From an uncultured Treponema sp. (lineage in GTDB: Bacteria; Spirochaetota; Spirochaetia; Treponematales; Treponemataceae), in contig CAKUTI010000009.1 of the NCBI GenBank assembly GCA_934691925.1, positions 1 through 58,876 on the forward strand: a stretch of 58,876 bases of DNA, given 5' to 3'. The first letter of the stretch is position 1. Each line of letters starts with the position of its first letter. Shown here piece by piece: positions 1-58,876 of the stretch. The position numbers and the translations under genes are program-made. The notes under the pieces were generated by a model, which ran no database searches, was not told where the DNA came from, and saw only the letters and a list, made by a program, of their open reading frames with translations.

Positions 1-75
1 AGAGATTATCCGATAGAAAAGTTTACAGAATACCTGGAAACAGCAGAAAAGTTGTATGAGGAGAAGTTTGATTAA
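1..75 (+). CDS. 3' end of an unidentified gene
   Basis: An open frame enters from the left edge and stops at TAA 73-75, giving a 24-residue C-terminus that is Glu/Lys-rich and probably helical (it ends EEKFD). The upstream part is missing, so no family can be named. A hairpin-type dispersed repeat begins immediately after the stop. The call rests only on the uninterrupted frame and a protein-like composition. Confidence 0.45.
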   Translation, partial: RDYPIEKFTEYLETAEKLYEEKFD

Positions 76-138
76 GCGTTAGGAATTGGAAGCCCGACCT
101 GAGCGAAGTGCCTGCACGGAGCGAGGGAAACGCCCAAA
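76..138. repeat. dispersed hairpin repeat, GCGTTAGG...AACGCCC type, copy 1
   Basis: It begins GCGTTAGGAATTGGAAGCCC and ends AAACGCCCAAAT, so the ends GCGTT/AACGC are inverted. The middle is variable and GC-rich. A second copy with the same ends but a different centre lies at 4266-4313. Elements of this look recur in intergenic regions of many bacteria; their function is unknown. Confidence 0.6.
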
Positions 139-196
139 TATAAAATTGGAATTGAATTGCTTTCCCTTTCCTATTTTCAATTTTTGGTTTTCAAAT

Positions 197-202
197 TATC
201 AT
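197..202 (+). promoter_or_regulatory. possible -10 box for the MATE gene
   Basis: TATCAT matches five of six positions of TATAAT and ends eight bases before the chosen ATG at 211. There is no Shine-Dalgarno sequence and no convincing -35. It fits the near-leaderless pattern seen at several genes in this window. Confidence 0.3.
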
Positions 203-210
203 CGTCATCT

Positions 211-1566
211 ATGAAAAGTTACGAGATGGACTTGACGGCTGGTAATCTTGCGCCGAAGCTTTTGCGTTTTAGCATTCCGCTTGTTTTGACTAATATCATG
301 CAGGTTTTGTTCAATATGACAGACCTTGCGGTTGTGGGGCGGTTTTCAGGGCCGGAGGCTTTGGGCGCGGTCGGCTCGGTTCCTAATTTTCTTTTCATTT
401 TTACGGGGCTTGTAATCGGGCTTGGAAGCGGCGTGAACTCAATCTGCGCGTTTTTTGTGGGGGCGAAAAGCAAAAAGGACTTGTCGGAGACGATTCACAC
501 GGCTTTTGTAATCTGTTTTGTGTTCGGCGTGATTTTGATGGCGGCGGGAATCGTTCTTGCGCGGCCGGTTCTTGTCCTGATGAACACGAAGCCTGAGCTG
601 ATTGACGGCGCGGTTTTGTATTTTAAGATTTATATGATTGGAATTCCGTTCGAGGCGCTTTTCAATTACGGAAACGGAGTCTTGAGCGCGGTGGGCGACA
701 CTAAGCGTCCTCTTTATTTTTTGACGGCTTCTGGAGTTGCGAACGCGCTTTTGAATCTCGTGTTTATAATCGGGCTTGGAATGAGCGTTGACGGCGTTGC
801 CTGGGGGTCTGTGATTGCGAATTTTCTTTCGGCGTTTCTTGTTCTGCTTGCGCTTGCGAAAGGAACTGGAGACGCGCGCCTTGAAATCAGAAAAATCCGT
901 GTGAGCTGGCAGAAGGCTTTGCGCGTCGTAAAGCTTGGAATTCCTGCTGGATTGCAGAATATGATTTTCGGGTTTGCGAATATGTTCATGCAGATGGGCT
1001 TGAATTCTTTTGACGCTGTTATGGTCTCTGGAAATGCGGCTGCTGCCAATGCGGATACTTTGATTTACAACATTATGGCGGCTTTTTATGTGGGATGTGC
1101 GACTTTTATCGGGCAGAACTACGGAGCTGGAAAGAAAAGCCGTGTTGTGAAAAGCTATGTCTGGGGAACTGTTTTCTCGTTTGCTGTGGGGCTTGCGCTT
1201 GGAATTCTTCTTCTGGTTTTCGCGCGCGAATTTTTGTCGCTTTTTACAGACAGCGAGGAAGTCATTTTGTGTGGCCTTGAGCGCGTGAGGATTATGGCGT
1301 TTGCTTATTGCGTTTCGGCCTTTATGGACAACTCGATTGCGGCTTGCCGCGGTCTTGGGAAAACTCTTGTTCCGTCTGTTATGGTCTCGCTCGGCTCGTG
1401 CGTCTTTAGAATTGTCTGGATTTTCACGGTTTTTGCGCATTTTAAGACTTTGCCGAGCTTGTTTTTGCTTTTTCCGTGCAGCTGGATTCTTACCGCGGTT
1501 TTCGTGTTCTCGTATTTTCTCGTGATTCTGAAAAAAGCGTTCCCGAAGTCTGTTCGGAATCTGTAA
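211..1566 (+). CDS. MATE family multidrug/Na+ or H+ antiporter
   Basis: This is an inner-membrane cation-coupled exporter of drugs or metabolites. The 451-residue protein has about twelve hydrophobic segments in two related halves. It opens with the typical MATE N-terminus (DLTAGNLAPKLLRFSIPLVL), followed by TDLAVVGRFSG in the first helix pair and NIMAAFYVGCATFIGQNYGA in the second half, both standard for the family. Length is normal. The ATG at 211 is preferred over an in-frame TTG at 157 because the extra 18 residues do not look like a MATE start. It stands alone, with a repeat element upstream and repeat-like spacer downstream. The substrate cannot be inferred. Confidence 0.9.
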   Translation: MKSYEMDLTAGNLAPKLLRFSIPLVLTNIMQVLFNMTDLAVVGRFSGPEALGAVGSVPNFLFIFTGLVIGLGSGVNSICAFFVGAKSKKDLSETIHTAFVICFVFGVILMAAGIVLARPVLVLMNTKPELIDGAVLYFKIYMIGIPFEALFNYGNGVLSAVGDTKRPLYFLTASGVANALLNLVFIIGLGMSVDGVAWGSVIANFLSAFLVLLALAKGTGDARLEIRKIRVSWQKALRVVKLGIPAGLQNMIFGFANMFMQMGLNSFDAVMVSGNAAAANADTLIYNIMAAFYVGCATFIGQNYGAGKKSRVVKSYVWGTVFSFAVGLALGILLLVFAREFLSLFTDSEEVILCGLERVRIMAFAYCVSAFMDNSIAACRGLGKTLVPSVMVSLGSCVFRIVWIFTVFAHFKTLPSLFLLFPCSWILTAVFVFSYFLVILKKAFPKSVRNL

Positions 1567-1680
1567 AAGTTGTGTCATTCCGGGCTTGTGAAAAATGTGT
1601 CATTCTGAACTCGGGCAAAAAATTGTTCGCTTTGATTCTGAATCTTTGAATTAAAAAATTTTGCATTGTGAATTATGAGA

Positions 1681-1712
1681 TGCTGAACTCGACCTCGTGG
1701 ACGAGTTCAGCA
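1681..1712. repeat. inverted repeat, TGCTGAACTCG/CGAGTTCAGCA
   Basis: Perfect 11-bp arms at 1681-1691 and 1702-1712 enclose a 10-base centre that can pair further (CC/GG). A partial relative (CATTCTGAACTCGGGC) lies near 1600. It sits between the MATE gene and pth and has no U-run directly behind it, so it is more likely a dispersed REP-like hairpin than a terminator. Confidence 0.6.
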
Positions 1713-1763
1713 TGACGAGATTTTGATTCTTGAAATTGTTAATTATTAATTATGAATCGTGCA

Positions 1764-1793
1764 TTGTGAATTATCGTTCAAAATCACTATAAT
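1764..1793 (+). promoter_or_regulatory. promoter of pth-mazG
   Basis: TTGTGA (1764-1769), an 18-base spacer and a perfect TATAAT (1788-1793). Only eight bases separate the -10 box from the pth ATG at 1802, so the expected transcription start is at or just before the start codon and no ribosome-binding site fits. Confidence 0.6.
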
Positions 1794-1801
1794 CTTCTAT
1801 T

Positions 1802-2470
1802 ATGATTAAACTTGTTGCTTTTCTTGGAAATTACGGGGCTGAGTACGCTGGAACGCGGCACAATGTTGCATGGACTTTTGCGGAGCAGCTTCCTTTTTAC
1901 GATAGGCTTTCTTTTCAGAACAAATTCAAGGGCGACTACGCTGCGGTTGAGACAAAAACTTTGGCAGAGTGGTTCGCCGACACAAAAATGTACGCGAAAA
2001 AGGACGGAAGCGCGCCGGTTGTTCCTGAAGACGCTCCAGACAAAATTTATTTCTTGAAGCCTTTAACCTATATGAATCTCAGCGGAGAATCGGTGGGAGA
2101 GCTTGCTCGTTTTTACAAGATAAATCCGTCTGAAATTCTCGTTGTTCACGATGAGCTGGAGCTCCCGATTGGAACTGTGAGCCTGAAATGGAGCGGCGGA
2201 CTCGGCGGACATAACGGCTTGCGCTCGATGAAGGCGACTTTCGGAACTGCGGATTTCTGGCGGCTTCGATTCGGGCTTACAAAGCCGGTTGACCGCGATA
2301 TTGCCGGCTATGTTCTTTCAAAATTCACGGCGGACGAGAACATAATTCTTGCGCAGGAATTTGCTCAGACAAACGAGATGTTTGCGAAATTTCTTCTTTC
2401 AAGCGATGAAAATCAGAAAAGAATTTTGCAGTCATGGACAAAGAAAAAAATCGTAGAGACAAAAAAATGA
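1802..2470 (+). CDS. pth: peptidyl-tRNA hydrolase
   Basis: Cytosolic enzyme that hydrolyses the ester bond between nascent peptide and tRNA in prematurely released peptidyl-tRNA. Family residues are in place: Asn10 in LGNYG, catalytic His20 in TRHNVAW, the Asp of VVHDELELP and the Asn of GGLGGHNGLRS. At 222 residues it is about 30 longer than the common form. The extra length includes a stretch around residues 55-75 and a Lys-rich tail. The stop overlaps the next start (ATGA, 2467-2470), which implies translational coupling with mazG. There is no Shine-Dalgarno; a TATAAT lies eight bases upstream of the ATG. Confidence 0.93.
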   Translation: MIKLVAFLGNYGAEYAGTRHNVAWTFAEQLPFYDRLSFQNKFKGDYAAVETKTLAEWFADTKMYAKKDGSAPVVPEDAPDKIYFLKPLTYMNLSGESVGELARFYKINPSEILVVHDELELPIGTVSLKWSGGLGGHNGLRSMKATFGTADFWRLRFGLTKPVDRDIAGYVLSKFTADENIILAQEFAQTNEMFAKFLLSSDENQKRILQSWTKKKIVETKK

Positions 2471-3525
2471 GATTAAAAGCGACAAATCCTCAAAATCAGA
2501 ATAAAGATTTTAGTCAGAACGAAAATTTTTCCTCAAATTCGGAAGAAAATCTGAATTCAAAATCGGCTGAAAGTCAGATTGAAAATCTGAATCAAAATTC
2601 TGCTGAATCCGGATTAAAATCCGAATCGAAGTCAGAAATTGAAACGAAGAGCGAATTAAATTCAAAAAGCGCGTTTGAAAAATTTTTCGAGACTGTAAAA
2701 GCTGTGCGAAAGGGCTGCCCGTGGGACAAAGACCAGACCGCGCTTTCGCTCCGCTCCACTTTTTTTGAGGAAACTTGCGAGGCCTTGGACGCAATCACCG
2801 CGCAGGATTCTGAGCACGTAAAGGAAGAGCTTGGCGATGTGCTTTTGAATGTTGTCTTGATTGCTTATCTTTTTGAGGAAAAAAATCTTTTCACGGTTGA
2901 GGACTCAATCAACGCAATTACTGAAAAGCTGATTCGCCGCCATCCGCACGTTTTCAAGGAAAGCGAAGGCAAAAGCGAGATAAGAGACGAGGCGAAAACT
3001 TCCGATCAGGCTTTGAGCCAGTGGGACAGAATCAAGGCAAATGTTGAGGGAAGAAAATCTGATTCAGTTCTGGACGAAGTTCCTGAGAATTTTCCTCCGG
3101 TTTTAAAATCCTATAAAATGCTCAAAAAAGCCGCGAAGCTGAATTTTGAGTGGCGAAGCATAAGCGAGTGCGCGGAAAAATTTTTTGAGGAGCTTTCTGA
3201 GATGAAATCCGCGCGCGAGGAAGTTCAAAGCGCGAAAAAATATCCCGACGAAAAGCCGTTTTCTGTAAGCTCGGACTCAAAAGAGCTGGACGAGGCACAG
3301 CTTCATCTTGAGGAAGAATTCGGCGACGCGCTTCTTTCGTTCATAAATTACGGCCGCTGGCTTGGAATCGACGCTAATGTTGCGCTTCAAAGAGCAAACA
3401 AAAAGTTTTACAGGCGTTTTACTTTCGTTGAGAAAAAAATGAAGGAAAACAATATTCCTTTTGACGAAAGCCAGAAAAAGCAGATGATGGAATTTTGGGA
3501 GCAGGCGAAAAACTCAGGAATTTGA
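2467..3525 (+). CDS. mazG: nucleoside triphosphate pyrophosphohydrolase MazG
   Basis: Hydrolyses NTPs/dNTPs to the monophosphate and pyrophosphate, a nucleotide-pool housekeeping activity. The MazG core starts about residue 65 with GCPWDKDQT and is followed by the metal-binding EETCEALDAI and EELGDVLLNVV motifs, KLIRRHPHVF, and a second acidic helix (LEEEFGDALLSF) in the C-terminal half, as in two-domain MazG proteins. The first roughly 60 residues are a Ser/Asn/Glu/Lys low-complexity tail not expected in MazG. The ATG at 2467 overlaps the pth stop as ATGA and is preferred to an in-frame ATG at 2434. The 352-residue length exceeds the usual ~265 because of the tail and small inserts. Confidence 0.9.
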   Translation: MRLKATNPQNQNKDFSQNENFSSNSEENLNSKSAESQIENLNQNSAESGLKSESKSEIETKSELNSKSAFEKFFETVKAVRKGCPWDKDQTALSLRSTFFEETCEALDAITAQDSEHVKEELGDVLLNVVLIAYLFEEKNLFTVEDSINAITEKLIRRHPHVFKESEGKSEIRDEAKTSDQALSQWDRIKANVEGRKSDSVLDEVPENFPPVLKSYKMLKKAAKLNFEWRSISECAEKFFEELSEMKSAREEVQSAKKYPDEKPFSVSSDSKELDEAQLHLEEEFGDALLSFINYGRWLGIDANVALQRANKKFYRRFTFVEKKMKENNIPFDESQKKQMMEFWEQAKNSGI

Positions 3526-3599
3526 GCGTGGAACGCGGCGGATTGCTTTGCGCAGACTTTTGCCGTGTTCGCGCTTATGCTGGCGAAATCCGTCCTCAG

Positions 3600-3628
3600 T
3601 TGTTTTTTAGCCTTTTTTTTATTATATT
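3600..3628 (+). promoter_or_regulatory. promoter of clpP
   Basis: TTGTTT (3600-3605), a 17-base spacer and TATATT (3623-3628), with only six bases to the clpP ATG at 3635. No Shine-Dalgarno is present, so a leaderless transcript is predicted. Confidence 0.5.
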
Positions 3629-3634
3629 TCTAAT

Positions 3635-4243
3635 ATGAAAATTTTTAACGAAAACGAAGAAGAGAAAAAAGATTCAGAGAAGGAAAGTCCTCTCGCTGAA
3701 AAATTTTTGAAAACACGCCAGATTATTTTGAGCGGCGAAATAAATGAGGAAAACACTGCGAAAGTGATTCAGCAGCTTCTTTTGCTTGAGGCTGACAGCG
3801 ACAAGCCGATTTATATTTACATTGACTCTCCTGGTGGCTCGATCGATTCAGGATTTGGAATTTACGATATTATCCGCTTTATAAACGCGCCTGTTTACAC
3901 AATCGGAACAGGATTGATTGCGAGCATGGGCTCGATAATCTTGCTTTCAGTGCCGAAAGAACGACGCCTTGCGCTTCCGAACAGCCATTATCTTATCCAT
4001 CAGCCACTGATTGGCGGAGTTGCACGCGGAGTTGCGACAGACTTGGAGATTCAGGCTGAGGAAATTGCAAAGTCAAAGGAAAAGCTTATAAAGCTGATTG
4101 CGGCTGAAACTGGAAAGCCTGCTGAGCAGGTTGCGTCTGACTGCGACCGCGACCATTGGCTTACTGCGGATGAGGCTCTTGAATACGGACTTGTGGGCAA
4201 GGTGATTTCTTCAAGAAAAGAACTTCAGGAAATTGCAAAATAA
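3635..4243 (+). CDS. clpP: ATP-dependent Clp protease proteolytic subunit
   Basis: Serine peptidase that forms the tetradecameric chamber working with ClpX/ClpA-type unfoldases. The catalytic triad is visible: Ser97 in IASMGS, His122 in YLIHQP, and an Asp near residue 169 in the SDCDRDHWL segment. The oxyanion-region SPGGS lies at 65-69. The 202-residue length is normal. The N-terminus is short, acidic and Lys-rich (about 20 residues) rather than a classical propeptide. No clpX or lon follows, so it is monocistronic here. Spirochaetes often carry two clpP genes; which paralogue this is cannot be decided from this window. Confidence 0.93.
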   Translation: MKIFNENEEEKKDSEKESPLAEKFLKTRQIILSGEINEENTAKVIQQLLLLEADSDKPIYIYIDSPGGSIDSGFGIYDIIRFINAPVYTIGTGLIASMGSIILLSVPKERRLALPNSHYLIHQPLIGGVARGVATDLEIQAEEIAKSKEKLIKLIAAETGKPAEQVASDCDRDHWLTADEALEYGLVGKVISSRKELQEIAK

Positions 4244-4265
4244 CGGCTGACTGCGCGGCTTTCTT

Positions 4266-4313
4266 GCGTTAGGGATTTGAAAAGCCCGGCGGCGGAGCCG
4301 CAACGCCCGAATT
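4266..4313. repeat. dispersed hairpin repeat, GCGTTAGG...AACGCCC type, copy 2
   Basis: Starts GCGTTAGGGATTTGAAAAGC and ends CAACGCCCGAAT, with an inner hairpin CGGC-GGCGGA-GCCG. The ends match copy 1 at 76-138 but the middle differs. It ends only seven bases before the ATG of the next gene, so it may form part of that gene's 5' region. Confidence 0.6.
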
Positions 4314-4320
4314 TGTTTTT

Positions 4321-5403
4321 ATGACTTTTGGAATTACGGACAAGATTGTTGACGATATTATTTTCGCGATGGAAAATCAGAACAGCTTGTTCGTTTTTGA
4401 TGCGGAAAAAAATCAGGTTGCCGCGATTGACTCGGAAATTGTCGCCGACGACTTGGTTGAGCAGGAAAAAGGCTATGTTCTTCCGGTCTGGGAGCCGGAG
4501 GATGGTTTTAAACTTTTGGAAGATTTTACCGGGACGCTTCAAAACGCGAAAATCCGCGCGGAGCTTAGGCAGATTCTTTCAAACGGCAGGGGGGTGTTCA
4601 AGAATTTTAAAAACGCTTTAAAACGGTATCCGTCGCTCGAAAGATGCTTTCACACGTTCAAGACAAAGAAAATGCGTTCTGTCGTTTACGACTGGTACAA
4701 TTCACTTCGCGAAAACTGGGGGCTTGAGTCGTTTAGTTTCAGTCAAAATCAGGAAGATTCGAACGATTTGCTAAGGCAGGATTTTCAGTTCAGCGAGTAC
4801 AATCCAAAAGAGGATGCGGGTTGCATTGCCAAAGCGGCAGGTGAAATTGCGGAGGAGATTAAGGATTTTTACCCGGAAAAAGTCGGTTTGGCGATTGGCC
4901 AGCATTGGCTTCGCAAGTTTAATGATTTGATTCCTGACAGTTGCGGTTTTGTTTGCCGCACAACTTCGGATGACTTTGCCGGATGCCTTTTGTTTTCTCT
5001 TCCAGAATCGAAAGATTCAAAATCGGTAGATTTGAAATCTTGTGATTCAAAATCTTCAGATTTGAAATCGAAATATTCGGACTCTAAATCGAAAGATTCA
5101 GAGCCTTCTGATTTGAAAATTTCGGATTCTAAATTTTGTGATTTGAAATCTTTAGATTTGAAATCCTCAGAAAATCAGAACGAAGCGGCTTTTTTTACTG
5201 CTTGTTTTGTCAATCAGAATTACCGCTGCATGGGAATTGCCGCAGAGCTTTTTTTTAGCTGCGTTTCCCTTTTGAAAGAGCGCGGAATTCACTGGTTTAT
5301 TATTGCCGAAACATCTGTCCCGGAATTCTTAGAACCTTTGTTAAATCGTTGCGGTTTTGAAAAATCAGGTTCAGTTTATCTGGCTCATCTGGCAGACAAT
5401 TAG
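4321..5403 (+). CDS. UPF0158 domain fused to a GNAT acetyltransferase
   Basis: Residues 1-140 resemble UPF0158 (an uncharacterised family), with IIFAMENQNSLFVFDAEKN near the start and the C-terminal part of that domain including VVYDWYNSLRENWGLESF. Residues about 150-360 look like a GCN5-type N-acetyltransferase: a GCLLFSLPES strand, then the acetyl-CoA motif region FVNQNYRCMGIAAELFF and a C-terminal CGFEKSGSVYL segment. The GNAT fold is interrupted at residues 229-283 by a Ser/Lys/Asp repeat (SKSxDLKS-like) placed between two core strands. Substrate unknown. The ATG at 4321 lacks a clear ribosome-binding site; ATG 4369 is an alternative but would cut the conserved N-terminus. Confidence 0.75.
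   Translation: MTFGITDKIVDDIIFAMENQNSLFVFDAEKNQVAAIDSEIVADDLVEQEKGYVLPVWEPEDGFKLLEDFTGTLQNAKIRAELRQILSNGRGVFKNFKNALKRYPSLERCFHTFKTKKMRSVVYDWYNSLRENWGLESFSFSQNQEDSNDLLRQDFQFSEYNPKEDAGCIAKAAGEIAEEIKDFYPEKVGLAIGQHWLRKFNDLIPDSCGFVCRTTSDDFAGCLLFSLPESKDSKSVDLKSCDSKSSDLKSKYSDSKSKDSEPSDLKISDSKFCDLKSLDLKSSENQNEAAFFTACFVNQNYRCMGIAAELFFSCVSLLKERGIHWFIIAETSVPEFLEPLLNRCGFEKSGSVYLAHLADN
5005..5170 (+). repeat. degenerate coding repeat inside the GNAT domain
   Basis: About a dozen imperfect copies of GATTTGAAATC / GATTCAAAATC encode a Ser-Lys-Asp-Leu-rich spacer. Units vary in length and sequence, but most keep the reading frame. Confidence 0.7.
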
Positions 5404-5429
5404 ATTTTTTTATTTTTAGGAGCTTATTT

Positions 5430-6332
5430 ATGGCATTCAGACGTGGTTTTAGACGCAGCAATTTTAGACAGAACAGAGAAATCAATCTCGATCAGGCTGC
5501 AGCTTATCTTCAGGAAGTTGTTTCAAGGGTAAAGGCAAATCCTGATGAATTTGAAGCGCTCAGAAAAGTATTCAAGAAAAACGTTCCGCTCACAATGAGA
5601 AGCTGGGTTGCGGCTTATCTTTTGAGAAATTCAAGCGGCTCAATCGCTCATTTTGGATTCCGCAAGGAAAGAGACGAGAACAGAACTGAAAGAGATTTTT
5701 CTCACAGAAATTCACAGCGCGAGGAATCGCCAGTTTCAGCGGAAAATGTTTCAGAGAACGCTTCTGCAGCTCCAGTTTCAGCAGAGCAGCCAAGAGAACG
5801 CTTCACACGCGTTGAGATTGCTCCTGAGCAGGCTGCTTCAATTTTTGTTGGAGTCGGAAGAAACCGCCGTGTTTATCCGCGCGACTTGGTTGGACTTTTT
5901 ATCAGCGTTGCAGGAATCGAAAAAGACAGAATCGGAAATATCAGCGTGCTTGCAAATTATTCTTTTGTCCAGCTTTACAAGGAAGACGCGGACAAGGCTA
6001 TCAGCGCGCTTAACGGATACAATTTCCGCGGTCGCCCGCTTAGCGTAAGCTATTCACGCCAGCGCGACGACGAGAACGCAAACGAGGCTGAAAAAGCTGA
6101 GACTGCGCCAGTTGCGGAAAAAACTCAGACAATCGAGAATTATGAGAACAACGAGCCAGTTCCGAATGTTTCAAACGCGTCTGCTCCAATCGCTGACGCT
6201 TTCACAAGACCGAACAGCGACACAGTTGCGGAGCAGGCTGCATTTGCGAAAGCTCAGGCTGAAATGACAGACGAGGAAATCTTGGCTGCGCGCCGCCCTC
6301 GCTCAAGCTCTTCTGCGGACGTTCAGAACTGA
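5430..6332 (+). CDS. stand-alone DbpA-type RNA-binding domain protein
   Basis: The 300-residue protein has a basic Arg-rich start, a helical region with RSWVAAYLL at about residues 52-60, a low-complexity linker, and at about residues 135-205 a domain like the C-terminal RNA-binding domain of DbpA/CsdA helicases: VGVGRNRRVYPRDLVGLF, then SFVQLYKEDADKAISALNGY and FRGRPLSVSYSRQ. There is no DEAD-box helicase core. The tail is Glu/Ala-rich and probably disordered. An RNA-binding or ribosome-assembly role is inferred from the domain only. A good ribosome-binding site (TAGGAG, 5417-5422) fixes the start. It follows the UPF0158/GNAT gene by 26 bases and is probably cotranscribed with it. Confidence 0.8.
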   Translation: MAFRRGFRRSNFRQNREINLDQAAAYLQEVVSRVKANPDEFEALRKVFKKNVPLTMRSWVAAYLLRNSSGSIAHFGFRKERDENRTERDFSHRNSQREESPVSAENVSENASAAPVSAEQPRERFTRVEIAPEQAASIFVGVGRNRRVYPRDLVGLFISVAGIEKDRIGNISVLANYSFVQLYKEDADKAISALNGYNFRGRPLSVSYSRQRDDENANEAEKAETAPVAEKTQTIENYENNEPVPNVSNASAPIADAFTRPNSDTVAEQAAFAKAQAEMTDEEILAARRPRSSSSADVQN

Positions 6333-6351
6333 AGTTCAGTAATTGATTTGA

Positions 6352-6432
6352 ACAGATTCCGAAACAAGTTTAGAATGACAGTTTCTGAAAATATTTCGGA
6401 CAGATTCTGAAACTCAGTTCAGAATGACGCTT
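6352..6432. repeat. direct repeat pair, ACAGATTC(C/T)GAAAC...AGAATGAC
   Basis: Two copies of about 33 bases start at 6352 and 6400 (48-base offset) and differ at only a few positions. They resemble widespread REP-like sequences of the type GAAACAAGTTCAGAATGAC. Confidence 0.65.
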
Positions 6433-6444
6433 TGAAATTGATTT

Positions 6445-6502
6445 TTGCCCGATTTTTATCGATTTTCGTAAAATTGAAAATAAAAAATCGGGCAATTTTT
6501 TT
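6445..6502 (+). terminator. probable intrinsic terminator after the DbpA-domain gene
   Basis: The 13-bp arms TTGCCCGATTTTT (6445-6457) and AAAAATCGGGCAA (6483-6495) are perfectly complementary and followed by seven T (6496-6502). The 25-base loop is longer than usual. It lies between the DbpA-domain gene and the MBL gene, both on the plus strand. Confidence 0.6.
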
Positions 6503-6597
6503 GTTTTTGCCGCGTTCGCTTTTCTTTGTTTGTTTTTCGTTTTTGAAAACGCAATGAAGTTCAGCGGAACGCGACTGTTTTTTGCTTTTTTTTCTAT

Positions 6598-7329
6598 ATG
6601 ATAAAAGTTCTTCACACCGGACCTTTAAAAGTAAACACGCTTGTTGTGCCGCTTGCGGAAAATTTTGTTTTCGTTGTTGATTCTGCTTGCTGCCATTTTT
6701 CGCGCGATTCCAATTTTTTGACCGACTATCTAAATCAGAATAATCTCGTTCCTGTCGCGGCGGTTTTGACCCACGGCCATTTTGACCATGTTTCCGGGCT
6801 GAAATCTTTAAGAGAATCTTTTTCAAATATTCCGGTTGCGATTCATAAGGAAGACGCGAATTTAATCGGGAAAAATTCAGAAATTGAGCAGGAAAAAGGG
6901 CTTTATCAGATGGGCTTCGATGTTTTTCTTCCGTTTGTTTCCGATTTGCCGGACGCGGACTGCTTTCTTGAAGAGGGAAAATCGCTTTTTGATTCTCTTG
7001 GAGACAAAATCTCCGAAAATTTTTCTGATGAAAAAAATAAAATCAGCAAGGATTCTTTGAAGAAAATTCTTGAAAAACTTTCTGAATGGAAAATTTTCCA
7101 CACTCCGGGACACACAAAAGGTAGCTGCTGTTTTTACAATTCTGAGGAGAAAATTCTGATTTCAGGCGACACGATGTTTTTTCAAAGCTGGGGAAGAACT
7201 GATTTGCCGGGCGGAGACGAGAGAGAAATCCACAGAAGCCTTGAAAAAATTCGCAAGAATGTTGCAGGCGACACGCTTGTTTTCTCAGGGCATGACAAGC
7301 GCGAATTTTTGCTTTCTGAAAACTTTTAG
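6598..7329 (+). CDS. MBL-fold metallo-hydrolase (glyoxalase II-like)
   Basis: A cytosolic metallo-beta-lactamase-fold hydrolase. The dinuclear metal site is complete: THGHFDH at 58-64, HTPGHTKGS about 165-173, SGDTMFFQSWGRTDLPGGD (Asp ligand and the GRTDLPGG signature of glyoxalase II-like proteins) and the final SGHD. Length 243 is slightly above the usual ~210 because of a Lys/Ser/Asp-rich insert near residue 130-150. The substrate, possibly a glutathione-type or other thioester, is not determined. The stop overlaps the convergent phosphoesterase by four bases. Confidence 0.88.
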   Translation: MIKVLHTGPLKVNTLVVPLAENFVFVVDSACCHFSRDSNFLTDYLNQNNLVPVAAVLTHGHFDHVSGLKSLRESFSNIPVAIHKEDANLIGKNSEIEQEKGLYQMGFDVFLPFVSDLPDADCFLEEGKSLFDSLGDKISENFSDEKNKISKDSLKKILEKLSEWKIFHTPGHTKGSCCFYNSEEKILISGDTMFFQSWGRTDLPGGDEREIHRSLEKIRKNVAGDTLVFSGHDKREFLLSENF

Positions 7330-8033
7330 AAAAATTTCATTTCGCCTTCGCTTTTTGCAGGCGCGCTGAACGGCTGGAAAAAAATGTTTCCGTCGTCATC
7401 ATTTAAAATTGCGATGTGGCTTGCTTTTACGCCGTCTTTTCCGATTGAGACTAATGCGAACGAATTTGGCATTCCGCCTCGCGGAAGAGAGCAGCTTCCA
7501 GGATTCAAAATAATCAGTTCCTTTTCTTGAATCTTCTTTTTCTGGGCTGCTGGCAAATGCGTGTGTCCGTAAAAAATAATGTCCGCGCCTTTTTTCGCTC
7601 CAGCCAGAGCCAAATCTTTTGTGCCGAAATAAACATTGTAGCTGTGGCCGTGCGTCATAAAAATTTTTTTGCCTGAAACTATGGCTTTCGCTTCAACTGG
7701 AACTTGAATCAGCTTTCGCTCGTCTGTCAGAAGCGGAATCGTCGAATTGTCGCCGTTTCCATGAACAAAAAAAATTACTCCGGGAATAAAATCCATCAGT
7801 TCTGAGTCAAGATGCGCTTCCTCAAGAATCGAAGTCAAGTCCGGCATTCCGTCTCCGCAAAAAAACAATGCGTCGCAGTCTTTTCCAAAATTATAGAGAA
7901 TATTTTTTAGAATCCACGGCTTTCCATGCGAGTCTGAGACAACGAGAATTTTTGAATTCTGACTTTCCGCAAGTTTTTTGATTGAATCCTCATCTCCAAT
8001 GGCAAAATTTGCCTGCTGAACTAGCTTAACCAT
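7326..8033 (-). CDS. YfcE/MJ0936-type metallophosphoesterase
   Basis: Calcineurin-like phosphoesterase with the full metal motifs: SDSHG, FFCGDG, VHGNGDN, MTHGHSYNV and FYGHTHLP. An extra N-terminal segment of about 28 residues precedes the first motif. Probably hydrolyses phosphodiesters; the natural substrate is unknown. The start lies three bases after the stop of the upstream lipoprotein gene, so the two form an operon. The 3' end overlaps the MBL gene by four bases on the opposite strand. Confidence 0.87.
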   Translation of the reverse strand: MVKLVQQANFAIGDEDSIKKLAESQNSKILVVSDSHGKPWILKNILYNFGKDCDALFFCGDGMPDLTSILEEAHLDSELMDFIPGVIFFVHGNGDNSTIPLLTDERKLIQVPVEAKAIVSGKKIFMTHGHSYNVYFGTKDLALAGAKKGADIIFYGHTHLPAAQKKKIQEKELIILNPGSCSLPRGGMPNSFALVSIGKDGVKASHIAILNDDDGNIFFQPFSAPAKSEGEMKFF

Positions 8034-8036
8034 AAA

Positions 8037-8840
8037 TTATTCGAAGATAAAATGATTTATCGACTGCAAGCCGGTTTCGCCGTCGATGTAATGCGTGATT
8101 GTTCTTTTTCCGCCAAAAAGCCCCGAGACAAACGCCGAAAGATTTTTGTATTCTCTTGGATTTTCTGGACGCATTTCAGCCATCGCCAAAATTGCCGAGT
8201 CCAAAAGTCCGCACAAGTCAAAATCTGGAATAAATTCCGCTGCCTCAGTTTCCGCCGTGAGATTGTCAGCCTTGTGCGCGTAGTCAAGAACAAAATCAGC
8301 AGTCGCCTCCGAGCCGAGAACGTCATCCTGCGAGAAAAAACTGAAAACAGGGTAAGTAAGCTCTTTTTCGTCAGAATTGTCCTGAAGTTTTGAAAGCGCG
8401 ATGTACATTCCGTCAGGCGCGCCGAGAATCAAAATTCCCGCTGGATTTTTGTCTTCAAGAAGATTTACGAGCGAGCTTACGCGCGCTTTTCCCGCAGCCA
8501 TAAAATCGTTCGGATAGACGAAAATCGAGACAAGTCCCGGATTCTCCTCAGTTTCAATTCCGAAAGTCTCCGTCATATGCCGCGTGATTTTTTCTATAGA
8601 ATTTTCATCGTTGTAGCCGTAACCAAGAATCAGAATTATATTTTTCCCATTTAGATACGCTTTTGCTTGCGCGTCGAGCTTTTTTAGTTTTGAAGGCTCT
8701 TTGTTCTGCGCCTGAATCGAGCTGGCGGTCTCCTCAACTGCGAGACGGCCTTTTTTGCAGCCCGAGAAAAAAACAGGCAGAAATGCCGAAAGCGAAGCCG
8801 AAAAAGCCAATGCGATTTTTGCTGGTTTAGAAATTTTCAT
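8037..8840 (-). CDS. exported lipoprotein of unknown function
   Basis: The 267-residue protein begins with a lipoprotein signal: Lys-containing n-region, hydrophobic stretch, and the lipobox-like VFFSGC with the acceptor Cys near residue 27. The mature part contains alternating strand/helix patterns such as KNIILILGYGYN and NPAGILILGAPDG, as in periplasmic-binding-type folds, but no family could be assigned with confidence. It is the first gene of a two-gene operon with the phosphoesterase. A TATAAT on the minus strand (8855-8850) ends nine bases before the ATG and there is no Shine-Dalgarno. Confidence 0.7.
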   Translation of the reverse strand: MKISKPAKIALAFSASLSAFLPVFFSGCKKGRLAVEETASSIQAQNKEPSKLKKLDAQAKAYLNGKNIILILGYGYNDENSIEKITRHMTETFGIETEENPGLVSIFVYPNDFMAAGKARVSSLVNLLEDKNPAGILILGAPDGMYIALSKLQDNSDEKELTYPVFSFFSQDDVLGSEATADFVLDYAHKADNLTAETEAAEFIPDFDLCGLLDSAILAMAEMRPENPREYKNLSAFVSGLFGGKRTITHYIDGETGLQSINHFIFE

Positions 8841-8849
8841 AATGCGAAC

Positions 8850-8855
8850 ATTATA
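8850..8855 (-). promoter_or_regulatory. -10 box of the lipoprotein-phosphoesterase operon
   Basis: A perfect TATAAT on the minus strand, nine bases before the ATG at 8840. Only a weak -35 (TTTCAA, 8878-8873) is present. A leader of two bases or none is predicted. Confidence 0.5.
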
Positions 8856-8944
8856 ATGCGGCAGAAAATTTTTTGAAATAACATTTTTTTAATGGAGAAC
8901 GCGGTCAGAATAACAAGTTTTTTTTGAGAAGTCTTATTCTAACC

Positions 8945-8950
8945 GATAAT
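8945..8950 (+). promoter_or_regulatory. possible -10 box of the efflux operon
   Basis: GATAAT (five of six to consensus) ends nine bases before the TolC-like ATG at 8960. TTGAGA at 8924-8929 could serve as -35 with a short 15-base spacer. Confidence 0.4.
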
Positions 8951-8959
8951 ATTTTTGAT

Positions 8960-10375
8960 ATGAAAAAGATTTTAATTTCTGTTGCTGCATTTTCTGTTTC
9001 GGTCGCAGTTTTTGCGCAGTCTGGACTTGAAAATTCGGTGAAAAATAATTCTCTTGCCGGAAAATCCGAAAATTCAATTTCGGAGATTTCAAAAACGGGG
9101 AACAAAAACGATTTTGAGAATAAAAATATCCCGAAAGAATATCGTCTTTCTGTTGATGACGCGGTGAACCTTGCAAAGGAAAACAACGTTTCGATTCAGC
9201 GGTCGCAGATTACTTTGGATGCGGCTTTGCGGAGCAAAAATCATTCGTGGAACAGCGTCAGCCCGAGTTTGTCGCTTGGAGCTTCAAGCTCTGTTCCTTT
9301 GGATTCTCTTACCGGTGGCGACCAGAAATCTGACTACGCGGCGAGCTTCGGAATTAGCGCTACGGCTTCATTTTCGCTTTCCGCAAATCTTTACACGCAG
9401 ATTCAGTCGGCAAAGCTCGCTTACGAGCAGCAGAAAATCACTTTTGATGACGCAGTTCGAGAGATTGAGCTTAGCGTGCGGCAAAGCTATTACGGCCTGA
9501 TTTATGAAAACGAGAACATAAAGCTTCAGGAGGAAAACCTGAAAATCGCAAAAACTCAGTATGAAAACAATCTTCAAAAATACAATGCTGGAAGATTGAG
9601 CGAAGTTGACGCTTTGAGCGCGGAAGTGAACTACAAATCGAAAATTCCGACTGTGGAGAACGCAAGAATCACCTATCAGAATGATATGGACTCGTTCAAG
9701 CAGGTTTTGGGGCTTATGATTGGCGACAAAGTGGAGCTTTCTGGCTCTCTTTCGGATTGTCTTTATCTTGATGATATAAAAGTTGAGCAGAAAGATGTGA
9801 AATCTTCGAAAATTTCATTGCTGGAGTCAAAAATCGAGTCGGCGAAGAATTCCGTTCTTGACAAAAGGTTCAGTGCGTTTGCTCCGAGCTTGAGCGCGTC
9901 TTTTTCATGGCGCGATGCGAGCTGGTACGCGGGCTACGACGGAACGGCTCCTGACGCTTCAAAATCCGCGAGCCTTTCTTTGAGCGCGTCGATTCCGCTT
10001 GACGGCGTTCTTCCGTGGTCGTCAAAAAATGATGCGGTTGACAGCGCGAAAGACACTTTGAAGGATTACGAGCTTCAGCTTGACGATGCCTTTAAGGACA
10101 TCAAGCGGACAGTTGATGCGAGTCTGCGTTCGATAAAGCAAAGCCAGGAGGCGATAAAATACAGGCAGGCGAACGTTGCGCTTGCGCAGAAAACCTACGA
10201 TATGACAAGCGAGGCTTACAGCCGGGGAACAAAAGACTTGCTCACGCTTCAAAACGCGAACAACACGCTTTTGGACGCGCAGGTTTCTTTGAACAGCGAA
10301 ATTTTAACTCTCACGAGAGCGATTTTAAATCTTGAAAACACAATTGGTGCGGAATTTGGGAGCTTGACAAAATGA
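8960..10375 (+). CDS. TolC-family outer membrane efflux protein
   Basis: Outer-membrane channel partner of a tripartite exporter. The signal peptide is MKKILISVAAFSVSVAVFAQ with cleavage about residue 20. The mature protein has two OEP-type repeats of long amphipathic helices, with the first repeat beginning LSVDDAVNLAKENNVSIQ and typical features such as YGLIYENENIKLQEENLKIA and EAYSRGTKDLLTLQNANNTL. The 471-residue length is normal. The ATG at 8960 is chosen over 8924 because it begins the signal peptide. The stop overlaps the adaptor start (ATGA), so translation is probably coupled. Confidence 0.92.
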   Translation: MKKILISVAAFSVSVAVFAQSGLENSVKNNSLAGKSENSISEISKTGNKNDFENKNIPKEYRLSVDDAVNLAKENNVSIQRSQITLDAALRSKNHSWNSVSPSLSLGASSSVPLDSLTGGDQKSDYAASFGISATASFSLSANLYTQIQSAKLAYEQQKITFDDAVREIELSVRQSYYGLIYENENIKLQEENLKIAKTQYENNLQKYNAGRLSEVDALSAEVNYKSKIPTVENARITYQNDMDSFKQVLGLMIGDKVELSGSLSDCLYLDDIKVEQKDVKSSKISLLESKIESAKNSVLDKRFSAFAPSLSASFSWRDASWYAGYDGTAPDASKSASLSLSASIPLDGVLPWSSKNDAVDSAKDTLKDYELQLDDAFKDIKRTVDASLRSIKQSQEAIKYRQANVALAQKTYDMTSEAYSRGTKDLLTLQNANNTLLDAQVSLNSEILTLTRAILNLENTIGAEFGSLTK

Positions 10376-11325
10376 AAATCAGAAAATCATTTATTGTTGC
10401 CGGAATTGCGGTTTTGGCGGTTGTTTTGACGGCGGTTTATGCGAACACGATTGGAAAATCTTCTGGCGGCGTAGGCGGTCCTAGAGGAAAAGGCGGACGC
10501 GGCGGAAACGGAGCTGTTGTCTCCGTAAAGACGATGACGGCGGAAATCAAGACTCTGCACGGATACGTGAACACGAACGGCGAGGTTGAAAGCCAGAATT
10601 CTGTCTCGGTCTTTCCTGATATGGGCGGAAAAGTGATGTCTACATCGGTAATGCTCGGCTCAAGCGTAAAGAAAAACGAGATAATCGCCTACGTTGATCC
10701 GAGCGAGCCTGGAACTTCCTACAGATATTCTCCAGTCTACGCTCCGATTTCAGGAAGCATAATCTCAACTCCGCTGAAAAACGGAACAAAAGTCACAACA
10801 AGCACCGCGATTGCGATAATCGGAGACATAAACAATCTTCAGGTTACAGCGAATGTGCCTGAGCGTTACGTTGCGGTTCTGAAAAAAGGCCTGAAAGCGG
10901 AAATTTCCGTTGAGGCTTATCCAAACGTGATTTTTTCTGCGGCTGTAAGCCGTGTTTCGCCTGTCGTTGACGCTTCAACGAGGACAAAGGAAGTGATTTT
11001 GACTTTTGACACGCACGACGAGAGAATCAACGCTGGAATGTTCGCGAAAGTCAAACTCTACACAGAGGATTATGCGGGCGAGGTTGTAATGCCAAGCGAC
11101 GCGCTTGTTCAAAACGGAGACGAATTTTTTGCTTATATTGTGAATTCTTCTGGCGACAGCGAGACAGTTTCCAAAGTCAAAGTTGAAAAAGGAAAATCAG
11201 TTGACGGCTATGTTCAAATTTTAAGCGGCGTGAAGGCTGGCGACAGAGTTGTTGTTCAGGGAATGACAAGCTTAGGCGACGGCTCGAAAATCCTTGACAT
11301 TGAAAAGCAAAGCAAAAAGAACTGA
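10372..11325 (+). CDS. RND efflux periplasmic adaptor (membrane fusion protein)
   Basis: HlyD/AcrA-type adaptor linking the pump at 12011 to the TolC-like channel. It has an N-terminal membrane anchor (residues 5-25), a short Gly/Arg-rich linker, a split lipoyl domain (NSVSVFPDMGGKVMSTSVML and YAPISGSIISTPLKNG), a beta-barrel with VTANVPERYVAVLKKGLKAE, and a C-terminal membrane-proximal domain (VVMPSDALVQNGDE). At 317 residues it is short because the alpha-hairpin is almost absent. It overlaps the TolC gene by four bases. Only two bases after its stop a repeat element begins, which separates it from the pump. Confidence 0.9.
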   Translation: MKIRKSFIVAGIAVLAVVLTAVYANTIGKSSGGVGGPRGKGGRGGNGAVVSVKTMTAEIKTLHGYVNTNGEVESQNSVSVFPDMGGKVMSTSVMLGSSVKKNEIIAYVDPSEPGTSYRYSPVYAPISGSIISTPLKNGTKVTTSTAIAIIGDINNLQVTANVPERYVAVLKKGLKAEISVEAYPNVIFSAAVSRVSPVVDASTRTKEVILTFDTHDERINAGMFAKVKLYTEDYAGEVVMPSDALVQNGDEFFAYIVNSSGDSETVSKVKVEKGKSVDGYVQILSGVKAGDRVVVQGMTSLGDGSKILDIEKQSKKN

Positions 11326-11326
11326 T

Positions 11327-11427
11327 GAATTGCTTCGCCCGGACTTTGTCCGATGCTCGTAATGACGCATATTTGCGAAAACTGAAAAAGCCCGTCATTG
11401 CGAGGAGCGGAGCGACGAAGCAATCCA
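11327..11427. repeat. inverted repeat pair R1-R2 upstream of the GIY-YIG gene
   Basis: R1 (GAATTGCTTCG...AATGACG, 11327-11368) and R2 (CCCGTCATTGCGAGG...CAATCCA, 11391-11427) are opposed copies. They can fold into a long hairpin. R1 starts two bases after the adaptor stop. Confidence 0.75.
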
Positions 11428-11469
11428 TGTTTTAATCCTGATTGCAATCCAAAAAAACAGGAGACGTTT

Positions 11470-11766
11470 ATGACGGACAAAAAATCATACGTTTATATTT
11501 TGTTCAGCAAGCCGAACGGAACGCTTTATACGGGCGTAACTTCAAATTTGCAAAAGCGCGTCTGGGAACATAAAAACAAAGTTTATCAAAGTTTTACGAG
11601 CAAATATGGCATGGATAAACTTGGATATTATGAAGTTTATTCCGACGTAAAAGATGCAATTGCACGTGAAAAACAGCTGAAAGGCGGTTCCCGGAAAAAG
11701 AAGCTTGAACTGATAACAAAAATGAATCCTGCGTGGAATGATTTGTATGAAGCAATTGCTGAATGA
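11470..11766 (+). CDS. small GIY-YIG nuclease
   Basis: The 98-residue stand-alone GIY-YIG protein has YVYIL at 7-11 and GTLYTGVTSNLQKRVWEHK at 17-35, which together supply the two tyrosines, the arginine (30) and the histidine (34) of the active site. The REKQLKGGSRKKKLELI segment supplies the glutamate and is typical of this short family (often annotated UPF0213 or UvrC N-terminal-like). Such proteins are predicted single-strand-nicking nucleases. AGGAGA at 11459-11464 supports ATG 11470. It is unrelated in function to the surrounding efflux genes and is bracketed by repeats, so it is likely a selfish or repeat-maintaining gene. Confidence 0.88.
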   Translation: MTDKKSYVYILFSKPNGTLYTGVTSNLQKRVWEHKNKVYQSFTSKYGMDKLGYYEVYSDVKDAIAREKQLKGGSRKKKLELITKMNPAWNDLYEAIAE

Positions 11767-11767
11767 A

Positions 11768-11930
11768 TGGATTGCTTCGCTATCGCTCGCAATGACGTGA
11801 ATATTGCGATGTGAATAACGTGAGGAGTCGTTGTCCAATGACGTGAGGCTGGCTTCAATTTGCGAGGGCGCACGCTTGAGAAAGCAAAAAAAGCCCGTCA
11901 TTGCGAGGAGCGGAGCGACGAAGCAATCCA
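11768..11930. repeat. inverted repeat pair R3-R4 downstream of the GIY-YIG gene
   Basis: R3 (TGGATTGCTTCG...AATGACG, 11768-11798) starts just after the GIY-YIG stop. R4 (11894-11930) is identical to R2, and the similarity continues past it (TTTAATCCTG), giving a direct repeat of about 60 bases with a 503-base offset. Confidence 0.75.
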
Positions 11931-11962
11931 GATTTAATCCTGTTTACAATTTGATTCCATGC

Positions 11963-11992
11963 TTCAACGTGCTTCACCAATAGAATTATAAT
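11963..11992 (+). promoter_or_regulatory. promoter of the RND pump gene
   Basis: TTCAAC (11963-11968), an 18-base spacer and TATAAT (11987-11992) lie directly behind the repeat element and 18 bases before the pump ATG. GAGGA at 12002-12006 is the ribosome-binding site. The pump can therefore be transcribed independently of the adaptor. Confidence 0.55.
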
Positions 11993-12010
11993 TTTTGAAC
12001 TGAGGAAACT

Positions 12011-15000
12011 ATGTCGATTTCAAAGAAAACTCTTGACCATCCGGTTTTGACATTGATTGTCTTTGTCTTGCTTGGAATTATCGGTCTTTTTACATTGAAA
12101 AACGTTGCTGTCAGCTTGATGCCGGACGTTGACTCCCCTTACATAAACGTTCGCACAACTTACACAAACGCCGGCCCTGAATCTGTTGAGAAAAGCGTCA
12201 CGAAAGTTCTCGAGGGGCAGCTTGTCTCTTTGAGCGGCTTAAAATCGCTGAGCTCAACATCTTCGGAAGGCTCTTCTTCAATCAGCCTTGAATTCAACTA
12301 CGGAACTGACTTGGAAAGCGCGACAAACGACATCCGCGACAAAATCAGCCGTGTTACAAGAAATCTTCCTGACGACGCAGGCTCTCCTACAATCTTCAAG
12401 ATGAGCGCGGACGCAATGCCGATTATGAGAATCGCGGTCCGCGGAAACCGTTCAAACGACGACTTGAAGATAATCGCTGAAGACCAGATTGTAGATTTGC
12501 TCGAGCAGGTTGACGGAGTTGCAGAGGCGAGCGTTTCTGGCGGAAGAGAAAAAATCCTTCGCGTTGATGTCTCTCAGAACAGGCTTCAGGCTTACGGCCT
12601 TACAATGGCGAGCATCTCGTCGGCTTTGTCAAAGCAGAATCTGGAGCTTGGCGGCGGAAAAATCAACGAGGGCGACACAGACTATACAATCCGAACGACA
12701 GGCGAATTTTCGAGCGTTGAGGAAGTCGCCGACACGATAATCACGACAATCGACAATTACGTTGTGCGTTTGAGCGACTTGGCGAATGTTTACATGGGCT
12801 TTAAGGACAAGACAAGCGAAGTTTACATCAACGGGCTTCCAGGCGTTTACGTTTCAATTACGAAGCAGTCTGGAAAAAACACAGTTTCTGTCGCAAAATT
12901 GGCGCGCGAGAAAGTCGCTGAAATCCAGAATCTGATGCCGAGCGATGTTGTCCTTGAAATTATTTCCGACGATTCAGAATCAATCAACGACACAATCTCT
13001 ACGCTTTTGGATTCTGCCTATTCCGGCCTGATTCTTGCGGTCTTGATTTTGTTCCTCTTCTTGAAATCCGGAAAATCGACCCTGATAATCGCAATTTCAA
13101 TTCCTCTTTCAATCATAATCACTCTTCTTGCGATGAATTTCGCTGGAATCACGCTTAATATGATGACTTTGACCGGCCTTATTCTCGGCGTGGGAATGAT
13201 TGTGGACGCGTCAATCGTAATGATTGAGAACATCTACGTTTACAGGACGCGCGGCGCAAAGCCTAAAATCGCGGCTGTCTTAGGCTCTCAGGAAATGCTG
13301 ATGAGCGTAATCTCGGGCAACTTGACTACAATCTGCGTATTCTTGCCGTTTATCTTCTTCATAAAAGACTTGGGAATGACAGGGCAGATGTTCAAGGGAA
13401 TCATCTTCACGGTTGTAATCGCGCTGATTTCTTCTCTTTTTGTCGCGATTTTCCTTGTTCCTGTTCTGGCTGGCGTTTTCTTGCCGCTCACAAACCGCGT
13501 TGAAAAGCCAATCCGCTTCAAGCCGCTCGCGAAGTTCTACGAGATTTTGGAGATGCCGATGACTTGGCTCACAAAAGTGTACAGAAAAGGCCTTAAATCC
13601 GCTTTGAATCATCGCGCGGTAACGGTGATTGTGTGCGTGTGCGTTCTTTTGATGTCGTTCATTTTGATTCCGACTTTGAAAGTGAATATGATGAACAACG
13701 GAACTGACTCCAGCGTGACTATGAATCTGACTTTGCCGAACGGAACGCCTCTTTCCGAGACAACCGCAATCCTCAAGGATTTCGAGAGAATCGTAAGCGA
13801 GGAGATTCAAGGCTACACAACCGTAATCACTTCGATTGGAACAGGGCGAACTTCAAGCACGAACAAAGGCTCAATTCAGATAAATCTTCCGGACGATACA
13901 AGCAAGCAGATTGACACTTCGGACACCGTGCAGAACAAGCTCCGAAAGTATTTCAATTCATATCCGGGGGCGAAATTCTCATTCAGCCAGGGATTCGCGC
14001 GGCAGATGACAGGCTCGGAATTCAAAATCCGTGTAAGCTCTGACGATTTGGACACAGCGATGGACATCGCCTCAAATCTCCGCGACGTTATGGAAAGCAT
14101 TTCGGACATCGGCGAGGTTTCAATCGACACTGACCGCGGTCTTCCTGAAATTCAGGTTGTGATTGACCGCCAGCGCGCTTATTCGTTCGGCGTGGATGTG
14201 ACAACGGTCGCAAAGGAAATAAACTACGCGATAAACGGCGTCACGGCGACAACTTACCGCGAGAACGGCAAGGAATACGACATGATTTTGCTTTACGACA
14301 CAGGCGACAGAAAATCGGCTTCAAATCTCGAGCAGATTTACGTTAAAGGCACAAACGGAATGGTGAGCGTGGCGAACTTTGCGGAAGTAAAAAAAGGACT
14401 CGGCCCGGTTTCAATCAGACGCGAGAACCAGACAAGGCGGGTTACAGTTTCCGCAGACAAAAAGACTGACCGCAACTCAACTGAAATCATTCAGGACATA
14501 AAAGACGGAGTCGCTTCGAGCTTTATCGTTCCGGAAGGCGTTTCAATCGTGTACGAAGGCGCGTGGAAAGACACTCAGGATCAGGGAAAAACTTATCTGA
14601 TGATTGGAATAATGGCGATTCTTCTTGTTTTCGGCGTAATGGCTGGAACTTACGAGAGCTTCAAGGCCCCGATTATCAACCTTACGACAATTCCGTTTTT
14701 GATTATCGGAGTTGTGTTCATCTTCAAGTTTACGGGGCAGGCTTTCAGCATGACAAGCGCGGTTGGAGTCATCATGCTTGTCGGAATCGTTGTGAACAAC
14801 GGAATTATTCTTGTTGACTACACTAATCTTCTGCTTGACCGCGGCTATAAAATGAAAGAGGCGTGCCTTGAAGCCGGAGCAAGCCGGTTGCGCCCGGTAT
14901 TGATGACAACGCTCACGACAATTCTCGGAATGATTCCGATGTGCTTTGCCACCGAGGGAAGCGCGGCGATGGTTCAGCCGATTGCGGTCGCGGTTACAGG

Positions 15001-15124
15001 CGGCTTGACTTCATCGACTTTCGTGACGCTGTTCTTTATCCCGGTTCTTTTCTCCCTCGTGATGAAAGAGAAAAAGCGCGAGAAAAGCAGAATCGAGATT
15101 CTTTTGACAGACGAAAGCAAGTAA
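12011..15124 (+). CDS. RND (AcrB/HAE-type) efflux pump
   Basis: Proton-driven inner-membrane pump of the tripartite exporter. The 1037 residues have the canonical plan: TM1, a large periplasmic domain (DSPYINVRTTYTNAGPESVE, YGTDLESATNDIRDKISRV), TM2-7 with GVGMIVDASIVMIENIY carrying the relay aspartate, then a second half beginning with TM8 and a second periplasmic domain, ending with TM helices containing VGIVVNNGIILVDYTNLL. The substrate class is not determined. It follows the repeat element and has its own promoter and ribosome-binding site. The PG0541-type gene follows. Confidence 0.94.
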   Translation: MSISKKTLDHPVLTLIVFVLLGIIGLFTLKNVAVSLMPDVDSPYINVRTTYTNAGPESVEKSVTKVLEGQLVSLSGLKSLSSTSSEGSSSISLEFNYGTDLESATNDIRDKISRVTRNLPDDAGSPTIFKMSADAMPIMRIAVRGNRSNDDLKIIAEDQIVDLLEQVDGVAEASVSGGREKILRVDVSQNRLQAYGLTMASISSALSKQNLELGGGKINEGDTDYTIRTTGEFSSVEEVADTIITTIDNYVVRLSDLANVYMGFKDKTSEVYINGLPGVYVSITKQSGKNTVSVAKLAREKVAEIQNLMPSDVVLEIISDDSESINDTISTLLDSAYSGLILAVLILFLFLKSGKSTLIIAISIPLSIIITLLAMNFAGITLNMMTLTGLILGVGMIVDASIVMIENIYVYRTRGAKPKIAAVLGSQEMLMSVISGNLTTICVFLPFIFFIKDLGMTGQMFKGIIFTVVIALISSLFVAIFLVPVLAGVFLPLTNRVEKPIRFKPLAKFYEILEMPMTWLTKVYRKGLKSALNHRAVTVIVCVCVLLMSFILIPTLKVNMMNNGTDSSVTMNLTLPNGTPLSETTAILKDFERIVSEEIQGYTTVITSIGTGRTSSTNKGSIQINLPDDTSKQIDTSDTVQNKLRKYFNSYPGAKFSFSQGFARQMTGSEFKIRVSSDDLDTAMDIASNLRDVMESISDIGEVSIDTDRGLPEIQVVIDRQRAYSFGVDVTTVAKEINYAINGVTATTYRENGKEYDMILLYDTGDRKSASNLEQIYVKGTNGMVSVANFAEVKKGLGPVSIRRENQTRRVTVSADKKTDRNSTEIIQDIKDGVASSFIVPEGVSIVYEGAWKDTQDQGKTYLMIGIMAILLVFGVMAGTYESFKAPIINLTTIPFLIIGVVFIFKFTGQAFSMTSAVGVIMLVGIVVNNGIILVDYTNLLLDRGYKMKEACLEAGASRLRPVLMTTLTTILGMIPMCFATEGSAAMVQPIAVAVTGGLTSSTFVTLFFIPVLFSLVMKEKKREKSRIEILLTDESK

Positions 15125-15140
15125 GTTGATTGCGCCGTCC

Positions 15141-15158
15141 GCGTCATTCTAATGACGC
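15141..15158. repeat. palindrome GCGTCATT-CT-AATGACGC
   Basis: Perfect 8-bp arms with a two-base loop lie 16 bases after the pump stop. Further CGTCA/TGACG motifs follow to about 15225. Possibly a terminator-like hairpin or a REP fragment; there is no U-run. Confidence 0.5.
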
Positions 15159-15222
15159 AATGCACGCTAGCGTAATGACGCGGTTTTCGTCAGCATAATA
15201 GCGTGCCTTACGTCAGCGTAAT

Positions 15223-15434
15223 GGCGCAAACTTATAAAACGGAGACAAATATGGTTCGTTGTGAAATACAAAAACAAAATCGCCTCCTTGCAATTTTGTT
15301 TTAACGAGAAAATTCTTTTCATAAAAAAAGCAGAATTTGTGTCGCAAAGCAGACAGAATTTTCTCTTTTGCTTTGCTGCGCCATCCGTGGCGCAAACTTA
15401 TAAAACGGAGATGAATATGGTTCGTTGTGAAATA
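15223..15434 (+). repeat. duplicated leader and start of the PG0541-type gene
   Basis: Bases 15223-15268 and 15389-15434 are 46-base direct repeats with two mismatches, offset by 166. Each holds a GGAG ribosome-binding site, ATG and the codons for MVRCEI. The first copy (ATG 15251) runs only 17 codons to a TAA; the second starts the real gene. Confidence 0.8.
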
Positions 15435-15701
15435 ATTGCAAATCAGTCGGTTCAGGAAGAAATCGTGGTTCTTTTGGAAGAATACATTCCCGACTGCCTC
15501 TACACGATAATCCCGACCGTTACAGGCCGCGGAAAAAACAGCTACAAGCTCGGAAACTCGACTTGGCCCGAGACAAATTTCATTCTCGTTTCCTACGTTG
15601 ACGACAGCAAAGTGAGCATAGTCCGCGCGATAATAAAAGCCGTAAAAGAAAGATTCAAAGGCGAGGGAATCAAGCTCTTCTGCGTAAACGCGACAGAATA
15701 A
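15417..15701 (+). CDS. PG0541-family transporter-associated protein (PII-like)
   Basis: The 94-residue cytosolic protein starts MVRCEIIANQSVQEEIVVLL and contains GRGKNSYKLGN and TWPETNFILVSYVDD, which match the small PII-like family commonly found beside RND pumps in Bacteroidota and spirochaetes. A regulatory or sensing role for the pump is inferred from fold and linkage only. GGAG (15407-15410), six bases before ATG 15417, sets the start; a longer frame from 15261 would read through the duplicated leader and is unlikely. It is followed 18 bases later by a pseudouridine synthase gene. Confidence 0.8.
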   Translation: MVRCEIIANQSVQEEIVVLLEEYIPDCLYTIIPTVTGRGKNSYKLGNSTWPETNFILVSYVDDSKVSIVRAIIKAVKERFKGEGIKLFCVNATE

Positions 15702-15719
15702 AATCAAAAAACTAAAAAT

Positions 15720-16355
15720 ATGCGAAAAAAGCACATTCCTGTAAAAAAACTTTATTTTCTTATGAACAAGGCGGCGGGAACAGTCTGCTCAACTGTGAGC
15801 GATCGGCGGCGGACTGTCTACGAGGCGTTTCCAGAGGCGGTTTTGGCTGACGGGAACGGCGCAAGGCTTCATTCGGTCGGTCGGCTTGACGCTGACACCG
15901 AGGGGCTTCTTCTTTTTACGAACGACGGAAAGCTCAGCAATTTTTTGACCCGGCCGGAAAGCAAAATCGAGAAGACTTATCTCGCCTCTCTTGCGTCGCC
16001 GGTTTGCACTTCTGAGCAGAAAAATTATTCGGAAAAAGCGACTGCCGGGCTGGTTCTTCCGGCTGAAAAAAAGGCTGGCGAGCAGAAAAGCGGCGTGGCG
16101 AAAATCTTGTGGCGAAGCGAAACCGAATGTGAAATCTCTCTGTGCGAGGGAAAATTCCACGAGGTAAAGAGAATCTTCCGCGCGCTTGGAAACGAGGTCA
16201 AAAATCTCAAAAGAATAAAGTTTGCGGGGCTTGCGCTTCCGGCTGACTTGGGCGAAGGCGACTTTAGGGAATTGACGGCGGAAGAAACCGAATTCCTTGC
16301 AAATTTGCAGATGACGAATCAAGAAAAAGTGCTTGGACAGGAATCGTCATTTTGA
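15720..16355 (+). CDS. RsuA/RluB-type pseudouridine synthase
   Basis: Isomerises uridine to pseudouridine in rRNA. The catalytic motif is GRLDADTEGLLLFTNDG with the essential Asp. Other family blocks are NKAAGTVCST near the N-terminus, KTYLA, and GKFHEVKRIFRALGNEVKNLKR in the C-terminal half. There is no N-terminal S4 domain, which most RsuA/RluB proteins have, so the 211-residue protein is the catalytic domain alone. The last 13 residues and the stop codon lie inside the first unit of the 41-bp tandem array, so the C-terminus is repeat-derived. Confidence 0.88.
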   Translation: MRKKHIPVKKLYFLMNKAAGTVCSTVSDRRRTVYEAFPEAVLADGNGARLHSVGRLDADTEGLLLFTNDGKLSNFLTRPESKIEKTYLASLASPVCTSEQKNYSEKATAGLVLPAEKKAGEQKSGVAKILWRSETECEISLCEGKFHEVKRIFRALGNEVKNLKRIKFAGLALPADLGEGDFRELTAEETEFLANLQMTNQEKVLGQESSF

Positions 16356-16609
16356 CGAATCAAGAAAAAGTGTTTGGACGAGAGTCGTCATCGTGACGAA
16401 GCGTGAAAAAGTGTTTTGACGAGAATCGTCATCATGACGAATGACGAAAAAGCGTTTTGACCGAAATCGTCACCGTGACGAATGGCGAAAAAGTTCTAAA
16501 ACGGCAATCGTCACCGTGACGAAGCGTGAAAAAGTGCTGAAACAGCAATCGTCATTTTGACGAAGCGTGAAAAAGTTCTAAAACGGCAGTCGTCACCGTG
16601 ACGAATTGC
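16312..16609. repeat. 41-bp tandem array with a palindrome at each junction
   Basis: Units begin at 16312, 16353, 16394, 16435, 16476, 16517, 16558 and 16599 (the last partial), always exactly 41 bases apart. Each starts TGACGA, has a conserved GAAAAAG core near position 12-18, and ends TCGTCAnnn. Junctions therefore form the palindrome TCGTCA-N3-TGACGA. Unit bodies differ at several positions, so the array is not recent. It fills the space between two convergent genes. 41 bases is close to four helical turns. Confidence 0.9.
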
Positions 16610-16634
16610 GTATTTTTCATTTTGAATTGAGCAT

Positions 16635-16940
16635 TTAAACCAGAAACCATTCCATCGCGAAAACCACGGCGCAGCAGACGCAGGCGACTGGAAAAAGTCC
16701 GGCTCCAAGCCAGCTCAGGATAATTCCGAGAACAAGCGCGGCGGCTCCGGCAAGCGGTGTCTGCGTTGCATCCACAATCGCAGGAAAAGTCATCACTGAA
16801 AGAGTGACGTAAGGCACGTAATACAAAAACGAGCGCACAAACTGGTTTTTTATCGGCTTTCGGATTAGGGTGAGCGGCAGAACGCGAATCAGATACGACA
16901 CGAACCACGCCGTGAAGATGTATATATATGGATTTCTCAT
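16635..16940 (-). CDS. azlD: AzlD-type branched-chain amino acid exporter small subunit
   Basis: The 101-residue protein has four hydrophobic segments and the AzlD pattern: TAWFVSYLIRVLPLTLI near the start, a central FVRSFLYYVPYVTLSVMTFP, and a hydrophobic C-terminus. It pairs with AzlC to export branched-chain amino acids or analogues. It follows azlC by 53 bases on the same strand, the usual azlCD order. Confidence 0.85.
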   Translation of the reverse strand: MRNPYIYIFTAWFVSYLIRVLPLTLIRKPIKNQFVRSFLYYVPYVTLSVMTFPAIVDATQTPLAGAAALVLGIILSWLGAGLFPVACVCCAVVFAMEWFLV

Positions 16941-16993
16941 AAAATTTTCCTTTTATTAAGATTTGAAAAAGTTTCGGCGATTCTCAGGCGCGG

Positions 16994-17725
16994 TTATTTT
17001 TCTTCCTCTTTGACCGGCTTTAGAAGTGCGGCGGCGGCTGAAATCAGCAGCGTGAGGATTATCGTCTTTGTGCCTGAGCTTAAGCGGCTCAAAAGCGGCG
17101 CGGCGGAGCAAATCCAGCTTAGCGCGAAGCTCAGCGGAACGATTATTCTGATTGCGAGATTCTTTTTTGCCGGCGGAATTATGATTGCGATGAACATTCC
17201 GTAAAGGGCTACAGAAAGCGCGCTTACCGCACGCTCCGGGAGCGAGTTTCCGGCGATGATTCCGAAGTAAGTTCCGAAAGACCAGAGCAGAACCGCGACC
17301 GTCATAACACCGTAGTTGTATGCCGGCTTGATTTTTCCCGGGCGCGCGATTGTGACTCCGAAAATTTCGTCTGTGATTCCGAATCCAATTAGAAGACGAT
17401 GGATAAATGAAGTTTTCTCGCCGAATTTCTGGCTTAACGCGCAGCTCATCAGAAGATAGCGCGCGTTTACGGTCAAGGTTATCAGCGCGACTTCAAGATA
17501 GCTTGCGGCGTTCTGGATTGCTGTGAAAAGCGCGTACTCGCCCGCGCTTGCAAGGTTGAAAAAGCTCGCGATAAATCCCTGAATCGGGGTGAGGCTCGCG
17601 TGCTTTGCGATTATTCCAAGTGAAAATGAAACTGCGAAATATCCAAGTCCGATAGGAATTCCGGCTGTAAGCCCTTCAAGAAAAGTTCTCGCGGCAGAAT
17701 CATGCTTAATCTCGATTTTTGACAT
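16994..17725 (-). CDS. azlC: AzlC-type branched-chain amino acid exporter
   Basis: The 243-residue membrane protein has the AzlC signature near the N-terminus (FLEGLTAGIPIGLGYFAVSF) and the conserved ALITLTVNARYLLMSCAL and LIGFGITDEIF segments. It forms the large permease subunit with AzlD downstream. The end is a Lys/Glu tail (KPVKEEEK). Upstream on the minus strand only a weak -10-like TAGAGT lies seven bases before the ATG, with no Shine-Dalgarno. Confidence 0.9.
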   Translation of the reverse strand: MSKIEIKHDSAARTFLEGLTAGIPIGLGYFAVSFSLGIIAKHASLTPIQGFIASFFNLASAGEYALFTAIQNAASYLEVALITLTVNARYLLMSCALSQKFGEKTSFIHRLLIGFGITDEIFGVTIARPGKIKPAYNYGVMTVAVLLWSFGTYFGIIAGNSLPERAVSALSVALYGMFIAIIIPPAKKNLAIRIIVPLSFALSWICSAAPLLSRLSSGTKTIILTLLISAAAALLKPVKEEEK

Positions 17726-17826
17726 AGCGCATACTCTATCACTTTTTGAATTTTAGTTGAATGGCAGGCGTTTTTGAGGAAGCGAAACAATTTTTTGACG
17801 GTGAAAAATGTTTCGCCTGAATCATT

Positions 17827-19824
17827 TTATTTTTGAGGTTCTGCGACTTTGATTTCATCGTCAAGCGCGAGAGACGCGAGCTTTGACGCGAAAACGCTGT
17901 CGCCAGTTCTTTGAGTCTCGTTCTGACCGAGCTGGCTCTGGAAGAAAAGCTGCTTCTGATTTTTTGTCTCGCTCCGCTTTTGGGAAGCCGCCTTTGCCGC
18001 AAGCAGAATTTCGCTTGCCTCGCCAGAGCGCACGTGCAGAGCCTGCGCGATTTCCGCTTCCTGCGCATTCGCAAGGTTTTCGAGCGTGGAAAAAGTCTTT
18101 ATCAGGATTTTCTCGCGTTTTTCGCCGATGTGCGGCAGATTGATAAACGCTGAAACTGTGTTTTCTTTTGTTCTAAGATTCTGGTTTCGGCTTGTCGCAA
18201 AACGGTGGGTCTCGTCGCGCACTCTCTGCAAAAGACGGAGAGCGTCGCTTCTTCTCGGCAGGCAGATTGGCTTTGATGCGTGCGGCCGCCAGATTTCCTC
18301 ATCGCGCTTTGCAAGTCCCGCAATCGGAATGTCAAGGTCGAGAGCTTTCAAGATTCCGTCAACCGCGTTCACCTGTCCGATTCCGCCGTCAATCAGAATC
18401 AGGTCTGGAAGCGGCTTTTTCTCGTTTGCAAGCCGCGAGTATCTTCGTGAGGCAGCCTCGCGCATTGACGCGAAGTCGTCGATTACGCCGTTCGTGGTTT
18501 TAAGCCTGAAATATCTGTAGTTCTTCTTGTCCGGGTTGCCGTCCCAGAACGAGATAAGAGAAGCGACCGGAAATTTTCCGCCGATATGCGCAATATCAAA
18601 GCCTTCGATTCTGTGAGGAATCCGCTCAAGGCCGAGAAGCGACTTTAGCTCGTTCAAGGCAGGCGTGTCTCCGCGCTCTCTCATTCTTCGGATAATGTCT
18701 TCCTTTGCGTTGTGCTTTGCCATTTCAAGAATCGCCGAGTCGCGCCGGTGCTGCGTGTCGCCAGAAGAGATTTTTATGATTTTCGTCGCGGCTTTTGCGT
18801 TAGCGCAATTTTCTTCATTCTGGACTGAAAACTGCTCGAGCCACTTTGCGAGAATTTCCGTTGCGTCGTCGTCGCTCACGTATATTTTTGATGGAAGCGA
18901 GTTGTCGTCGGAATAATATTTCGCTGCGAATTCCTCGAGAAGCTCGCCGTCATCAGCAAGGCTTTCAACCTGAAAATTGTCGCGCCCGGTGAGCTTTCCG
19001 CCGCGTATTTTCAAGACGGTAAAGCTTACAAGCTCTCCTTCCCTGTAGTGCGCGATGTAGTCCTTGTCCTCGCCCTCGAAATCCTCGACGATGTTTTGGT
19101 TCTGCATAATCGTGAGCGCGCGAAGTCCGTCTCTTAGTCTCGCGGCTTTTTCAAAGTTCAGTTTCGCCGCCGCGTCTTTCATTTCAGCCGTTATTTTCTG
19201 GACTGCCTCGTCGTCTTTTCCCTTAAGTAAGCCTTTGATTTCTTCGATAAATTCATTGTAGGACTGTTTATCGATTTTGCCGCAGCACGGAGCTTTGCAT
19301 CTTCCGATGTGGTAATACATGCACGGAGTCTCGCGCTTTTTGAGTGTTCGGCAGTGCCTTACAGGATAAATCTTGTAGAGCGTGTCGATGAAAGTGTCGA
19401 GAGCCGTTGCGTCAGGATAAGGCCCGAAATATGTCGAGCCGTCGTGCCGGATAAGCCGTGTCTTGTAGAAGCGCGGAAATTCCTCGTTCGTGATTTTAAG
19501 CGAAGGATAGGATTTTCCGTCTTTGAGCTGGATATTGTATCGCGGCGAATATTTCTTGATTAAGTTGTTTTCAAGAAGAAACGCCTCGTACTCGTTGCTT
19601 GTCGTGATGTACTCGATTGACTTTGCGTTTGAGACGAGAAGCTGAGTCTTTATCTGCCGCTCGCCCGAAAAATACGAAGTCAGCCTGTTTTTAAGGTTCT
19701 TGGCTTTGCCTACATAAATGACGGTGCTTTCCGCGTTCCGCCACATATAAACGCCGCTTGAGGAGGGGGCTTTTAACGCAGTTTGGTGAAGAGTTTCATA
19801 ATCTGGGTTATTAGTGTTGTTCAT
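17827..19824 (-). CDS. uvrC: excinuclease ABC subunit C
   Basis: Nucleotide-excision repair nuclease that makes the two incisions with UvrB. Domains in order: GIY-YIG nuclease (SSGVYMWRN...VIYVGKAKNLKNRLTSYF, about 22-53), a Cys-rich segment (PCMYYHIGRCKAPCCG), the UVR helix pair that binds UvrB (about 200-240), the RNase H-like 5' nuclease (EGFDIAHIGG, LILIDGGIGQVNA) and tandem HhH motifs (LPHIGEKREKILIKTF). The roughly 665-residue length includes a Lys/Gln-rich tail of about 45 residues beyond the HhH region. Its start codon abuts the divergent spacer before the LamG/FN3 gene. Confidence 0.95.
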   Translation of the reverse strand: MNNTNNPDYETLHQTALKAPSSSGVYMWRNAESTVIYVGKAKNLKNRLTSYFSGERQIKTQLLVSNAKSIEYITTSNEYEAFLLENNLIKKYSPRYNIQLKDGKSYPSLKITNEEFPRFYKTRLIRHDGSTYFGPYPDATALDTFIDTLYKIYPVRHCRTLKKRETPCMYYHIGRCKAPCCGKIDKQSYNEFIEEIKGLLKGKDDEAVQKITAEMKDAAAKLNFEKAARLRDGLRALTIMQNQNIVEDFEGEDKDYIAHYREGELVSFTVLKIRGGKLTGRDNFQVESLADDGELLEEFAAKYYSDDNSLPSKIYVSDDDATEILAKWLEQFSVQNEENCANAKAATKIIKISSGDTQHRRDSAILEMAKHNAKEDIIRRMRERGDTPALNELKSLLGLERIPHRIEGFDIAHIGGKFPVASLISFWDGNPDKKNYRYFRLKTTNGVIDDFASMREAASRRYSRLANEKKPLPDLILIDGGIGQVNAVDGILKALDLDIPIAGLAKRDEEIWRPHASKPICLPRRSDALRLLQRVRDETHRFATSRNQNLRTKENTVSAFINLPHIGEKREKILIKTFSTLENLANAQEAEIAQALHVRSGEASEILLAAKAASQKRSETKNQKQLFFQSQLGQNETQRTGDSVFASKLASLALDDEIKVAEPQK

Positions 19825-19914
19825 ATGATTTTTTCAAAATTAAAAATATTTTCTAGAATTCCAAAAGATTTTTCGGAAAGTCTATCACAAAAAACGCTTG
19901 TAAAAAATCAGTTT

Positions 19915-21417
19915 ATGCCGGTTCGGAAATCTTCTGCTTTTGCAGTTTTATTGGCTTTTGCCTTTGTTCCGCTTTTCGCGGCGCAGAAAACGCTTGTTCT
20001 TGGCGGCGAGAACGGCTGGAAAAATATCTCCGAAATGGACGGGCTTGCGATTGGAAAGGGGCAGTTCGGCTATGATGCGATTGTGCTTTCAACCGCCGCG
20101 CAAAACGCTGACGCAAGCACTGATATGCTCGTCTCTTTTGACAACGGAAATTTTTCCGACAAGGCTGGAAACTACAAAATCCTTGAAAACAGCCTTGTCT
20201 CAACCAGCGACTCTGTAAAAGGCGACGGCGCGGCTTTAAGCCGTGGCAACGGAAAAGGTCTGACCTTGCGCGGAAAAGACGGCTCTTTGTTCGGCTCGGA
20301 AGGAAATTCCGGCTCGTTTATGATTGAATTCTGGCTTTGCCCGGCAATCGCGGAGAACGGCGAGACGGTTTTTTCTTGGCGTTCGTCCCTTAACTACAAC
20401 AATTATGCGGAATATCAGATGATTAGCGCGATTATGAACAAGAATCATCTCGTCTGGACTTTCAACAATCTCTTTTTCGGATTTAAAAATGAAAAAGTGA
20501 TTCTTCAGGGAATTTCAAACGTCGTTCCGCAAAAATGGAGCCGCCATACAGTCTCGTTCGACGAGGAAAACGGAATTTTGGAATATCTCGTTGACGGCCG
20601 CACGGAAGATTTGGTTTACGTTACAAAAAACGGACACGAAAGCGGGGAAGTATGCAATCCTGTTCTTGGAAAAAAGGCTTCGCTTGAATTCTGTGGAGCT
20701 TACACTGGAAAAATCGACAACATCAGAATCAATCGATATTCTTACGGAAAAGAGCTTGCAGACGTTTTCACAACCGGGAATGAAAAATACAAGACTGACG
20801 GCGGAAAATTCGTAACAGAGCCGATTCTTGTCTCTCATTCTGCTGTGATGAAAAAAATCGACGCGCTTATGAGCGTTCCTTCTCAGACAGACGTGAAATT
20901 TTATGTGCGTTCAGGCGACAACTGCTTTTGCTGGACAGATTCTTATCCTGGATGGAAAGAGATTGTTCCGGGCGAGGATATTTCTGACGTTTCGGGGCTT
21001 TACTTTCAGGTTTCGGCGGAGCTTCTTCCAGACGGCGGAGCTGAAAAAACGCCTGCAATCACTGAGCTTGCAATAAAATACGACGAGCAGGACGAGCCTC
21101 TTCCGCCTTTCTCGGTTCTTGCGAACGCAGGAGATGGAAGCGTAACTTTAAGCTGGAGCTACTCGGTTGACGACAGCGCGGGCGGCTATCTCGTTTATTA
21201 CGGAAACAGGCCGGGAGAATACTTAGGAAGAACCGCAGTTGAGGGCGCGTCTCCTGTAAAAGCCGGAAATCAGTCTTCAATTACTTTGAGTGGGCTTCAA
21301 AACGGAAAAATTTATTATTTTGCCGTTGCCGCATATTCTAAGATTGATGGTAGAATAATAGGAACACTTTCAAAGGAAGTTTACGCAAGACCTAGCTCAA
21401 GACTTGCAAAAAAATAG
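19915..21417 (+). CDS. exported LamG-like / fibronectin type III protein
   Basis: The 500-residue protein has a clear signal peptide (MPVRKSSAFAVLLAFAFVPLFAAQ). Residues about 100-280 look like a LamG/concanavalin-type jelly roll (GSFMIEFWLCPAIAENGETV, KWSRHTVSFDEENGILEYLVDG, GKIDNIRINR). Residues about 405-495 form a fibronectin type III domain (VLANAGDGSVTLSWSY, YLVYYG, LSGLQNGKIYYFAVAAYS). Probably a periplasmic or surface glycan- or protein-binding protein. The frame is open further upstream, but ATG 19915 starts the signal peptide. The TPR gene follows 22 bases later, so they are probably cotranscribed. Confidence 0.8.
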   Translation: MPVRKSSAFAVLLAFAFVPLFAAQKTLVLGGENGWKNISEMDGLAIGKGQFGYDAIVLSTAAQNADASTDMLVSFDNGNFSDKAGNYKILENSLVSTSDSVKGDGAALSRGNGKGLTLRGKDGSLFGSEGNSGSFMIEFWLCPAIAENGETVFSWRSSLNYNNYAEYQMISAIMNKNHLVWTFNNLFFGFKNEKVILQGISNVVPQKWSRHTVSFDEENGILEYLVDGRTEDLVYVTKNGHESGEVCNPVLGKKASLEFCGAYTGKIDNIRINRYSYGKELADVFTTGNEKYKTDGGKFVTEPILVSHSAVMKKIDALMSVPSQTDVKFYVRSGDNCFCWTDSYPGWKEIVPGEDISDVSGLYFQVSAELLPDGGAEKTPAITELAIKYDEQDEPLPPFSVLANAGDGSVTLSWSYSVDDSAGGYLVYYGNRPGEYLGRTAVEGASPVKAGNQSSITLSGLQNGKIYYFAVAAYSKIDGRIIGTLSKEVYARPSSRLAKK

Positions 21418-21439
21418 AAAACGAGGAGCAGACGATAAA

Positions 21440-24400
21440 ATGGCAGACCAGAATCTTTTGTTGACGCGCGCAAAATCAGCAATGCTGGCTAGAGATTATC
21501 AGCTGGCGGCAAAATATTATAAAACTTTGATTTCCGAGAATCCTGACAATGTTGACTACAAAATCCAGCTTGGAAATCTTTACGTCAAGGCAGGCGATGA
21601 TGACCAGGCTTTTGATGTTTTTAAAGTCATCTTAAAGTCGAATCCTGAAAATCTCACAGTTCTTATGGCTCTTGCAGGAATCAACCGGCGTAAAGAGCGT
21701 TTTGACGAGTCTGTCGCGGTTCTTGAGCAGGCTCTGCTTATCTCGAACAATTCTCCAGAGGATTTGGCGACAATCAACTACAATCTTGGATTCACTTACA
21801 GGCAGATGGGCAACAATGATGACGCGCTCCGATGCTTTGAGAATGTAATCGCTGAGAATCCTAAAGATGTTCTTTCCTACAATCACTTGGGCGCAATCCA
21901 CGCGCTTCAAGGCGACCAGCAAAAAGCGATTGAGGCTTACCAGCGCGGTCTTCAGTTTGACCCGAACCATCCGATTCTTCATTTTAACATTGCGAGAAGC
22001 TACGCTGAAATCGGCAACACAAAAAAAGCTCTTTCGCATTACGAGTCGGCTCTCCGCACAAAACCGGGCTGGCTTGACGCAATCGAGGAATACGCGAATC
22101 TTCTTCTGAAAGACAACAAAGTAAAAGAGGCCGAGGACACCGTCCAGAAAGCTTTGAAGCTTAATCCTGACGATGTGAAAATGCACACTTCAATGGGAAA
22201 TGTCTACAACCGCAAAAGCATTTTTGACAACGCGGAAATCGAGTTCAAGAAGGCTCTTGACGGCAACGACGAGTATAAGCCTGCGCTCACAGGACTTGCA
22301 CATTCGCTTGAAAAGCAGGGAAAGCATGCCGAGGCCGCCGAGACAATCAAGAAAGTCTCGCGTCTTAATCCTGACGATGTTGCAATCATAAAGCAGTCGG
22401 CGCACGTTCTTCTTTCCGCGAATTTTCTTTCAGCCGCATACGAGAAAATCAGCCGTCTTTGGGAGATAAATCCGAACGACCCTCAGACAATCAGCCTGCT
22501 TGCCCAGTATTACATTGGAAAAGGCGATGAGGGCAAGGTTGAAAACTGCTTTGACAAAATCCAGCGTGTCGCGCCTGATTATAAAGATATTTACCGCGAC
22601 TGGGGAACGAGATATATCCAGAAAGGCGACACGCAAAAGGCTGAGCAGTATCTGAAAACTGCAATCCAGCAGAATCCGAAAGACGCGGAGTCGATGATGT
22701 ATCTCGGCGAGATCTACGAGTCAACAAAACGTCCGGAAGACGCTCTTTCAATGTACAAAAAAGCCAGCCATGCGGATATTTTCAACGAATTCTCAAAAAA
22801 GGAAGCCGAAAAACTCGAAGAAAACGGCGTAAATGCAATAAACGCGGGATTTGTCGCAGGCGAAAGCGTAATGAACACAAATCCTCGAAATCCTTTTGCG
22901 GATGAAAACAATCCGGCTTCGTCCATCGTGAAAAAAGCCGAAAATCCGAGCCTTGCTGACGACAACAAATTGCCAGACTTGCTCAACGACACTTCAAATC
23001 CGCTCAACGATGATTTTGCGCAGTTTGAAAACAAGACTGTCGGCGAAATTGAAATGGCGAGCGACAACGACTTGCTTGAAAAAAATCCTGACGGCAATCT
23101 TCTCGATGACAATTTTGACAAAGATTTTGGAAACGCTGATTCTGAATCTTCGGATTCTGAAAATTCAGAAAATTCCGGTTCTGAAAATGACAATCTTCTT
23201 GATGAAAATCCTGCTGCGGATGAAAAATCTGAAGAAAATAAAGACGGCAAAAATCAGAAAACTGTCGATGAGGATTTTGACTTTGAGCAGTTCGGAATGG
23301 AAAAGCTCAAAGATGAAAATTCCGAGGAAATTTCGGTCGCCTCGATTGACGATTTGATGCAGGAAGAGGAAGTTAGCAAGGGCGACAAGCCGGCCGACAT
23401 TGAAGAGCTTGTTGACGACGGCGCGCCGCTTGACGAGGAAGACGAGCCTGAAATTGAATTTATTCCTGACGGCTCTGATTTTATGGAAAATGCCGATGAA
23501 AATTCGGAAGAGATTTCCAAGCCTGAAAATCGGGAACCACTGGACACTCGTGAAAAGCCGGCGAAAAATCTTCAAGAAGACGATTCTGATTCTCTGGCTG
23601 ACGATGAGGACGAAGAAACTGACGCTCCTGAAATGCTCGACTATTCAAACTGGAAGCCTGATTCTGACGAGAACAGCGAAAAGTCTCCGGCGGAACTATC
23701 TGACGAAATCGACTCGCTAAAAGACCAGATAAAATCCGCTTCTGAAATGGCTGAAGCCGCGAAAGATTCTGCGGAAAAGCTTTTGTCAAGTTTTCAGGAC
23801 GAAATCCCTTTTGAGGACAATTTGCCCGAGGAAGAGCTTGCTGACGATTTTTATGTAGAGCCTGAAAATTCTGAACAAGATGAGACAACTGAAGATTCTG
23901 AAGACGAGCCTGAAATTTTGGACGAGCTGGACGAAAATCTTGAAGAAAATTCAGATGAAGATGAAGAGAATAACGAAGAATTGTCTTCTGAATCTGACGT
24001 GAATCCTGATTTTCTTCCTGATGAAGATTCTGTTTCTGAAAAAGAGGAATTTGAAGCCGCTGAAAAGCCTGCCGACGAGCTTACGCAGGAAGAGCTGATG
24101 ATGAAGCGCGCAATCGATATGCTTCCTGATATTGTCCGCGGGCTTGAAGACCGCGCAATGTTTTTCAGGTTCAAGAATTATCTTGAAATGTTCAAGTCGC
24201 TTCGGAAAATGCTTGAATATCTGCCTGACACAAAGCGTGAGGAATTTCTTTCAAGCGAGAACAGAATCCTTCTCGACTACATTATTTCAAAGCTTGCTGG
24301 CCGTCCGGGGCTTTACGCGACGGTTCAAGGCTTGTTCAACTCGGGAATAATCCACGAGAATCCTGCGCTGAAAGGCTCTGACAACAACGGCGTTGAGCTT

Positions 24401-24508
24401 ACGAAAGAAGTTTTCGCAAATTTAAGGCGGCTTTCAGATTGTCTTGACGACGAGACGCTAAGAATCGCCTTGAATTCAAAAAGCGACGAGCTTCTTAGAA
24501 AACTTTAA
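21440..24508 (+). CDS. large tetratricopeptide repeat protein with an acidic linker
   Basis: The 1022-residue protein has no signal peptide. Residues 1-460 are about twelve TPR units (LAARDYQLAAKYYKTLISENPDN-type; clear examples are FTYRQMGNNDDALRCFENVI and HALQGDQQKAIEAYQRGLQF). Residues about 490-880 are an extremely acidic Asp/Glu/Ser/Asn-rich linker. The last roughly 140 residues form a separate helical domain (MMKRAIDMLPDIVRGLEDRA...). Likely a cytoplasmic scaffold; no catalytic motif. GAGGAG at 21424-21429 supports ATG 21440. A bidirectional terminator follows. Confidence 0.82.
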   Translation: MADQNLLLTRAKSAMLARDYQLAAKYYKTLISENPDNVDYKIQLGNLYVKAGDDDQAFDVFKVILKSNPENLTVLMALAGINRRKERFDESVAVLEQALLISNNSPEDLATINYNLGFTYRQMGNNDDALRCFENVIAENPKDVLSYNHLGAIHALQGDQQKAIEAYQRGLQFDPNHPILHFNIARSYAEIGNTKKALSHYESALRTKPGWLDAIEEYANLLLKDNKVKEAEDTVQKALKLNPDDVKMHTSMGNVYNRKSIFDNAEIEFKKALDGNDEYKPALTGLAHSLEKQGKHAEAAETIKKVSRLNPDDVAIIKQSAHVLLSANFLSAAYEKISRLWEINPNDPQTISLLAQYYIGKGDEGKVENCFDKIQRVAPDYKDIYRDWGTRYIQKGDTQKAEQYLKTAIQQNPKDAESMMYLGEIYESTKRPEDALSMYKKASHADIFNEFSKKEAEKLEENGVNAINAGFVAGESVMNTNPRNPFADENNPASSIVKKAENPSLADDNKLPDLLNDTSNPLNDDFAQFENKTVGEIEMASDNDLLEKNPDGNLLDDNFDKDFGNADSESSDSENSENSGSENDNLLDENPAADEKSEENKDGKNQKTVDEDFDFEQFGMEKLKDENSEEISVASIDDLMQEEEVSKGDKPADIEELVDDGAPLDEEDEPEIEFIPDGSDFMENADENSEEISKPENREPLDTREKPAKNLQEDDSDSLADDEDEETDAPEMLDYSNWKPDSDENSEKSPAELSDEIDSLKDQIKSASEMAEAAKDSAEKLLSSFQDEIPFEDNLPEEELADDFYVEPENSEQDETTEDSEDEPEILDELDENLEENSDEDEENNEELSSESDVNPDFLPDEDSVSEKEEFEAAEKPADELTQEELMMKRAIDMLPDIVRGLEDRAMFFRFKNYLEMFKSLRKMLEYLPDTKREEFLSSENRILLDYIISKLAGRPGLYATVQGLFNSGIIHENPALKGSDNNGVELTKEVFANLRRLSDCLDDETLRIALNSKSDELLRKL

Positions 24509-24510
24509 AA

Positions 24511-24555
24511 AAAACGGCAGTCATCTTTATAATTCTGATGGCCGCCGTTTTTTTG
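24511..24555. terminator. bidirectional intrinsic terminator
   Basis: AAAACGGCAGTCAT (24511-24524) pairs with ATGGCCGCCGTTTT (24538-24551) with one mismatch and one G-U pair, around a 13-base loop. T-runs lie on both sides when read from each strand. It separates the convergent TPR and M24 peptidase genes. Confidence 0.75.
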
Positions 24556-24565
24556 TTCCCGCTTT

Positions 24566-25714
24566 TTATATTCTGAGGATTTTTGAATTCGTGATTACTT
24601 CGTTCCCTTTTTCTGTAATCAGAACGTCATTTTCAAGGCGCACTCCGCCAAGTTCCGGGTCGTAAAGTCCCGGCTCAAGAGTCACGATGTTTCCCGGCTT
24701 GAAAACTTTGTCCTCGCTTGCGCGCGCTGTAACAAACGGAGCCTCGTGAATTTCAAGCCCGATTCCGTGTCCGAGGGAGTGCGGCATTGCGCGCTTTCCC
24801 TTTGCAAAAACATCGTCTGCGGCTTTGCTTGCTTTTTTAAGCGACTCGCCCGGCTTGTAAAGCTTCAATGCTTCCGCTGCGGCTTTCTCAACGAGCGAGA
24901 GAAGCTCTTCCTGCTTCGGCGAGAGCGGACCTTTTGCTACTGTCAAAGTTGTGTCGCTTGTATATCCGTTGTAGACAACTCCAAAGTCAAGAATCGAAAG
25001 CCCCTGAGCCGGCCACGGCGCGTCTGTGTAGCCCGGAAAAGCGTGGATTGCGAAACTTCTTGAAGGGCCGGCAGCCAAAGTGTCGAATCCGGTGCGCTCG
25101 CAGCCGCATTTTCTAAGCTCGCTCTCGATTAAAAGAGCCACGTCCATCTCCTTGTGAAGCCAGTTTTCCCTGATTCCGCGCTCTATTTCCGATATTATGT
25201 GGTCTCCGACGCGGCAAGCCTCTTTTGTACATTCGATTTCGTAATCGTCTTTCTGTGAGCGAAGCTCGCAAACGTAGTCGTGCGTTGAATTCTCGCGGCA
25301 AAGAACGTCCCAGCCTTCAAGAGCGTCAACATATTTCAGGAAAAGCGGATAAGGCGTTTCCGGCGCAAGCTCAACCTTTAATCTTGTTGATTTTATCTTG
25401 AAAGATTTCAAGACTTCGCTTACCGCCTTTAAATTTCTCCGCTCAAACTTTGTATATGGGAGAATTTTCACATCGACTGCGCGTTTTTCCGCAAGATTTT
25501 CGTCCCAAGGAACGAGAACGCATTTTCCGTCCGATGTCGCAATAAAAATCGCGTCCGACGGATGTCCTGTAAAATATCTGACGGCGGGTGTTCGTCTTCC
25601 CTCTGTGTCCTCAAAAACTGCCGCTGTGATTCCGTTCTGAGCCATATACGAGAAAAGTTTTTCACGTCTGGCTGAAAAAATCGCCTTGATTTCATCTTTT
25701 GAATATTCTTTCAT
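24566..25714 (-). CDS. M24 family Xaa-Pro aminopeptidase
   Basis: Cytosolic metallopeptidase that removes N-terminal residues preceding proline. The C-terminal pita-bread domain has all five metal ligands: Asp in SILDFG, Asp in TSDTTLTV, His in SLGHGIGLEIHE, Glu in TLEPGLYD and Glu in VRLENDV. The N-terminal creatinase-like domain spans about residues 1-150. The 382-residue length is typical of the short bacterial form. GGAG precedes the ATG with correct spacing. It is 28 bases downstream of murJ on the same strand and probably shares its transcript. Confidence 0.88.
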   Translation of the reverse strand: MKEYSKDEIKAIFSARREKLFSYMAQNGITAAVFEDTEGRRTPAVRYFTGHPSDAIFIATSDGKCVLVPWDENLAEKRAVDVKILPYTKFERRNLKAVSEVLKSFKIKSTRLKVELAPETPYPLFLKYVDALEGWDVLCRENSTHDYVCELRSQKDDYEIECTKEACRVGDHIISEIERGIRENWLHKEMDVALLIESELRKCGCERTGFDTLAAGPSRSFAIHAFPGYTDAPWPAQGLSILDFGVVYNGYTSDTTLTVAKGPLSPKQEELLSLVEKAAAEALKLYKPGESLKKASKAADDVFAKGKRAMPHSLGHGIGLEIHEAPFVTARASEDKVFKPGNIVTLEPGLYDPELGGVRLENDVLITEKGNEVITNSKILRI

Positions 25715-25742
25715 AAAAATCTCCTTTTGAATTTTGATTTTT

Positions 25743-27392
25743 CTATTTTCTTTTTAATTTTTTTGCTATCAATTTAACGATTTCGTCTTTTGTAATCAAA
25801 AGAAGCGCGATTCCTGCCGCTCCGTAGACAAGAGACGTGAGCAAAAGCGGCGCGCCGAATCCAATAAGTCTGCCGTGTCCTTCAAAAATCGGAACAAGCG
25901 CGTTTCGGACAAAATAAGCCGGAACTGCCGCAATCAGCGAGAGAACGACGAGCTTTAGCGCGTACAAAAACGTTTTTCCCGCGACAACTTTCACGTCGAG
26001 ATTTTTGTTTTTTCTCATCAGGATAAAAAGAAGAACCGTGTTTGCAAAGCTTGCTATTGAAAGCGCGAGAGCAATTCCGCCGCCTCCAAACGGAGAGGCA
26101 AGAGCGAGAGCAAGCGCGATGTTCACTGCGAAGCCCGCGATTCCTGCGAATGTAGGAGATTTTGTGTCGCCCTGGGCGTAAAAAGCCGGTGAGATTATTC
26201 TGTTCACGGCGATAAAGAAAAGTCCTGTGATGTGCCACTTGAACGCCGAAAGCGTGAGCAGAACCGACTCGTCGCTGAATCTTTTTGACTTGTAGACAAG
26301 CGAGATTATCTCTTTTCCGCACACAAGCGACAAAAACGTGATTGGAATTGAAATCAGAGCCATTATTTTTGCCGAAGAGACAAGCATTTTGTTGAAATCT
26401 GCCCAGTTTTGATTTTTTGCAAGACCGCTCAAATCCGGCAGAATCACAGTTCCGATTGAAACCGCGAAAATTCCGAGAATCAGCTCCTGAAGCCTAAGCG
26501 AATATTGAAGAGACGACACGATTCCTTCGCCTGCGCGTCCTGCCAGTGCTGTCGAGACAACATCGTTAAGCTGATAAGCCGCCATTCCGATTACGGTCGG
26601 AACAATCAGCTTCATAACGCGGCTGGTTCCAGCATTTGAGAAAGCCTTTTTCAGCGAGACAAAATGGAAATTCCAGCCTGTTTTAAGCACGAAAGGCAGC
26701 TGGAACAAAGCCTGCACGCAGCCTCCTGAAATCACGCCGATTGACATTGCGCGCGCCGCCATCTGCGAGCGAGTTTCAGCGTCAGCGTCCGCGCCTGAAA
26801 ATTTTATCAGAACCGGAGTGAGAATGTAGGTTGCCGCAATCACAACTGAATTGAAAAGAACCGGCGTGAATCCGCTAGGCGAGAAAATCTTTACGCCGTT
26901 CAGAACACCCTGAAAAAACGCCGCGATTGAAATCACAATCAGATAAGGAAACATTATCCGCGTCAAAAGCGATGTTTCTAGAATCAGAAAATTGTCGCTT
27001 CCTTTCAAAAAAATCTTTACGATTAGCGGCGTGAAAATCATTCCAAGAACGACCACGCAGGTTGTCAAAAATGTAATCAGCGTGATTGTCGCGCTCAAAA
27101 ATTCTTTTGTCTTTTTTACAGATTCAGAATCTTTGTCTTCAAGATAGCCCTTGAAAGTCGGAATGAACGCGACCGAAATCGAATTCTCTGCGAAAAGACG
27201 GCGCAAAAGATTCGGAATCATAAACGCGATTCCGAACGCGTCCGCAAATTTTGACGTTCCAAGAAAAGCCGCCTTTGTCATTTCGCGCATAAGCCCTAAA
27301 ATCCGCGAGCAAAGCGTGAAAAACGAGAGCGAAAGCCCAGCCGACAAAAGCGATTTTGATTTTTTATTTTGATTTTCGTTTTTTTCTGACAT
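25743..27392 (-). CDS. murJ: lipid II flippase MurJ (MviN)
   Basis: Inner-membrane flippase that moves lipid-linked peptidoglycan precursors to the periplasm. The 549-residue protein has about fourteen hydrophobic segments. The family N-terminus is clear (TLCSRILGLMREMTKAAFLG...FADAFGIAFMIPNLLRRLFAE), as are AFIPTFKGYLE and RIMFPYLIVISIAAFFQGVL. It is the first gene of a probable two-gene minus-strand unit with the M24 peptidase, divergent from pepF across a 261-base AT-rich spacer. Confidence 0.93.
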   Translation of the reverse strand: MSEKNENQNKKSKSLLSAGLSLSFFTLCSRILGLMREMTKAAFLGTSKFADAFGIAFMIPNLLRRLFAENSISVAFIPTFKGYLEDKDSESVKKTKEFLSATITLITFLTTCVVVLGMIFTPLIVKIFLKGSDNFLILETSLLTRIMFPYLIVISIAAFFQGVLNGVKIFSPSGFTPVLFNSVVIAATYILTPVLIKFSGADADAETRSQMAARAMSIGVISGGCVQALFQLPFVLKTGWNFHFVSLKKAFSNAGTSRVMKLIVPTVIGMAAYQLNDVVSTALAGRAGEGIVSSLQYSLRLQELILGIFAVSIGTVILPDLSGLAKNQNWADFNKMLVSSAKIMALISIPITFLSLVCGKEIISLVYKSKRFSDESVLLTLSAFKWHITGLFFIAVNRIISPAFYAQGDTKSPTFAGIAGFAVNIALALALASPFGGGGIALALSIASFANTVLLFILMRKNKNLDVKVVAGKTFLYALKLVVLSLIAAVPAYFVRNALVPIFEGHGRLIGFGAPLLLTSLVYGAAGIALLLITKDEIVKLIAKKLKRK

Positions 27393-27640
27393 AGCAACTA
27401 GATTAGCACAAAATCGAAGCGGTGAGAATTTGGATTCTTTAAGAGAATTTATTTCTTGGAGATTTGAAGATTGAATGAGTTAAAAAGAAAAATCATGCGG
27501 ATTCGATTTTCTAACCAAAAAATCCAAAAATCTGAAAATCTTGCAGAACAAATTTCAAATTTCTCCAAATCATAAAAATCGTGTTGCCCGGCTGTTTTTG
27601 TTTTTTGTCTTCCGTGGTGGAAAATAGGAAAAATTTGCAT

Positions 27641-27646
27641 TATAAT
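27641..27646 (+). promoter_or_regulatory. -10 box of pepF
   Basis: A perfect TATAAT ends seven bases before the pepF ATG at 27654. No Shine-Dalgarno and no good -35 are visible. A leaderless mRNA is predicted. Confidence 0.5.
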
Positions 27647-27653
27647 CGGCTCT

Positions 27654-29450
27654 ATGGCAAAAAATACAATTCCAGAGCGAAAAGATGTTCCAAAGTCAGA
27701 CAAATGGGACCTTTCGACATTATACAAGTCAGATTCAGACTGGGAAGCGGATTTGGCTTCAGTTTCATCTCTTGCAGAAAAAGTTGTTTCATATAAAGGA
27801 AAACTCGGCGAAAGTTCAGATTCGCTTCTTTGCGCGTTAAAAGCAAACGAGCAGCTCGAAAAAGTCATCGAGACCGTCTACACTTACGCTTCTTTGCGCC
27901 ACACTGCCGATGAAAGCGATTCTGCCGGACAAAATATGGAAGGCCGCGTTATGATGGCTTACACGCAGGCAGAAAGCGAGACTTCATTTTTTTCGCCTGA
28001 GCTTATGGCGATTCCTGATGAAAAAATAAGCTCGTGGCTGAATCTTCCAGAATTTGCGGACTATAAAGTCTTTATTGAAAAGGAACTTTACGAGAAAAAG
28101 CACATTTTAAGCGAAAAAGAAGAGCGGATTTTGTCTTTGCAGGCGGAAAGCTCCGGCACTGCGGAAAAAGCTTTCAGCTTGCTTACAAATGTCGATATGA
28201 CTTTCAAGCCTGTCCACGTTGACGGCGAGGAAAAGCCCCTCACTCAGACAACATTTTCAACATTTTTGCACAATCACGACCGAAAAGTGCGCGAGGAAGC
28301 GTACAAAAATTTTTATGCTGAATTCACAAGTCATCAGAACACGATTGCGAGCCTTTACGCGGGCAGTGTGAATCAGGATGTGTTTATCGCGCGCGCGCGC
28401 GGCTACAAATCTTCTCTTGAATCCGCGCTTTACGGCGACAAAATTCCTGAAAGCGTCTACAAAAATCTGATTGAAACTGTTCACAAAAATCTTCCGGATT
28501 TGCACAGATATTATTCTCTCAGAAAAAAAGTTTTGGGCTTAAAAGAGCTTCGCCATTACGATGTTTACGTTCCGCTTGTTGAAAACTGCCAGACAAAGAC
28601 GACTTATGATGAGGCGGTTGAGATTTGCCGGAACGCGCTTTCTCCGCTTGGAAAAGACTACACGGACATTCTTTGCGGCGGACTTAAAGGCGGCTGGGCT
28701 GACCGCTACGAAAACAAAGGCAAGCGCAGCGGAGCTTTTTCTTCCGGGGCTTACCGAGGCTATCCTTACATTCTTCTGAATTACAAAGACGACTCAATCC
28801 GCGACTTGTTCACGATGGCGCACGAGGGCGGACACTCAATGCACACTTACTTCTCGAAAAGCAACAATCCGTTTATGTGCTACAACTACACGATTTTTGA
28901 GGCGGAAGTCGCTTCAACTTTCAACGAGGAGCTTGTCTTTGAATATCTCTTGAAAAACGCTGAATCAGACGAGATGAAAAAATATCTGCTTTCAATGCGC
29001 GCGGACGATATTCTTGCGACTTTGCACCGTCAGACGATGTTTGCGGAATTTGAGCTTAAAGCGCACGAGCTTGTTGAAAACGGAACTCCGCTCAACGCTG
29101 AAATTCTGCGGAAAATCTACCGCGAGCTTCTCGTTCAGTATTTTGGACCTGAAATGGTCTTTGAAGAAAATTCCGATATGGAAGGCTTGCGGATTCCTCA
29201 TTTTTACGGCGCGTTCTATGTCTACAAATATTCAACTGGAATTTCCGCGGCTCTTGCTTTGGCAAAACGCGTTACAACTGGCGGCGAAAAAGAGCGCGAT
29301 GACTACTTTAAGTTTCTGAAGAGCGGCGGAAGCCGTTATCCTCTTGAAAGCCTTAAAATTGCGGGCGTTGATATGTCGTCTCCTGAGCCTGTCCAGGCCG
29401 CGCTTGCTGTTTTCAAGGACATTGTCGATCAGCTGGAAAAACTGCTTTAA
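27654..29450 (+). CDS. pepF: oligoendopeptidase F (M3 family)
   Basis: Cytosolic zinc endopeptidase that degrades oligopeptides. The 598-residue length matches PepF. The zinc site is the HEGGH of DLFTMAHEGGHSMHTYFS, with the third ligand in the downstream FEAEVASTFNEELVFEYL helix. Other family features are the N-terminal helical domain with KWDLSTLYKSDSDWEADL and the C-terminal FYVYKYSTGISAALALAKRV. It is monocistronic or leads into the adenosine deaminase gene 52 bases downstream, which has its own ribosome-binding site. Confidence 0.94.
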   Translation: MAKNTIPERKDVPKSDKWDLSTLYKSDSDWEADLASVSSLAEKVVSYKGKLGESSDSLLCALKANEQLEKVIETVYTYASLRHTADESDSAGQNMEGRVMMAYTQAESETSFFSPELMAIPDEKISSWLNLPEFADYKVFIEKELYEKKHILSEKEERILSLQAESSGTAEKAFSLLTNVDMTFKPVHVDGEEKPLTQTTFSTFLHNHDRKVREEAYKNFYAEFTSHQNTIASLYAGSVNQDVFIARARGYKSSLESALYGDKIPESVYKNLIETVHKNLPDLHRYYSLRKKVLGLKELRHYDVYVPLVENCQTKTTYDEAVEICRNALSPLGKDYTDILCGGLKGGWADRYENKGKRSGAFSSGAYRGYPYILLNYKDDSIRDLFTMAHEGGHSMHTYFSKSNNPFMCYNYTIFEAEVASTFNEELVFEYLLKNAESDEMKKYLLSMRADDILATLHRQTMFAEFELKAHELVENGTPLNAEILRKIYRELLVQYFGPEMVFEENSDMEGLRIPHFYGAFYVYKYSTGISAALALAKRVTTGGEKERDDYFKFLKSGGSRYPLESLKIAGVDMSSPEPVQAALAVFKDIVDQLEKLL

Positions 29451-29502
29451 TTTTTAGACAGCAACAAAATCGAAGATTTTGAAATCTTAGTTTGGAGAAA
29501 TT

Positions 29503-30516
29503 ATGGAAAAGTCAGAATTTGTTTCGATTCTTCAGAAAGTGCCGAAAGCTGAGCTTCACATTCACATTGAGGCGGTGATGAGCCGCGAGACAATCAAGAA
29601 GCTTTACCTGAAAAAAAACGGCGCTGAATTCACTGACGATGACATGGCGAAACTTTTTGACTATTCCGATTTGAACGGTTTTATTGCGGCGTTTTTGAAA
29701 GTTCAGGATTTGTTCACTTCTGTTGACGATTTCGATCTGATTTTTGATGATTTCAAGAATTATCTTCTGCGGAACGGAATTGTCTACACGGAAGCTTTTT
29801 TTGCTCCGTCGGCGTTCATAAAAAAAGGCTTCAAATACGAAGAAATGGTTCGCAATTTTGAGAAAAATTTAAAGAAAATCAAGAAAGAAACTGGAATCAC
29901 TGTCAAGCTGATTGGCGATGTGAGCCGGACTTTCGGACTTGAGAATGCGGAAAAAAATCTTGAAATGTTCAAGGAAAATTTCTTTGACGGATTTATCGGA
30001 ATCGGGCTTGGCGGCGCGGAAAGCAAAGGCCCATCAAAAGATTTCGGTCCTGTTTTCAATGCCGCGTTGAAATCTGGCTATCACGTTGTGGCGCATGCTG
30101 GCGAGGACTGCGGTCCTGAGTCGATTTGGGACGCTTTGAAAATTTGCCATGCGGAAAGAATCGGACATGGAATTACGGCGGTTCAGGATGAAAATCTGAT
30201 GAAATATCTCCGTGATAAAAATATCGCGCTTGAAGTCTGCCCGACGAGCAATGTCTTCACAAAAAAATACGTTAAATCGATGGCTGAGCATCCTGTAAAG
30301 ACTTTTTTCGAGAAAAAAGTTCCTGTAACGCTTGCGACCGACGACCCGATTTTTTTTGGCGTTGAGCTCCTGGACGAATACTGGAATCTTTATTCGGAGC
30401 TTGGCTTTAAAATGGAAGATATTAAGAAAATTATTCTTGCGGGCTTTGAATATTCTTTTCTTTCTGATTCCGAGAAAAAATCTTACGAAAATTCCGTTGA
30501 AGAAAATTGGAAGTAG
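29503..30516 (+). CDS. add: adenosine deaminase
   Basis: Deaminates adenosine to inosine in purine salvage. The zinc/catalytic set is complete: His19 and His21 in ELHIHIEAV, His198 in VVAHAGEDCGP with the catalytic Glu two residues on, the RIGHGI histidine, and Asp280-Asp281 in LATDDP. LEVCPTSNVFT is also canonical. The 337-residue length is normal. GGAGA about nine bases upstream supports the ATG. The degenerate deaminase-like gene starts three bases after the stop, so the two are cotranscribed. Confidence 0.93.
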   Translation: MEKSEFVSILQKVPKAELHIHIEAVMSRETIKKLYLKKNGAEFTDDDMAKLFDYSDLNGFIAAFLKVQDLFTSVDDFDLIFDDFKNYLLRNGIVYTEAFFAPSAFIKKGFKYEEMVRNFEKNLKKIKKETGITVKLIGDVSRTFGLENAEKNLEMFKENFFDGFIGIGLGGAESKGPSKDFGPVFNAALKSGYHVVAHAGEDCGPESIWDALKICHAERIGHGITAVQDENLMKYLRDKNIALEVCPTSNVFTKKYVKSMAEHPVKTFFEKKVPVTLATDDPIFFGVELLDEYWNLYSELGFKMEDIKKIILAGFEYSFLSDSEKKSYENSVEENWK

Positions 30517-30519
30517 AAA

Positions 30520-31428
30520 TTGGCGGAAGTTGAACTTGGAGAATTTTTAAAGATTCAAAAAACTGACGGCTTTAACGATTTGCAGGCCGGAATGTTGTAC
30601 TCGTCTTATCTAAAATGGGCGAATTTTGTGATTCCGGGATTTTCTGAAAACGAAGCCTGCTACGACTGTTCTCTTTACGATGATTTTAAATTTTACACAG
30701 ACGTGAAAATCAGCGGACGGAAAGATTTGCAGTCGCTTTTTTATCTTTCTGCGGCGGAAGCTGTCGCGGACAATGTAAAAACGCTTTACGGCGGAATTGA
30801 CTTGGCTCTCTGCGAAAAATGCGGAAATCCGGCGGAATTTGCGGCTGCAATCGATGATGTGAAAGAAAAATTCAGCGGCCAGACAAAAATTCTTCCAGTT
30901 TTGATTTTGAACAGCAGCGTTGAGAACAATCTTTTTCTTGCGGAAACTTTTATCGAGTCCAAGAAATTTGACGGTGTTTTTCTTGGTGGCAGAGATTTTG
31001 TTCATCAAGATGAAAAAACTGAATTTTACGCGAAAATTTTTGATTCTGCGCGCGGGTCAAAGCTGAAAACTGAAATCGACTGCCTTGAAATGAAATCTTC
31101 TGAAGAATTTTATTTTACGCTTGAAACTTTCAAGCCGGACTTTGTGAAAGACGCTTTTGATTCAGTTTGCGACAAGAAATGTTTTGATTTTATGAAGAGG
31201 CAAAATATCTGCGTTGAGTTCAGCCCTTATTTTTCTTCCGCGTTGAAAGAAGAAAAACTCAAAAAGTACAGATTTATGCGGAAAGTTTTCGATTCGGGCG
31301 TAAAAGTAAGAATTTGCACCGCGAGCCTTGTCTTTTTGAAAAGCTCGCTTTCGCAGTTCGCCGTTGACTTGTGCAATTCAAGAATTTTCACGAAAGACGA
31401 GGTTTTAGGATTTTTCAGGAATCCTTAA
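30520..31428 (+). CDS. degenerate adenosine-deaminase-like protein, probably non-catalytic
   Basis: The 302-residue protein starts with TTG three bases after add. The order of elements parallels the upstream deaminase: KKFDGVFLGG matches its FFDGFIGIGLGG, then FYAKIFDSARGSKLKTEIDC matches the strand where the deaminase has HVVAHAGED, ICVEFSPYFS matches ALEVCPTSN, and VKVRICTASLVFL matches VPVTLATDDPIFF. Every catalytic position is lost: no HxH, no HAGE, no RIGHGI, and Ala-Ser instead of Asp-Asp. The alignment is my own visual one. It may be a pseudoenzyme partner of Add or a decaying duplicate; the intact frame favours the former. Confidence 0.6.
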   Translation: MAEVELGEFLKIQKTDGFNDLQAGMLYSSYLKWANFVIPGFSENEACYDCSLYDDFKFYTDVKISGRKDLQSLFYLSAAEAVADNVKTLYGGIDLALCEKCGNPAEFAAAIDDVKEKFSGQTKILPVLILNSSVENNLFLAETFIESKKFDGVFLGGRDFVHQDEKTEFYAKIFDSARGSKLKTEIDCLEMKSSEEFYFTLETFKPDFVKDAFDSVCDKKCFDFMKRQNICVEFSPYFSSALKEEKLKKYRFMRKVFDSGVKVRICTASLVFLKSSLSQFAVDLCNSRIFTKDEVLGFFRNP

Positions 31429-32159
31429 AACTGAAAATTCGAGTTTTAAATAAGCCAGGGGCTGAAAAGTTTTGATAGAAGGCCAGGCCGGAGCTTAGCA
31501 TGTAAGCGACTATGCTATAGAAAAAATGGCGGATACTTCCAGCCTTGTGGCATTCAAGCTGAAAATTGTTTTCCAACGTTACCCGGAAGGCTCGGATCCT
31601 TGCGGATGATAATCTCCTTTTGTTGATTTTCCCTTTCGTGCAAAAAGATTATGCTGACCGTACAATAGCAAAATATTGAGCGTGCAAAAAGATTATGCTG
31701 ACCGCCCAATAGCAAAATGCTGAGCGTAGATAAAGATTTTGCTGAGCGTACAACAGCAAAATGTTGAGCGTAGATAAAGATTTTGCTGAGCGTCCAATAG
31801 CAAAATGCTGAGCGTGGATAAAGATTATGCTTGATAGCCAAAGAGCAAAAGATGCTCATTTCATGGCAATCCTTTAAGCTTTCTTGCCGTCAGGACAAAT
31901 AAGGCTTTGCGTTTTTTTTGTAATTTTTTGCTGGAACTCGAAATTCAGGCTAAAAAATATTTTTGTTTGGAAGAAAATCGCCGGGAAAATGCTTCATTCG
32001 ACAAAAACATTTCCGCTTACAAAAATAGCCTGAAAGAAATCGCTGCCATAAAATAAAATGCGGAGAAAATCTCTGCCCGAATGCAGCTTAAGCGGCAATT
32101 GGACTTTAATCAGAAAATTCTCCGCAAATCTTAAATTTTTATTCAGTTTTCAGTCGCGT
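31429..32159. other. long intergenic region without a recognisable gene
   Basis: 731 bases between convergent genes. The first 200 bases contain a short hairpin (TAGCAT...ATGCTA, 31497-31518) and moderately GC-rich sequence. 31637-31860 is a 44-bp tandem array. The rest is AT-rich with no start, ribosome-binding site or protein-like frame. Confidence 0.7.
31637..31860. repeat. 44-bp tandem array, four and a half units
   Basis: Units start at 31637, 31681, 31725, 31769 and 31813 (partial), exactly 44 bases apart. Each runs CGTGxAxAAAGATTxTGCTG, then AxCGTxCAAxAGCAAAATGxTGAG with a few substitutions. AGCAAAAT of one unit pairs with ATTTTGCT at the start of the next. Confidence 0.9.
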
Positions 32160-34217
32160 TTATTTCAGATAAACCATCAGAAGCATAATGTCGGAATTTC
32201 GGATTCCTGAGATTCTGCTTGCCTGCCCGAGCGTGAGCGGACGAACCTGCTCGAGTTTTGTGCGGCTTTCTGCGCTCAATGCAGGAATTTTTCCGTAGTC
32301 AAAATCAAGCGGAATGTGGAATTTCTCCATTTTGTGCATTTTCGCGATTCTCGCATCCTGCTTTTGAATGTAATATTTGTATTTTGCGTCTTCCTGCGCG
32401 ATTTCCCAGACAAGCGGCGCGAATCCCGGATTCTCCGCGTTCGGGTCTTTCAGCAAAATTTCAGTCGCCTCGTCAACCTGCTGGTATTTCAGATTTACCG
32501 TGTCAAACTGCGCTTTTGATTTCAGCCCGACCTTGAACGCTTTTTCCGCAAGCCTGCGGTCTGCCGTGTCGTGCCGGAGCTTTAGGCGGTATTCCGCGCG
32601 CGCAGTGAACATTCTGTAAGGCTCTTTTGTTCCGAGCGTAACTAAGTCGTCAATCAAAACACCGATGTAAGCCTCGTCGCGCCCAAGAATCATCGGCTGC
32701 CACTCTGGAATTTTTCTGAAATTTTCTTTTCCTTGCGATTTTTGGAAATCCTCGAGAACTTTGTTTACTTTGCGGGTTTCATTTTGAGAAATCTCCGCGA
32801 AATGTTTTAGCTCTTCCTCTGAAAAATAAGGCTTCGGCTGGAAACAGCCTGCTTCCGCGCTTGCTGGCGATTGCCCGAGATTTGAAGTCATCTTGCACAA
32901 GTCTCCGCAAAGCTCCTTGTGCGCCCGCGCGTAAAGTCCAGCGTTGATTCCTGCCACAAGTCCTTGACCTGCCGCTTCCTCATATCCCGAAGTGCCGTTA
33001 ATCTGCCCCGCGTCAAAAAGTCCAGCCACGCGCTTTGTCTCCAAGCTTGGAAAAAGCTGGGTCGGCTCAACATAATCGTACTCGACTGCGTAGCCCGGAC
33101 GCGCAACGTGGCAGTTTTCAAAGCCCGGCAAAGTCCGCAAGAAAGAATCCTGAACTTCCTCAGGCAAAGAAGACGAAAGTCCGTTCAGATAAATCTCGTC
33201 AGTCTGGAGACTTTCCGGCTCCACAAAAAGCTGATGACGTTCGCGCTCGGCAAATCTCATAACTTTGTCTTCAATCGAAGGGCAGTAGCGAGGCCCGACT
33301 CCGTGAATTTTTCCGGAATAAAGCGGAGACCGCCCTATATTTTCCCTGATAATCTCGTGCGTTTTTGAATTTGTGTAGACGAGATAGCAAGGAACTTGTG
33401 GACGTTCAACTTTTTCGTCATCAAAAGAAAATGGAACAATTTCCGAGTCTCCGGCCTGAACTTCAAGATTTGAAAAATCGATTGTGTGCCTTAAAATCCG
33501 AGGCGGAGTTCCTGTCTTGAGCCTTCCTGTCGTAAATCCGAGCCTGTTAAGCGACTGCGTTAAGCCAAACGCGCCTTGCTCGCCGATTCTTCCGCACGGA
33601 GCGTCGTATTCGCCGATAAAAATCCGTCCGCCTAAGAAAGTTCCCGTCGTCAAAACGCATGAGCGCACTGGAATCACTCTTCCGCGCTCCGTCACAACCG
33701 CAGTGATTTTCTGCCTTTTTCCCGATTTTGCGGCTTCTGTCAAAAGAGACGTTTCCGCGTGCTCGCCTGGAATTTGGCCTTTTTGAAGGCTTTCAGACGG
33801 CGGCAGTTCCGTTTCAGACTCAGTCGTCAAGACGTCAACAACCGTGTCCATCAAAGTGTAAAGATTTTCTGTTGTCTCGACCGTCTGGCGCGCAAGAGAT
33901 GAGTAAAGCAGCTTGTCCGCCTGCGAGCGCGGTGCTTGAACCGCAGGTCCTCGGCTTTTGTTCAGCATTCTGAACTGAATCATCGACTTGTCGATAAGTT
34001 TTCCCATTTCGCCGCCGAGAGCGTCAATCTCGCGCACGATATTTCCTTTCGCGATTCCGCCGATTGAAGGATTGCAGCTCATTCTTGAAATCGAATCGAT
34101 TGTCTGCGTTATTAAAATCGTCTTTAAGCCCATTCTGGCAGCTGCGAGCGCAGCCTCAATTCCGCCGTGTCCGCCTCCGACAACCGCAACGTCGTAAAAA
34201 TCATAAAATCCTGACAT
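32160..34217 (-). CDS. mnmG: tRNA uridine-34 carboxymethylaminomethyl modification enzyme MnmG
   Basis: FAD enzyme that works with MnmE on wobble uridines. The FAD motif YDVAVVGGGHGGIEAALAAARMG opens the protein. Family blocks follow: MSCNPSIGGIAKG, RMLNKSRGPAVQAPRSQADK, LTTGTFLGGRIFIG, GRLKTGTPPR, and the C-terminal MnmE/tRNA-binding helices ending ISGIRNSDIMLLMVYLK. The ATG at 34217 (MSGFYDFYDVAVVG) matches the usual start; the frame stays open another 38 codons upstream without similarity. An insert of about 40 Ser/Glu/Thr-rich residues sits before ITAVVTERGR, raising the length to 685. Confidence 0.93.
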   Translation of the reverse strand: MSGFYDFYDVAVVGGGHGGIEAALAAARMGLKTILITQTIDSISRMSCNPSIGGIAKGNIVREIDALGGEMGKLIDKSMIQFRMLNKSRGPAVQAPRSQADKLLYSSLARQTVETTENLYTLMDTVVDVLTTESETELPPSESLQKGQIPGEHAETSLLTEAAKSGKRQKITAVVTERGRVIPVRSCVLTTGTFLGGRIFIGEYDAPCGRIGEQGAFGLTQSLNRLGFTTGRLKTGTPPRILRHTIDFSNLEVQAGDSEIVPFSFDDEKVERPQVPCYLVYTNSKTHEIIRENIGRSPLYSGKIHGVGPRYCPSIEDKVMRFAERERHQLFVEPESLQTDEIYLNGLSSSLPEEVQDSFLRTLPGFENCHVARPGYAVEYDYVEPTQLFPSLETKRVAGLFDAGQINGTSGYEEAAGQGLVAGINAGLYARAHKELCGDLCKMTSNLGQSPASAEAGCFQPKPYFSEEELKHFAEISQNETRKVNKVLEDFQKSQGKENFRKIPEWQPMILGRDEAYIGVLIDDLVTLGTKEPYRMFTARAEYRLKLRHDTADRRLAEKAFKVGLKSKAQFDTVNLKYQQVDEATEILLKDPNAENPGFAPLVWEIAQEDAKYKYYIQKQDARIAKMHKMEKFHIPLDFDYGKIPALSAESRTKLEQVRPLTLGQASRISGIRNSDIMLLMVYLK

Positions 34218-34473
34218 AAATCCAACTAAAACCAAGAACAATAATGAATATTTTTCGGGCGCTCCTGCTTTGCAGGTTTGCTTTTTCAATGCGTTTTTCA
34301 CATTAAAAGTCTCAGTTTCTTCCTTATTCAATGAAAATCTTTGAAAATTATATCGTTTTTATGAAGCGTGTACAAATTTTGAGTTTGCCTTTAACAAAGC
34401 GATAAAATAAAATTTTCTTTTAGATTTTCAAAAAATGCGTTAAATTTATTCTATAAAATAAAAGAGGATTGCT

Positions 34474-35526
34474 ATGAAAAAATCTTTTGCTTTAATTTTT
34501 GGAATCGCGTTTGCCGCTTCTTCATTGATGATTTCATGCGGCTCAACTTCTTCCGTTGCGGCAGTTAAAGAGTCTTCCGAAACTGAAAACGCTCCGGAAT
34601 TTGTCCGAAAAGAACTTCCTGAAAATATGCGCGTGGGCGCGAAAGGCGACAGAAAAGTCAAAACTGAAACCGACCCTTATATTGTTTCCGTTATTGACGA
34701 GGCGAAAGAAAAATTTATTCAGAGCTTTTTCACCGATGGCGAAAAGCAGATTACGCTTGAATACAGCCTTTTTATTCCTGAAAATTTGGACTACTCAAAA
34801 AAATATCCGCTCGTGATGTACATTCCAGACGCTTCGGGCGCGAGCAAAAACGCAAAAGAGCTTGTCGAGCAGTATTTTGGCGCGGATATCTGGGCTTCAA
34901 AGGAAGTTCAGGAAAAGCACGAATGTTTTGTTTTTGTTCCGGCGTTTTCTGAAATCGTTGCGGACGACAACTGCGATGTTTCAGACGAGATTGAAGTTGC
35001 TATGAAAATAATCTCATCGCTTGTTCAAAACTACAACATTGACACTGGCAGAATTTACGCGAGCGGCCAGTCGATGGGGTGCATGACGAGCCTTTACTTG
35101 AATTCAAAATATCCGAATTTGTTTGCGGCTTCGCTTTTTGTTTCCGGGCAATGGTGGGTTTATTCGCTTTCGCCGCTTAAAAACGCGAGGTTTTTCTATA
35201 TTACAGCCGAGGGCGACGAAAAAGCGGCCGGCGGCCAGTCAGACTTGATGAATTATTTTGACAAGCGTAATGTTTCTTATTCGTTTGGAAAATGGAGCGC
35301 GCAGGAAACAAGCGAAGTTCAGAATGAGAATGCGAAAAAGCTGATTTCAGAAGGCAAAAACGCGAATTTCATCAGATTTGAGAAAGGCACAGTTTTGACA
35401 GACGATGAGAAAATGGAGCATATGGCTTCATTCAACTACGGCTACAGAATTGAAGCAGTGCGCGACTGGCTTTTTGACCAGAAAAGCGAAAATTCGTTTT
35501 TTGAAAAGCTGATTAACGCGAAATAA
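34474..35526 (+). CDS. lipoprotein alpha/beta-hydrolase (esterase-like)
   Basis: The 350-residue protein has a lipoprotein signal: MKKSFALIFGIAFAASSLM then ISCGS with the acceptor Cys at about 22. The mature part is an alpha/beta-hydrolase of the prolyl-oligopeptidase/PHB-depolymerase type: the early strand YPLVMYIPDASGASKN, nucleophile elbow ASGQSMGCMTSLYL with the catalytic Ser, and a C-terminal EHMASFNYGYRI with a likely catalytic His. Substrate unknown; probably periplasmic or surface ester bonds. AGAGGA precedes the ATG and TATAAA at 34452-34457 may be the -10 box. Confidence 0.8.
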   Translation: MKKSFALIFGIAFAASSLMISCGSTSSVAAVKESSETENAPEFVRKELPENMRVGAKGDRKVKTETDPYIVSVIDEAKEKFIQSFFTDGEKQITLEYSLFIPENLDYSKKYPLVMYIPDASGASKNAKELVEQYFGADIWASKEVQEKHECFVFVPAFSEIVADDNCDVSDEIEVAMKIISSLVQNYNIDTGRIYASGQSMGCMTSLYLNSKYPNLFAASLFVSGQWWVYSLSPLKNARFFYITAEGDEKAAGGQSDLMNYFDKRNVSYSFGKWSAQETSEVQNENAKKLISEGKNANFIRFEKGTVLTDDEKMEHMASFNYGYRIEAVRDWLFDQKSENSFFEKLINAK

Positions 35527-35540
35527 TTTTTTTTGTTTCC

Positions 35541-35594
35541 TGGCGGAGGCTTGTTTTTGCATTGAAAGCGAAACGAGTTCCGCCGATTTTTTTT
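35541..35594 (+). terminator. possible intrinsic terminator after the esterase gene
   Basis: TGGCGGA (from 35541) pairs with TCCGCC (35579-35584), followed by GA and eight T (35587-35594). The loop of about 30 bases is long and may fold further. Confidence 0.4.
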
Positions 35595-35691
35595 GCTAGC
35601 TTTCTTTCTTTTTGAAATCGCTCGCGTTTCCTTCATTCGCCTGTAAAATCATCGTTTTTCCTCTCTTGATGACTAATTTTTTTGTTTCTTT

Positions 35692-35697
35692 TATAAT
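35692..35697 (+). promoter_or_regulatory. -10 box of the SH3-domain lipoprotein gene
   Basis: A perfect TATAAT nine bases before the ATG at 35707; no Shine-Dalgarno lies between. A leader of two bases or none is predicted. Confidence 0.5.
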
Positions 35698-35706
35698 CTG
35701 AAAATT

Positions 35707-37113
35707 ATGAAAATTGCAAAGTGCCTTTCTGCGCTTTTTTTTGCGTCTTTTTTGTCTTTGTTTTCGGGCTGTTCGGGACTTTTTAGCGGCTCGCTTGGCT
35801 ACAGCGTTCTTTTGTGGAGCAATTCTGAGCATAATGTTCAGGACGGAGCAATCTTAAAAGTCTACATCAAGTCTAATATTTCTCAGGTTTATGTTGTTTC
35901 GTTTCCAAAATCAAAAGAGAAATTTGAGATTCCGCTTTGGCAGATTACCGAGCCTGAGTCAAAGGGAAAAGCTTTGCGCCGGCAGGCGCGGTTCGCTGAT
36001 TTTGCGCACACTTACGCTTCTGTAAAGCTGGACGGACTTCCAATCCGCGAGGAGGCGGTGAACACTTCAAAGCAGGTTTACCGGTTGCGCGAGGGCGAAA
36101 TTGTGCGTTGTCTTTACCGCGGAACTGGCGCGGCTGTAACAAACGGCCACGGAAATATGAGCGGCGAGTGGCTTCGCGTTTTGACAAGCACAGGAACTGT
36201 TGGCTGGTGTTTTTCTCACAATCTTGAGCTTTTTGAAGCTGGCGTTGACGTTTCGTTCAGTCAAAATCTTGAAGATTCTGAACCTGATGAGGAAAATTCA
36301 GTTGCTCAGGAAATTGAGAATCTTGCGTCAAAAAAATGGTATCCTGAAAATTTTGCGGAAATGATTAAAAACCGGAGAATAAATCCTGAAAAAATGAAGC
36401 TTGAATACGGATTTGACTTTGGAATTCTGACGACAAAAACAGAAACGACGGTTGAAAACGGCGAGACAGTCGAAATTGAAGTTCCGATTCCGGCAAGCGA
36501 AATTGTTTTGGCTGGAAAAGCGAAATATCAAGATGAAAATGAGTCGCTTGAATGGAAATTCACCGACATCACAAAAAATTCAAAAAATGAATATGACTTC
36601 AAGTCGTCAAACCTTGTGATGAGCGTTCGCGGCGGCTCGGCGGTTCTTCAATATATGGAAGGCGGAAAAGTTAAAATCATAAATCTCGTTGCAATTTCTG
36701 AAAATGTCGGCGCGCTTGTTCAAAATGAAATCGAGCGCAGGCAGCAGGAGCTTGAAGCGGTTTTCGAGGCAGGCCCGGAATTCAAAAGCTCAAGCTACGG
36801 AACAATAAAATTCAGCAGCTTTGATTCTTTGCGCTGGACAGGCTACCGGCTTTTGGTTCCTTCCGTGATTTCAAGAAACGCGAAAGACGATGTTGAAGTT
36901 TCAATCGAATATTTTATTCCGAATTCGCTGAAATCTTCTTTTGACGGAGTTTTGACGATGAAATTTGAGGGAATGGAAAACAAAATCAATTTCTTCTATA
37001 AACTTACCGACACAGGCTTGCGCCTTGAAGATGCTTCTCAGGCGGCTTTCCGTGGGGATTTGGTTTCTGCGCGCGGCTCAAGCCCGATTGTAATGTTCTT
37101 CGAGAAAAAATAG
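35707..37113 (+). CDS. lipoprotein with a bacterial SH3-like domain
   Basis: The 468-residue protein has a lipoprotein signal MKIAKCLSALFFASFLSLFSGC with lipidation at Cys22. Residues about 95-180 resemble a bacterial SH3 (SH3b) domain: KLDGLPIREEA, REGEIVRCLYRGTGA, GEWLRVLTSTGTVGWCFSH. SH3b domains often bind peptidoglycan or peptides. The C-terminal half is a beta-rich region without a recognised family (KIKFSSFDSLRWTGYRL-like strands). It is nine bases upstream of the ABC-F gene, so probably cotranscribed with it. Confidence 0.75.
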   Translation: MKIAKCLSALFFASFLSLFSGCSGLFSGSLGYSVLLWSNSEHNVQDGAILKVYIKSNISQVYVVSFPKSKEKFEIPLWQITEPESKGKALRRQARFADFAHTYASVKLDGLPIREEAVNTSKQVYRLREGEIVRCLYRGTGAAVTNGHGNMSGEWLRVLTSTGTVGWCFSHNLELFEAGVDVSFSQNLEDSEPDEENSVAQEIENLASKKWYPENFAEMIKNRRINPEKMKLEYGFDFGILTTKTETTVENGETVEIEVPIPASEIVLAGKAKYQDENESLEWKFTDITKNSKNEYDFKSSNLVMSVRGGSAVLQYMEGGKVKIINLVAISENVGALVQNEIERRQQELEAVFEAGPEFKSSSYGTIKFSSFDSLRWTGYRLLVPSVISRNAKDDVEVSIEYFIPNSLKSSFDGVLTMKFEGMENKINFFYKLTDTGLRLEDASQAAFRGDLVSARGSSPIVMFFEKK

Positions 37114-37122
37114 GAAAATTTT

Positions 37123-39084
37123 ATGGCATTTGTACAATTCTCGCAGGTTTCGCTTGCGTTTGGCGACCGCGATATTTTGAAAAAAGTTTCTGTGAACCTT
37201 GCGAAAGGAAGCAAGGCTGCTCTCACCGGGGCAAACGGAACTGGAAAATCGACTCTGATAAAAGTGATGGCGGGGCTTATTCAGCCTGATGAAGGAACTC
37301 GCTCCGCTTCAAAAGACGCAAGAATCGCTTATCTTCCGCAAAGCGGGCTTACTCACCACGGCTGTTCGCTTCGTGAGGAGGCGGACAAGGCTTTTTCGTT
37401 CGGCTATGAGCTTATGGCGGAGCTTGACAAAATCGGCGACGAGCTGAAATCAGGAGACGGAAACCAGAACGCGCTTTTGGAACGCCACGACAAAATTTTG
37501 AACGAGCTTGAAGATTCCGGCTGGAACCGCAGAAATGTGATGGCTGAGCAAGTTTTGACAGGTCTTGGTTTTTCACATGATGATTTGGACCGCGCCTGCG
37601 AGGAATTTTCGGGCGGCTGGCAGATGAGAATCGCGCTTGCAAAGGCCTTGATGGTGAATCCTGACATTTTGCTTTTGGATGAGCCTACAAACTATCTTGA
37701 TATTGACGCGCGCGGCTGGCTTGAAAACTTTTTGAACAATTTCAATGGCGGATTTTTGCTTGTCTCGCACGACCGCTATTTTCTTGACCACACGATTAAC
37801 GAGGTTTATGAGCTTTTCAACGGCGATCTTCACCGCTATCCCGGAAATTTCACTCATTATGAAAAAGTTCGCGAGGTGGAGCTTGAAACTTTAATTAAAG
37901 AATACGAAAAACAGCAGGAAGAAATTCAGCACTTGCAGGAATTTATCGACAGATTCCGCTATAAGGCGACAAAGGCGGTTCAGGCTCAGGAACGGCAGAA
38001 AATGCTCGACAAAATTCTTGAGCACGAAATTGTGGTTCCTGAAAGCCTGAAGAAAATTCATTTTAAATTTCCGCCGGCTCCTCATTCCGGCCGACTGGTC
38101 GCGACTTTGAGCGGAATCACAAAATCTTACGACGGAAAGCGAAACGTTCTTGAAAATCTTGACTTGGTTGTTGAAAACGGCGACAGGCTTGTTGTTGCAG
38201 GCCATAACGGAGCTGGAAAATCGACTTTGCTTAGAATTATCGCCGGAGTTGACAAAAATTTTCAAGGCGAGGTGAAATTTGGAACTGGCGTTTCTGTCGG
38301 ATATTTCAGTCAGGACAATGCGGAAACTTTGAAAGGCAGCGCGACGATTCTTGAAACGATTGAAAATGAAGCTCCGCTGGAGCTTGTTCCGAAAGTGCGC
38401 GATATGCTCGGCGCATTCTTGTTCCGAGGCGACGATGTTTTTAAAAGCCTTGATGTGCTTTCTGGCGGCGAAAAGGCTAGAGTCGCGCTTTTGAAGCTTT
38501 TGCTCCGCCCGGTAAATCTTCTGATTCTCGACGAGCCGACAAACCATCTTGATATGCATTCGAAGGACGTTCTTCTTGAAGCGTTAAAGGATTTTTGCGG
38601 AACTGTGATTTTTGTTTCGCACGACCGCGGATTTATTGAAGATTTGTCCACGCGCGTTCTGGAGCTTAAGCCCGGCTCGCACAGGATTTTCCCCGGCGAC
38701 TACAAATATTATATGCAGCGTCTCGAAGACGAGGCGAACGGAATTGTTACGAACGGAGATTCTGCGTCTGCTGCCAACGAAGCTGAAAATCTCACGGAAG
38801 ATTCTGATTCAAAATCTCAGGCGAAACTGAACTGGGAAGAGCGGAAAAAATTCGAGGCAGAAAAACGAAAAGCGGAAAAAAATGTAAAAACGCTCGAGGA
38901 CGAAATCTTAAAGACCGAAAACGAGAAAAAAAACGAAGAGAACAAGATGGCGAATCCTGATGTTTACTCGAACGGCGAAAAGGCGAAAGCGGTCCAGAAA
39001 AAGATTGAGGAACTTTCTGCCAAGCTCGATGATTTGAACGAAAAATGGATGGAAGCCGCCGATGCTCTCGAAAAATTCAGCTGA
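37123..39084 (+). CDS. ABC-F family ATPase (Uup/YdiF-like)
   Basis: Soluble ribosome-associated ATPase with two ABC domains and no membrane domain. Domain 1 has Walker A GANGTGKST (about 37-45), signature FSGGWQMRIALAKAL and LLLDEPTNYLD; domain 2 has GHNGAGKSTLLRI, LSGGEKARVALLKLL and LILDEPTNHLD. The inter-domain linker is the charged P-site tRNA interaction motif region. The C-terminal about 90 residues form a Lys/Glu coiled coil with KAVQKKIEELSAKLDDL, as in Uup-type proteins. The 653-residue length fits. ABC-F members act in translation or antibiotic resistance; which applies here is unknown. Confidence 0.92.
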   Translation: MAFVQFSQVSLAFGDRDILKKVSVNLAKGSKAALTGANGTGKSTLIKVMAGLIQPDEGTRSASKDARIAYLPQSGLTHHGCSLREEADKAFSFGYELMAELDKIGDELKSGDGNQNALLERHDKILNELEDSGWNRRNVMAEQVLTGLGFSHDDLDRACEEFSGGWQMRIALAKALMVNPDILLLDEPTNYLDIDARGWLENFLNNFNGGFLLVSHDRYFLDHTINEVYELFNGDLHRYPGNFTHYEKVREVELETLIKEYEKQQEEIQHLQEFIDRFRYKATKAVQAQERQKMLDKILEHEIVVPESLKKIHFKFPPAPHSGRLVATLSGITKSYDGKRNVLENLDLVVENGDRLVVAGHNGAGKSTLLRIIAGVDKNFQGEVKFGTGVSVGYFSQDNAETLKGSATILETIENEAPLELVPKVRDMLGAFLFRGDDVFKSLDVLSGGEKARVALLKLLLRPVNLLILDEPTNHLDMHSKDVLLEALKDFCGTVIFVSHDRGFIEDLSTRVLELKPGSHRIFPGDYKYYMQRLEDEANGIVTNGDSASAANEAENLTEDSDSKSQAKLNWEERKKFEAEKRKAEKNVKTLEDEILKTENEKKNEENKMANPDVYSNGEKAKAVQKKIEELSAKLDDLNEKWMEAADALEKFS

Positions 39085-39207
39085 CGAAAAACAACGTTGA
39101 AAAAATCCGAAAATCTTGAAGCCTTGTCTTTTGAAATTCTCGTTTGCGCAAAAATCTGTCAGAATAAAAAAATCTTTGACAAATGAAACAAGCGGCTTCA
39201 ATATTGA

Positions 39208-40284
39208 ATGATGACAATTTCTGAATTCTTCCTGAGCGGAAACGCAAGCGGCGGCAATAAAAACAGCGGTGAAATCGAAAAGATAAAAGGCTGGACGGTT
39301 TCAAACGGAAAAATGAGTTTTTCCGCAATCGAATTCGGCTGCACTATAACAAATCTTTTTGTTCCTGACAAAAACGGGCAAAAAGTCGATGTCCTGCTTG
39401 GTTTTGACGATTTTGACGGCTGGAAAAACGGAACTGCTTCGCACAATGCTGTTGTCGGGCGTTTCGCAAACAGAATCGGCGGCGCTTCGTTTGTTCTTGA
39501 CGGAAAAAAATATTTGCTCGACAAAAATGACGGCGAAAATTGTCTTCACGGCGGATTTTTTCGCTACGAAAAGCAGTTTTGGAATGGCAAGCCGTTTGAA
39601 AACGCAAACGAGACTGGAATTATTTTTACGCGGGCAAGCCCTAACGGCGAGCAGAATTTTCCGGGAAATCTGAAAATAAAAGTTGTTTACGCTTTGAATC
39701 AAAAAAATCAGCTTAAAATCGAATATTTTGCAGAAACAGACGCGCCGACTCCTGTCAATTTGACGAATCATGCGTATTTTAATTTGAACGGCGCAGGCGA
39801 CATTTTAGACCATGAGGTTTTTCTTGACTGTGAAAAAATCCTGAAAATAAAAAATATGATTCCGACAGGCGATTTTATCGACGTTTCGCTTCCTGAAAAC
39901 AAGGCTTTTGATTTTAGAAAGCCGAAAAAAATCCGGGAAGATTTTGACGCAGTAAAATCCGATTCTTCAACGCGCGGCTACGACCATTGCTTTGTCACAA
40001 AGGCTTGCGAGACGGAAACTGTTTTTGCTGGATTTTGCAAAAGTGAAAAATCTGGAATCAAAATGAATATTTACACGAACCAGCGCGGAATTCAGCTTTA
40101 TACTGGAAACTGGCTTGCCTGCAAAGGGAAAAACGGCGGAAAACAAAGCGCGCAAAGCGGAATTTGCTTTGAAGCACAGCGTTTTCCAGATTCTGTGAAC
40201 CACGAAAATTTCCCAAGCTGCATTTTGCGTCCCGGAGAAAAATATCATCAGATTACGGTTTACGAATTTGAGTCAAAATCATAA
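39208..40284 (+). CDS. galM: aldose 1-epimerase (galactose mutarotase)
   Basis: Interconverts alpha and beta anomers of aldoses, feeding galactokinase. The 358-residue protein has family motifs NAVVGRFANRIGGASF, NCLHGG, the catalytic-His block LTNHAYFNLNG and the catalytic-Glu block ICFEAQRFPDSVNH near the C-terminus. It is followed by galK. A TTGACA (39176-39181) lies 17 bases before a weak CAATAT (39199-39204); a start there would fall on the second of two adjacent ATGs (39208, 39211), so the true start may be 39211. No Shine-Dalgarno is visible. Confidence 0.9.
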   Translation: MMTISEFFLSGNASGGNKNSGEIEKIKGWTVSNGKMSFSAIEFGCTITNLFVPDKNGQKVDVLLGFDDFDGWKNGTASHNAVVGRFANRIGGASFVLDGKKYLLDKNDGENCLHGGFFRYEKQFWNGKPFENANETGIIFTRASPNGEQNFPGNLKIKVVYALNQKNQLKIEYFAETDAPTPVNLTNHAYFNLNGAGDILDHEVFLDCEKILKIKNMIPTGDFIDVSLPENKAFDFRKPKKIREDFDAVKSDSSTRGYDHCFVTKACETETVFAGFCKSEKSGIKMNIYTNQRGIQLYTGNWLACKGKNGGKQSAQSGICFEAQRFPDSVNHENFPSCILRPGEKYHQITVYEFESKS

Positions 40285-40426
40285 AAAATCGGAGACTTTG
40301 AATTCTGAAAAAAATCGAATCGCTTTGAAAAAATCGTCTGAGCAAGTCAAAATGAAATTGCAAAAAGCCTCTTGGCAAGAAATCAAGATAAAATCGCAAA
40401 AATCAAAATAAAAATGGAGAAAAAAT

Positions 40427-41620
40427 ATGAATTCACTTACAAAAAATGAATATTCGCCTGAAGAGCTTCTCGATGATTTTTTGAAAATGTACGGCGGCAA
40501 AAAGGATAGCGTGCGGATTTTTTCTTCGCCTGCCAGAATCAATATAATCGGCGAGCATATCGACTACAACGGCGGAAAAGTTTTTCCTGCCTGCATAAAC
40601 CGCTATCTTTATCTTGCGGTGCGGAAGCGCGAGAATTCAAAAATCTTCTATAATGATGTGAGATTTCCTGGAAGTTTTGAATTTGACGTGAACGACAATT
40701 TTTCCTACGACAAAAAAAACGACTACGCGAATTATCTGAACGGAATTTTAAGCCAGCTGAAAGAAAGCGGACATCAGTTTTCTTGCGGATTTGAAATTCT
40801 GATGGCTTCAAATATTCCTGCTGGCGGCGGAATTTCGTCTTCGTCGGCTTTGGAGTGCGGATTTGCGTTTGCTGTCAGTGAAATTTTCGGATTCAATTTG
40901 AGCCGCGTGGAAATTGCAAGGCTCGGACAGATGAGCGAGCATCGTTTTATGAACGTGAACTGCGGAATCATGGACCAGTTTATAATTGCGACTGGAAAGA
41001 AAAACACGGCGGAAATGCTCGACTGCGCGACTTTAAATTTTGACTACGTTCCGCTGAATCTTGGAGACTACAGATTTATCGTGATGAACACAAATAAAGT
41101 GCGGAAGCTCTCTGATTCAAAGTACAACGAGCGGCGTAGCGAATGTGAAAGCGCGCTTAAAATCTTGCAGGAAAACGGCATAAAAATAAAAAATCTTTGC
41201 GATTTGACCACGGAAGAATGGCAAAAATGCAAGTCTCTTATAAAAGATGAAAATCTTCAAAAACGCGCCGAGCATTGCGTTGAAGAAAATGCTCGTGTCT
41301 TGAATGCGGCAAAGGCTTTGAAAAATAACGACCTGAAAAAGCTCGGCGAACTGATGAACGAAAGCCACAAGTCTTTGCGTGACAAATACGAGGTGAGCGG
41401 AATTGAGCTTGACACGCTTGCCGAAAGCGCGTGGAGACAGGACGGCTGCATTGGAGCGAGAATGACTGGCGCGGGATTCGGCGGCTGCGCAATCGCGCTC
41501 GTTCAAAAAGATAAAATCGATTCGTTCATTGAAAATGTCCAGTCGCTTTACACAGAAAAAATCGGCTATCCGGCAGGATTTTTCGCGTGCGAGTCTGGAG
41601 ACGGCGTAAAGGAAATATGA
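40427..41620 (+). CDS. galK: galactokinase
   Basis: Phosphorylates galactose at C1 with ATP (GHMP kinase superfamily). Signature blocks: SSPARINIIGEHIDYNGG near residues 27-46, the ATP-binding PAGGGISSSSALE, GIMDQFIIATG with the catalytic Asp, and RMTGAGFGGCAIALV near the C-terminus. Length 397 is normal. GGAGA shortly before the ATG is the ribosome-binding site. It is probably cotranscribed with galM; no galT or galE is present in the window. Confidence 0.94.
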   Translation: MNSLTKNEYSPEELLDDFLKMYGGKKDSVRIFSSPARINIIGEHIDYNGGKVFPACINRYLYLAVRKRENSKIFYNDVRFPGSFEFDVNDNFSYDKKNDYANYLNGILSQLKESGHQFSCGFEILMASNIPAGGGISSSSALECGFAFAVSEIFGFNLSRVEIARLGQMSEHRFMNVNCGIMDQFIIATGKKNTAEMLDCATLNFDYVPLNLGDYRFIVMNTNKVRKLSDSKYNERRSECESALKILQENGIKIKNLCDLTTEEWQKCKSLIKDENLQKRAEHCVEENARVLNAAKALKNNDLKKLGELMNESHKSLRDKYEVSGIELDTLAESAWRQDGCIGARMTGAGFGGCAIALVQKDKIDSFIENVQSLYTEKIGYPAGFFACESGDGVKEI

Positions 41621-41751
41621 TAAAAATAATAGGGCTTGCGGCTAAGTTAAAATCGTGCATTTGGAACTTGCCGAAGCCAGCTTTGCATTTTGCAGGAAAT
41701 TTTGTGATTTTATCACATTCTGATAAATAAAAATTAGGAGACTGTTTTAAA

Positions 41752-43687
41752 ATGGATTCAAAAATTGAATCAAAGGCAAAATTAGAAAAATCTGGAATAT
41801 CGGATAAATCGAAGAGAACAAAAAAAGCCAAAAATGTTCTGAAAATTGCGGCGTTTTTGTTTCCGCTGATTTTCAGCGGCTGCGATTTTTCTTCTGCTGG
41901 CGAGGTTTTAGACGCGATTCTTGGCGGAAATGTTTCAGCCAAGGAAACTGCCTCTTGGAATTACGATTCAAAAATGCCTGTTCATCTTGTAACAAGCGAT
42001 GTCTTGACTCTGAATATTTCTGGCGACCTTTCCGGGAAAAATCTGTATTTGGTTCAGGTGAATCCGACGAGCAGCATAATTTCCTCAGGCAATTTAAGAA
42101 CTGTTGTAAATTCAAAAAGCCTTTCTTCTTCCGCAAATAGTGCATTTCCTTTGAATAGTTCGCATTTAATGGGGGGGGAACAGTTTAGCGGCTGATTTTT
42201 CCGACTTTAACGAGACGGATTTATCAGAATTGCTTGAAAATGAATCTTCCTTTAAATACAAGCATTTTATCGGAGAAGAACTTCCTGGGCTTCGCCTCTC
42301 TTCATCTTCAAGATTCGCTTCCCAAAGTCTTTCGACAGTTTCTGCGAATTCTTTAAGTGCGGAAAAAGATTGGAGCGTCGGCGAGAAAAAATCAATTTAC
42401 GTTGACACGGACACTTCAATGTCAACTTTCAGCCAGAAAAGCGCGACTTTGCGCGCGAAAAGCGAGAACTGCTACGTCTGGATTGTTGACGATTATTTTT
42501 CTGAGTCCGCTGGCGGCGCAAAAGCCGGAACTGCAATCGCAAAAAAATACGCTGAAAAATTCGAGGAGATGTATCCTTATATCACAAAAGTTTTTGGCGG
42601 TGAATCCGACGAAATCTTGAATCTTTCTTCGGACGCAATCGTTGATATAAAAACTCTGAGCGACACCGGCGAGAAAATAAATATCGTTGTTTACGACATC
42701 GGAAATGACTACGGAAGTTCTTCTCAGACTGGCGTTGCAGGCTATTTTTACTCAAAAGATTATTATTACGCTTCGCCTGCGTACTTGGCTTTGAATTCTA
42801 GTTATGAACTTGTCGGAAAGTCGAATGTCGGAAAATATTTTTATATTGATTCTGTTTATGCGAACTCGAATTTCAGCGACACGATTTCAACTTTGGCGCA
42901 CGAATTTCAGCATATGGTCAATTTTAACCAGAAAGATATGGCTTCGTTAAAATCTGTTCTTGCTGGAACTTCCTCAAAGACACTTTCTTCTGATGCAAAC
43001 TACAACGAAATGCTTTCCATGCTGTGCGAGGATATGATGCAGGAAAAGCTCGGACTTGGCGATTCCGCGTCTCCGAAAAGCCGGATTCAGACTTTCAACG
43101 CTTATTATTGGATGTCTGGAATGAGAGAATATAGAAATGACGACAATTCTGTGCTTTCCTACAGCACGGCGTATGCATTCGGCTCGTGGCTTGCCAGGCA
43201 ATATGGCGGCGCGGCTTTAGTCAAGAAGATTTCAACAAATTTTTATGTCGGAAACGAGTCGATTGTGAATGCGGTAAACGCTTTGAACGGAACTTCAAAG
43301 ACTTTTGATGACTTGTTTGCGGAATTTACAGTCGCAGTAACTGGAATTTCTTCTTCTCACAGCTCATTTTATACGCACAATCAAAATGCTGCGCAAAGCA
43401 TTGCTTATAATTCTTATTATTATCCGATGACGGCGTTTGACTTGTGGGGCAGCAGTTTCAGTCTTGCAGGTACAACTTTTCAGACTAAAATGAACGGCTA
43501 CAAATATTCGCGCTATGACTTTTACGGACCTTATGTGTTTTCAAATGCTTATGCCGTGGATTTGCGTCCAGAATATGGAATGATAATCCACGGAGTTGGA
43601 AAATACGGCTCGAATGTAAAATCCGACTCTCTGACCTTCTCGTCTTCCGGGGCTTCAGGGCTTTATTTGTACGTCGTGATTCAATAA
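41752..43687 (+). CDS. zinc-metalloprotease lipoprotein, frame broken at a G8 tract (phase-variable candidate)
   Basis: Two frames abut at a run of eight G (42171-42178). The first encodes 147 residues: a Lys-rich start, hydrophobic segment and lipobox PLIFSGC, then ends at TGA 42193. Removing one G joins it directly to the second frame, giving about 644 residues. The second part carries TLAHEFQHMVNF, a HExxH zinc-peptidase motif like the M30 (hyicolysin) group, and a Ser/Tyr-rich C-terminal region. As written, only a truncated lipoprotein is made. With nine G it also stops at once (TAG). Either a contingency gene caught OFF, a real frameshift, or a homopolymer read error. Confidence 0.75.
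42171..42178 (+). repeat. poly-G tract (G8) in a coding region
   Basis: Eight G between ATG and AACAG. Seven (or ten) G would restore the full reading frame. Poly-G tracts are the known switching device of surface genes in Treponema and other bacteria. Confidence 0.85.
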
Positions 43688-43785
43688 GAGTGGCAAAACG
43701 CGTCATTCTGAATTTAAGGCGAGCGGAAAACTGCTTGATTTCAAAAGTTATATTTTCAGAATTTTCATTAAAAATTGCATTGAAG

Positions 43786-43850
43786 TTTCGGCGCGATGCC
43801 GAAAAGAACTTTTCATATTTGCAATCGGCGCGGCGCCGAAGTTCCGCTTT
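43786..43850. repeat. GC-rich hairpin pair downstream of the metalloprotease gene
   Basis: TTTCGGC-GCGAT-GCCGAAA (43786-43804) and CGGCGCGGCGCCG (from about 43828) are consecutive hairpins sharing the TTCGGC/GCCGAA core with the terminator next to them. Confidence 0.5.
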
Positions 43851-43853
43851 TTC

Positions 43854-43884
43854 AAAAAAAGGCTTTCGGCATTTTGCCGAAAGC
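43854..43884 (-). terminator. intrinsic terminator of the FIST-MCP operon
   Basis: Read on the minus strand, a 10-bp perfect stem GCTTTCGGCA/TGCCGAAAGC with a three-base loop is followed by a C and seven U. It lies 23 bases past the MCP stop. Confidence 0.85.
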
Positions 43885-43906
43885 GCCGCAAATTATTTTT
43901 CTCTTT

Positions 43907-44782
43907 TTACTGCATATCCTCAAAAACTGCTTTTAGCTCGTAGACAAACGAGTAAAGGTCGTTGAAAAGCATTTCATTTTTTGAGGCGCAGTCGCCGAAC
44001 AGCTTCATGCTTGCCGCGTTGTCCCGCTCCATTTTCGAGATGCTTTCAAGAACATTCTCAATCTCGCCCGCGTTTGATTCCACGAGAGAAGTTATTCCGC
44101 CCACGCTCTGGTTGTTCTGGTTGTTCATCTGCTTGACGTTTTCAAAACGCTGCATTGTGGCTTGCGCTTCGTCAGAAAGTCTTTTCAAATTTTCAGAATT
44201 TTCCTTCGTGAGCTTTTCAAGATTCGTTATTGAGTCCGCCAAAGTGTCAACATTCCGCTTGATTTCCTCGGAAGTCTTGTCCGTGTCGCCTGAAAGTTTT
44301 TTGACCTCGTTTGCGATAACCCGGAATCCTTTTCCCGCGTTTCCTGCCCGCGCAGCCTCAATTGACGCGTTGAAAGAAAGAAGATTCGTCTGCTGCGAGA
44401 TGTTCTGAATGTCATTTATCTGGCTGCTGATTTTTTTTGCCTGCGAGATAAGGCTTTTGAACTGCTCCTCGTACTGCCGCTGCTCTGAGTCGATTTTGTC
44501 GATTGAAGAGCGGAGACCTTGTATTGCTAAAGTGATTTCGTCAAGACGCTGAATGTTCTGGACTGCGTTTTCTGAAATCTCCTTTGTCTTTGCGCCCATC
44601 GCCTTTGTGCCTTCTTTCAAGTGCGCCATCGCTTCACGCTGGTTTTGCGCCGCTTTTTCCTGATTTTCGCGGCTTCCCAAATATTCACGCAGAAATTCTC
44701 CGCCGATTGCGTCTTTCGCAAGATATGAAATCAAAGTTTCAACAAGTTTTTTTCCGCTTTTTACGAGATTTGTCTGTTCCAT
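43907..44782 (-). CDS. soluble methyl-accepting chemotaxis protein
   Basis: The 291-residue protein has no membrane segment or sensor domain: it is essentially an MCP signalling hairpin. The CheA/CheW-contact tip is intact ([34 protein letters not shown]). The flanks are long coiled coils. It should act in a cytoplasmic chemoreceptor array. It is the second gene of an operon with the FIST sensor (48-base gap), which suggests that the FIST protein supplies ligand sensing. AAGGATT is the probable ribosome-binding site. Confidence 0.9.
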
Positions 44783-44830
44783 TTTATGAATCCTTTTCTG
44801 ATAGCAAACCGAATTTTCAAAGATTATGAT

Positions 44831-45970
44831 TTATTCTCCGATTGCGACCGTTACGAGAGTCTGGTTGCAGTGGACTTTTCCGAGCTGCTCGCCGTAGCAG
44901 GAGAATCCGCAGAAAGTCGGGAACGCTTTCTTGTATTTTCCGATGATTTTTCCGCTTAGATTTTCACGTGCAAAATACATTGTCCGCGTTATGCAAGACA
45001 TCATCAAAACGAATTTTGGATTTGGAACTGCCGCCTTGATTGCAGAGCAAGTCTCGTCGCATTTTTCTTCCGCGTCTCCAATGTGCATCATTTCAAGCGT
45101 CGAGTTCGGAACAATCCGGGCGAAAGTTGAAATTGAGCGGTCTGCGCCGAATCCTGCCAGAGCCGCAATGTGGAGCGCGCCGTTTATGTGCCTTCCGAAC
45201 GGATTTTCAAAAGTCATATTTTCAGCCTGCCGTTCTGAAACACCGAGCTGCTGCGCGTAGACTTCTTTTGCCGGTCTTCCGTTTATCTTGTAGATTTCGC
45301 GCTTTACCGGGTCTGACTGCGTTACATAAATCGTTTTCCCGGTCGGATTGAAAATATCTTCCTGTCTAAGGTCGAATTTGCACGGAGTTTTCACGAAAAG
45401 CATAACCGCTCCGTCCTGAGTTGTCTTTCCGTTGTAGCTCACGAAAGTTTTCGCCTCTGCTCCTGTGAATCCTGCCGTTCCGCCCGCAAGCTTGAAGTCG
45501 TCATTTTTGATAATCGAGTAGAAATTTGAAAGAATCGTCTCTTCCGCGTTGTAAACGCCGTTTATAAAAGTGATTGCGAACGCGTTTTTATGCGATGACG
45601 AGTCGCCAGGTCTTATTCCGCAAGAGACAAGCGCGTTTTCAATCTCGTCGTTGTATGCAACCGGATATTTGCTTCCGTTTTCAATCAGGACGCCTTTGAC
45701 TTTTGTGCCTGCGTCGCTCATCGTTGTAAGGACAACCGAGTCGTTTTTGAAGCCTGTCATATCGATTTCACCTGCGGTGCTTGTGCCGATAACTTCGCTT
45801 TCCGGGAATTTTTCCTTGATAGCCTGTGAAAGCTCTTCAAAGTTGTAATTTATCGCCGCCATAAAAATCACGGCCTTGTATGTCTTGGAATCGTGTTTTA
45901 ATTGTCTTGCCAAATCTTCCGCCGCGCTGAACGGGTCTGACATTCTTGTTGAAACAACTTCCTGTTCCAT
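44831..45970 (-). CDS. FIST domain sensory protein
   Basis: The 379-residue protein matches the FIST N plus FIST C architecture: VIGTSTAGEIDMTGFKNDSVVL in the N domain, FAITFINGVYNAEETILS and KLAGGTAGFTGAEAKTFVSY in the middle, and a C domain with PFGRHINGALHIAAL and the final FPTFCGFSCYGEQLG. FIST proteins are proposed small-ligand (possibly amino-acid) sensors coupled to signalling. It leads the operon with the soluble MCP. AGGAGA precedes the ATG. Confidence 0.88.
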   Translation of the reverse strand: MEQEVVSTRMSDPFSAAEDLARQLKHDSKTYKAVIFMAAINYNFEELSQAIKEKFPESEVIGTSTAGEIDMTGFKNDSVVLTTMSDAGTKVKGVLIENGSKYPVAYNDEIENALVSCGIRPGDSSSHKNAFAITFINGVYNAEETILSNFYSIIKNDDFKLAGGTAGFTGAEAKTFVSYNGKTTQDGAVMLFVKTPCKFDLRQEDIFNPTGKTIYVTQSDPVKREIYKINGRPAKEVYAQQLGVSERQAENMTFENPFGRHINGALHIAALAGFGADRSISTFARIVPNSTLEMMHIGDAEEKCDETCSAIKAAVPNPKFVLMMSCITRTMYFARENLSGKIIGKYKKAFPTFCGFSCYGEQLGKVHCNQTLVTVAIGE

Positions 45971-46067
45971 TATACTTTTCTCCTGTTGGATGCCATTGAA
46001 AAACCGCTCCTAAAAAACAATGACAAATAATAAGTTGATTTTACACCTGCTTTATGGAATGTTCAAT

Positions 46068-46769
46068 TTATTTTAAGAGTTGTTGCCTTGAAGGAAAATT
46101 CAGCTTGAATGAAAGCGAGACAAGCATATTGTCAAAGCCGTCGCCGCTTGAAATCGAACCGAGCGGAAAATAGATTCTTGACTCAACGCCCGCTTTCCAG
46201 CCGTTAAAAATGCTCCGCGAGTACGAAAAAGCGATTTCAGGATAAATCATATTCATAAAATCGAGAAAATCGCTGTTTATGTCTTTGATGTCGTCTTTCG
46301 CGCTCGTTCCTGTTAGCGGATTCTTGTCGCTTTCTTCCACGCCGTTCGATAAAATTCCGTATCTGAGCAAAAATCCGAGTCCGCCGCCAAGCAAAATGCT
46401 GTTTTTGCCGAAAATCCATTTTTTGCCGCCGCACAAGTCTAGCAAAAATGAAACCGCCGTTGCTGTGCGGTTTTCAACTTCCGCAGGCTTCGCTTCTTCG
46501 CCAGTCCAAAGATAATAGTTTGTGAAAAACGAGATTTTTGTCTGAAAATTGAATGAAGATTCCGGGAAAAAGTCGAATCCGGCTCCGCCTGCGTACATGA
46601 CGGGGCTTGGCGCGCTTTCTGCTGTGGAGTCCGTGTTTACGAGAACCATCGGCCCGAAAGCCAGAAAAAAGCTCGGGGAAAAATCTTTTTTAAAATCGAA
46701 ACCGTGCGCAAGAAAACTGAATGAAAAGAAAAACGCAAAAAATCCGAAAAATCTTTTGAAAGAAATCAT
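46068..46769 (-). CDS. predicted outer-membrane beta-barrel protein
   Basis: About 233 residues with a signal peptide (MISFKRFFGFFAFFFSFSFLAHG, cleavage about residue 23). The rest alternates short amphipathic strands with aromatic ends (SPSFFLAFGPMVLV, FQTKISFFTNYYLW, NGWKAGVESRIYF, MLVSLSFKLNF), as in an 8-10-stranded outer-membrane barrel. No family recognised. The ATG at 46769 is preferred to 46778 because it begins the signal peptide. It starts a few bases after the stop of the upstream lipoprotein gene. Confidence 0.6.
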   Translation of the reverse strand: MISFKRFFGFFAFFFSFSFLAHGFDFKKDFSPSFFLAFGPMVLVNTDSTAESAPSPVMYAGGAGFDFFPESSFNFQTKISFFTNYYLWTGEEAKPAEVENRTATAVSFLLDLCGGKKWIFGKNSILLGGGLGFLLRYGILSNGVEESDKNPLTGTSAKDDIKDINSDFLDFMNMIYPEIAFSYSRSIFNGWKAGVESRIYFPLGSISSGDGFDNMLVSLSFKLNFPSRQQLLK

Positions 46770-46782
46770 AAAATGCAATGAA

Positions 46783-47961
46783 TCAATAGAAGATTTCCGC
46801 CATGTTCACAACGAGAAATCCGCTCCGGCCGGTCTTGTAAAAGTCTGTCTCTTCCCAAGCGACCGCAAGATAATCGCCGCTTATGCAAAAATCTCCGTAG
46901 ACATATTCTGGCGGAAGTTTCGGCAGCCTGAAAGCGACCGTTTTTCCGTTGTTAAGCAAAGTTTTTCCTTTTAGCGAGCCTGAAAAATAAACCGTTCCGT
47001 CGCCGAAAACTGAGCAAATCCAGTCTGGAGTCAAAATCGCGTTCGCCTCGTTTGCGTTCTCGTTTTTGCTTTGTGCGCCGCTGGAAAAATATTCAGGCGA
47101 AGCTCCGCCGTCTTTTCTTAGCGAGACTGAAAAATCAAAATCCGCAGGAATTGAGGAAAGAAGCGTTTTTAAGCGTTCTGGAGCTTTTGAGAAATTCTTT
47201 GGCGAGAGATTTTTTCTGTATTCGTCTTTTGAAATCTCTGAAATTGCGACTTTGCCGTTTTTTGTCGCCGGAGAAAGCGTTGAAAGCTCGCCGTTCGGCT
47301 TCCATTTTATGTATCTGAAATCTGTCCGTCCGTTTTCGCTTGACTTAATGGAAGAAAACCATTCGTTTCCGTCAAAATAAGTTCCCGAGACTTCCGCGTT
47401 CTGAGCGATTTTCAAGTCGCCGTAAGTTATCACAGGAAAAAACATTGAATTTTCAAGAGAAAGACGGATTACGTGGCTTGTCTCGCTTTCGTTTTTATCT
47501 GAAGAAGAAGCCGCCTTCTTATTGAAGAAAGAATTTTTCGCGAGCGTGAAGAAAGGCACGCCGTTTTCAAAGACGAGATTTCCAGCCGTTGTGCCTGAAA
47601 AAAGCTCGGAGTCCTGAATCAGACGAGGCTCGCCGTTTCCGTCAAAAAGAAGGACTCCAAAATGATTCACAAGAAGAAGCCCTTTGCCCGAAGATGTTAC
47701 GTTTCCGTCGCAAATTCGAAGGCTTTCAGTCCACGGCTTTAGCGACAAAATCGGGGACCGCTGCGGCAAATCGGTTTCGTTGTAAGAGCCGTCAGAAAAA
47801 TAATACCATTTGTGGTCGGAAGATTTTTCTGAAAACTCCTGAATTTTTGCCGAATCTAAAGACTCAGCCGCGTTTTTTTTATCTTTGCAGCCTGAAAAGG
47901 CAATCATTGAGGCCGCTGCAAATGCATATGCAAATTTGCAAAAAATTTTAGACAATTCCAT
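46783..47961 (-). CDS. lipoprotein of unknown function
   Basis: The 392-residue protein has a lipoprotein signal ending AFSGC, with the acceptor Cys near residue 25. The mature part starts with a Lys/Asp/Ser-rich tether and then repeated short beta-strand pairs such as GLLLVNHFGVLLFDGNGE and GDGTVYFSGSLKG, suggestive of a propeller-like fold. No family identified. It lies between rnhA and the barrel protein on the same strand with short gaps, and the barrel gene is probably translated from the same mRNA. Confidence 0.65.
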   Translation of the reverse strand: MELSKIFCKFAYAFAAASMIAFSGCKDKKNAAESLDSAKIQEFSEKSSDHKWYYFSDGSYNETDLPQRSPILSLKPWTESLRICDGNVTSSGKGLLLVNHFGVLLFDGNGEPRLIQDSELFSGTTAGNLVFENGVPFFTLAKNSFFNKKAASSSDKNESETSHVIRLSLENSMFFPVITYGDLKIAQNAEVSGTYFDGNEWFSSIKSSENGRTDFRYIKWKPNGELSTLSPATKNGKVAISEISKDEYRKNLSPKNFSKAPERLKTLLSSIPADFDFSVSLRKDGGASPEYFSSGAQSKNENANEANAILTPDWICSVFGDGTVYFSGSLKGKTLLNNGKTVAFRLPKLPPEYVYGDFCISGDYLAVAWEETDFYKTGRSGFLVVNMAEIFY

Positions 47962-47982
47962 AAGCGAATTTTCGGCAGAAAA

Positions 47983-48480
47983 TCACTCAAACTTTGCAAT
48001 TTCTTCCTGGCAGAGCTGGTCGCAGACTTCGTTGTATTCAACGCCGGCGTGTCCTTTTACCCATTTCCATTCAACGTTGAGCGAACTGTTCAAAGCGTCG
48101 AGTTTTTCCCAAAGCTCGCGGTTTAAGACAGGCTTTTTTGCCGCAGTTTTCCAGCCGTTTTTCTTCCAGCCGAAAATCCAGCCAGTGATTCCGTTCTTAA
48201 CATATTGCGAGTCGATGTTCAATTCGATTGGAAGAGAGCGGAGACGCTCCGTGTTGTAGATTGCAGAAAGCGCGCTGATTGCCGCCGTAAGCTCCATTTT
48301 GTTGTTCGTCGTGAGCTTTTCTCCGCCTGAAAGCTGCCGCGCTTCTCCGTCCGCAATGATAACGCAAGCCCATCCGCCCGGTCCCGGATTTCCGTGGCAG
48401 CCGCCGTCAGTGTACACAACAACCGGCTCAGATTTTTTATTTAGAGATGAGAGATTGTCAAAATTGAATTCGTTTTCCAT
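47983..48480 (-). CDS. rnhA: ribonuclease HI
   Basis: Cleaves RNA in RNA/DNA hybrids. The 165-residue protein has the catalytic carboxylates: Asp in VVYTDGGCHGNPGPGGW, Glu in NNKMELTAAISAL, Asp in NIDSQYV, and the last Asp in YNEVCDQLCQ. WVKGHAG carries the conserved His. About 18 N-terminal residues precede the first strand. The ATG at 48480 is chosen over an upstream ATG because it sits six bases behind a TACAAT -10 box and the extra residues look unstructured. Confidence 0.93.
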   Translation of the reverse strand: MENEFNFDNLSSLNKKSEPVVVYTDGGCHGNPGPGGWACVIIADGEARQLSGGEKLTTNNKMELTAAISALSAIYNTERLRSLPIELNIDSQYVKNGITGWIFGWKKNGWKTAAKKPVLNRELWEKLDALNSSLNVEWKWVKGHAGVEYNEVCDQLCQEEIAKFE

Positions 48481-48486
48481 GCGGAA

Positions 48487-48492
48487 ATTGTA
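48487..48492 (-). promoter_or_regulatory. -10 box of rnhA
   Basis: TACAAT on the minus strand, six bases from the rnhA ATG. The -35 is weak (TTTCCC) and there is no Shine-Dalgarno; a leaderless transcript is predicted. Confidence 0.4.
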
Positions 48493-48720
48493 GCAGAAAA
48501 TGCGGAATGGGGAAAAGGAGGGGAGTGGTGGATGGCGGAGAAGAAAAAGTTGTTTGAGCTGCAAGCTCCTTTTTTTTATTGCGAAGCTGTTTGTGTGCTG
48601 GCAGGGGGCTTGTTCAAGCTTATGTTGATCATATGCTTTCTCAGCGCGCTTTTTATGCTTGCGGTGGACTCTTGCAATGCTTGCCTGTAATCCTAGGCTA
48701 GGGAATATGGGTATGATTTT

Positions 48721-48918
48721 AAATTAGCATTATTGATAAATCAAGTTGGAATAAAATATGTTCTAAATTGATTTCATTTTAAACTTAACTTGATTTCACT
48801 TTAAACTAAAATTGACTTCACATTAAAATCAAATTGGATATGCTTTTAATCTAAATTGAAATTATTTTTAACTCAAATTGACTTAAACTTTAATCCAATT
48901 TGGGTTTGCTTCAATATT
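48721..48918. repeat. degenerate 22-bp tandem array, nine units
   Basis: Units start every 22 bases at 48721, 48743, 48765, 48787, 48809, 48831, 48853, 48875 and 48897. The consensus begins AAATTGA and has a TTTAA core near position 14-18, for example AAATTGATTTCATTTTAAAC (48765). Phase is kept exactly despite many substitutions. Confidence 0.8.
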
Positions 48919-49134
48919 GAGTTTGCTATTGAATAAAGACAGGCTTACTGCATTGAGCAGTCAGGCTGAGTCCTATGAAAAACACTGCTGGTTTCGCCTC
49001 TTATACAAGGCTTCTGAGACTTGAAGAAAGACGGTATGGAGACTTTCGTAGGCATTGCGGCAAGCTCAGTAACCGAAAGCTGCGATAACATCTTTCAACT
49101 TTTCGTAATTTAAAAAATCATTTGAATCGCAAAA

Positions 49135-49163
49135 ATGACAAACAATAATTATTTCCCTATAAT
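49135..49163 (+). promoter_or_regulatory. promoter of the type I restriction operon
   Basis: ATGACA (49135-49140; five of six to TTGACA), a 17-base spacer and a perfect TATAAT (49158-49163). It lies about 40 bases before the hsdM ATG, with GGGG at 49193-49196 as ribosome-binding site. Confidence 0.7.
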
Positions 49164-49202
49164 AAAGCAGTTTTATTTATTGTCTTTTTATTGGGGTATT
49201 TT

Positions 49203-50747
49203 ATGTCTGGCATACAGCAGAGGGCGGAATTACAGGCTCAGATTTGGAAGATTGCAAACGAGGTCCGTGGAGCGGTTGACGGCTGGGATTTCAAGCAGTT
49301 TGTTTTGGGAACGCTTTTCTATCGTTTTATAAGCGAGAATTTTTCAGATTACTTTGAGGCTGATGACGAAAGCATTGTATATGCAGACCTTGACGATTCA
49401 ATTATCACTCAGGAAATAAAAGACGATGCAATAAAGACAAAAGGATATTTTATCTATCCGAGCCAGCTTTTTGTTAATGTCGCAAAAAATGCTTATGAGA
49501 ATGAGGCTTTAAATACAGATTTGGCGAAGATATTCTCCGAAATTGAAAAATCCGCAATAGGCTACGATTCTGAGCAGAATATAAAGGGACTTTTTGCTGA
49601 TTTTGACACGACAAGCAACCGGCTTGGAAACACCGTAAAGGAAAAGAACACGAGGCTTGCGGCAGTAATAAAGGGCGTCGCAGGCTTGAATTTCGGCAGT
49701 TTCCACGAAAACCAGATTGACCTTTTTGGCGATGCCTATGAATTCCTGATTTCAAACTACGCGGCAAACGCAGGAAAATCCGGCGGAGAATTCTTCACGC
49801 CTCAGAATGTGTCAAAACTTATCGCACGACTTGCAATGCACAAGCAGGAAAATGTGAACAAGATTTATGACCCGGCCTGCGGCTCAGGCTCGCTTCTTTT
49901 GCAGGCTAAAAAGCAGTTCGAGGAAAACAAAATAGAAGACGGATTTTTCGGACAGGAGATAAACCACACAACATACAACCTTGCCCGGATGAATATGTTC
50001 CTGCACAACATAAACTACAGCAAGTTCAGGATTTCCTTGGGCGACACTCTGATAAATCCGCAGTTCAGGGACGACAAGCCTTTTGATGCGATTGTCTCGA
50101 ATCCGCCGTATTCAATCAACTGGATTGGAAGCGACGACCCCACATTGATAAACGATGACCGCTTTGCTCCGGCAGGAGTTCTAGCCCCAAAATCAAAGGC
50201 GGACTTTGCATTTATTCTTCATTCGCTGAGTTATCTTTCAAGCAAAGGACGGGCTGCGATTGTATGTTTCCCCGGAATTTTCTACCGTGGAGGCGCGGAG
50301 CAGAAAATCAGAAAATATCTTGTGGACTCAAACTTTGTTGAAACCGTAATATCGCTTGCTCCGAATCTTTTCTACGGAACTTCAATTGCCGTGAATATCC
50401 TTGTTCTTTCAAAGCACAAGACTGACAGCAAAATCCAGTTCATAGAAGCCGGCGAGCTTTACAAAAAGGAGACAAACAACAACGTTCTGACCGACGAGCA
50501 TATCAGCAAAATTATAGAAGCGTTTGATTCAAAAAAAGACATCCAGTATTTCTCAAAATCAGCGGAACTTGAAGATGTCGCGAAAAATGACTACAACCTT
50601 TCCGTTTCAAGCTACGTTGAAGCCAAGGACATCCGCGAAAAAATCGACATCAAGGAACTGAACTCAAAAATCAAGGAAATTGTCGCAAGAGAAAATGTTC
50701 TTCGCACTGAGATTGACAAGATTGTTGCGGAGATTGAGGGGGAATAA
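49203..50747 (+). CDS. hsdM: type I restriction-modification DNA methyltransferase subunit
   Basis: N6-adenine methyltransferase that forms the M2S core. The 514-residue protein has an N-terminal helical HsdM domain ([20 protein letters not shown]), AdoMet motif [11 protein letters not shown] at 223-232, catalytic motif [10 protein letters not shown] at 300-307, and a C-terminal helical tail for HsdS contact. The ATG at 49203 follows a GGGG ribosome-binding site; the TTG at 49191 is less likely. Codon use is like the chromosome, unlike the rloA/rloB genes that follow. Type I subunits S and R lie downstream but are separated by accessory genes. Confidence 0.95.
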
Positions 50748-50858
50748 TTGTCTTAGATGGTAAAAATACGATTAAATTTGCAAAAAATATGCAAATTTGA
50801 TAACAAAATCGATGTGCTATGCCGATATTGGTTATAAGAACTATAAAATGAGGAATAT

Positions 50859-52124
50859 ATGATTTTAGAATATTCAATCACAAATACATATTCAATTGGA
50901 GAAAAACAAACCATTAGTTTTGAACCGACTACTTATGATGAAGAAAATAAAAATCATTATATTGATGTTAATGGAACAAAAATATTAAAACTTGCCTGTA
51001 TTTATGGTTCAAATGCAGCTGGAAAAACAAATATGGCTGTGGCTCTAAATTTCTATTTACGTTTTATGGCTTATTCATTTTATACTACAAAGCCAGAAGA
51101 GAAAATTCCATTTGTACCGTATTTTTTTGAAACAGAAAATCTTGATGATGTTTGTGGAGAATTCGATTTAGTTTTTTTTGCATACAGCACAGAAGAAAAA
51201 AAATATATAAAATATCACTATTATTTAAGAATCAATAGAAATGAGGTTTTGGAAGAGTCCTTAAATTATTATCCTAAAAAATTGCCGCGCCTGATATTCA
51301 ACAGAAATAAAATGAATATTGAATGGGGAAACTCTGTGAAAGGAGCAAAAAAAGCAATAGAAGATATTCTTATTTCCAACTGTTCTTTAATTTCTGCAAG
51401 TTCTAAAACAAAAATTTCTGTCCTTAATGATGTATTTTTTTATATTGTTAATAGATATAAAGGCTTTTTTAGCCCTTTTAATAATGAAATCCCACAATCT
51501 TTGCTTGAAAAACTTGATAATGATGAATCCTTGAAAAACAAGGCAACTGGTTTTCTTTCATTTGCTGATTTCGGTTCTATATCAGATATTTCAATAAAAA
51601 AAGAAATCAAAGAGTCGAATGGAAATTTGTCATTAACTGCTTCAAATAATAAAGAAAAAACTAATAGAAGAGCTTCACTGGTGCATAAATATAATCAAAA
51701 AGAATATCCATTGCCATTGGGGCTTGAATCTGCTGGTACAATAAGAGTCTTGGAGCTGATAGAGCCACTGGTGAATTCGAGCGAATCTAGTTTGACGATT
51801 ATAGATGAAATAGAGGCATCGTTGCACCAAGACTTAATAGAAGCCTTTTTAAGATTATTTTTGGAATTGTCTAAAAATGCTCAATTGCTTTTTACAACCC
51901 ACAATCAGGAATTATTAGATTCTGGATTAATTTTAGATGATGAGGTTTGGTTCTGTACAAAGACTCAAAATGGAAACAGTGTGTATAATTCTATTTCGGA
52001 TTTTAAAGGCTTTAGAAAAGAAGTCTCCCGAAAAAAACTGTATCAGGCAGGAAAATTTGGCGGTTTACCAAACATTGATATTCAAGGTCTAAAGGAGTTG
52101 TTCTATGGCAAGAAGAAAGATTAG
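50859..52124 (+). CDS. rloA: RloA/AbiLi-like AAA ATPase
   Basis: The 421-residue protein has an ABC/SMC-like ATPase core: Walker A GSNAAGKT at 50-57, and Walker B SLTIIDEIEASLH with Asp316-Glu317, followed by a LLFTTHNQELLDS His-switch. This is the architecture of RloA, AbiLi and related OLD-like defence ATPases. It overlaps rloB by 20 bases and should form a two-gene module with it. The DNA is very AT-rich (a sample of 60 bases near 51200 has about 20% G+C), far from hsdM and hsdR, so the module was probably acquired separately. Confidence 0.85.
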   Translation: MILEYSITNTYSIGEKQTISFEPTTYDEENKNHYIDVNGTKILKLACIYGSNAAGKTNMAVALNFYLRFMAYSFYTTKPEEKIPFVPYFFETENLDDVCGEFDLVFFAYSTEEKKYIKYHYYLRINRNEVLEESLNYYPKKLPRLIFNRNKMNIEWGNSVKGAKKAIEDILISNCSLISASSKTKISVLNDVFFYIVNRYKGFFSPFNNEIPQSLLEKLDNDESLKNKATGFLSFADFGSISDISIKKEIKESNGNLSLTASNNKEKTNRRASLVHKYNQKEYPLPLGLESAGTIRVLELIEPLVNSSESSLTIIDEIEASLHQDLIEAFLRLFLELSKNAQLLFTTHNQELLDSGLILDDEVWFCTKTQNGNSVYNSISDFKGFRKEVSRKKLYQAGKFGGLPNIDIQGLKELFYGKKKD

Positions 52125-52731
52125 AACTCCTGCATATAAGACAATTCTTCTTGTTGTTGAAGGAGAGACTGAGCAGATTTATTTTGAACGGTTAAAGGCT
52201 TTTGAAAAATATCCGAACTTACGAATAAAACCTGAGATGCCAAAGCATAGTAACATTGGTACGTTGCTTGATTTTGCGAAAAAAGAAGCTAAGTCAAAAG
52301 CTTATGATGCAGTGTGGCTCTTGTTTGACAGGGATGTTTTAAAGACGCAAAACATTTCCAAAGACATTCTAAAACAGATAAATGATAAAAACACTATGGC
52401 TAAATTAAAAATAAATTTGGCGGATTCGTTTCCATGTTTTGAAGTCTGGTTTTTACTGCATTATTGTTTGCCAAAGCAATATTACAGTTCTCAGAATGAA
52501 TTGATAAAAGATTTATGCAAATGTCTGCCTTCATATACTAAAAATAATGTCTGGTTGTCTAGAAATGATATTTATAAACTGTTAAAGGACAGAATTGATA
52601 ACGCATATATAAATTCACAAAAACTTCGTTTAAGAAATGCTGGCTTTGATTCAATAGAATCTACAATGTGCAATGTTGATTTATTAATGAAAGAAATTTC
52701 AAGCCTCGCAGAATCAAATAATAATCTATAA
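52105..52731 (+). CDS. rloB: RloB/AbiLii-like TOPRIM protein
   Basis: The 208-residue protein starts with the RloB pattern: LLVVEGETEQIYFERL with Glu19, then WLLFDRDV with Asp75 and Asp77, the E...DxD set of a TOPRIM-like nuclease site. The middle FPCFEVWFLLHY segment is also typical of RloB. In AbiL-like and PARIS-like systems an ATPase and a TOPRIM partner together cause abortive infection; the same mechanism is inferred here, not shown. Start overlaps rloA by 20 bases. Very AT-rich like rloA. Confidence 0.83.
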   Translation: MARRKIRTPAYKTILLVVEGETEQIYFERLKAFEKYPNLRIKPEMPKHSNIGTLLDFAKKEAKSKAYDAVWLLFDRDVLKTQNISKDILKQINDKNTMAKLKINLADSFPCFEVWFLLHYCLPKQYYSSQNELIKDLCKCLPSYTKNNVWLSRNDIYKLLKDRIDNAYINSQKLRLRNAGFDSIESTMCNVDLLMKEISSLAESNNNL

Positions 52732-52762
52732 ATTGCAATTTTGATAAAAAGGAAACTGACAA

Positions 52763-54688
52763 ATGACCAGACTGAACGAACTGATAAATGAGCTTTGCCC
52801 GGAAGGTGTGGAATATATAGACTTTTTTTCTTTGTGTAATTATATCCGTGGAATTACATATAATAAGACTAACGAAATAAATGACGGTTCTGTTGGAATA
52901 AAAGTTCTTCGTGCTAATAACATTACTTTGGAAACAAATTCATTAAATTTTGAAGAAGTGAAAATTGTTTCACCAGATGTAAAAATAAAAGCTTCTCAAT
53001 GGCTAAAATACCAAGATATTTTAATATGTGCAGGAAGTGGAAGCAAAGAGCATATCGGAAAAGTTGCATATATTTTCAATGATATGAATTTTACCTTTGG
53101 CGGTTTTATGGGTGTCATTCGCCCAAAAGGGGATAGTTTAAATTCTAGATTTTTGTTTCATATTTTAACAAGTGATATATTCAAAAGACATTTGGCAAAA
53201 ACATCAGGAGCTGCAAGTGCTACAATCAACAATATAAATAATGATACTTGGAAAGATTTCAAAATCCCCGTGCCGCCTCTTCCGGTTCAGGAAGAAATCG
53301 TGCGGATTCTTGACAAATTCACGTCGCTAGAAGCGGAGCTAGAAGCGGAGCTAGAAGCGGAGCTAGAAGCTCGCCGCGTTCAGTATGAATACTACCGCGA
53401 CGAGCTTCTAACAAGAGAAACTAAAGTTCAAATAAAAACTCTTGGTGAAGTATGCGAAATTGGAGTAGGTGATAAACCGAAATCAATATTAGAAAGTAAA
53501 ACAGAATATGAATATATAAATGCCGGAACGACAAATTCGGGTTATACTGATTGCTCAAATTGTAAAGGGGATACAGTTACAACACCGTCGAGAGGACAAG
53601 GAGGCATTGGTTTTATTGGTTATCAGAAAAAGAATTTTTATTTAGGGCCCTTGTGTTACAAAATTCGGTCAAAAAGCATTGATTATTTGTTAAATAAATA
53701 TCTTTTCTATTATCTGCAGAGCAATGATGAAAAAATATTAAAAATCAGAAATTCTGGAGGCGTTCCTTCAGTAAACAGAAGTGATTTAGTAAATATTTCC
53801 ATCGCAATTCCTTCTCTCGAAGTGCAAAAGCGAATCGTCAACGTCCTCGACAACTTTGACGCAATCTGCTCCGACCTTAAAATCGGGCTTCCGGCGGAAA
53901 TCGACGCGCGCAAAAAGCAGTACGAATATTACCGTGATTTGCTCTTGACATTCGCTGAACGCGGCAACACAATCCTCACAGAACAGAACAGAACAGAACA
54001 GAACAGAACAGAACAGAACAGAACAGAACAGAACAGAACAGAACAGAACAGAACAGATGAGATAAAACTGCTCCAGTATGTTTTTGGATATGCTGTTGTT
54101 CGGCTGGGAGAAATTGCAACAGTCGTTCGTGGCGGAAATTTCCAGAAAAAAGATTTTGTTGAAGAGGGCAAGCCTTGTATTCATTACGGTCAGATGTATA
54201 CGCATTTTAGGACTTATGCGGATAAAGTTTTGACTTATATTTCAGAAGATGTTTTCAAGAAATCAAAAATTGCAACAAAAAATGACATTATTATGGCTGT
54301 AACAAGCGAAAATGTTGAAGACGTTTGCAGTTGTGTTGCTTGGCTTGGAAAAGAAGATGTTGCGGTAAGCGGTCATACAGCTATTATTCATCATAATCAA
54401 AATGCAAAATTTCTTTCATACTACTTTCATTCAAATATTTTTTTTGAGCAAAAGCAAAAACTTGCACACGGCACAAAAGTAATAGAAGTTACTCCGTCAG
54501 CATTAAATGACATAAAAATTCCGCTTCCCCCGCTTGCCGAACAGGAGCGGATTGTAAAAATCCTGGACCGCTTTGAAAGCCTCTGCAACGACATTTCTTC
54601 AGGGCTTCCGGCAGAAATCAAAATGCGCAGAAAACAGTACGAGTTTTACAGGGATAAGCTTCTGTCGTTTAAGGAAAAAGCAAATTGA
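52763..54688 (+). CDS. hsdS: type I restriction specificity subunit with three half-units
   Basis: DNA-recognition subunit for HsdM and HsdR. At 641 residues it is about half again as long as normal. It reads as TRD1 (1-170), conserved helix 1 (PPLPVQEEIVRILDKF... with LEAE repeats at 189-204, YEYYRDELLT), TRD2 (about 220-345), conserved helix 2 (VQKRIVNVLDNF...QYEYYRDLLLTF), an EQNRT x5 linker (407-431), TRD3 (about 435-590) and conserved helix 3 (LAEQERIVKILDRF...QYEFYRDKLLSF). The linker is a GAACA x15 repeat, whose copy number decides whether TRD3 is made. TRD1 DNA is AT-rich. The ATG has a GGAAAC-type ribosome-binding site. Confidence 0.9.
   Translation: MTRLNELINELCPEGVEYIDFFSLCNYIRGITYNKTNEINDGSVGIKVLRANNITLETNSLNFEEVKIVSPDVKIKASQWLKYQDILICAGSGSKEHIGKVAYIFNDMNFTFGGFMGVIRPKGDSLNSRFLFHILTSDIFKRHLAKTSGAASATINNINNDTWKDFKIPVPPLPVQEEIVRILDKFTSLEAELEAELEAELEARRVQYEYYRDELLTRETKVQIKTLGEVCEIGVGDKPKSILESKTEYEYINAGTTNSGYTDCSNCKGDTVTTPSRGQGGIGFIGYQKKNFYLGPLCYKIRSKSIDYLLNKYLFYYLQSNDEKILKIRNSGGVPSVNRSDLVNISIAIPSLEVQKRIVNVLDNFDAICSDLKIGLPAEIDARKKQYEYYRDLLLTFAERGNTILTEQNRTEQNRTEQNRTEQNRTEQNRTDEIKLLQYVFGYAVVRLGEIATVVRGGNFQKKDFVEEGKPCIHYGQMYTHFRTYADKVLTYISEDVFKKSKIATKNDIIMAVTSENVEDVCSCVAWLGKEDVAVSGHTAIIHHNQNAKFLSYYFHSNIFFEQKQKLAHGTKVIEVTPSALNDIKIPLPPLAEQERIVKILDRFESLCNDISSGLPAEIKMRRKQYEFYRDKLLSFKEKAN
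53327..53370 (+). repeat. 12-bp in-frame repeat in the central helix of hsdS
   Basis: Three perfect copies of CTAGAAGCGGAG (53327-53362) plus eight bases of a fourth encode LEAE LEAE LEAE LEA. The position in the spacer helix between TRD1 and TRD2 is the one where EcoR124I-type enzymes have 12-bp TAEL repeats that set spacer length. Confidence 0.9.
53981..54055 (+). repeat. pentanucleotide repeat (GAACA)15 in hsdS
   Basis: Fifteen perfect copies in 75 bases, encoding EQNRT five times. Five bases is not a multiple of three. Multiples of three units keep the frame; other counts reach TGA or TAA within a few codons after the tract (GATGAGATAA). Confidence 0.95.
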
Positions 54689-54724
54689 ATTTGACGGATT
54701 ATATCATTTAGGTTATGTTTTCTC

Positions 54725-55111
54725 ATGGGGTATAAAGTCAAGTTATTTTCAATATGTGGAAAAGAACCTGTGCTGGATGCGATTTTGGGTACAGAGCCGA
54801 AAATGCAGGCAAAAATCTATCGTGAAATTAACTTGCTGGACGAATATTGGAGCGATGCAAAAAAAATAATGGAAAAAAATCCCGAAGTAAAAAAAGAATT
54901 AGACCTTAACGAAGCTGAATATCAGGTTATACGTGCTGTCATCAAGGCAAGGCAGGAAAGCGGATTGACTCAGGCTGAATTGGCGGAACGCGCTGGAACA
55001 AAACAGTCAAATATCGCGCGGCTTGAAAGCGGCCGTGCAAATCCAACAATCGAATTTCTTCAGAAAGTTGTAGGCGCAATGGGAAAGAAAATCTCAGTTT
55101 CGATAATCTGA
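54725..55111 (+). CDS. HigA-like antitoxin fused to a HigB-like toxin N-terminus
   Basis: The 128-residue protein appears chimeric. Residues 1-42 (VKLFSICGKEPVLDAILG, AKIYREINLLDEYW) resemble the first third of HigB/RelE-type toxins. Residues about 50-128 are a HigA-type antitoxin: a helix with NPEVKKELDLNEAEYQVIRAVIKARQ, then an XRE helix-turn-helix GLTQAELAERAGTKQSNIARLESG and a short beta tail KKISVSII. The toxin catalytic core is missing, so an in-frame deletion probably joined the two genes. The antitoxin could still bind DNA. It lies between hsdS and hsdR on the same strand. Confidence 0.7.
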   Translation: MGYKVKLFSICGKEPVLDAILGTEPKMQAKIYREINLLDEYWSDAKKIMEKNPEVKKELDLNEAEYQVIRAVIKARQESGLTQAELAERAGTKQSNIARLESGRANPTIEFLQKVVGAMGKKISVSII

Positions 55112-55152
55112 AACACGAAAACAATGGTATAATATTCAAATGGAGGCGGAGT

Positions 55153-55380
55153 ATGAGAAAAGAATTTTGTGAAAAAGACGGAATAATCATTACCTACACA
55201 GATGATAATGTCTGTTTTGAAGATGTGAATACGGCCGAATCAATATTGCTTTCAAATGATGGGAAAATTTTGCACTCAAACTTTGATGATAAAAAAAATC
55301 AGTTTTATATAGCTTACCTTAAAAAGATTTATCCGGCGATTACAACTTATAGAACTTTGGATTCTGTGGAGAGCGCTTGA
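55153..55380 (+). CDS. small protein of unknown function
   Basis: The 75-residue acidic protein (DGIIITYTDDNVCFEDVNTA, then a short Tyr-rich C-terminus) has no recognised motif. GGAGG at 55142-55146 gives a good ribosome-binding site before ATG 55153. Its stop overlaps the start of the DUF4160 gene (TGATG), which implies translational coupling and a two-gene unit, perhaps of toxin-antitoxin type. Confidence 0.6.
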   Translation: MRKEFCEKDGIIITYTDDNVCFEDVNTAESILLSNDGKILHSNFDDKKNQFYIAYLKKIYPAITTYRTLDSVESA

Positions 55381-55655
55381 TGCCTATTTATATCAGGACA
55401 TTTGGATATAAAGTTTATATTTGGTCTAATGAAAAAGACGAGCCGATTCATTTTCATGTTACAAAAGGAAATCCGTCTGAAAATGATACGAAAATATGGC
55501 TGTTGTCAAACGGCTCTTTTCAGTTGGCTCATAATAAAGGAAAAATTCCAGAAAAAGATTTAACTAGAATATTGTCTGCGCTGCAGGCTTATTATTTTGA
55601 TTTTATTGATTTTTATAAAAATTATCTTAGCTCAGAAATAAAGTTTTATAAATAA
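55380..55655 (+). CDS. DUF4160 family protein
   Basis: The 91-residue protein has the DUF4160 pattern: MPIYIRTFGYKVYIWSNE, then the EPIHFHV core (conserved HFHV) and a C-terminal helix (EKDLTRILSALQAYYFDFI). Function unknown; members often sit beside a small partner such as DUF2442. The ATG at 55380 overlaps the stop of the upstream small gene and is preferred to the TTG at 55377. It is 12 bases upstream of hsdR. Confidence 0.75.
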   Translation: MPIYIRTFGYKVYIWSNEKDEPIHFHVTKGNPSENDTKIWLLSNGSFQLAHNKGKIPEKDLTRILSALQAYYFDFIDFYKNYLSSEIKFYK

Positions 55656-55667
55656 GGAATCCCGAAA

Positions 55668-58600
55668 ATGGCAGAATACAGGACAATCGCCGAGTCTCCA
55701 AATTACATTGTTTTGGACAAATACGTAAAGCCGCTTATGGTCTGCGAGAACGGCTATCAGTCGGAATTCGATCTGGAACGTGAGCTTGTTGAGGGCTTGA
55801 AAAATCTTGGCTATGAATATCTTCCGGACGTGAAAAATTCCTCTGCTTTGCTTTCAAATGCACGCACGCAGATAGAGGAGCTGAACAACGTTCATTTTCT
55901 TGACAGCGAATGGGAACGCTATGTTCAGACTTACCTTGACAAGCCCAGCGACACAATGGACGGCAAGGCGCGCAAGATTCACGACGATTACATTTGCGAT
56001 TTTGTCTTTGACGACGGACGTATTCAGAACATCTATCTTATAGACAAGGATAAGCTTCTTCGTAACAAGGTTCAGGTAATCCGGCAGTTTGAGCAGACAG
56101 GCACTCATCAGAACCGCTACGATGTTACGATTCTTGTGAACGGAATTCCTATGGTTCAGGTGGAGCTGAAAAAGCGCGGCGTTGCAATCCGCGAGGCGTT
56201 CAATCAGGTTCACCGCTACAGCAAGGAAAGCTTCAATTCTGAACATTCGCTTTACAAATATCTTCAGGTTTTTGTGATTTCCAACGGAACTGACACACGC
56301 TATTTTGCGAACACGACAAAACGGAACAAGAACAGCTTTGACTTTACAATGAACTGGGCAAAGTCCGACAACTCGCTCATAAAAGATTTGACCGATTTTA
56401 CGCAGACTTTCTTTCAGAAAAACACTTTGCTCAATGTTCTTTTTACTTATTCGGTTTTTGACACGACAAATACGCTCCTTGTAATGCGGCCTTATCAGAT
56501 TGCGGCGACAGAACGCCTTCTGTGGAAAATAAAAAGTTCTTATATCGCAAAAAACTGGAGCTGCACGGAAAGCGGGGGCTACATCTGGCACACAACAGGC
56601 TCCGGAAAAACGCTTACGAGCTTTAAGGCGGCCCAGCTTGCGACTCGGCTTGAATTTATTGACAAGGTTTTCTTTGTTGTTGACCGCAAGGATTTGGATT
56701 ATCAGACGATGAAGGAATACCAGCGTTTTTCGCCTGACAGCGTGAACGGCTCGGAAAGCACAGCAGGGCTTAAGCGCAACATTGAAAAAGACGACAACAA
56801 AATCATTGTCACGACAATTCAAAAACTCAACAATCTGATGAAAAGCGAGGATAATCTTGAAATCTACCGCAAGCAGGTTGTCTTTATTTTTGATGAGTGC
56901 CACCGCTCTCAGTTCGGTGAGGCTCAGAAAAATCTTAAAAAGAAGTTCAAGTTTTATTATCAGTTCGGATTCACAGGAACACCGATATTCCCGGAAAATG
57001 CTCTTGGCGCGGAAACCACGGCCTCAGTTTTTGGCAGGCAGCTTCATTCCTACATTATTACAGACGCAATCCGTGATGAGAAAGTCCTAAAATTCAAGGT
57101 TGACTACAATGATGTTCGTCCGAAATTCAAGGAGATAGAATCTGAGCAGGATGAGAAGAAGCTTTCCGCGGCGGAAAACAGGGAGGCTCTTCTTCATCCT
57201 GACAGAATAAAGGAAATCACGCAGTACATTCTTGAGAAATTCAACCAGAAAACGCACAGGACTTTTGGAAGCGCGAACGGATTCAACGCGATGTTCGCAG
57301 TGAGCAGTGTTGAAGCCGCAAAAATGTATTACGAGTCGTTCAAGAATTTGCAGAAGAATAAAGAAAAGCCGCTGAAAGTCGCCACGATTTTTTCATTTGC
57401 GGCGAACGAGGAGCAGAACGCAATCGGCGAGATTCAGGACGAAAGTTTTGAGACAAGCGCAATGGATTCAAGCTCAAAGGAATTTCTGGATTCCGCAATT
57501 GGCGATTACAATAATCTTTTCAAGACAAATTTCAGCACGGAAGGAAAAAGTTTTCAGAATTATTACAGGGACCTTTCAAAACGCGTAAAAAATCAGGAAG
57601 TTGATTTGCTGCTCGTTGTCGGAATGTTTCTTACCGGTTTTGACGCGCCGCGCCTTAACACTCTTTTTGTTGACAAGAACCTGCGCTACCACGGTCTGAT
57701 TCAGGCTTACTCGCGCACGAACCGCATTTTCGATTCCACAAAGACATTCGGAAACATCGTTACTTTCAGGGATTTGGAGCAGGCGACGGTGGACGCAATC
57801 AAGCTTTTCGGGGCTACAAATCACATAATCCTTGAAAAAAGCTATTCAGAATATATGAATGGGTTCAGCGACAAGGAGACCGGCGAAACTTGCCGGGGCT
57901 ACATTGAGGTTGCAAAGGAGCTTGAGGAAAAGTTCCCGAATCCTGATGAAATCATAACCGAAAAGCAGAAAGTCGAATTTACAAGATTGTTCGGAGAATA
58001 CCTGCGTATTGAAAATGTCCTGCAGAATTATGATGAGTTTGCAGGGCTGAAGGCGTTTCAGAGAATTGACCAGAACGATGAAAAAGCCGTTGAGGAATTC
58101 AAGGCAAAATATTATCTGAGCGATGAGACTGTTGCAGCGATGAAGGGCGTGAAAATTCCTTCCGAACGTGCGGTTCAAAACTATAAGTCAACTTACAATG
58201 ACATACGCGACTGGCTTCGCAATCAGAAAGAATCCGACAAAAAAGACGCGCTGAAAATCGACTGGAGCGATGTTGTCTTTGAAGTTGACCTTTTGAAATC
58301 TCAGGAAATAAATCTTGACTACATTCTTGAGCTGATTTTTGAGAACAACAAAAGAAATCAGAACAAGGAAACGATTGTTGAGGACGCGCGCCGACTTATC
58401 CGCTCAAGCATTGGAAACCGCGCAAAGGAAAGTCTGCTCGTGGAATTTATTAACAAGACGAATCTTGATGAAATCAGCGACAAGGTGGCTCTTATAGATT
58501 CATTCTTTAAATACGCGCAGGCGGAACAGCTCCGTGAAGTGGACGAGCTGATTGCGGAAGAAAAACTTAACCCTGAAAAGGCAAGGCATTACATCGCAGT

Positions 58601-58763
58601 CTCATTGAAAAAAGAATTCGCAAGCGAAAACGGAACTGAGCTGAATTCGATTCTTCCAAAAATGAGTCCGCTGAATCCGAATCATCTGACAAAAAAACAC
58701 ACTGTTTTTCAGAAGATAACGGCTCTGGTGGAAAAGTTTAAAGGCGTGGGCGGAAGTGTTTGA
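55668..58763 (+). CDS. hsdR: type I restriction endonuclease subunit
   Basis: ATP-dependent translocating nuclease of the type I enzyme. The 1031-residue protein has a PD-(D/E)xK nuclease domain with VELKK at 165-169, helicase motif I TTGSGKT at 309-315, motif II DECH at 409-412, and later helicase motifs ([40 protein letters not shown]). The C-terminal helical part continues to the stop. Codon use matches hsdM. A ribosome-binding site AAGGAA lies before the ATG. The type I operon thus spans 49.2-58.8 kb with hsdS and accessory genes between M and R. Confidence 0.95.
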
Positions 58764-58876
58764 TTATTTTAACACGCAAAATTTATCATAAATTAAAAAA
58801 TCATTTACGAATTTTCTTGCCGATTGGAATTTATTTTTATATTTTAAAGTTAAAGTTGATGAAAAATCGCTTTGGA
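58764..58876. other. AT-rich right-hand edge, nothing recognised
   Basis: 113 AT-rich bases after the hsdR stop. No hairpin with a U-run, start codon with ribosome-binding site or repeat is evident before the window ends. Confidence 0.6.

Follow-up and report, generated by a model that had tools for sequence, protein, structure and literature searches.

A pentanucleotide repeat in the hsdS gene of an uncultured Treponema as a probable switch between two- and three-TRD specificity subunits

Can a short tandem repeat change which sites a type I restriction-modification system recognises, rather than whether the system works? The question is raised by an hsdS gene of an uncultured Treponema sp., in which a perfect run of GAACA units lies within the coding sequence. 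Canonical HsdS has exactly two target domains (TRDs) and two conserved (CR) helices, with one coiled coil. The product of this gene departs from that form in its ON frame, with three of each, and fits it when OFF, with two of each. An earlier note on this DNA had proposed that slippage in the run alternates HsdS between forms with two and with three TRDs rather than turning the system off. That proposal is supported by relatives, which are found in both frames with TRD3-CR3 intact, and from the sequence evidence the tract is very probably a real slippage switch between the two forms. Taken as a whole, slippage that toggles two-TRD and three-TRD HsdS and so changes specificity is the best explanation, with a probability of about 0.8.

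A third target domain behind a GAACA tract

The window, by which we mean the whole stretch of 58,876 nt that was analysed, holds a type I restriction-modification locus on its + strand, in which hsdS is co-encoded with hsdM and hsdR, all on the same strand (Table 1). Two genes for an AAA ATPase and an RloB-like protein stand between hsdM and hsdS; this pair is context and lies outside the switch. Small genes, including HTH and DUF4160 proteins, separate hsdS from hsdR. An inversion system was rejected as the switch, since no near-perfect inverted repeats of at least 20 nt surround hsdS in the region examined (48500-58876); the best pair there spans 23 nt at 83%, and another is 37 nt long and 70% complementary. 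None of the seven ORFs scanned between 49191 and 58763 has a Pfam match to a recombinase family.

Table 1. Features of the restriction-modification locus, in window coordinates
Feature	Position	Strand	Basis
hsdM	49191..50747	+	PF02384 E 4.2e-122, HsdM_N
AAA ATPase and RloB-like genes, in the hsdM-hsdS interval	50859..52731	+	PF13304, PF13707; AbiLi/AbiLii models (PADLOC)
hsdS, ON frame, 641 aa, three TRD-CR units	52763..54688	+	ORF; PF01420; PADLOC Specificity_I
TRD1 (approximate)	52763..53266	+	division of translation
CR1, central conserved helix	53267..53419	+	division of translation; helix 173-216 in AF2 model
In-frame 12-bp tandem repeat GCTAGAAGCGGA x3.8 in CR1, LEAE units	53326..53370	+	TRF, 100% matches
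TRD2 (approximate)	53420..53809	+	division of translation; PF01420 stretch 221-380
CR2, end of two-TRD core	53810..53968	+	division of translation
Perfect period-5 tract, 80 nt, 16.0 periods	53978..54057	+	simulated maximum only 16 nt
TGA closing the 14-unit frame	54058..54060	+	
Linker IKLLQYVFGY, conserved, before TRD3	54062..54091	+	recurs behind differing repeats in relatives; helix 421-441 in model
TAA closing the 13- and 16-unit frames	54063..54065	+	
TRD3, ON product only	54092..54526	+	division of translation
CR3 and stop codon	54527..54688	+	division of translation
hsdR, EcoR124 type	55668..58763	+	PF12008 EcoR124_C E 3.8e-66, HSDR_N, SWI2_SNF2

Three stretches of the hsdS product match PF01420 (Methylase_S; E 2.4e-70, 236.5 bits against a cut-off of 22). 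Dividing the translation by eye, with boundaries that are approximate, gives the domain order TRD1-CR1-TRD2-CR2-tract-linker-TRD3-CR3 for the ON protein. The CRs, among which CR3 resembles CR2 more than CR1, are 57% (CR2-CR3), 51% (CR1-CR3) and 49% (CR1-CR2) identical, while the TRDs share only 27% (TRD1-TRD2), 20% (TRD1-TRD3) and 24% (TRD2-TRD3). The gene therefore encodes three different target domains on one repeated scaffold. Residues 430-641 recur at 96% identity in a related protein, P0001.

The 15 perfect GAACA units that the earlier note had counted lie at 53981-54055, in frame within hsdS between CR2 and TRD3, where they encode (EQNRT)n and form the bulk of a slightly longer periodic run. 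The longest period-5 run in 60 first-order Markov simulations of the window was 16 nt, against the 80 nt of the real tract, which rules out chance. The unit is not divisible by three, so that changes in its number alter the hsdS product, as is the criterion for a gene that is phase-variable by a simple sequence repeat (SSR). When frames were counted for 0-25 units, counts divisible by three proved to be ON: as had been claimed, 15 units keep the frame and add TRD3 and a third conserved helix, whereas 14 units lead to TGA after 430 aa, 13 to TAA after 430 aa and 16 to TAA after 435 aa, both stops lying at most 8 bases from the tract. The OFF products contain TRD1-CR1-TRD2-CR2. The predicted complete two-TRD protein of about 430 residues is thus borne out at 430-435 aa, with the refinement that its length depends on copy number and ranges from 410 to 450 aa over 1-25 units.

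A second repeat in the same gene invites comparison with EcoR124I and EcoR124II, type IC systems in which a repeat in the central helix sets the spacer between half-sites and keeps both the frame and the number of TRDs. The likeness goes further: 7bst, the HsdS of EcoR124II, is the best solved relative of the window HsdS by sequence (E 1.2e-32), the HsdR carries an EcoR124_C domain, and CR1 holds the in-frame 12-bp repeat, which by analogy would be a spacer-length repeat that alters length without altering frame. The GAACA tract is unlike the EcoR124 repeat in that it changes the number of TRDs. One gene therefore holds both a frame-keeping helix repeat and a frame-breaking repeat before an extra domain.

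In the mechanism that we propose, 5-nt units would be gained or lost by replication slippage. One of the three registers would let the ribosome pass through the tract and a conserved helix into the third TRD-CR unit, giving the 641-aa protein; in the other two it would stop within a few codons and leave a complete HsdS with two TRDs and about 430 aa. The ON form would gain a further bipartite specificity, by combining TRD1 or TRD2 with TRD3 or by TRD3-TRD3 contact between molecules, and what the switch would alter is the choice of sites for methylation and cleavage, with the system working in either state. Slippage as the cause, activity of both products and the added specificity are what we infer from the arrangement of the gene and its relatives.

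The junction across genomes and proteins

At least 80 related loci came from one scan of species-representative genomes, and further ones were added from Treponema and Lachnospiraceae genome groups. A script that required CR2, the linker and a downstream open frame of at least 150 aa, and that merged duplicates of one locus, passed 29 distinct complete loci among the matches listed, the window included, of which 13 were ON and 16 OFF. Three more that its motif filter had lost (L010, ON; L029 and L031, OFF) were added back by a frame check. Among the matches listed there are thus at least 32 complete genomic loci, 14/32 ON and 18/32 OFF.

In 30 of these 32 listed loci, a repeat of at least three copies and at least 10 nt occupies the gap between CR2 and the linker, although in four of the 30 it is weak (12-15 nt; L026, L044, L050 and L070). 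The unit is always of 2, 4, 5 or 7 nt and never a multiple of three among the matches listed: AG; GACA, CGAA, GCAA and their rotations; GAACA and CAGAG; and seven-base units. The sole other repeat of at least 16 nt in the 29 genes passed by the script is an in-frame 12-mer in CR1, found in 15/29. In the 16 OFF loci of the script, the stop starts 0-25 nt beyond the tract, and TRD3-CR3 stays open for 180-209 aa. The loci were recounted without the rule on downstream length because the script itself had demanded 150 aa. No broken TRD3-CR3 appeared among the 37 loci of this recount (viral and plasmid records included; L010 missed), and a length below 180 aa was seen solely in L141 and L142, both cut by contig ends.

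Isolates occur in either state. Peptoniphilus asaccharolyticus DSM 20463 and Gemmiger formicilis MCC627 are ON; Treponema zioleckii kT3, Fibrobacter intestinalis ATCC 43854, Absicoccus porci and Fusobacterium vincentii SB055 are OFF; in the last, a 2.1-Mb record, the junction is occupied by a long run of GCAA. The host bacteria of the three-TRD and repeat arrangement are largely from gut and rumen. Repeat-bearing members fall into five phyla (Bacillota, Fibrobacterota, Pseudomonadota, Fusobacteriota and Spirochaetota) and a repeat-free member into Bacteroidota, as judged from record titles and the lineages of Absicoccus, Fibrobacter, Ruminobacter, Limimorpha and Fusobacterium; the Treponema loci we take to belong to Spirochaetota. 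A plasmid collection gave one DNA match (F. vincentii) and, by protein, 1,093 records, and a phage collection gave 15 protein records, all of these protein records below 60% identity. A pattern scan of IMG/VR returned ten stretches. L137 is ON and L139 OFF; L141 and L142 are OFF, their TRD3 truncated where the contig stops; L146 duplicates L029; L143 is out of frame with just 73 aa open upstream; and L138, L140, L144 and L145 hold no such gene by the motif rules.

Whether the TRD3 half might be translated on its own when the switch is OFF was considered and set aside. When the four earliest in-frame starts of every OFF locus were inspected, 6/18 loci (L011, L021, L029, L061, L126 and L135) had a Shine-Dalgarno-like site ahead of one of them, in differing places. 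Because no consistent restart emerged, the TRD3 half is treated here, as an assumption, as silent when OFF.

Closer to the window, the Treponema locus L122 is 89% identical over the 133 nt before the tract and 95% over the 58 nt after it; for T. zioleckii (L123) the same flanks are 77% and 81% identical. Their tracts have 9.0 and 13.8 periods, and both are OFF. The sequence beyond the linker differs from that of the window in both loci; therefore the repeat and linker are shared and the target domain is exchanged. The unit itself was rejected as a marker of the switch: (GAACA)4 occurs in 15/196 genomes of the T. zioleckii genus group (reversed control, 2/196), and only 3 of the 18 places fetched lie in hsdS (L122, L123 and L121, which is cut by a contig end), the 15 others being either intergenic or placed inside other ORFs or at their ends. 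A degenerate linker pattern was found in 2/196 genomes of that group and in 11/299 of the family group of the Lachnospiraceae genome that carries L012, with a reversed control of 0 in each. As a search key, the linker pattern performed better than the unit.

Protein databases add the comparison of single alleles. With TRD3 as query, 103 of the best 120 of 5,246 matches exceed 500 aa, and in many relatives repeat peptides (EQNRT, DRQT, SRAEQ, NGTER, ERER and others) stand directly before an IKLLQYVFGY-like linker. Searches with the TRD1-TRD2 parts of the window protein and of P0073 enlarged the set to 329 proteins, which the motif rules divide into 163 ON, 22 OFF (ending just past the repeat peptide) and 144 neither; this ON:OFF ratio is not a population frequency because the searches were seeded by the window gene or by an ON protein. 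Three alleles were found both ON and OFF with TRD1 to CR2 100% identical (P0202 versus P0144/P0145; P0205/P0206 versus P0146; P0265 versus P0217), and P0072 and P0073 are identical on either side of the repeat and differ in copy number alone. Copy number, whose constancy in relatives the earlier note had named as speaking against a switch, varies.

TRD3 is exchanged independently of TRD1-TRD2. One TRD1-TRD2 (about 99-100% identical over 416 aa) is paired with four TRD3 types and carries 0, 1, 2, 3, 6 or 7 SRAEQ copies; for three of the four types, the pairs compared are 37-44% identical. P0006 and P0008, 99.5% identical upstream, have differing OFF tails. The nearest relatives of the window TRD1-TRD2, P0210 (71%) and P0211 (68%), are OFF and end in the same repeat as the window. 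No same-allele pair was found between the genomic loci and the database proteins, for which the best identity is 81%.

Competing readings of the tract

A third helix has no canonical place in HsdS, and the AF2 models of two ON proteins, those of the window and of P0073, reach a moderate pTM of 0.60 and 0.56. The third unit might therefore inhibit: the long form would give no working M2S complex, the two-TRD form would be the active one, and the tract would be an on/off switch with inverted sign. We regard this as unlikely. Both repeat-free members of the 32 listed loci, L003 and L045, are ON, and P0079, a 624-aa HsdS named as Streptococcus oralis, has the linker with no repeat detected in the protein. 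The third domain is, moreover, diverse and swapped between alleles, as expected of a working specificity domain, and a three-TRD HsdS of Helicobacter pylori is described as methylating two sites (PMC3936762).

The same exchange of domains could suggest that the tract is mainly a recombination seam for swapping TRD3-CR3 cassettes, with frame loss as a by-product. That four TRD3 types follow one and the same TRD1-TRD2 and repeat is in keeping with it. So are ten further loci among the matches listed whose contig has fewer than 200 nt before the linker; such starts would be as expected if the tract or its surroundings vary, and repeats alone can break assemblies too. A seam, however, needs neither non-triplet units nor a stop just past the tract, and a non-repetitive linker would suffice for it, whereas the same-allele ON/OFF pairs require slippage alone. 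As the main role of the tract, a seam thus seems quite improbable to us, although seam and switch roles may coexist.

Most of the loci come from metagenome assemblies, and short-read assemblers can miscount long tandem repeats, so that the OFF alleles might be misassembled, or else decaying, genes. This is very unlikely for the set as a whole, since TRD3-CR3 is open for at least 180 aa in every recounted OFF locus with a visible end and OFF alleles are present in isolate genomes too. In addition, 11/16 OFF tracts are at most 58 nt long, below a common short read (a general figure, not these assemblies' own), while part of the metagenome OFF states could be miscounted repeats. That the tract is merely a flexible protein linker of variable length, as the low-confidence repeat peptide in both models (residues 406-425 and 417-434) and its widely varying in-frame length might suggest, is scarcely credible when 18/32 listed loci are out of frame, natural OFF alleles keep the downstream frame open, and the junction uses units of 2, 4, 5 and 7 nt against the in-frame 12-mer in CR1 of 15/29 genes.

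The preferred reading, a slippage switch between two- and three-TRD HsdS, leaves room for more than one pairing of the domains. The repeat peptide is presumably disordered, going by the models, and two-TRD structures align with the two models differently. 7vs4_C spans residues 16-635 of the window protein, as if TRD1 were joined with TRD3, and residues 16-413 of P0073, which places TRD1 with TRD2. We claim no pairing because the models disagree and each input alignment is biased to a different half. Tentatively, the repeat might decide the partner of TRD1: in the OFF form CR1 would meet CR2 (TRD1+TRD2), and in the ON form CR3 could replace CR2 (TRD1+TRD3), a pairing at which the model alignments only hint. 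One gene could then yield two or three bipartite specificities, with the third slot as an exchangeable cassette, and the expandable HsdS could be a module shared across phyla whose one junction has acquired different repeats. We give this reading rather less than even odds.

Known systems and what a third reader would mean

Both ingredients of the arrangement, SSR-variable hsdS and three-TRD HsdS, are known already. In Neisseria gonorrhoeae, a poly-G tract in the hsdS of NgoAV switches specificity by yielding either a half-length product or a fused one, and the short product works (PMC9577141). In NgoAV as in the window gene, the length of the product depends on a short repeat within hsdS. NgoAV alternates between a 208-aa half-length and a fused full-length protein by means of a homopolymer, whereas in the window a complete two-TRD HsdS gains a third TRD by way of a 5-nt unit (2, 4 or 7 nt in relatives). 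SSRs are credited to 7.9% of hsdS genes in REBASE in two papers that cite Atack et al. 2020, FASEB J (PMC7394358, PMC9577141).

Three TRD-CR units in one HsdS are found in JHP1422/JHP1423 (M.Hpy99XV) of H. pylori, the protein whose two different methylation sites were mentioned above. Its TRD2 and TRD3 are identical copies and its allele variants look recombinational; the TRDs of the window HsdS, by contrast, share 20-27% identity, and a frame-shifting repeat governs whether the third is made. Identical TRD2 and TRD3, as a duplication origin would leave, are not seen in the window hsdS. More generally, three-TRD genes are stated to arise by recombination (PMC3077401), and three-TRD HsdS is credited to the 2020 FASEB J survey by a passage of PMC12429846. 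That survey may already list the combination of repeat and three TRDs. Inverting loci, such as SpnD39III/SpnIII and the cod locus, resemble the switch proposed here in that HsdS specificity changes reversibly among clonal cells; they achieve it by recombining several hsdS genes at inverted repeats, of which no near-perfect example was found in 48500-58876 of the window.

The earlier view that a switch appending a whole unit is unusual does not stand, because the arrangement is widespread, three-TRD HsdS has been described and the survey may already cover the switch. No description of a repeat gating a third TRD was found in the literature searched, most subscription papers lying outside its reach. 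The gated third TRD appears, from its sequence, to be a variant of SSR phase-variable hsdS.

Well-described phase-variable systems turn a methyltransferase on or off, go from one reader to two, or shuffle half-site readers by inversion. If the reading favoured here is true, slippage adds a third reader to a working enzyme, and therefore neither phase need lack protection against phages and each could mark the epigenome differently. Members of five phyla carry the device at the same junction, built from differing repeat units, and both of its states can be seen in public assemblies. It also raises a structural question, namely how an HsdS with three helices is assembled with HsdM.

Repeats and domain shuffling within hsdS

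The central helix CR1 of the window hsdS contains a 12-bp tandem repeat (GCTAGAAGCGGA), and a comparable 12-mer was found in 15 of the 29 complete loci (distinct hsdS loci with CR2, linker and open downstream frame, the window included in both counts) among the matches listed. The central repeat of EcoR124 is a spacer-length repeat, and by analogy the CR1 12-mer is probably one as well. TRDs also differ in position among related HsdS proteins: the GGNFQKKDF-type TRD occupies slots 1 and 3 in P0001 and P0002 and slots 1 and 2 in P0005 and P0006, a pattern of domain movement between slots.

Repeat tracts at other loci

In at least 10 loci (L015, L016, L019, L020, L025, L027, L127, L128, L132 and L134), the contig starts <200 nt upstream of the linker, i.e. 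at or near the repeat; the tract may have broken these assemblies. A three-TRD hsdS from Fusobacterium vincentii (L147, NZ_CP084075.1) carries a very long GCAA tract and its frame is OFF. This record is 2.1 Mb in size and filed under plasmids, and the L147 stretch is without annotation.

GAACA tracts outside hsdS are present in Treponema-group genomes (L106-L120). The L120 tract enters in frame a long ORF that, by eye, resembles an acyltransferase; this ORF is perhaps another contingency gene.

Features of the window and of locus L120
Feature	Coordinates	Description
41-bp tandem array	window 16311-16606	7.2 copies
44-bp tandem array	window 31637-31831	4.4 copies
AAA ATPase + RloB-like gene	window 50859-52731	inserted between hsdM and hsdS
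12-bp tandem repeat	window 53326-53370	within CR1 of hsdS; in frame, encodes LEAE
XRE-type HTH protein	window 54725-55111	
GAACA tract	L120 reverse complement, 3273-3328	

Genes beside hsdS

By eye, the N-terminal 40 residues of the XRE-type HTH protein resemble the beginning of a HigB-type toxin and may be a remnant that became fused to it. The AAA ATPase and RloB-like pair matches the AbiLi and AbiLii models of PADLOC.
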